DNA of 25,007 nt from a virus: positions 1-25,007 of IMG/VR virus record IMGVR_UViG_3300031999_000178, one strand, 5' to 3'. How positions within the stretch are numbered: position 1 is the stretch's first letter; each line of letters begins with the position of its first letter. This document shows positions 1 to 25,007 of this stretch, piece by piece. Under the pieces are notes generated by a model. The model saw only the letters and a program-made list of their open reading frames with translations, ran no database searches and had not been told where the DNA came from. The translations under genes and the position numbers were made by a program.

Positions 1-33
1 TTATAAAAATCTAAATCTTTTTTATTTTTTTAG

Positions 34-62
34 TTGACAAATGGGTTGTCTTGTGTTATAAT
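34..62 (+). promoter_or_regulatory. Sigma-70 type promoter with embedded palindrome
   Basis: A consensus -35 hexamer TTGACA lies at 34-39 and a consensus -10 hexamer TATAAT at 57-62. The spacer is exactly 17 bases, and a TG at 54-55 followed by one base gives an extended -10. The predicted transcription start is near 69, leaving a leader of about 110 bases before the first gene. Inside the promoter, GACAA (36-40) and TTGTC (46-50) form a 5-bp inverted repeat around ATGGG, overlapping the -35 box. A repressor could bind there, but this is inference. It is the strongest promoter I can see in the window and probably drives the downstream late operon. Confidence 0.8.
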
Positions 63-127
63 GATAGCTGGCAGGCTTTTACATAAAGAGAGATTTTTTA
101 GTTTATCAAAAGAGCTATAATACATTT

Positions 128-153
128 TTAAATATTAACAATATAATATTTAA
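128..153 (+). other. Leader hairpin, A/T only
   Basis: TTAAATATTA at 128-137 and TAATATTTAA at 144-153 form a perfect 10-bp stem with a 6-base loop. It sits in the untranslated leader between the promoter and the first gene. The stem has no G or C pairs and no U-run behind it, so it is not a convincing terminator. A role in leader structure or mRNA stability is possible but not shown. Confidence 0.4.
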
Positions 154-179
154 CCTTAAAGCAATAGGAATAACAAGGA

Positions 180-854
180 TTGCAGGAAAACAATTTAGCA
201 TTATTACCAGATAATATATTAGCAATAAAACATAAAGATGTTAATGTTAATATTGATGGTGATATTGTTTCCCTTTCAGATTTAGAAAAGATATTTTTTC
301 TAACTAAACTTAACCCTGATCCATCTTTTATTGCTAACATTTTAAAAATTGATGTTATTAAAATTGAAAGGATTATTAGATCATCAAACTTTCAACAGAC
401 AATTAATAATTATTTATCTGAATACATTAATAAGAATGTTGGTGAAGGAACAAATGAATTAACATTAAGATATTCTGATTTACTTAAAGAATGTTTTATT
501 AGCATAAGAACATCTATAGGATTAAGAATAAGGAAGGCGATCGAAGAAGATAAATTATTAGATGTTAAATATCTTAATATTCCTATTGTAGAAAAGTTAA
601 TGAAATTAGAATTTGCTTTACATGGATTACCAATTGATTTAAAAGGTGTTGTAGTGGGTCATAAGAAGAGCGGTGATAAATCTAATGATGAACTAGCAGA
701 TAGTTTAAAAGATATCCAAGATACATTATCAAACTTTAAAGATAAGACTTTTGAACCAAAGAGATTTGTTGTTAAGGAAGATGGTGATAATGGTGGTGTT
801 GATATTAATGGTGTTGATGGTGCTGTTGATGATATTGTTAATGGCGTTGATTAA
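180..854 (+). CDS. terS: Putative terminase small subunit
   Basis: This 224-residue protein probably binds the phage packaging site and recruits the large terminase. The call rests on position (first gene of the module, just upstream of the terminase ATPase) and on a helix-turn-helix-like segment at about residues 47-72 (PSFIANILKIDVIKIERII), a layout common in small terminases. Residues 95-150 look helical and could form the oligomerization core. The C-terminal tail (about 200-224) is an acidic repeat of Gly-Val-Asp units and looks disordered. The start is TTG at 180, because an in-frame TAA at 171-173 blocks anything longer and no ATG follows until residue 141. AGGA at 166-169 is the likely ribosome binding site. 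I cannot exclude another DNA-binding protein. Confidence 0.55.
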   Translation: MQENNLALLPDNILAIKHKDVNVNIDGDIVSLSDLEKIFFLTKLNPDPSFIANILKIDVIKIERIIRSSNFQQTINNYLSEYINKNVGEGTNELTLRYSDLLKECFISIRTSIGLRIRKAIEEDKLLDVKYLNIPIVEKLMKLEFALHGLPIDLKGVVVGHKKSGDKSNDELADSLKDIQDTLSNFKDKTFEPKRFVVKEDGDNGGVDINGVDGAVDDIVNGVD

Positions 855-1300
855 TCCTTGTAATCCTTTTCTATAATTAAATATAACTAAACACAATTAA
901 AACAATTAAATATTATTATATATAATTAAGTATTGTTATATATAATTAAGTATTATTATATATAATTAAATATAATTAAATTAAATTAAAAACAATTAAA
1001 TATAATTAAATAAAATTTTAAATAATTAAATTGAATTAAATAAAATTAAAAACAATTAAAAACAATTAAATATTATTATATATAATTAAATAAAATTTTA
1101 AATAATTAAATTAAATTAAATAAAATTTTAAATAATTAAATTAAATTAAATAAAATTTTAAATAATTAAATTAAATTAAATAAAATTTTAAATAATTAAA
1201 TTAAATTAAATAAAATTAAAAACAATTAAATATTATTATATATAATTATATATAATTAAATAAAATTAAATAAAATTAAATTTAATTAAATCAAATTGAG
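855..1300. repeat. A/T-only repeat array between terminase genes
   Basis: This gene-free stretch is built almost wholly of A and T, with only scattered G or C. It contains a 20-bp unit repeated three times at 911-930, 931-950 and 951-970 (last base varied). It also contains a 30-bp unit repeated perfectly at 1111-1140, 1141-1170 and 1171-1200, with partial copies on both sides (about 1091-1110 and 1201-1217). Degenerate AATTAAAT words fill the rest. Unit lengths of 20 and 30 bp, with A/T tracts at about 10-bp steps, suggest curved DNA. No start codon with a ribosome binding site or conserved reading frame is visible. A packaging site, replication origin or protein-binding array are all possible. 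Confidence 0.85.
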
Positions 1301-1386
1301 TATAATCGCTGGCTCTTTTTGCGAGTTTTTGTAACGCTAACCCACATATATATATGGCCTATATGGGTATAGCATAATAACAAAAA
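1301..1386 (+). promoter_or_regulatory. GC-richer island before terL (possible promoter or packaging site)
   Basis: After about 400 bases of A/T repeats the composition changes sharply. TATAAT at 1301-1306 looks like a -10 box, but I find no good -35 at 16-18 bases. GCTGGC at 1308-1313 is also found at 67-72, again just after a TATAAT, so both terminase genes share a TATAAT...GCTGGC leader motif. Further on, ACCCA and TGGGT arms enclose a TA-rich core with GGCC (about 1338-1368). The ATG at 1387 lacks a strong Shine-Dalgarno sequence. A cos/pac-like recognition site or a weak promoter are both reasonable readings. Confidence 0.4.
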
Positions 1387-2184
1387 ATGAATTTAGAAAC
1401 AACAGAAAAACTAAACCAAGCTAATGAAGATGGTTTAGAATTATTAAGAAGAAAAATCATTAACGAAGATGATATAAATTTATTTATAGAATATGTAATT
1501 AAAGACGAAAAACATGGAGCAAAGATAAAACAAGATATAATTCATCTTGCCATGCAAGAACATATTGATTATTGTTTTTCTCATAATATACTTTGCGGAA
1601 TTTTAGCTCCTTGGGGTCATGGAAAAACTGGACAAATAATCGCTCGTGCATTACATATTTTAGGAAAAAATACTAATACAAGAATTAAAATTTTATGTAA
1701 TAATGATTCAACAGCAAAAGCACGTTTAAAGGTTATTGGTCAATATGTAGAAAAAGACAAAGATTTTCACCGTATTTTTCCTTTATGCGTTCCTGAAAAT
1801 AGGGAAAGATGGAATGCTCACGAATTAATAGTTAAGAGAGAAACAATTTCAAAAGATGCTTCCGTCCAATCGTATGGAGTTTTATCTAGTGGTATAGGTG
1901 GCCGCACAGACCTTTTACTAGCAGATGATGTAATGGATATGAGAAATTGTATCTTACAACCAAAGCTAAAAGGACAAATAATAGATACTTTTTTCAACAC
2001 TTGGCTTAGTAGGGCTGATGGTATTGATTTTAAAGTTATATACATTGCTACTATATGGACTGAGGATGATTTAAGTTCACAATTAATTAAAAATCCTGCT
2101 TTTTCATTCCTTGTCATGGGAATTAATAATAATCTGAACGGAATTACTTGTCGTTATTATAATCGTTCAATTAGTTTAAATTAA
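1387..2184 (+). CDS. terL: Terminase large subunit, N-terminal ATPase part
   Basis: This 265-residue protein is the motor (ATPase) half of the DNA-packaging terminase, which pumps phage DNA into the prohead at the portal. It has a Walker A motif APWGHGKT at residues 74-81, a Walker B LLLADD at about 176-181, and the coupling motif ATIWTEDD at about 221-228. Large terminases usually have about 400-600 residues with a nuclease domain after the ATPase. Here the frame stops with TAA shortly after the ATPase ends, and the nuclease is a separate gene at 3916-4653. The last 25 residues may be the natural linker. Both halves keep their key motifs, so this looks like a functional split rather than decay, though that is inference. 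Confidence 0.85.
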   Translation: MNLETTEKLNQANEDGLELLRRKIINEDDINLFIEYVIKDEKHGAKIKQDIIHLAMQEHIDYCFSHNILCGILAPWGHGKTGQIIARALHILGKNTNTRIKILCNNDSTAKARLKVIGQYVEKDKDFHRIFPLCVPENRERWNAHELIVKRETISKDASVQSYGVLSSGIGGRTDLLLADDVMDMRNCILQPKLKGQIIDTFFNTWLSRADGIDFKVIYIATIWTEDDLSSQLIKNPAFSFLVMGINNNLNGITCRYYNRSISLN

Positions 2185-2208
2185 AACAGAAAAAGGTAAA
2201 TTAAAAAA

Positions 2209-2598
2209 ATGATTGATATTTTAACATCAGTAGACGAAATAAAATATTTTACTATAGCAGATAAAATACTAATTGAATCAGCAAATTTAAAATTGGTAAA
2301 TGATATTATTGCTGATGATGAAAATTATTATTCTATTTCTGTTATAGTTGATAAAGATAGTGATGGTGAAAAAGAGATAATTAATATTGTCCTTAATGAA
2401 AATATTAATATAAATGAAAGAGAACATGATAATTCAATTATTGATTTTGATTTAACAAGTTTTTATGATGAATCTTATCCTTTTATGCAATGCTATGTAA
2501 ATTTATATTTTAATATAACCAAAACAGGAACTCCATCTGGATTAGAAAATTCTATTTTTTATTTTAAACAATTTACAAAATGTATTCCAGAAGTATAA
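2209..2598 (+). CDS. Hypothetical protein inside split terminase, beta-rich type 1
   Basis: I do not recognise this 129-residue protein. It is the first of four genes between the terminase ATPase and nuclease genes, with its own ribosome binding site (AAAAAGG, about 2189-2194). It has no membrane segment or signal peptide and is rich in alternating hydrophobic residues that suggest beta strands. A segment at about residues 40-58 (YYSISVIVDKDSDGEKEI) resembles residues 49-64 of the protein at 3058-3444 (YTCLSVIDKGADGLGN). Both have similar total length and a hydrophobic-Lys pattern near the C-terminus, so the two may be distant paralogs. A small virion or decoration protein is possible but unsupported. 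Confidence 0.55.
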   Translation: MIDILTSVDEIKYFTIADKILIESANLKLVNDIIADDENYYSISVIVDKDSDGEKEIINIVLNENININEREHDNSIIDFDLTSFYDESYPFMQCYVNLYFNITKTGTPSGLENSIFYFKQFTKCIPEV

Positions 2599-2629
2599 TG
2601 GAAATTAAAAAAAGATTGGATTTTTAAAA

Positions 2630-3037
2630 ATGTCATTAAAAAAAATAATTGATAATATACATGGAATTGAACTTGATTTCGGACCAGGAAATTATTTAGA
2701 ATTTAAATATATGTTTTATTCTGAATCTTGTAGAATTTTAAATATGTTTGTTATTCCAACAAAAGATGTAGGATTAAGTAATGATGATTATTTTGTTGCT
2801 GAAATTTATAATATTGGTTTTAATAATGAAAAACAAATTTTAGTAGCAAGATTTACAAACAAAACAAATGATGTTAATGGATTAGTCTTAAATAAGTTTA
2901 AAGCAAATTTAATTAATATTTTCCATAATATTATTGGTAAAGGAGAATTTATTAAATTGGTTATTAAAAGTTATGCTCCAATTAATAATATTAATCTTGG
3001 ATATTTAAATCATATCAGCGAAATTGAATCACTATAA
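2630..3037 (+). CDS. Hypothetical protein inside split terminase, beta-rich type 2
   Basis: This 135-residue protein is unrecognised. Its layout parallels the genes on either side: a hydrophobic N-terminal half, then a KDVG...DYFVAEIYNIG segment at about residues 45-64, then a C-terminal half of alternating hydrophobic residues. KDV followed by an aromatic strand and a glycine turn also occurs in the next gene (KDVPDSN...LYTCLSV), which hints at a shared beta fold. There is no transmembrane segment, cysteine cluster or nuclease motif. In particular it lacks the HNH or GIY-YIG motifs that would mark a homing endonuclease in an intron. A GGA about 9 bases before the ATG is the only ribosome-binding signal. 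Confidence 0.5.
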   Translation: MSLKKIIDNIHGIELDFGPGNYLEFKYMFYSESCRILNMFVIPTKDVGLSNDDYFVAEIYNIGFNNEKQILVARFTNKTNDVNGLVLNKFKANLINIFHNIIGKGEFIKLVIKSYAPINNINLGYLNHISEIESL

Positions 3038-3057
3038 AAAAAAGGAGTTTAAATAAA

Positions 3058-3444
3058 ATGTCATTATTAAGAGCATTTGATTATGCTGTCATATTATTAT
3101 CTGGTAATATTGAATTACCAATTTATTTATGTATCGAAAATGCAATTATAGAAAAATTGATTTTTTCCCATGAAAAAGATGTTCCTGATTCTAATGTATT
3201 ATATACGTGTTTAAGCGTTATTGATAAAGGCGCTGATGGTCTTGGGAATACTGAATTAGATTATATAACCAATAATCCAGATGATGAAGAACATTATTTA
3301 GCATTTACTCCATATACTATTCATGAAATTTTACTTAACGTTCCTGTTGTAAAAAATCATGTTTACTCATTTAAAAAAGTTGATACTGGTGGTAATGTTG
3401 ATTTAGGTTTTTCTGCTTGTGTTGTTAATGAAAGGAGATATTAA
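3058..3444 (+). CDS. Hypothetical protein inside split terminase, beta-rich type 3
   Basis: This 128-residue protein is the third of the inserted genes. It is preceded by a strong AAAAGGAG and the TTTAAATAAAATG leader used by several genes here. The segment YTCLSVIDKGADGLGNTEL (about residues 49-67) has the look of a strand-turn-strand with a possible Asp-rich loop, like its possible paralog at 2209-2598. The region VYSFKKVDTGGNVDLGF near the C-terminus suggests a beta hairpin. No enzyme motif is visible. Its strong translation signal and place in the late operon favour a structural or assembly role, but the function is unknown. Confidence 0.55.
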   Translation: MSLLRAFDYAVILLSGNIELPIYLCIENAIIEKLIFSHEKDVPDSNVLYTCLSVIDKGADGLGNTELDYITNNPDDEEHYLAFTPYTIHEILLNVPVVKNHVYSFKKVDTGGNVDLGFSACVVNERRY

Positions 3445-3449
3445 ATAAA

Positions 3450-3911
3450 ATGGGAGAACCTATTTTAAATAGTAAAGAAAAAGAAGAATTAATTGAAATA
3501 ATTCAAAATAAAATATTACCTTTAATAGAAGATTCTGTATTTAATAGTTTTACAAAAAACTTTACATTATATGGTAAAGATTTATCATGTAAACTTAGAA
3601 TGATTGCTTGTCAAAAAGTAATTCAATTTAATAATTTAAATGATTATGATTGTAAATTATGCTGGTTTAATTGGTTTATTAATGAATATAAAATTATAAA
3701 TGATGATGAAGGAAAAAATGTTGCATCAAATATAAATTTTAATATAAAAAATGATGATATTAAATTATTATTTAATAATAAAAATGTTAATGAAATAAAA
3801 AAACGCGATAGTTATAAATGTTATACATTACTATTTAAATCAATAAATGATAAAAATAAAAAACAATTTATTAATACATTTAATGCTATGATAGATTATT
3901 TGAAGAAATAA
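3450..3911 (+). CDS. Hypothetical helical protein inside split terminase
   Basis: This 153-residue protein is unrecognised and differs from the three genes before it. It looks mostly helical and is rich in Lys, Asn and Asp, with cysteines at C-x-L-C-W spacing near residues 69-72. It has no membrane segment. AAAGGAG lies about 11 bases before the ATG, and the gene starts only 5 bases after the preceding stop. It ends 4 bases before the terminase nuclease gene, which has no clear ribosome binding site of its own, so translation of the nuclease may be coupled to this gene. Confidence 0.5.
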   Translation: MGEPILNSKEKEELIEIIQNKILPLIEDSVFNSFTKNFTLYGKDLSCKLRMIACQKVIQFNNLNDYDCKLCWFNWFINEYKIINDDEGKNVASNINFNIKNDDIKLLFNNKNVNEIKKRDSYKCYTLLFKSINDKNKKQFINTFNAMIDYLKK

Positions 3912-3915
3912 AAAA

Positions 3916-4653
3916 ATGCAAATAAATGTAATAGAAATCCCTTTGTGGAGACCAAAATGGGACGAAGAAGCATTAATAAAACATTTAGAAAGAGTAGGGA
4001 ATATAGCATTTAATAGGGGATTAAGAAATATTGCATTGTCAAGTAAGGATAGTACATTTCCATCATTCGATAAATGTATTCAAATCAAAACAAAATTTGA
4101 AGATGTAATTAATTCTGATTGTATATATTATTCTGGAGTAGATTTAAGCACGAAAAAAAGACCAGGAACTTGTATTTTTACATTAGCATTAGATAGAAAA
4201 AATAAAATATATATACCAGTAGATATTAGATATGGAAAATGGACTGGACCAAAATTGCTTGAGCAGATTTATTTAGTTCAAGAAGCATATTCACCTAAAT
4301 CTTTTCTTGTCGAAAATAATGCTTTACAAGATATGGTAATTGATTTTTTAAAAGATGATGCAAAGAAAAAAAATCATTTATCAACACCATTTATAAAAGG
4401 ATTTTTTACTGGATCAAACAAACTTGATTTAGATAATGGTGTTAATGCTTTGGAAGTTGATTTTTATAATGAAAGATGGATAATAGCAATGGGAAATAGA
4501 GAGCATAAATTAAATTGTAAATGCGGTTTTTGTAAATTCAAAGACGAAATTAATGGTCATCCTTTTTTTGAAACAACCGATACAATAATGGCTTGCTGGT
4601 TAGCTAAAGAAAATGCAAGAAAATCTGTTTCTGGAAGAATAAGAGTATTATAA
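3916..4653 (+). CDS. terL: Terminase large subunit, C-terminal nuclease part
   Basis: This 245-residue protein is the RNase H-like nuclease half of the terminase that cuts DNA at the start and end of packaging. The likely metal-binding acidic residues are D76 in SGVDLS, E133 in LVENNA and D222 in ETTDTIMACWLA. The N-terminus (IEIPLWRPKWDEEAL) matches the linker that normally follows the ATPase domain in one polypeptide. A cysteine cluster at 201-206 (CKCGFC), with H197 just before it, could bind zinc. An in-frame TGA at 3901-3903 limits the start, and ATG at 3916 is the first option. It presumably works with the ATPase protein encoded 1.7 kb upstream, which is inference. Confidence 0.85.
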   Translation: MQINVIEIPLWRPKWDEEALIKHLERVGNIAFNRGLRNIALSSKDSTFPSFDKCIQIKTKFEDVINSDCIYYSGVDLSTKKRPGTCIFTLALDRKNKIYIPVDIRYGKWTGPKLLEQIYLVQEAYSPKSFLVENNALQDMVIDFLKDDAKKKNHLSTPFIKGFFTGSNKLDLDNGVNALEVDFYNERWIIAMGNREHKLNCKCGFCKFKDEINGHPFFETTDTIMACWLAKENARKSVSGRIRVL

Positions 4654-4654
4654 A

Positions 4655-4894
4655 ATGAATATTTTCTTAACAATATTAATTTTAGTTTTATTTTTTATAT
4701 ACTCTTCTTTTTGTTCTATCTTAACTTTAAAGATAGGAAATTTAACAGTTAATGAAAAAGAAAAACCATCATTTATATTTTTATTCATTTATCTTTATGG
4801 TAAAATATTTATTATTATTTTTCCTATTTTATGTATTGTATATTTTATTATTAATATTTTATCATTCATTATTCAATTAATTAAAATCCAATAA
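4655..4894 (+). CDS. Small membrane protein between terminase and portal
   Basis: This 79-residue protein is extremely hydrophobic, with transmembrane segments at about residues 3-24 and 42-72. The second stretch is long enough to form two passes. A short charged loop (NEKEKP) lies between them. The ATG is one base after the terminase stop, so translation is probably coupled. I do not recognise the family. A membrane protein between terminase and portal is unusual, and it could be a moron acting on the host envelope, but nothing in the sequence shows this. Confidence 0.5.
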   Translation: MNIFLTILILVLFFIYSSFCSILTLKIGNLTVNEKEKPSFIFLFIYLYGKIFIIIFPILCIVYFIINILSFIIQLIKIQ

Positions 4895-4910
4895 ACAGGA
4901 TTGAAATAAA

Positions 4911-7187
4911 ATGCCCACAATTTTAGATGAAATTATAAATAAAAATTTTCCACAAAATAAAGATAGTTTTATTCAATCTAGTGGTAAATCTAAAAATGCA
5001 AACATGGCATTATTAGAAAAAGATTCTATAGCATTTGCTAGTGGTGATTTTTTTAAAAATGCCTCTCCTGTTGAAGATAAAACTTTATTAGATTCTATTG
5101 AAGCTAATGCTTGGGTATATGCTGGTATTTATAAACTTGCAACTTCTGTAGCTAGTGTTCCTTTTCGCATATATTATCTTTTAGAAGATGGTTCATTGAA
5201 TGAAATTACATATGAACCTGAATTTAAAGTTTTTAGAAATCCTAATCAATGGTTTACAAGGTTTGATTTTTGGGAAGCTACAACCATTTATCTTGAAGCT
5301 ACCGGTAAATGTTTTTGGGAATTAGTAAAAAATGATCAAGGTTTAGTTTATGAAATGTATGCTTTAAATCCTTCAAGAATGGAACCAATTAAAGACCGTA
5401 AAAAATTTATTATAGGATGGAAATATACTTTAGATAGTGGAAAAACAATTACTTATAATGTTGAAGATATAGTTTTTTTAAGATATTTTCATCCAACTAA
5501 TCCTTATTCTGGATTATCTGCTCTAAAAGTAGGTTCAACATCTATTACAATTGATATATATTCACAACAATATTCTCTAGGATTTTTTAAAAATTCTGGT
5601 CGTCCAGATGGATTATTAATTTATGATTCTGAATTATCCGATGAAGATTACGATAGAATAAGAAGAAATTGGAATAAAACACATGAAGGAATAAGTAAAG
5701 CACATAGAATAGCAATTATCGAGCAAGGAATGAATTATAAACAAATTAGCATTCCACAAAAAGATATGGAATTTATTAATCAAAGAAAATACAGTAGGGA
5801 TGAAATTTTAGCTTGTTTCGGTGTTCCTCCTGCTTGTGTCGGAGTATTTGAAAGCGCAATTAAGGCTAATGCTGAAACGCAGGAAAGAATGTTCTGGACA
5901 GAAACAATGATTCCTAAATTAATAAAAATGTCTGAATCTGTTCAATTAGCAATTATGCCGATGATTTTGTCATCTTCCGAAACAAGAAGTAAATATGATA
6001 TTAATAAAATATATACAATGTTTGATATTTCTAAAGTTCATGTATTAAGTGAAATTTGGCGTGCAAGGGAAGCATATCTTGTTGAACATGTTAAAAATGG
6101 AACAATGAGCAGAAATGAAGCAAGAATTATTTTAAATTATATTTATGGTGATATTATTAAATTCCTTCCATTTGAAGGTGGTAATGATATTTATGTTCCA
6201 TCTAATGTTACTCAAAAATTGGGAACAATAGAACCTACACAATCAGAAGAAGCAAAAATATTTAAAAGTATTGATAGTGTTAAACTCGAACAAAAAATAA
6301 AAGAATTAAAAGCATTACCAGAAAAAGAAAGAAAACCTTTAAAGTTAATTAAACAAATTGAAGAAAATATAGGTGGAAATATTAATTTTGATATGAATAA
6401 TCCAATTGCTATACAAGTATTAAATACTAAACCAATGTTAATTGTAGCAAGTCAAATGAATAATGAGATAATAAGAAATATTATTACTTATGGATTAGCT
6501 AAAGGATTAGGAACAAAAGAAATTCAAGCGGAAATATGGGATAGGTTTTCAAGTTCTTCTGAATTTTCACTTAATAGAACAAATACAATTGGAAGAACAG
6601 AAATAACACAAATTGCCAACTCATCAACTTTAGATTCATATAAACAATCAAATGTAATATCAAAAAAAATATGGTTAACAAGCAGAGATAAAAAAGTTAG
6701 ACCAGCAACTAAATTTGATAAAGGTGATCATAAAAAACTTGATGGGGAAGAAAAAAATTTAAATGAAAAATTTTCTAATGGTTTAATGTATCCAGGAGAA
6801 CAAACAAGTAGGCCGGAAGAAAATATTAATTGTAGATGTACTATGCTTTCCAAAATAAAAGAAGGTGTTGGATTTAAAGGAAAGATAAATAAATTATTAT
6901 CTGATGATAATGAAATTATGAAAACTATTTTATGGAAAAAATATATTGGAAAGATTAGCAACAATGAAATTATAATTAAAAATTTATTTTTACAAATGTT
7001 TGAAGAAATAGGAAGTAAATCAATAGAAAAATTAAAGAAGTTTACTCCAAATAAAAATAATGTTGATTTATTTTTAATTGATCAAACAGAACAAGTTGAA
7101 GAAATGGAAAAACTTTATAAACCATTAAAAGAAAGTTTATATAAAGATTTAGGTAGTTATGAATTAAAACAAATTATAGGAGATTAA
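4911..7187 (+). CDS. Portal protein fused to MuF-like head morphogenesis domain
   Basis: This 758-residue protein combines two functions usually found in separate genes. Residues about 60-430 match the HK97-type portal, which forms the dodecameric ring through which DNA enters the head. The typical segment ILACFGVPPACVGVFESA lies at about 297-314. Residues about 500-650 resemble the Mu gpF (MuF) minor head protein domain, with the motif NCRC near 639 and the GRTEITQIAN...TSRDKKVRP region before it. The last 100 residues are Lys/Glu-rich, helical and unassigned. Portal-MuF fusions are known in other phages, but the tail resembles no effector domain I recognise. The gene has a GGA and the AAATAAAATG leader, and precedes the protease by 6 bases. 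Confidence 0.85.
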   Translation: MPTILDEIINKNFPQNKDSFIQSSGKSKNANMALLEKDSIAFASGDFFKNASPVEDKTLLDSIEANAWVYAGIYKLATSVASVPFRIYYLLEDGSLNEITYEPEFKVFRNPNQWFTRFDFWEATTIYLEATGKCFWELVKNDQGLVYEMYALNPSRMEPIKDRKKFIIGWKYTLDSGKTITYNVEDIVFLRYFHPTNPYSGLSALKVGSTSITIDIYSQQYSLGFFKNSGRPDGLLIYDSELSDEDYDRIRRNWNKTHEGISKAHRIAIIEQGMNYKQISIPQKDMEFINQRKYSRDEILACFGVPPACVGVFESAIKANAETQERMFWTETMIPKLIKMSESVQLAIMPMILSSSETRSKYDINKIYTMFDISKVHVLSEIWRAREAYLVEHVKNGTMSRNEARIILNYIYGDIIKFLPFEGGNDIYVPSNVTQKLGTIEPTQSEEAKIFKSIDSVKLEQKIKELKALPEKERKPLKLIKQIEENIGGNINFDMNNPIAIQVLNTKPMLIVASQMNNEIIRNIITYGLAKGLGTKEIQAEIWDRFSSSSEFSLNRTNTIGRTEITQIANSSTLDSYKQSNVISKKIWLTSRDKKVRPATKFDKGDHKKLDGEEKNLNEKFSNGLMYPGEQTSRPEENINCRCTMLSKIKEGVGFKGKINKLLSDDNEIMKTILWKKYIGKISNNEIIIKNLFLQMFEEIGSKSIEKLKKFTPNKNNVDLFLIDQTEQVEEMEKLYKPLKESLYKDLGSYELKQIIGD

Positions 7188-7193
7188 AAAATT

Positions 7194-8132
7194 ATGCCTA
7201 AAATTAATGAACCATCAACAACTAAAAAGCCAAGTGAAATACAATCTGTTATTTTTGATATAAAATTATGGGATGAATCGAAAGCTAAAAAATGGTTAAA
7301 TGATAATGATTTTTCTGGATTAATTGCAGATACCGAAAGTAATGGTGATTATATTAGATTTAGACAACACAATCCAAATAGATATAAAAATTTTAAAACT
7401 ATTGAAAGCGGAAAAGATGGAATTAAATTTATATTAGGATTTACAAAATTTAAAAAACAAATTAATGATATTATTAATGAAAATGAAAATAAAACAAATG
7501 ATTATAATGTTGATTTTGATGCTATTAGATTATATTGTGAAAAACAATTAATAGAAAATGATATAACAGAAACAATTATTTTCTTAATTGAAAATTATAA
7601 TAAACATGAATGGATACAAATATCACAATTATTAAGCAGAGTATTTCATGATGTTGATTATAAATTACAAGATGAATTAAGTAAAATTAGATTTGCTAAA
7701 AAAGCAAAAGAAAAAGCAAAAGAAACAAAACAAGAAAATATTAAAGATAATAGGTCTGTTAGTTTATTAAAAAATTCTATGGATAATGAAAAAAGATTAG
7801 TTTATGGAGTAGTTATTGAACCTAAATTAATTGATACTGATAATGATTGGACAGATGAAAAAGAGATAGAAAATGCTTGTCATATGTTTATGAAATATTT
7901 TCAAGAATCTGGTATAGATCATGAATTTGTTGTTGAAAAAGGTTTAAAAATTGTAGAAAATTATATAGCACAATCTAATTTTAATATTAATGGAGTAGTT
8001 ATAAAAAAAGGTAGTTGGATAATGGTTCATTATGTTGAAAATGATGAAATATGGGAAAGAATAAAAAATGGTGATTTAAATGGTTATTCTTTTGAAGGTT
8101 TAGGAATGTATGTAAATCAAAAACCTAATTAA
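7194..8132 (+). CDS. Prohead maturation protease, XkdF-like
   Basis: This 312-residue protein probably cleaves scaffold and other head proteins during capsid maturation. Residues about 200-307 match the XkdF-type phage serine protease domain: RLVYGVVIEP near the start, then IDHEFVV (H243 as candidate catalytic His), the KKGSWIMVHYVENDEIWERI block, and GYSFEG (S299 as candidate nucleophile). The N-terminus (residues about 16-82) matches a region seen in other phage head proteins: IFDIKLWDESKAKKWL followed by RFRQHNP and the FKTIESGKDGIKFILG stretch. A charged linker at 165-200 joins the two. The gene lies between portal and scaffold, as expected. Catalytic assignments come from family knowledge and were not tested. 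Confidence 0.8.
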   Translation: MPKINEPSTTKKPSEIQSVIFDIKLWDESKAKKWLNDNDFSGLIADTESNGDYIRFRQHNPNRYKNFKTIESGKDGIKFILGFTKFKKQINDIINENENKTNDYNVDFDAIRLYCEKQLIENDITETIIFLIENYNKHEWIQISQLLSRVFHDVDYKLQDELSKIRFAKKAKEKAKETKQENIKDNRSVSLLKNSMDNEKRLVYGVVIEPKLIDTDNDWTDEKEIENACHMFMKYFQESGIDHEFVVEKGLKIVENYIAQSNFNINGVVIKKGSWIMVHYVENDEIWERIKNGDLNGYSFEGLGMYVNQKPN

Positions 8133-8171
8133 TAAAAAAACTAATTAATTTAAACAAGGAGATTAAATAAA

Positions 8172-8771
8172 ATGGGAACTTCAATTTTACATAATGATAT
8201 TATGAAAGTTGAAAAATTATTAATTAATGCTGTTCATCTGGTAAAATCACCAGCAAATAAAAAAATGTTTTTTTTAGTGAAAGGGGAACAAATGAAAAAA
8301 GAAGATTTAGAAAAAAAGTTAAAGGAACAAGGTTTAACTGATGATGAAATTAAATATACTATTGAAAATGAAGAATTAACTAAAATTTTACTTGATGATA
8401 AAAATGATAAAAATGCTTTAGATGTTATTAAAGATGGTATTAAGAATAGTGTTGATGGTATTAATAATGCTATTAAATATGCAAATAGTATTTCTGAATT
8501 AACATCTAAATTAATTGATCCATTAGAAAAATTAACTAATTTTTTATCTATTGGAACAGATAAAAATAAGCATGATGATAAAGACAAACAAGACGATAAA
8601 GATAAACAGAATGATAAAGACAAACAAGACGATAAAGATAAACAGAATGATAAAAATAATAATGATTCAGAAAAAGAGTTTGATAATTCTGTATCAGAAT
8701 TAGCAAGTGAAATTTCCGGATTGGCTAATGATACTGTTGAATTAGTTGAAGGTGTTATTAATTCTAGTTAA
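8172..8771 (+). CDS. Scaffold-like prohead protein
   Basis: This 199-residue protein sits between the protease and the capsid gene, the usual place for a scaffold. Residues 18-37 contain LINAVHLVKSPANKKMFFLV, a pattern that in related phages follows the XkdF protease domain in the same chain (LV-x-x-PAN...F..VK). The rest is charged and helical (about 41-135), then a very hydrophilic Asp-Lys-Gln repeat (about 136-160), then a helical C-terminus. A strong ribosome-binding site AAAGGGGA just before an in-frame ATG at 8292 (Met41) suggests a second, shorter product of 159 residues. The scaffold role is inferred from position and composition. Confidence 0.65.
   Translation: MGTSILHNDIMKVEKLLINAVHLVKSPANKKMFFLVKGEQMKKEDLEKKLKEQGLTDDEIKYTIENEELTKILLDDKNDKNALDVIKDGIKNSVDGINNAIKYANSISELTSKLIDPLEKLTNFLSIGTDKNKHDDKDKQDDKDKQNDKDKQDDKDKQNDKNNNDSEKEFDNSVSELASEISGLANDTVELVEGVINSS
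8281..8294 (+). promoter_or_regulatory. Internal ribosome binding site and start for nested scaffold
   Basis: AAGGGG at 8281-8286 is followed by AACAA and an in-frame ATG at 8292-8294, codon 41 of the scaffold gene. The spacing is as good as at the genuine starts in this window. The start lies directly after the LVKGEQ end of the PAN motif, so the short product would be the scaffold segment alone. Nested scaffold starts are known from phage lambda (C and Nu3). Confidence 0.5.
8577..8648. repeat. 36-bp perfect tandem duplication in scaffold gene
   Basis: Two identical 36-base units lie at 8577-8612 and 8613-8648, in frame, each encoding DKDKQDDKDKQN. Partial units flank them (KHDDK before, DK after). 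Each unit is itself two near-copies of a DKDKQ(D/N)D hexamer. The array lengthens a disordered acidic-basic linker and is likely to vary in copy number by slippage. Confidence 0.9.
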
Positions 8772-8837
8772 TAGAATTAAGATAACAAAAAAACAATCAA
8801 ACAAGAAAACAAGAAAACAAAAAAGGAGAAAATTATT

Positions 8838-10229
8838 ATGAATAAGGAAACAATGGATAATTTAATCAAAACTTTAAAAGATGCAAGGGAAGCAATCCAA
8901 TTGGCAAAGTCAAAAAAGAATACTAATTTGGTTACTGTAGAAAATTTAAAAACCATTCTTGCCGATACTTTAGCTAATTACAAGGGCGCTGGTTTAAGAA
9001 AAGGCGAATTTGATTTTGATGGTTATTCTGTTGATGATAAAAATAATCTTGATTCTTATAGATTTACTATGCTTCAAAAATCAGATAACTCAAGTATGCT
9101 TGAATTGCAAAAGATTAACGATGATTTGTTAATCTTAGGTAGCGTTTTATCTGTTATGAATAAAACATCAAATAAAGATGCTATTATGGGCAGTAAATTA
9201 TATCAAAAATTTATTAATCATAAGGCTGTTTCTGAATTAAGAAAAGCAATTGATGGTACTTCTGGTAAAGGCGCTGAATGGATTCCAACTATGTTTAGTG
9301 CTGATTTAATTGAAAAGGTAAAAGTTGAATTAAAAGTAGCAGCATTATTTGGAAGGATTATTATGCCAAGTAATCCCTATACTTTACCAGTAGAAGGAAA
9401 TGATGCTGTAGGTTATTTAGTTTCAAATACTACTTCTGATGATATTAGAGATAGTAATGCAATGCCTTTAGCTTCTACTCCAGGAACTACAAAAACTACT
9501 TTTGATGCCTCTAAATTGGGTGCAAGAACAGTTTTTAATGAAGAAACAAATGAAGATAGTATTATTGGTATTATGGATTATTGTAAAATGAAAGTAGTAG
9601 AAGCAATTGCAAGGGCAATTGAAAATGCAACATGTAATGGTTCTAGAGCAGGAACACATCCTGATAATGATATTCAAACTGATGCAAATTCGGCAAAATT
9701 ATCTGATAGGGCATGGGATGGTTTTAGGCAATGTGTGCAAGATGCTAGTTCATGGTCTGATGGTGCTACTTTTGATATTGCATTATTTAGGAAAGTAAGA
9801 AAATCTATGGGAAAATATGGCATTTATCCACAAGATTTAGCTTGCGTTTGTTCTATTAATGTAATGTATAAGATGTTATCTTCTATTGCTGATATTCAAA
9901 CATTAGATAAGTATGGACCAAATGCTATTATTCTCAATGGCGAGGTTGGGAAAATTGATGGTGTTCCAATTGTTGTTTCTGAATTTATGCGAGATAATTT
10001 GTCTGCTACTGGTTTTAATACTGCTGGTGGTCCTAATACTAAAGCAGCTTATGTTATTGTTAATAGAAAAAGATTTTTATATGGTGATAGGAGAGAAATT
10101 ACTACTGATAGTGAAAAAAGTATTGAAACAGATAAGGTTGTAGTTGTTTCTAAAATTAGACAAGATTTTAGAAGGTTGCAAGCAAATGCTGAAACAGCAA
10201 TTGGTGGAGCATATAATATTACACCATAA
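8838..10229 (+). CDS. Major capsid protein, HK97 fold
   Basis: This 463-residue protein should form the icosahedral shell. Residues about 1-140 are helical and charged, like the N-terminal delta domain that acts as built-in scaffold and is often cleaved by the protease. From GAEWIPTMFSADLIEK (about 145-160) on, the pattern fits HK97-family capsid proteins: a P-domain helix region with MKVVEAIARAIENATCNG, then a G-x-THPDND turn, and a C-terminal segment with AYVIVNRKRFLYGDRR. A strong AAAAAGGAG with the ATG 10 bases downstream follows an A-rich leader, in line with high expression. A long hairpin follows the stop codon. Confidence is high from order plus sequence pattern. Confidence 0.88.
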   Translation: MNKETMDNLIKTLKDAREAIQLAKSKKNTNLVTVENLKTILADTLANYKGAGLRKGEFDFDGYSVDDKNNLDSYRFTMLQKSDNSSMLELQKINDDLLILGSVLSVMNKTSNKDAIMGSKLYQKFINHKAVSELRKAIDGTSGKGAEWIPTMFSADLIEKVKVELKVAALFGRIIMPSNPYTLPVEGNDAVGYLVSNTTSDDIRDSNAMPLASTPGTTKTTFDASKLGARTVFNEETNEDSIIGIMDYCKMKVVEAIARAIENATCNGSRAGTHPDNDIQTDANSAKLSDRAWDGFRQCVQDASSWSDGATFDIALFRKVRKSMGKYGIYPQDLACVCSINVMYKMLSSIADIQTLDKYGPNAIILNGEVGKIDGVPIVVSEFMRDNLSATGFNTAGGPNTKAAYVIVNRKRFLYGDRREITTDSEKSIETDKVVVVSKIRQDFRRLQANAETAIGGAYNITP

Positions 10230-10304
10230 TTTTTTTTGATTTAATATTGCGCTTGCATTAAACAATTATTTGTTTAATGCAAGCTTATATGAAATCAAAA
10301 AAAA
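10230..10304 (+). other. Large two-part hairpin after the capsid gene
   Basis: An inner perfect 15-bp stem (10251-10265 with 10270-10284) has a TTAT loop. An outer 13-bp stem pairs T8-GATTT at 10230-10242 with AAATC-A8 at 10292-10304. Only short mispaired stretches separate the two. No U-run follows the inner stem, so a classical intrinsic terminator is not supported. The ribosome binding site of the next gene (AAAGGAG, 10306-10312) lies just outside. The shape suits an mRNA stabiliser or partial terminator behind a highly expressed gene. Confidence 0.8.
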
Positions 10305-10319
10305 GAAAGGAGAATAAAA

Positions 10320-10556
10320 ATGAAATGTTTTGTATGGGAAGCAAATTATAATTATTCAAGTTCTAAATTAAATTTAAATTCTAATATTGAATATGAAATA
10401 GGAAAAGATATTACAGAAGAAGAAGCAAAAAGAATTTGCAATGATTTTCCTAAACTTGCTAAAATTATTGATAAAGATAATAAAAATAATAAAGATAATA
10501 AAAATGATGTTAAAGATGATATTAAAAATGATATCAAAAAAATTAATATACTTTAA
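10320..10556 (+). CDS. Small protein downstream of capsid gene
   Basis: This 78-residue protein is not recognised with confidence. The N-terminal half (MKCFVWEANYNY..., then EYEIGKDITEEEAKRICNDFP) resembles short proteins that often follow capsid genes and carry an acidic 'EEEAKR' helix. The C-terminal 30 residues are a low-complexity Lys-Asn-Asp tail, probably disordered. AAAGGAG precedes the ATG at good spacing. The gene is bracketed by two related hairpins (10230-10304 and 10551-10615). Possible roles are capsid decoration or an assembly factor. Confidence 0.6.
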   Translation: MKCFVWEANYNYSSSKLNLNSNIEYEIGKDITEEEAKRICNDFPKLAKIIDKDNKNNKDNKNDVKDDIKNDIKKINIL

Positions 10557-10615
10557 ATTTTAAATATACTTGCATTAATCTTTAAAGATTAATGCAATGA
10601 ATTTAGAATTTAAAG
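10551..10615 (+). other. Second hairpin with shared core, containing a start codon
   Basis: A perfect 28-base palindrome at 10570-10597 (14-bp arms, beginning TTGCATTAATC) is extended by an outer stem. Bases 10551-10565 pair with 10601-10615 over 15 positions, one of them a G-U pair in RNA. The inner arm shares CTTGCATTAA with the hairpin at 10230-10304, while the outer arms differ. The stop codon of the preceding gene (10554-10556) and the ATG at 10597 both lie within the structure, so it could limit translation of the next gene. Confidence 0.75.
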
Positions 10616-10992
10616 TTAAAAAAGGAATAAAGAAATTGGAAAATGACTTTAACATTATTGGATTTATTATAAATGGTTTATTTACATTAATTTTATTATT
10701 AGGTGGAATTTATTTAAAATCATTAATTAATGATAATAAGAAAATTAAAGAAGATATTGAAGATAAATTAAAAAATTTACAATCAAAAGAACTTTGTGAA
10801 AGTAGACATATAGGAATGAATATATTAAATAAAAATATGCAAGATGATATAAAAGAAATAAAACAAGAAATAAAAGAAGGTTTTAATAATGTATATAATA
10901 AAATTGATAGTAAAATTTCAGATATAACAATATTAAATTCATCAATACAAGAATTAACCAAAACAATAACTGGATTAATTAAAAAAGGATAA
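10597..10992 (+). CDS. Membrane-anchored coiled-coil protein
   Basis: This 131-residue protein has one transmembrane segment at about residues 21-44 (IIGFIINGLFTLILLLGGIY). A long charged coiled-coil region (about 45-125) follows, with EDKLKNLQ and EIKQEIKEGFNNVYNKID repeats. The ATG at 10597 lies inside a hairpin and lacks a Shine-Dalgarno sequence. TTG at 10636 (codon 14), 10 bases after AAAGGA at 10621-10626, is a credible alternative start that would trim 13 residues and keep the membrane segment. The family is unknown. A membrane protein between capsid and connector genes is unusual. Candidates are a superinfection or host-envelope factor, or an accessory holin-like protein. Confidence 0.6.
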   Translation: MNLEFKVKKGIKKLENDFNIIGFIINGLFTLILLLGGIYLKSLINDNKKIKEDIEDKLKNLQSKELCESRHIGMNILNKNMQDDIKEIKQEIKEGFNNVYNKIDSKISDITILNSSIQELTKTITGLIKKG

Positions 10993-10998
10993 ACTAAA

Positions 10999-11541
10999 AT
11001 GGCATTATTAACTTTAAATGAATATAAAGTTTTTGCTAATATAACTGGAATTTTAGCAGATGCAAGATTAATTGCTATTATTAATAGTGCTAATCAATGG
11101 TTTTTAACTAAATTAAAAAGAAACATTGAAGAAAAATCACAAGAAGAATATTATGATGGAGATAATACATCTGAATTATTATTAAGAGATTATCCAATTA
11201 CTGAATTAACTGAATTAAAAATTGATGATACTTTAATTACTGCTACTGATTATGCTACATACTATTCTAGTGGAATAATTAAAATGCTTTATGGAATTTT
11301 TTCTGGTGGAATACAAAATGTTTATGTTAAATATAAATCTGGATTTAATCCTGTTCCTAATGATATTAAAATGGCTATATCAGAATTGGTTTCTAAAAAA
11401 TATGAATCATTTGATAAAAAAGGAAATTCATTTTCAAGTGAAGCATTTATGGGTGGTTCTTTGGTTTTTAAAGATTCTGATATTACTGAATTTATGAAAA
11501 TGGTTTTAGATAATTATAGAAAAAAGGGAAAACCTAATTAA
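10999..11541 (+). CDS. Head-tail connector (adaptor) protein
   Basis: This 180-residue protein probably docks onto the portal and starts the neck. The features match the gp6/gp15-like adaptor families: a helical N-terminus (LNEYKVFANITG...SANQWFLTKL), then the strand pattern YYDGDNTSELLLRDYPI at about residues 51-67, and a C-terminal helix. It stands right after the capsid block, where adaptors are found. AAAGGA precedes the ATG. Its stop (TAA, 11539-11541) overlaps the ATG of the next gene by one base. Confidence 0.7.
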   Translation: MALLTLNEYKVFANITGILADARLIAIINSANQWFLTKLKRNIEEKSQEEYYDGDNTSELLLRDYPITELTELKIDDTLITATDYATYYSSGIIKMLYGIFSGGIQNVYVKYKSGFNPVPNDIKMAISELVSKKYESFDKKGNSFSSEAFMGGSLVFKDSDITEFMKMVLDNYRKKGKPN

Positions 11542-12113
11542 TGGAGATAAAAATAACAACTAAAAATATTCCAATATTTACAAGTAAAGAATATGGAGAA
11601 TATAGAAAATGTATTAAAGATATTTGTGAAGCATGGTCTTTTAGAACAATTAATAATATTAAAATTGATTTATCTGGAAATAGATTAAAAGTTAAAACTG
11701 GAAGATTAAGAAATTCCATTCAACATAAAATAAATCAAACAGCGACAAAAACAAAAATTCAAATAGGTTCATGGTCTGTTCCATATGCTGAAATTCACGA
11801 TAAAAAATCCGATACAATTATACAACCTAAAAATGTTAATTTTCTTACTGTTCCAGTTAATGAAACAATAAAAGGAAGAGCAAGACAATACAGTAATACA
11901 AAAGTTATAAAATCTTTTAATAAATTATTTCTTGTTCAAGTAAATAAAGGTGGATGGGTAAAACCATTATTTAGTTTAAAAAAACAAGTAAAAATAAGGG
12001 GAACAGGATATTTAACTGACAATATAAATAATATGGTCCCAATGCTTAAATTGCAATTAAGCATGGGTACAGAGAAAGAATTAAATATTAAATTAAATAA
12101 AAAAAGGTTTTAA
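11541..12113 (+). CDS. Neck / tail-completion protein, HK97 gp10-like
   Basis: This 190-residue protein likely completes the neck or tail attachment. It shows the pattern of the HK97 gp10-like group: VKTGRLRNSI (about residues 50-59), then a conserved SVPYAEIHDKK (about 78-88), followed by strands and a basic C-terminus. The start overlaps the previous stop (TAATG), suggesting translational coupling. GGG about 12 bases upstream is only a weak ribosome-binding signal. The family is inferred by pattern; the exact subfamily is uncertain. Confidence 0.65.
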   Translation: MEIKITTKNIPIFTSKEYGEYRKCIKDICEAWSFRTINNIKIDLSGNRLKVKTGRLRNSIQHKINQTATKTKIQIGSWSVPYAEIHDKKSDTIIQPKNVNFLTVPVNETIKGRARQYSNTKVIKSFNKLFLVQVNKGGWVKPLFSLKKQVKIRGTGYLTDNINNMVPMLKLQLSMGTEKELNIKLNKKRF

Positions 12114-12118
12114 AAAAA

Positions 12119-12631
12119 ATGCCTTATACATCAAGCAAAAGATTAGAAATTTTAAATAGAATAAAATCATTACTTAACAATATAAAAATTATTAATGGTT
12201 TTCCCATTAATATTATAACTGTTAGTGAAAGAATATTAGATATTGATAATATACATTGTGAAGAAACACCAGCAATAGGAATTTCAATTTCTTCTGGTGG
12301 TTCTAATTCATTAATTACAACAGGAACAAATATTGATACTGTTTTAAATATAATTTTAAATTTTTTTATTTATACGCAACCAGAAGAAAATCCTATAACT
12401 GAATTAGATAAATTATTATGGTCTACTGAATTTGCTTTATTGAATGGAACACCAAATACTCCTTGGAATAATAAATTTAAAACTGCTTCATTAAATAGTT
12501 TAGGTAATGTTTATTATGTTTCATTTGATGAACAATTTAATACTGATGAAGGTATTTTATCAATGTATAAAAAAGCATTTGCTAGATGGTCATTAACTGT
12601 TAAATATTTGAAATCAACAACTAATCCATAA
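12119..12631 (+). CDS. Putative tail terminator protein
   Basis: This 170-residue protein lies between the neck protein and the tail tube, the place of the tail terminator that caps the tube at the head end. It has a helical start (LEILNRIKSLL), central strands (PAIGISISSGG and NIILNFFIY) and a late Phe/Trp-rich segment (ARWSLTVKYL), a general layout of Mu gp37/lambda U type terminators. AAAGG precedes the ATG. Assignment is by position and fold-like pattern; I see no unique motif. Confidence 0.55.
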   Translation: MPYTSSKRLEILNRIKSLLNNIKIINGFPINIITVSERILDIDNIHCEETPAIGISISSGGSNSLITTGTNIDTVLNIILNFFIYTQPEENPITELDKLLWSTEFALLNGTPNTPWNNKFKTASLNSLGNVYYVSFDEQFNTDEGILSMYKKAFARWSLTVKYLKSTTNP

Positions 12632-12635
12632 AAAA

Positions 12636-13655
12636 ATGTTTACAAATTATCAAACAACTTTAGTATTTAAAAAAGCTAATACTTGGGGAACACCAGTAAT
12701 AGTTGATAAATATTTATTAATATTAAATGAAGATATATTAAAAGAAAGAATAAATGTTAATGATTTATCATTAAATCAAGATTTTATTGAATGTTTATCT
12801 TTAGGAAATATTGAATGTAAAGGGACTTTTGAAACTTATTTACATTATTTTCCGGGAGATATTAATAATAGTTTATTACATTTATTATTTTTTTCTATGG
12901 GAAAAACAGATTTAACTATTTTACCATTAGGAACAAAAAGAACTTTTGAATTAACTAAAAATCTTAATGGTTTATTTTCAACTTTAGTAATTGATAAAAT
13001 AACATCAATACATGAAATGCCAACAGTAAAATTTATTGGATTTAGGATATATGGTAATATAGGTGAATTATTAAAAATTCAATTTCTTATAGTTACAAAT
13101 AATAGAAATATTAATGAATTAATTAATACAAGATTAATTGTAAATTCATTAGCATTAGAACAAATAAATGAATCAGAAAATTTAAATCCATTATCTTTAA
13201 ATTTTGCATCATTTTTAGTTACACCTTATGGTTCTTCTGTTTTTACTGAATATGGAATTTCTTCAATTGATTTAATATTTAAAAGAAATTATGATTTAGA
13301 TTTTGTAGCAGGAAATAATAATGAAACATTAGAACCATTAGTTTATAATGAAGATTTAATTGAGCTTGATATTATAATGAATTATTATGATTCAAAAAAG
13401 TTTATTGAAGATTTTGATTTAGAAAATATATTAACTGCTAAATTAGAAATTATAGCAAAAGAATTAATTGTTAATTTACGTTATTCTTTTAAAATTAATT
13501 TTAATAAGATGGTATTAATTAATGAATCAGATATAATTAACAATTCAGGATTACAACCATTAACTTTAAAGTTTGCATTATTAGATGATGATCAAAACGG
13601 GAAACAACCATTTGATATAGAAATTATTTCAAATAGTATTGAAATAATAAATTAA
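12636..13655 (+). CDS. Tail tube-like protein, paralog 1
   Basis: This 339-residue protein is a paralog of the next gene. Both run through the same blocks in order: WGTPV / WGTAV near residue 18, ECLSLGNIECKGTFE / ECVDLGNIASEGDIE, then NGLFSTLVIDKI / DGLFATYAVDKI, then HEMPTVKFIGF / HENPSVKIAGF, then FVAGNNNETLEP / YVASGNNEIIEP. It differs in being more hydrophobic and in lacking the glycine-rich N-terminus of the second copy. A tail tube role fits the position before the chaperone. No Shine-Dalgarno sequence is seen before the ATG, which sits 4 bases after the prior stop, so it may be translated by coupling at lower level than its neighbour. Confidence 0.6.
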   Translation: MFTNYQTTLVFKKANTWGTPVIVDKYLLILNEDILKERINVNDLSLNQDFIECLSLGNIECKGTFETYLHYFPGDINNSLLHLLFFSMGKTDLTILPLGTKRTFELTKNLNGLFSTLVIDKITSIHEMPTVKFIGFRIYGNIGELLKIQFLIVTNNRNINELINTRLIVNSLALEQINESENLNPLSLNFASFLVTPYGSSVFTEYGISSIDLIFKRNYDLDFVAGNNNETLEPLVYNEDLIELDIIMNYYDSKKFIEDFDLENILTAKLEIIAKELIVNLRYSFKINFNKMVLINESDIINNSGLQPLTLKFALLDDDQNGKQPFDIEIISNSIEIIN

Positions 13656-13670
13656 AAAAGGAGAAACAAA

Positions 13671-14705
13671 ATGGGAAAATCAGTAACAGGAACAGAAGTT
13701 ATCGCTGGTATGAAAAAAGGAGCAGTTTGGGGAACAGCAGTAGCTTTAGGAGCAGGAAATGGAATTTATATATTAACAGATGGTATTGAATCAGCACCAG
13801 AAATTTTACAAGATGAAAGTTTAGGAAATGCTTTTACTGAATGTGTTGATTTAGGAAATATTGCAAGTGAAGGTGATATTGAAGCTATGTTAAAATATGA
13901 AGGTTTATTATTACCATTTGCATTATGTTTAGGAGTAGCAGGATTACCTACATTACTTACTAATGGTTATGAGCATATTCTAAAATGTTCTAATAATATT
14001 GATGGTTTATTTGCTACATATGCTGTTGATAAAATTTTAAAAGTTCATGAGAATCCTAGCGTTAAAATAGCAGGATTTACTATTAGTGGTGAATCTGGAG
14101 ATTATGTTAAAGTTACTTTTAATATTATTGGAAATACTTTAAAAGATAATTCTGTTGTTAATACTCCCGTTACAATGGCTACTGTAACTTATTTAATGAA
14201 ATGCGGGAATATTGTTTTCAATAATGGTAAATTTTTATTAAAAGATTATGATGGTTCTGCTCCTACTGGTGGAGATAGAATTTTAATTAGTTCTTTTGAA
14301 ATAGAATTTAATAGAAATATTGAAGGTGATTATGTTGCTAGTGGCAATAATGAAATTATCGAACCTACGCAAAATGGACAACCAGAATTAAATGTGTCTA
14401 TCGAATTTCCAAGATATACTGATTCAAGATTTATTTCTGATTTATTTGCAAAACAAGAACATGAAATGATTATTGTTTTTGAAGGCAATTTAATTGGTGT
14501 TGGACCAGATAAATATACTTGTAGAATTGAATTACCGAGATTAGTTATTGTAGATGCAAATGTTCCTGTTGATGGTTTGGGAAAATTTCCAACACCAATT
14601 ACTTACAAAGGATTAATAGCACATACTGTTCCAGCTGGTTTTGATAATGTAGGACCAATAACATTAATTTTTATTAATTCAATTGACGATGATCCATTAG
14701 CATAA
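13671..14705 (+). CDS. Major tail tube protein, paralog 2
   Basis: This 344-residue protein is likely the main tail tube subunit. It has a strong AAAAAGGAG and good start spacing, matching a highly made structural protein. The start MGKSVTGTEVIAGMKKGAVW is Gly-rich and flexible. The fold appears beta-rich with conserved ECVDLGNIASEGDIE (about 62-76), VDKILKVHENPSVKIAGF (about 121-138) and FNRNIEGDYVASGNNE (about 219-234), all mirrored in the preceding paralog. The position before the frameshifted chaperone and tape measure agrees with the standard siphovirus order. Which paralog forms the tube is inferred mainly from expression signals. Confidence 0.7.
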   Translation: MGKSVTGTEVIAGMKKGAVWGTAVALGAGNGIYILTDGIESAPEILQDESLGNAFTECVDLGNIASEGDIEAMLKYEGLLLPFALCLGVAGLPTLLTNGYEHILKCSNNIDGLFATYAVDKILKVHENPSVKIAGFTISGESGDYVKVTFNIIGNTLKDNSVVNTPVTMATVTYLMKCGNIVFNNGKFLLKDYDGSAPTGGDRILISSFEIEFNRNIEGDYVASGNNEIIEPTQNGQPELNVSIEFPRYTDSRFISDLFAKQEHEMIIVFEGNLIGVGPDKYTCRIELPRLVIVDANVPVDGLGKFPTPITYKGLIAHTVPAGFDNVGPITLIFINSIDDDPLA

Positions 14706-14764
14706 ATTAAAAATTTTTTTACTATACCATAAAATATTAACAAAAAATAAAGGGGAACAAAAAA

Positions 14765-15163
14765 ATGGGAATTAATTTAAAAAAGGTAAAGGATAAATTT
14801 AATGAGAATAAAGGTTATTGGTTTGAATTTCCTGATGATAAAGATATTAAAATAAAAGTTAGGCCATTATTTCCAGAAAAAGCAAATGAATTAACAAGAA
14901 AATCAACTAGAATTAATTCTTTAACTGGAAATAAAGAGATTGATGGTGAAAAATTAGCAAAACTTACTAGAGAATATATGATAGAAGATTGGAAAGGAAT
15001 TAGTATTGATGATAATACAGATTGTAATAATGAAGCAAAAGAATTATTAGCATTATATTGTGATAATATTATTAAATTTATTATGACAAAATCAAGCGAA
15101 TTGGCAAATATTATAGTTAATGAAAATGATGAATTATTAAAAAACTTAGAAAATGTACTATAG
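14765..15163 (+). CDS. Tail assembly chaperone, upstream (G-like) product
   Basis: This 132-residue protein is the shorter form of the tail assembly chaperone that binds the tape measure before tube assembly. It carries a helix-rich C-terminus (EAKELLALYCDNIIKFIM) and a short basic-acidic start, in line with gpG-like chaperones. AAAGGGG with an A-rich spacer precedes the ATG. Its stop is TAG (15161-15163), the only non-TAA stop among the genes here. A slippery heptamer at 15139-15145 lies 15 bases before that stop and allows a longer fused product. Confidence 0.75.
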   Translation: MGINLKKVKDKFNENKGYWFEFPDDKDIKIKVRPLFPEKANELTRKSTRINSLTGNKEIDGEKLAKLTREYMIEDWKGISIDDNTDCNNEAKELLALYCDNIIKFIMTKSSELANIIVNENDELLKNLENVL

Positions 15164-15528
15164 ATATTGTAAATAATCCTAGTGTTAATTGTTCTGATTG
15201 TAAAGAACAATTAAATAAAGATGAAATTACTATTAATAATTTAGAAAATGCTTGTTCTATTTGTCCATTAGGTATTTATAATAATAATGTTTTGCAAATA
15301 TATTTTTTGTATTGTTCAGTATTTAATGGTTTAATTCCTTTTGATATTTCTTTACAAACATATTTTCCTGATTTTTATGAAAAAGATGAACATGAAAAAA
15401 AAATTATTTTATCATCTTTTTTAATTATACATAATACTATACTCGAACAAATGAAAATTAAAGAAGAAATGAAAAGAAAAGCAATGGAAAGAAAAAATAA
15501 AAATAAAGGAAAAATAAAAAGGAGATAA
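14765..15528 (+). CDS. Tail assembly chaperone, -1 frameshift fusion (G-T like)
   Basis: Reading the first 127 codons, slipping back one base at A-AAA-AAC (15139-15145) and continuing gives a 254-residue fusion. The -1 frame is open from 15133 to the TAA at 15526-15528. The added 127 residues hold CSDC and CSIC pairs (C-X2-C-X17-C-X2-C, fusion residues about 143-165), then an IPFDISLQTYFPDF segment and a basic C-terminal tail. This is the standard design by which siphoviruses make a second chaperone form at low level. The downstream part has no good independent start (TTG at 15292 lacks a ribosome binding site), so the fusion reading is preferred. Confidence 0.8.
15139..15145 (+). promoter_or_regulatory. 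Programmed -1 frameshift slippery site A AAA AAC
   Basis: The heptamer AAAAAAC at 15139-15145 is in the zero frame A-AAA-AAC, one of the canonical X-XXY-YYZ bacterial -1 slip sites. It lies 15 bases before the zero-frame TAG, and the -1 frame stays open for 127 codons afterwards. Position between tail tube and tape measure matches the conserved chaperone frameshift of tailed phages. Confidence 0.85.
15185..15214 (+). other. 11-bp perfect hairpin downstream of the slip site
   Basis: TTAATTGTTCT at 15185-15195 pairs perfectly with AGAACAATTAA at 15204-15214 around an 8-base loop. It begins about 39 bases after the slippery heptamer, much farther than the usual 5-9 base spacing of frameshift stimulators. 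It overlaps the codons for the first Cys-X2-Cys pair and could be a coding accident, a pausing structure or part of a longer-range fold. Confidence 0.5.
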
Positions 15529-15533
15529 ATAAT

Positions 15534-17840
15534 TTGTCAATAGTAATTACATTAGAAGTTGATGATAAAGGCTCTGCTAAAATAAAAGATTTTTCTAATA
15601 ATGCTCAAAAAGATTTAGATTCTGTTTCTAAATCTGGAAATATGCTAACTTCTAATATGTCAAGTGGATTTAATAGAATAGGTGATTCTGTATATAGTGC
15701 TAGTATGGCTATTACTAAATTCGCTATTGCATTTTCTACTGGTGCTTTAGTTGCTGGTGCTGCTGGAATTGCATTAGTTACAGAAAAAGCCGGAGCATTA
15801 GAACAACAAATGTCATACTTAGGTGCTATATTAGAAGCAAGTAAACCACAAATGGATACTTTAAAAGAATCTATTTTAGGTTTATCAACGTCCTCACAAT
15901 TTATGTCAAAAGATATAGGAAATGCTGCTACAACTTTAGCGCAAGCGGGATTTACAGCAACCGAAGTAACATCTGCTTTACCTGGTGTTTTGTCTTTAGC
16001 TACTGCTGGTGCTGTTGATTTATCAACAGCAAGCGATGTAGCATCAGCATCATTAAGGAGTTTTGGATTTGCTACAAGTGAAACAGGAAAAATAGCAGAT
16101 GTATTGGCGCAAGCTTCAAATAAAACTAATACAAATGTAGCTAATTTAGGTGAAGCATTAAAATATGTTGGACCAGTAGCAAGAACAGCAGGAATATCAT
16201 TTCAAGAAGTATCAGCAGCAATTGGCCTTTTGGGAAATGTTGGTATTCAAGGGAGTATGGCAGGAACAACATTAAGAGCAGCGATTGCATCTTTATTAGC
16301 GCCCACAACACAACAAACAGAAATATTAAATCAATTAGGAGTACAAGTAACAGATTCATCGGGAAAAATGTTAAGTTTTACAAATATAATTCAACAATTA
16401 CAAGGAGCAGGAATACAAACCGGACAAGTATTAGAGTTATTTGGTTTACGTGGTGGTCCGGGAATGGCTGCATTAATTAGTATGGGATCAGAAAGTTTAA
16501 AAAATTTAACAATTGATTTAGAAAATGCTGGTGGTAAAGCAGATGAAGTTGGAAAAGAAAAAATGAATAATTTTTCTGGACAAATGCAAATTGCTAAAGC
16601 TAATATTGAAGCATTTATGATATCATTAGGTGATCCAATGTTACCTATATTTAAAGATTTTATTATGAATAGTATAATTCCAACATTACAAAGTATGATA
16701 GAATGGGCAAAAGCCAACAAAAATGAAATTGCAAATTTTGCACAAGAAATTGTTACATTTGTAAAATATACAGGTACTGCTTTACAAGAATTTTTAAAAT
16801 TTACTCAAAGTATTCTTGTTCCAGTTTTAGCAACTTGTTTTCAAACAATAGGTGATAGTATAGGTTTTGCTGGAGCAGCAATTGTAACTTTAATTGATGG
16901 TATATCCCAAATAGGCGAATGGTTGAATAAAATACCATTAGCAGTAAGATTAGTTGTTCCAGGTTTAGAATCATTTGCTTTAATGGCTAATGCTGTTAAA
17001 AATTCAAATACTGGTTTTAGGGATAGTATAGAAGAATTATCAGTATCGTCTATGACATTAGGTAGTAAATTAACAGATTTAACTATGGATGCTGGAGATA
17101 TGTTAAACAGTTTTAATTCTTTAGGATTAAATATGGATACTACAAAAGTTAAAACAGATAATTTAACTACATCAACTACAACATTACAAAATGCTGTTAG
17201 TGGTGGTTTGGTTCCATCAATAATTGATGCTGAATGGGAATATGGTAAAATGCAAGAACAACAAAGATTAACAGAAGCAAATCAAAACAATTTATCAAAT
17301 TCAACAATTGAATCTGTTGATTATATGAATACTGCTTTAAGTTCTTTAGATGGTTCATGGAGTGATATTACATCATCTATTGATAATGCAACACAATCTG
17401 CTAATTCTTTTGGTTCTTCAGCATCTAGTTTTAATCAACAAACTAGAACAGGAGCAGGAGCAGGAGCGGGAAATACTACTTATCAAGCTAAAATGTCAAA
17501 TAATGATATTATTGAATGGTATAGAAGAATGGGATGGGGAAATCCTACTGATCAATATGGAAGACCTTTACAATGGGATTTTTCTGGTGGTAGAAATACT
17601 GCTAATATGAAAGAAGGTGGTTTTATTAATGCTAATCCAAATCAAGCAGTCCCTGCTATTTTACATGGTGGTGAAACAGTTATTCCAAATGGTGCTAATA
17701 TAATTGTTCAATTAATATTAAATGAGAAAGTATTAGCAGAAGAAGTTATAAATATTAATGATAGAAATGTTAGTGGTTTTGGAAATAAATTTACTCCTAC
17801 AAAAAAGAATATAAAAAACTTTCAACAGATGGGAGTTTAA
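15534..17840 (+). CDS. Tail tape measure protein, TP901-like
   Basis: This 768-residue protein sets tail length and occupies the tube lumen until DNA ejection. The TP901-type core lies at about residues 90-310: TLAQAGFTATEVTSALPGVL, then LRSFGFATSETGKIADVLAQ, then VGPVARTAGISFQEVSAAIG and RAAIASLLAP. A hydrophobic stretch (about 55-85) and another near 390-480 could interact with the membrane during ejection. A Gly/Ala/Asn-rich stretch lies near 620-650. TTG at 15534 is the start, with AAAAGGAG ending 9 bases before it. Using about 1.5 angstrom per residue, the tail would be near 115 nm, on the short side for a siphovirus. This length is an estimate. Confidence 0.85.
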   Translation: MSIVITLEVDDKGSAKIKDFSNNAQKDLDSVSKSGNMLTSNMSSGFNRIGDSVYSASMAITKFAIAFSTGALVAGAAGIALVTEKAGALEQQMSYLGAILEASKPQMDTLKESILGLSTSSQFMSKDIGNAATTLAQAGFTATEVTSALPGVLSLATAGAVDLSTASDVASASLRSFGFATSETGKIADVLAQASNKTNTNVANLGEALKYVGPVARTAGISFQEVSAAIGLLGNVGIQGSMAGTTLRAAIASLLAPTTQQTEILNQLGVQVTDSSGKMLSFTNIIQQLQGAGIQTGQVLELFGLRGGPGMAALISMGSESLKNLTIDLENAGGKADEVGKEKMNNFSGQMQIAKANIEAFMISLGDPMLPIFKDFIMNSIIPTLQSMIEWAKANKNEIANFAQEIVTFVKYTGTALQEFLKFTQSILVPVLATCFQTIGDSIGFAGAAIVTLIDGISQIGEWLNKIPLAVRLVVPGLESFALMANAVKNSNTGFRDSIEELSVSSMTLGSKLTDLTMDAGDMLNSFNSLGLNMDTTKVKTDNLTTSTTTLQNAVSGGLVPSIIDAEWEYGKMQEQQRLTEANQNNLSNSTIESVDYMNTALSSLDGSWSDITSSIDNATQSANSFGSSASSFNQQTRTGAGAGAGNTTYQAKMSNNDIIEWYRRMGWGNPTDQYGRPLQWDFSGGRNTANMKEGGFINANPNQAVPAILHGGETVIPNGANIIVQLILNEKVLAEEVININDRNVSGFGNKFTPTKKNIKNFQQMGV

Positions 17841-17850
17841 AAATTAAATC

Positions 17851-20800
17851 ATGAATCATTTAATTTTATCTGAAAAAGAATTATCAAGAAATCAATTTTT
17901 AGATTCTACATCTAAAACAGGATTATATTTATTAAATCCAATTATTGATGAAAATAATTTAGGTGATACAATAGCATTTTTACAAGACAATGGATTAGTA
18001 AATGATCATAATATTATTATTGAATGTCAAAATCACTATACATCATTAAAACAATATATGAGATATACTATATTAAATGAAAAATTAGAACATATTGTTA
18101 ATGGTCCTTCTAATTATCCACTAGTTAGATTTAAAGATTCTGAAGGATTAAATATTTGGGAAAATTTTGAATCACAAAATAAATATGGTGGATATTTTAG
18201 TATATCAAATACAATGAATGTTGATAATGGAATTATTATTATTATTAATAATTTAAAAATTATTAATGGTGGTGATTTAGATTCTGATAAAATATGTTTA
18301 AGATATATAGGAACAACTGGAACAAATATAGATTTTAGTATTAGATTTTCTAAAACAGGAATTAAAGTTATTAATAATTATAATAATTCTCAAATAGGTT
18401 CTACTGTATTACATGATTTTTCTGAAGAACATTCATTTTTAATAGCAATTAAATTTGATGCTGGTGCTTTAAAAATGGGCTTTCATTATTATGGAAATAA
18501 TGAAACAACATATACTTTAGGATTTTATGATGCTTCTTTATTTTTAGGTAGTGGTGGTATCCCCATAATAAAATTTATTAATGGCCAAACATCATCAAAT
18601 CATTCATGTTCTATATCTGGAATAGATTTTTATATTTCTACTGGTTTAAATTTTGTAACTTTTGCTCCTTCACCACAAAATATTTATAAACTTTGTTTAA
18701 ATTATACATTATATGATTCAATTATTGATACAAAAATAAATACAGGATTATATACTAATTTTTATGATACTATATATACAAAAAAATATGATAATGATAA
18801 ATTAATTATTTGTTATTTATTATTCAAATCATCATTTACTCAATTACCTAAAATTTATTTTATGGTTTATGATAAATTGACAGATTCATTTATTAATAAA
18901 AAAGATACAATAGCTAATATGTATATGCAATATACATCATTAACAAGAACACCATATTCTAATATATCAAATAATTATATTTTAAAAATAAATGTAATTG
19001 GAACAAGAATATTTTTATCTATACATCTTGTAGGTTCAAGTGATAATTATGCTATCAATAAGGTATCACATATGTATTCTGATGATTTAGGTTTAACATG
19101 GTTTAATTGTTGTAAAGATAGTGGTTTTCCTTTTAATGATTTTAATACTTCTGCTTTTCAAATTAATCTTGAAAATCCTTTTGAAAATGGTTTTGTTATT
19201 GATTCAGATTTTATTATAGCAAATGATAATAAAGCATTATTAGAAGCTACAAGTTATTGTTTACCATATATAGAACCATATGATATTAAAATTGATGGTT
19301 CTGGTAACTATTGGTTGATAGGTGGTAACTATTGGCATAGTGGAACAAAATTAGCTAAATTTGATTCAAGCGGTAATATACTTGGAGTATGGGAACATTG
19401 TACTTTAAAATATTGTAGAACAATACAAATAATAGGGAATTATATTTATGCTTTTGGTTTTGTTTTTGATAGTTGTATAGTTAAAATTGATATAAATAAT
19501 CCAATGAATATTGTAAAAAAAGAAAACTTTAATCTTTCGCTTTCTGGAATAATAGGAAATGTTACTTTTAATGGTTCTATTACTGATGATGGTACTTATT
19601 TTTATGTTGGAATTACTGAAGGATATTTAATTAAAATTGATTTAAATTTAAATTATATTTCAAGTTATCTTGTTACATTGCCTATAAGTAAAAGTTTCAC
19701 CGGAATAGATCATAATTCTAATGATAATTCTTTATGGTTTACAACACAAACTCCAGGATATATTTATAAAATTTCTAGTACATTTACTGGTGAAACACAA
19801 TATGTTTTAACGGGATATTCCGGACAAAATTATGGTGGACAATCAATAAAAGTATGGGAAACAGGAAATTATGTTTTTATTTGTGATAATAATAATACAT
19901 CAGGAAAAGTTTTAAGAATTTCTACCGCTGGTACTGTTCCAATTTCTGCAGCTTTATCTGTTAATAACAATAATATTTTAGATAAAATTTACGTTGATGG
20001 TAGTTATATTTTTTGTATTACTGTAAATGGTTTTGATCGTTTTAGTTATCCACAATTAGTTGCTATATCTAGTTATACAAAACCAGTTAACACAAATACT
20101 TTAACTATGTTTTATAATCCATCTATTAATAGGATGTTTGTAGGATTAGAAAATACTGTCCCATTAACTGTTTCAAATTTTAATTTTTCAAATATAGTCA
20201 AAGTTATAACAACATCATTACCACCATCATTAGAAGCAAGTTATAAAATTTACAAACAATACAGAATAACAATTAAATCACATACTGATATAAACCAAAA
20301 TTTAAAAGATTTTGATAAGATATATTTAAAGTATAATAATGGTGTTCCGCTTCAAAATGATATTAATATTAGATATGGAAAATTTGTTGCATCAATAGAT
20401 ATATATAATTTATTTACTGATAATATGTTATTAACAATAGGTGGATTATGTATTTTACCAATACCATCATCTAATAATTTTGCTTTAATTTATCATGCTT
20501 ATTCTGGTACTCAATGGAATATATACGGACAACAAATAGATTTTGATGGTACTAATTTTACTTTAAATGGTGCTCCAATTGTATTAATTAGTAATGTTGG
20601 ACAAGATGAAAGGTATTCATCCTTTCATAAAATAATTGATACTGATGCAAATTATCTTTATATTTTTATGAGTAAAAATAGAACAACATCACAAAAAAAT
20701 TATGACACATATGTTATGTCTAATACTTCATTATCACCATTAGGAACATGGACAAATATAACAACTATTATCAATAAACCAGCATATTTAAATTCTTTAT

Positions 20801-22131
20801 TTGTTGCATTTAAATCAATTGAATATTTTAACAATGATTTAATTAGATCATTTATTTTTGTAAATCCTAATGGATATTCTGAACCATTACCATATAATTT
20901 TGCTATATTGCAATCAAATATTAAATATAAAAAACCAAGTAGATATTTAGTATTTGTTAATGATACTTCTTATGTATTTTCTGTAAAAGATGTTAATTCG
21001 TTGTTTACTGGTGATAATACATTTAGGATGTTTAAATCATATTCACCTAAAACAATTCTTGATAGTAATTCAATTAATAAAACTGTTGATAATATTTTTT
21101 CTGAAATGATTGATAATATATTAGTTAAATTTGGTGGTTCAAAAATGTATGATTTAGATAAAATTCAAATTTTATCTGATTATCAAATTAAAGGCGATGA
21201 AATAGCAAGTATATCTCCTTCTGAAATATGGAAATCAGAAGATGATAATGTTATACATAGAATTATTTTTGATGCTACATTAAATGGAAATAACAGTTTA
21301 AAGTTTGTATTCAATTCATTTGCTTTATTAAATACTAATTTTGAACATGCTAAAATTTTAGCTTGTGATGATGGAGATTTTAATACTCCAGATTTTTCTT
21401 TTGATTTATATTCATATATTCCAAATGCTGGATTAATAACTTGTGGAACAGTAACAAAAAATTATATAAAAATATCATCATTAACATATCCATCATTATA
21501 TAAATATATTGGAAATTATATATTAATTAAATCTGGTATTGCATCAGGAAATGTTTATAAAATTATTAATTCAGATGGTTTTGGAATATATTTAAATAAT
21601 GATGTTCAATCAGATGGTTTAATTGTTTCCGATACTTTTGTTATTTTTAGTGATAGAATGTTTAATGTAAATACTAATTTTAATTTAGAATCAAGTATAG
21701 TAAAATATAGATATATAGCAGTAGAAATTCCTGCTCAAAAAACATATGAAGGATATTATATTATAGGAAAATTATTAATTGGTTTAGCTTTAAAGTTAAA
21801 ATATGCTAGATCAATCCCATATTCAGATTCATTTTCTAGTGGAATAGAAATTAATAAATCTATAGGAAAACAGGCATATCCTATTATTAATCATAATGAA
21901 ATATTTTCTACTGAAATTGTATGGAATAAATTAAAAAAAGATGGTGTTAACGAACTAATATTATTTATGAAATATATTCAAATAAATAAACATAATTTTG
22001 CATTCGCTAATGATATGTCAAAATTAAATGATTTTAAACTTGTTAGATTATCTGATGATTTTGAATATTCACATGAATTAGGTGATGATTCAATATTTAC
22101 TTCCAGTCTTTCTTTAATTGAAGAACTTTAA
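17851..22131 (+). CDS. Very large tail-tip / adsorption protein with multiple beta domains
   Basis: This 1426-residue protein stands between tape measure and tail hub, the place of a distal tail or receptor-binding protein. Visible parts, in order: a concanavalin/LamG-like jelly-roll region (about residues 95-275), an Asp-box-like motif SDDLGLTW (about 410-417) as in sialidase-type propellers, and a repetitive beta-propeller-like stretch (about 478-780) with KIDGSGNYWLIGG and ITDDGTYFYVGI. A second propeller-like part lies at about 840-1010. The last 140 residues (AVEIPAQKTYEGYYIIGKLL onward, to SLSLIEEL) resemble the hub part of distal tail proteins. So the chain may be a Dit-like protein grown by insertion of carbohydrate-binding modules. 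No catalytic site was identified. GGGAG lies 15 bases before the ATG, which is long spacing. Confidence 0.65.
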   Translation: MNHLILSEKELSRNQFLDSTSKTGLYLLNPIIDENNLGDTIAFLQDNGLVNDHNIIIECQNHYTSLKQYMRYTILNEKLEHIVNGPSNYPLVRFKDSEGLNIWENFESQNKYGGYFSISNTMNVDNGIIIIINNLKIINGGDLDSDKICLRYIGTTGTNIDFSIRFSKTGIKVINNYNNSQIGSTVLHDFSEEHSFLIAIKFDAGALKMGFHYYGNNETTYTLGFYDASLFLGSGGIPIIKFINGQTSSNHSCSISGIDFYISTGLNFVTFAPSPQNIYKLCLNYTLYDSIIDTKINTGLYTNFYDTIYTKKYDNDKLIICYLLFKSSFTQLPKIYFMVYDKLTDSFINKKDTIANMYMQYTSLTRTPYSNISNNYILKINVIGTRIFLSIHLVGSSDNYAINKVSHMYSDDLGLTWFNCCKDSGFPFNDFNTSAFQINLENPFENGFVIDSDFIIANDNKALLEATSYCLPYIEPYDIKIDGSGNYWLIGGNYWHSGTKLAKFDSSGNILGVWEHCTLKYCRTIQIIGNYIYAFGFVFDSCIVKIDINNPMNIVKKENFNLSLSGIIGNVTFNGSITDDGTYFYVGITEGYLIKIDLNLNYISSYLVTLPISKSFTGIDHNSNDNSLWFTTQTPGYIYKISSTFTGETQYVLTGYSGQNYGGQSIKVWETGNYVFICDNNNTSGKVLRISTAGTVPISAALSVNNNNILDKIYVDGSYIFCITVNGFDRFSYPQLVAISSYTKPVNTNTLTMFYNPSINRMFVGLENTVPLTVSNFNFSNIVKVITTSLPPSLEASYKIYKQYRITIKSHTDINQNLKDFDKIYLKYNNGVPLQNDINIRYGKFVASIDIYNLFTDNMLLTIGGLCILPIPSSNNFALIYHAYSGTQWNIYGQQIDFDGTNFTLNGAPIVLISNVGQDERYSSFHKIIDTDANYLYIFMSKNRTTSQKNYDTYVMSNTSLSPLGTWTNITTIINKPAYLNSLFVAFKSIEYFNNDLIRSFIFVNPNGYSEPLPYNFAILQSNIKYKKPSRYLVFVNDTSYVFSVKDVNSLFTGDNTFRMFKSYSPKTILDSNSINKTVDNIFSEMIDNILVKFGGSKMYDLDKIQILSDYQIKGDEIASISPSEIWKSEDDNVIHRIIFDATLNGNNSLKFVFNSFALLNTNFEHAKILACDDGDFNTPDFSFDLYSYIPNAGLITCGTVTKNYIKISSLTYPSLYKYIGNYILIKSGIASGNVYKIINSDGFGIYLNNDVQSDGLIVSDTFVIFSDRMFNVNTNFNLESSIVKYRYIAVEIPAQKTYEGYYIIGKLLIGLALKLKYARSIPYSDSFSSGIEINKSIGKQAYPIINHNEIFSTEIVWNKLKKDGVNELILFMKYIQINKHNFAFANDMSKLNDFKLVRLSDDFEYSHELGDDSIFTSSLSLIEEL

Positions 22132-22158
22132 AGAACAAAAAAAAGAAATTAAAAAATT

Positions 22159-23706
22159 ATGCTTATTTTACCAGAAAAAACTAAAGATTCATTTAATAAT
22201 GAGAATATTGGAAAATATTTTTTAATTATTATAAAATTTCCAAATGAATATAAATTTTATTCTCATAATAATATTATTATTTATAATCCAATTAAAGATA
22301 CATGGTATAATTTTTTAGGTTCATTAACTAGTGAAATTCAATTTTCTACTGGTTTTAAATCTAAAGATAATTCTGTTAGAATCCCATCAATTAATATTTC
22401 AATTGTTGATAATATTGATTTATTTGATATGACAAAACTATATGAAATAAATTTTTCTGAAATAAGTTTATATTTATCAACAGAAGATTTAAATTTAAAT
22501 GAAGCATTACCTTTATTTAAAGGTGTTATTGGAATTAATGAAATTGATTTAGTTGGAAATCCATTTAGTGTTTCATTTACTAATATTGATTATAAGTATG
22601 ACAAAATTTTTCCACCATTAGTTTTAGAAAAAACAAATCCAATTTTTTATTTATATAATGATGCTGAAAAATATATAGGTGAATATATTCCAATTATATT
22701 TGGTAAGATAGAATATCCAGGATGTCCTATTCCTATGATTTATGATAGTACAACAATAAGACAATATGCTATTTGTAATCATTATCCAATAACTTCTGTT
22801 TCTATTTATTCTGATGGTATTCTTGTTCCTGTAATAGCATATTCTTTAGGTCAAACATGGAGCGAAAAATATGGTTATATTTCACTTATTAGTATTGTAA
22901 ATAATTCTTATTATATATCATATTTTAAAAATAAAAAAATTACTGCTACTTGTGATGGTTTACTTTATAATTCACCTAATAATCCATCTATAGGTGATAT
23001 TATTTTATATATGTTACAAAATTATTCAAATTTATCTTCTGATTTAATTGATTTACAAGGAATATATATAAACAAGGCTTATCTTTCATCTTTTAAAGTA
23101 TCAAGATTTTTTAATTCATCTTCAACTATTTTTGATACAATAAAAGAATTAACTTCTGAATTTCCTTTTTTTATTAATACAAGAGGTTTTACTAAATCTA
23201 TTGTTTGTACTGATCCATTAAATATTCCTTATACTTTTGTAATGCAAAAATATAAACATTATTTAGAAAGAGTAAAAGGAATAGCAATTACTAAACATAC
23301 TGAATTATATAATAAATTTTCTGTAAGATATAAATATGACGCTTTAAATAATAGATGGTTAGGTTATGATTATTTAGATTCATCTAATAATAATGATTGT
23401 TTAGTTTTGCAAGTGAAATTAGGTGGTTTGATAAAAGAAAAAGAACCATTGGATTTATACTCTGTTTCTGATGCAACTACAGCAAGAAACATTTTAAATT
23501 ATTTAACTAAAATCTACTGTTTTAATAGATATAGCATAACTTATAAATGTAAACATAATACAATTTTCCTCGAAATAGGTGATGGGATTTTATTAATTGA
23601 TGAAGAATTAAATTTTAATAGGGAAAAATTTGTTGTTGTTGATAAAACAATAGGAAGGGATTTTATTTATTTTACTTTAGAAAATACTGAAAGAATAGGT
23701 ATTTAA
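22159..23706 (+). CDS. Tail hub / tail-associated protein
   Basis: This 515-residue protein is probably the central hub of the tail tip, which closes the tube and contacts the adsorption protein before it. The N-terminal half has the pattern TGFKSKDNSVRIPSINISI (about residues 71-89). It is followed by EYIPIIFGKIEYPGCPIPMI (about 175-194), a type of block often seen in phage hub proteins. The region TIKELTSEFPFFINTRGF (about 329-346) is typical of the gp27-like domain that follows. No lysozyme or peptidase motif is present. The start has only a poor ribosome-binding signal. Assignment is by order and general pattern. Confidence 0.6.
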   Translation: MLILPEKTKDSFNNENIGKYFLIIIKFPNEYKFYSHNNIIIYNPIKDTWYNFLGSLTSEIQFSTGFKSKDNSVRIPSINISIVDNIDLFDMTKLYEINFSEISLYLSTEDLNLNEALPLFKGVIGINEIDLVGNPFSVSFTNIDYKYDKIFPPLVLEKTNPIFYLYNDAEKYIGEYIPIIFGKIEYPGCPIPMIYDSTTIRQYAICNHYPITSVSIYSDGILVPVIAYSLGQTWSEKYGYISLISIVNNSYYISYFKNKKITATCDGLLYNSPNNPSIGDIILYMLQNYSNLSSDLIDLQGIYINKAYLSSFKVSRFFNSSSTIFDTIKELTSEFPFFINTRGFTKSIVCTDPLNIPYTFVMQKYKHYLERVKGIAITKHTELYNKFSVRYKYDALNNRWLGYDYLDSSNNNDCLVLQVKLGGLIKEKEPLDLYSVSDATTARNILNYLTKIYCFNRYSITYKCKHNTIFLEIGDGILLIDEELNFNREKFVVVDKTIGRDFIYFTLENTERIGI

Positions 23707-23734
23707 ATTAATTTCAAAAAGGAGAAATAAACAA

Positions 23735-24484
23735 ATGGAAGAAAAGGAATTATTAAAAAATATTACTTATAAAGATTTTATTAAAATTTTACCTTGGAAT
23801 AAATACGGTTTAAAATGGAAAAAAAGAAAATTAAGTAATATAAATAAAATTGTTATTCATCAATCATTAAGTGATGGAAAGATAGGAAGTATAAATAATT
23901 ACTTAATTTCAGCGGGAAATCATATTTCACCATCAAAAGGTTGTCCGCATATTTGTTATCATATAGCAATTGATTTAAATGGTGATATTTTATTATGTAA
24001 TAATTTTGATGATATTACTTGGCATGTTAAACAATATAATTCTACCGCTATTGGTATTTGTGTTTTAGGTAATTTCAATGGGACAGGATGGAATAAAGGT
24101 CATGAACCATCACAAAAACAAATAGATTCTATTAACAATTTATTAAAACAATTAATAATTAATTTTAACTTTAAATGTAATCAAATTTATGGTCATTATC
24201 ATTTTGGAAAACCAGCATGTCCAGGAAAAACTTTATCAAATATTGTTGAAAATTTTAGAAAAGGAATTGTGATTGATTTTAATCGCTTAGATTCTATTAA
24301 AGATATTCAAAAAGCATTACTTAAATTATATCCTAATTGTTTGCCTAAATATGGAAGTGATGGAATTTATGGAAATGAAACAAAATTAGCTATTGTTAAA
24401 TTTCAAAAAGATAATAAACTTAATATTACTGGTTATCCTGATGAACAAACACGTTACAATTTATTTTTAAAGTTGTCTGTTTAA
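23735..24484 (+). CDS. Endolysin: N-acetylmuramoyl-L-alanine amidase with peptidoglycan-binding domain
   Basis: This 249-residue lysin should cut the amide bond between muramic acid and L-alanine and so open the cell wall at the end of infection. Residues about 33-168 form an Amidase_2 domain with zinc ligands H42 (VIHQS), H154 (YGHYHF) and C162 (ACPG). The 8-residue spacing of the last two matches T7 lysozyme. Y75 in CYHIAID is the likely catalytic tyrosine. Residues about 185-247 form a PG_binding_1 domain (IQKALLKLYP, YGNETKLAIVKFQ). No signal peptide is present, so release would need a holin. AAAGGAG precedes the ATG. Confidence 0.9.
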   Translation: MEEKELLKNITYKDFIKILPWNKYGLKWKKRKLSNINKIVIHQSLSDGKIGSINNYLISAGNHISPSKGCPHICYHIAIDLNGDILLCNNFDDITWHVKQYNSTAIGICVLGNFNGTGWNKGHEPSQKQIDSINNLLKQLIINFNFKCNQIYGHYHFGKPACPGKTLSNIVENFRKGIVIDFNRLDSIKDIQKALLKLYPNCLPKYGSDGIYGNETKLAIVKFQKDNKLNITGYPDEQTRYNLFLKLSV

Positions 24485-24496
24485 ATATAATTTAAT

Positions 24497-24520
24497 CCAA
24501 TTCAATCAAATCTAAATTGG
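24497..24520 (+). other. Short inverted repeat between endolysin and holin-like gene
   Basis: CCAATT (24497-24502) and AATTGG (24515-24520) form a 6-bp stem with a 12-base loop. A short T-rich stretch follows, but the stem is weak and the following gene begins only 10 bases later, so it is not a convincing terminator. The GGTG that partly serves as ribosome binding site for the holin-like gene overlaps its 3' arm. Confidence 0.3.
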
Positions 24521-24529
24521 TGTTTAATT

Positions 24530-24877
24530 ATGAATCAAAAAGATACAATTGATATCATTTTATGTTGGCAGGTACTAGCAACATCAATAGCTATTTATTC
24601 TATTATTCTTTGTATAAAACGTATTGCAATAATTTATAATATAAAAATGAAAGATAATAAAGATTTTAAAATTATACTTACTTTTCTAAATACATTTATT
24701 GGAATTATTTTTGCTTTTATTCCTGATTTTTTACCTGGATCAAACTTTAAAGAGAGGGCTGTTATAGGAATAGTTTGTGGTTTTTTATCTAATTATTCTT
24801 ATGTATTTATTAAAAAATTTATAAACAATAAAGAAATTTATAATGATAAAGATAAAGATAAAGAAATACAAACATAA
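24530..24877 (+). CDS. Holin-like membrane protein
   Basis: This 115-residue protein has three hydrophobic segments, at about residues 10-33 (ILCWQVLATSIAIYSIILCI), 46-65 (IILTFLNTFIGIIFAFIPDF) and 77-96 (AVIGIVCGFLSNYSYVFIKK). A lysine/aspartate-rich hydrophilic tail follows. Three-pass topology, short length and a place right after the endolysin fit a holin, which would permeabilise the inner membrane and release the amidase. Family membership is not proven. The ribosome binding site is weak (GGTG about 7 bases upstream). Confidence 0.65.
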   Translation: MNQKDTIDIILCWQVLATSIAIYSIILCIKRIAIIYNIKMKDNKDFKIILTFLNTFIGIIFAFIPDFLPGSNFKERAVIGIVCGFLSNYSYVFIKKFINNKEIYNDKDKDKEIQT

Positions 24878-24899
24878 TCAAAAAAAGGAGATTTTTAAA

Positions 24900-25007
24900 A
24901 TGCAAGAAGAAAAAGAAAAACATGAATTAAGTATTATTGAATCATGGGAAAGTATTAAAAATATTATTAAAGATGGTAAAATTACATTTAAAGAATTACC
25001 AGAATTA
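24900..25007 (+). CDS. Partial gene after holin (runs off the window)
   Basis: An ATG at 24900 follows AAAAAAGGAG with good spacing. The frame is open to the end of the window: 36 codons, starting MQEEKEKHELSIIESW and ending in a DGKITFKELPEL stretch. It is hydrophilic and helical so far. Position suggests a lysis-associated or last late gene. Too little is visible for identification. Confidence 0.65.
   Translation, partial: MQEEKEKHELSIIESWESIKNIIKDGKITFKELPEL

Follow-up and report, generated by a model that had tools for sequence, protein, structure and literature searches.

Few proteins of tailed viruses are as strongly conserved as the large terminase subunit (TerL), which is generally regarded as a single protein of two domains. 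The stretch of uncultured phage DNA analyzed here (hereinafter the window; IMGVR_UViG_3300031999_000178, positions 1-25,007) raises the question of whether a TerL might instead operate as two separately encoded chains. Between positions 1387 and 4653 it carries six ORFs, all on the + strand, and an initial sequence-only reading, with whose coordinates an ORF check of the window agrees, described them as a large terminase encoded by two genes with four others between. In order, they are the ATPase half (265 aa, 1387-2184), o2 (129 aa, 2209-2598), o3 (135 aa, 2630-3037), o4 (128 aa, 3058-3444), o5 (153 aa, with a Cys-rich motif, 3450-3911) and the nuclease half (245 aa, 3916-4653), separated by gaps of 24, 31, 20, 5 and 4 bp. 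The ATPase half, the inserted cassette and the nuclease half are collinear with a downstream gene on the same strand for a portal fused to a Mu F-like head protein domain (4911-7187; Phage_portal E 1e-71, Phage_Mu_F E 1.5e-12). Upstream, also on the + strand, lies a probable terminase small subunit (TerS; 180-854), with a weak match to phrog_2538 (E 0.04) and a position ahead of TerL that is conserved in two relatives, L003 and L004. Between this gene and the ATPase half, positions 872-1306 are occupied by about 44 tandem copies of the 10-bp unit TATAATTAAA.

The terminase assignment of the two halves comes from PHROGs, fold comparison and homologues; neither half of the window reaches threshold in Pfam. 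The terminase profile phrog_38 matches both, the ATPase half across its positions 271-470 (E 4e-22) and the nuclease half across positions 485-646 (E 2e-10), with about 14 profile positions left unmatched between them. Because these stretches are consecutive, the two ORFs together make up one TerL. Further, the ATPase half matches the T7-type TerL model NF033889 at E 4e-13, which is below that model's curated cut-off, and a PDB search with its profile recovered the PhiV-1 terminase and a DNA maturase B. The corresponding PDB sequence search with the nuclease profile gave no match, but the fold search did: the predicted structure of the nuclease half (pLDDT 77, pTM 0.76) is RNase H-like and closest to the terminase nuclease domains of HSV pUL15 (4iox), HCMV (3n4p), PhiV-1 (8dgc), P22 (4dkw), RB49 (3c6h), SPP1 (2wc9) and G20c.

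Inspection of the alignments shows that motif and catalytic residues are kept on both sides of the break. The ATPase half contains a Walker A motif GHGKT and a Walker B motif LLADD, of which the GK and the DD are invariant across the ATPase alignments, and the nuclease triad D76, E133 and D222 is invariant in all 15 homologues of an alignment that leaves out L005 and includes both split and unsplit versions. Hence, the proposal that the ATPase half retains its Walker motifs and the nuclease half its three acidic residues is borne out. The nuclease half of the window additionally has a CxCxxC cluster (4516-4533, residues 201-206), which is shared by L021 and L022 and, in part, by L011 and L013, and might represent a metal site of this branch of TerLs.

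A joint alignment with unsplit relatives places the break, and with it the insert, at the interdomain linker. The ATPase ORF ends within this linker, past the last element of the ATPase domain (...GITCRYYNRSISLN), and the nuclease ORF starts (MQINVIEIPLW) immediately ahead of P-L-W, the motif with which the nuclease part begins; the unsplit TerL of L024 reads ...HLIYEDSFGHKVRYPVW... across the corresponding region. Judged from this alignment, no recognizable portion of either domain is missing from the halves. The ATPase stop codon, TAA or TAG, falls at codon 265 or 266 in four genomes (the window, L003, L018 and L004), and the codons preceding it differ between L003 and L018 mostly by synonymous changes until the last three residues. 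The suggestions that the nuclease half begins with the expected linker, and that both halves have clean ends with their own stop and start, thus hold, the latter across all four genomes.

The same layout, with four ORFs between the halves, is present in L003, L018 and L004, which come from three other metagenome datasets (3300036766, 3300032046 and 3300035701). Identity to the window in the ATPase and nuclease halves is 81 and 80% for L003 and 72 and 70% for L004; the L018 contig begins inside the ATPase, and its nuclease half is 79% identical. A further record with this layout, L002, is nearly identical to the window (99.8% over 8.2 kb). The dN/dS values are about 0.10-0.11 for the ATPase half, rough ratios on account of dS being near saturation, and 0.12-0.27 for the nuclease half; they are comparable to the 0.10-0.30 of the portal and indicate purifying selection on each half. 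The records of L002 (42.3 kb) and L003 (41.6 kb), which are possibly incomplete, each contain a single match to the ATPase and a single match to the nuclease, and neither yielded a full-length terL. Beyond this group, neither half of the window matches any of 50,697 phage records of named isolates by tblastn, a search of genome contigs for relatives of the nuclease half found none, and a viral scan with a wider ATPase alignment yielded no additional relatives.

These observations bear on two rival readings of the arrangement. Short-read metagenomes can yield chimeric contigs, and two unrelated pieces might have been joined by misassembly; however, the arrangement is repeated on contigs of several metagenome datasets at 70-100% identity, and assembly error, which the sequence-only reading had named as grounds for rejection, is effectively refuted. 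Alternatively, the TerL might be broken and decaying in a defective or helper-dependent phage, a view to which the existence of the lineage solely as metagenomic contigs, without a cultured isolate, lends some room. Against this, the frames are intact, the motifs conserved and purifying selection apparent in several divergent genomes, which leaves decay highly improbable. The recurrence of the split in relatives, the constant position of the stop, the selection on both halves and the failure to find on these records a full-length TerL, whose presence elsewhere in relatives had been held to count against a split, likewise make a recent insertion unlikely. In sum, the window encodes both a P-loop ATPase domain containing Walker A and B motifs and an RNase H-like nuclease domain whose three catalytic acidic residues are in place, but they lie in separate ORFs with a stop and start conserved in four genomes rather than in one polypeptide; the locus is therefore classed as a split variant and not as a canonical TerL.

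The genes between the halves present a very different pattern of conservation. Homologues of o3 and o4 are present in all four genomes, and those of o2 and o5 in the window, L003 and L018; in L004, where o5 was not found, two different small ORFs (4371-4748 and 4915-5322) stand in place of o2 and o5. Relative to the window, identity is 31-33% for o2 (L003, L018), 37-45% for o3 (L018, L003, L004), 48-68% for o4 (L004, L003, L018) and 37-38% for o5 (L018, L003). The contrast is sharpest between L003 and L018, whose portals are 98% and nuclease halves 96% identical, whereas their cassette proteins share 36% (o2), 47% (o3), 62% (o5) and 67% (o4) identity. As dS is raised too, to 0.50-1.40 in the cassette genes versus 0.14-0.22 in their neighbors, the variability fits genes swapped by recombination for divergent versions better than rapid protein evolution by itself. 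Hypervariable as they are, the inserted genes resemble a cassette that can be exchanged. L018 has a DNA adenine methyltransferase-like ORF inserted after the nuclease half (2626-3396; PADLOC MTase_II, E 6e-31), which is absent from L003 despite the 98% identical portals.

No function is assigned to o2, o3 or o5: o2 and o5 have no match in Pfam, PHROG, PADLOC or NCBIfam, o3 matches no Pfam or PHROG family, and sequence searches of the PDB with o3 and o4 gave no convincing match. Family searches likewise returned nothing for o4. The AlphaFold model of o4 (pLDDT 80) is an all-beta sandwich of eight strands, for which a fold search returned generic beta-sandwich matches only. Comparison of o3 with o4 by hhalign gives a probability of 74%, pointing to o3 as a possible distant paralogue of o4. 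The small beta-sandwich protein predicted for o4 might perhaps be a virion component, though this is a guess. Downstream of the cassette, the nuclease ORF opens 4 nt past the o5 stop codon in the window and 0-6 nt past the stop of the preceding gene across the four genomes, a spacing which suggests that its translation is probably coupled to that gene.

An insert at this position could also be a self-splicing group I or II intron carrying the four ORFs, with TerL being a single protein after splicing. Introns are known to target terL, as in phD2B and in ICP1, for which RNA-seq and RT-PCR demonstrated splicing (PMC10448857). Several lines of evidence argue against this for the window. No Rfam family reaches the gathering threshold in the window, L003, L004 or L018, and nothing intron-like appears in positions 1900-4100 of the window at E values up to 5. 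The non-coding part of the insert amounts to 84 bp in the window, 39 bp in L003, 59 bp in L018 and 209 bp in L004, so a ribozyme core would need to overlap the ORFs in most of the four genomes. Further, the o2 genes of L003 and L018 do not align as DNA, even though the two contigs are 96% identical in the sequence that follows the nuclease; an intron core should be conserved and is thus not expected there. Pfam and PHROGs detect no homing endonuclease domain in the four inserted ORFs, in keeping with their earlier description as well-formed ORFs other than a homing endonuclease, and in other phages the halves lie 15 kb apart. An intron between the halves of the window is hence unlikely, with a small probability left for a core that overlaps coding sequence. 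Additionally, Pfam detects no in-frame Hint/intein domain in the halves of the window, though L009 has one.

The ATPase and nuclease domains are accordingly intact, under selection and separately encoded. We place a probability of roughly 0.83 on the phage using a two-polypeptide large terminase, given the consecutive profile match, the kept motifs, the conserved split, the selection on both halves, the break at the linker and the searches that returned neither another terL nor an intron signal. That the two chains work together as a terminase is what we infer from sequence, and in this sense the comparative data support the original proposal of a two-protein terminase with a gene cargo at the domain boundary. 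To that proposal they add a split that is conserved within the lineage, splits at the same linker elsewhere, and a cargo that is hypervariable and partly interchangeable. Mechanistically, the two chains would meet non-covalently at the portal, either via the usual ATPase-nuclease interface or via TerS, the portal or a cassette protein, with the ATPase translocating DNA and the nuclease cutting at initiation and at headful. The nuclease would be translated in coupling with the gene before it, and the insert would constitute a fast-changing, exchangeable accessory module inside the packaging operon.

In T4, the contact area between the two domains of gp17 exceeds 1000 square angstroms, yet once the hinge is gone the separated domains no longer translocate DNA, while retaining their activities (PMC9958956). 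As the T4 motor needs its hinge, a two-chain motor would need another form of coupling. This could come from a tighter interface or from a protein that bridges the chains, or else the nuclease would cut as a separate enzyme; the data do not discriminate among these possibilities. In the last case, the nuclease would be dissociable and the translocating ring would consist of the ATPase half alone, somewhat as in phi29. The freedom of the nuclease gene to lie close to the ATPase gene or as far as 15 kb from it, and the strict retention of the catalytic triad are consistent with such a cutter, whereas the dependence of T4 translocation on both domains within full-length gp17 (PMC9958956) speaks against it. 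It is a doubtful though not negligible prospect, and is a variant of the two-polypeptide explanation rather than its opposite.

The split terminase of the window may be compared with several known systems. Like the TerL described by phrog_38 and the T4 gp17 model, it has both domains, their motifs, the catalytic triad and a place next to TerS and the portal; unlike T4 gp17, in which the hinge is covalent and needed for translocation, it is encoded by two genes with four others between. In ICP1 (Gp129-128) and Lelliottia phage phD2B, terL likewise consists of two ORFs with other sequence between, but that of ICP1 is spliced (PMC10448857) and that of phD2B is inferred to be spliced, with a homing endonuclease gene between its ORFs; in the window there is no intron signal, the break falls at the domain linker and the cargo is ordinary small genes. 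Inteins, which also interrupt the gene with other sequence, occur in the TerL of cyanophage Mic1 and Caulobacter phage CcrColossus; however, these are spliced at the protein level within one frame, whereas the ORFs of the window have their own stops and starts. A further parallel is offered by jumbo phages, in which the DNA polymerase III alpha and RNA polymerase subunits are split, with domains of one enzyme made as separate proteins thought to reconstitute it (PMC7824862). These are nevertheless different enzymes, and in the same survey TerL figures as a single, universal protein of two domains (PMC7824862).

In the open-access literature searched, interrupted terL genes were found only as intron- or intein-containing genes. 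Phage annotations do at times name the TerL ATPase and the TerL nuclease as distinct genes, and a bare two-gene TerL is thus probably not unprecedented. A conserved split with a hypervariable cassette, the recurrence of splits at one site and a separation of 15 kb were not found described in that literature. A natural, selected two-chain terminase would make the role of the hinge testable, namely how ATP hydrolysis is coupled to a nuclease domain that is not tied to the ATPase, and would allow one to ask whether that domain is part of the translocating ring at all. Additionally, virome surveys that rely on TerL as their one marker gene may miss split TerLs or annotate only half of them.

TerL is also split at this linker in the more distant L010, L008, L009 and L021/L023. 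In trees, the unsplit TerLs of L024 and L007 interleave among split relatives, which suggests repeated splitting or re-fusion of TerL. On a tree of both halves, four state changes are required, of which strongly supported branches force at least two, and two earlier trees of each half show the same mixing of split and unsplit forms. A single clade of all split TerLs is rejected by an AU test (p 0.0086), a result to be read in light of the long branches of L024, DAC16 and Manuel and of the group having been tested after the earlier trees were seen. Bacteroides phage DAC16, reached via L008, has an unsplit TerL. Four separate splits, or a single split plus two fusions, may account for the history, which the long branches make uncertain. 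We lean modestly towards the broader view that tailed phages have repeatedly parted the motor ATPase from the nuclease, by as much as 15 kb, that a covalent hinge is not needed for packaging in nature, and that in the lineage of the window the gap has become a hot spot occupied by a hypervariable, exchangeable cassette.

The layouts of these distant versions differ considerably. In L010, the ATPase (5872-6786) and nuclease (6786-7685) ORFs abut without cargo, on one contig where a sequencing error is possible, and the nuclease has a long N-terminal extension. The extreme form of the split terminase is seen in two GC-rich phage contigs: in G007, the record behind L023, the ATPase (6716-7558) and nuclease (22840-23592) genes are 15.3 kb apart on the same strand, and in G005, the record behind L021, the ATPase (82742-83464) and nuclease (66618-67343) genes are about 15 kb apart, again on the same strand. 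In L008 (ATPase 536-2380, nuclease 3438-4199) and L009 (ATPase 44-1873, nuclease 2926-3681), a separate nuclease ORF lies about 1 kb downstream, and the ATPase half of both contains an intein right after the Walker A lysine, so that an intein and a split occur in one terminase.
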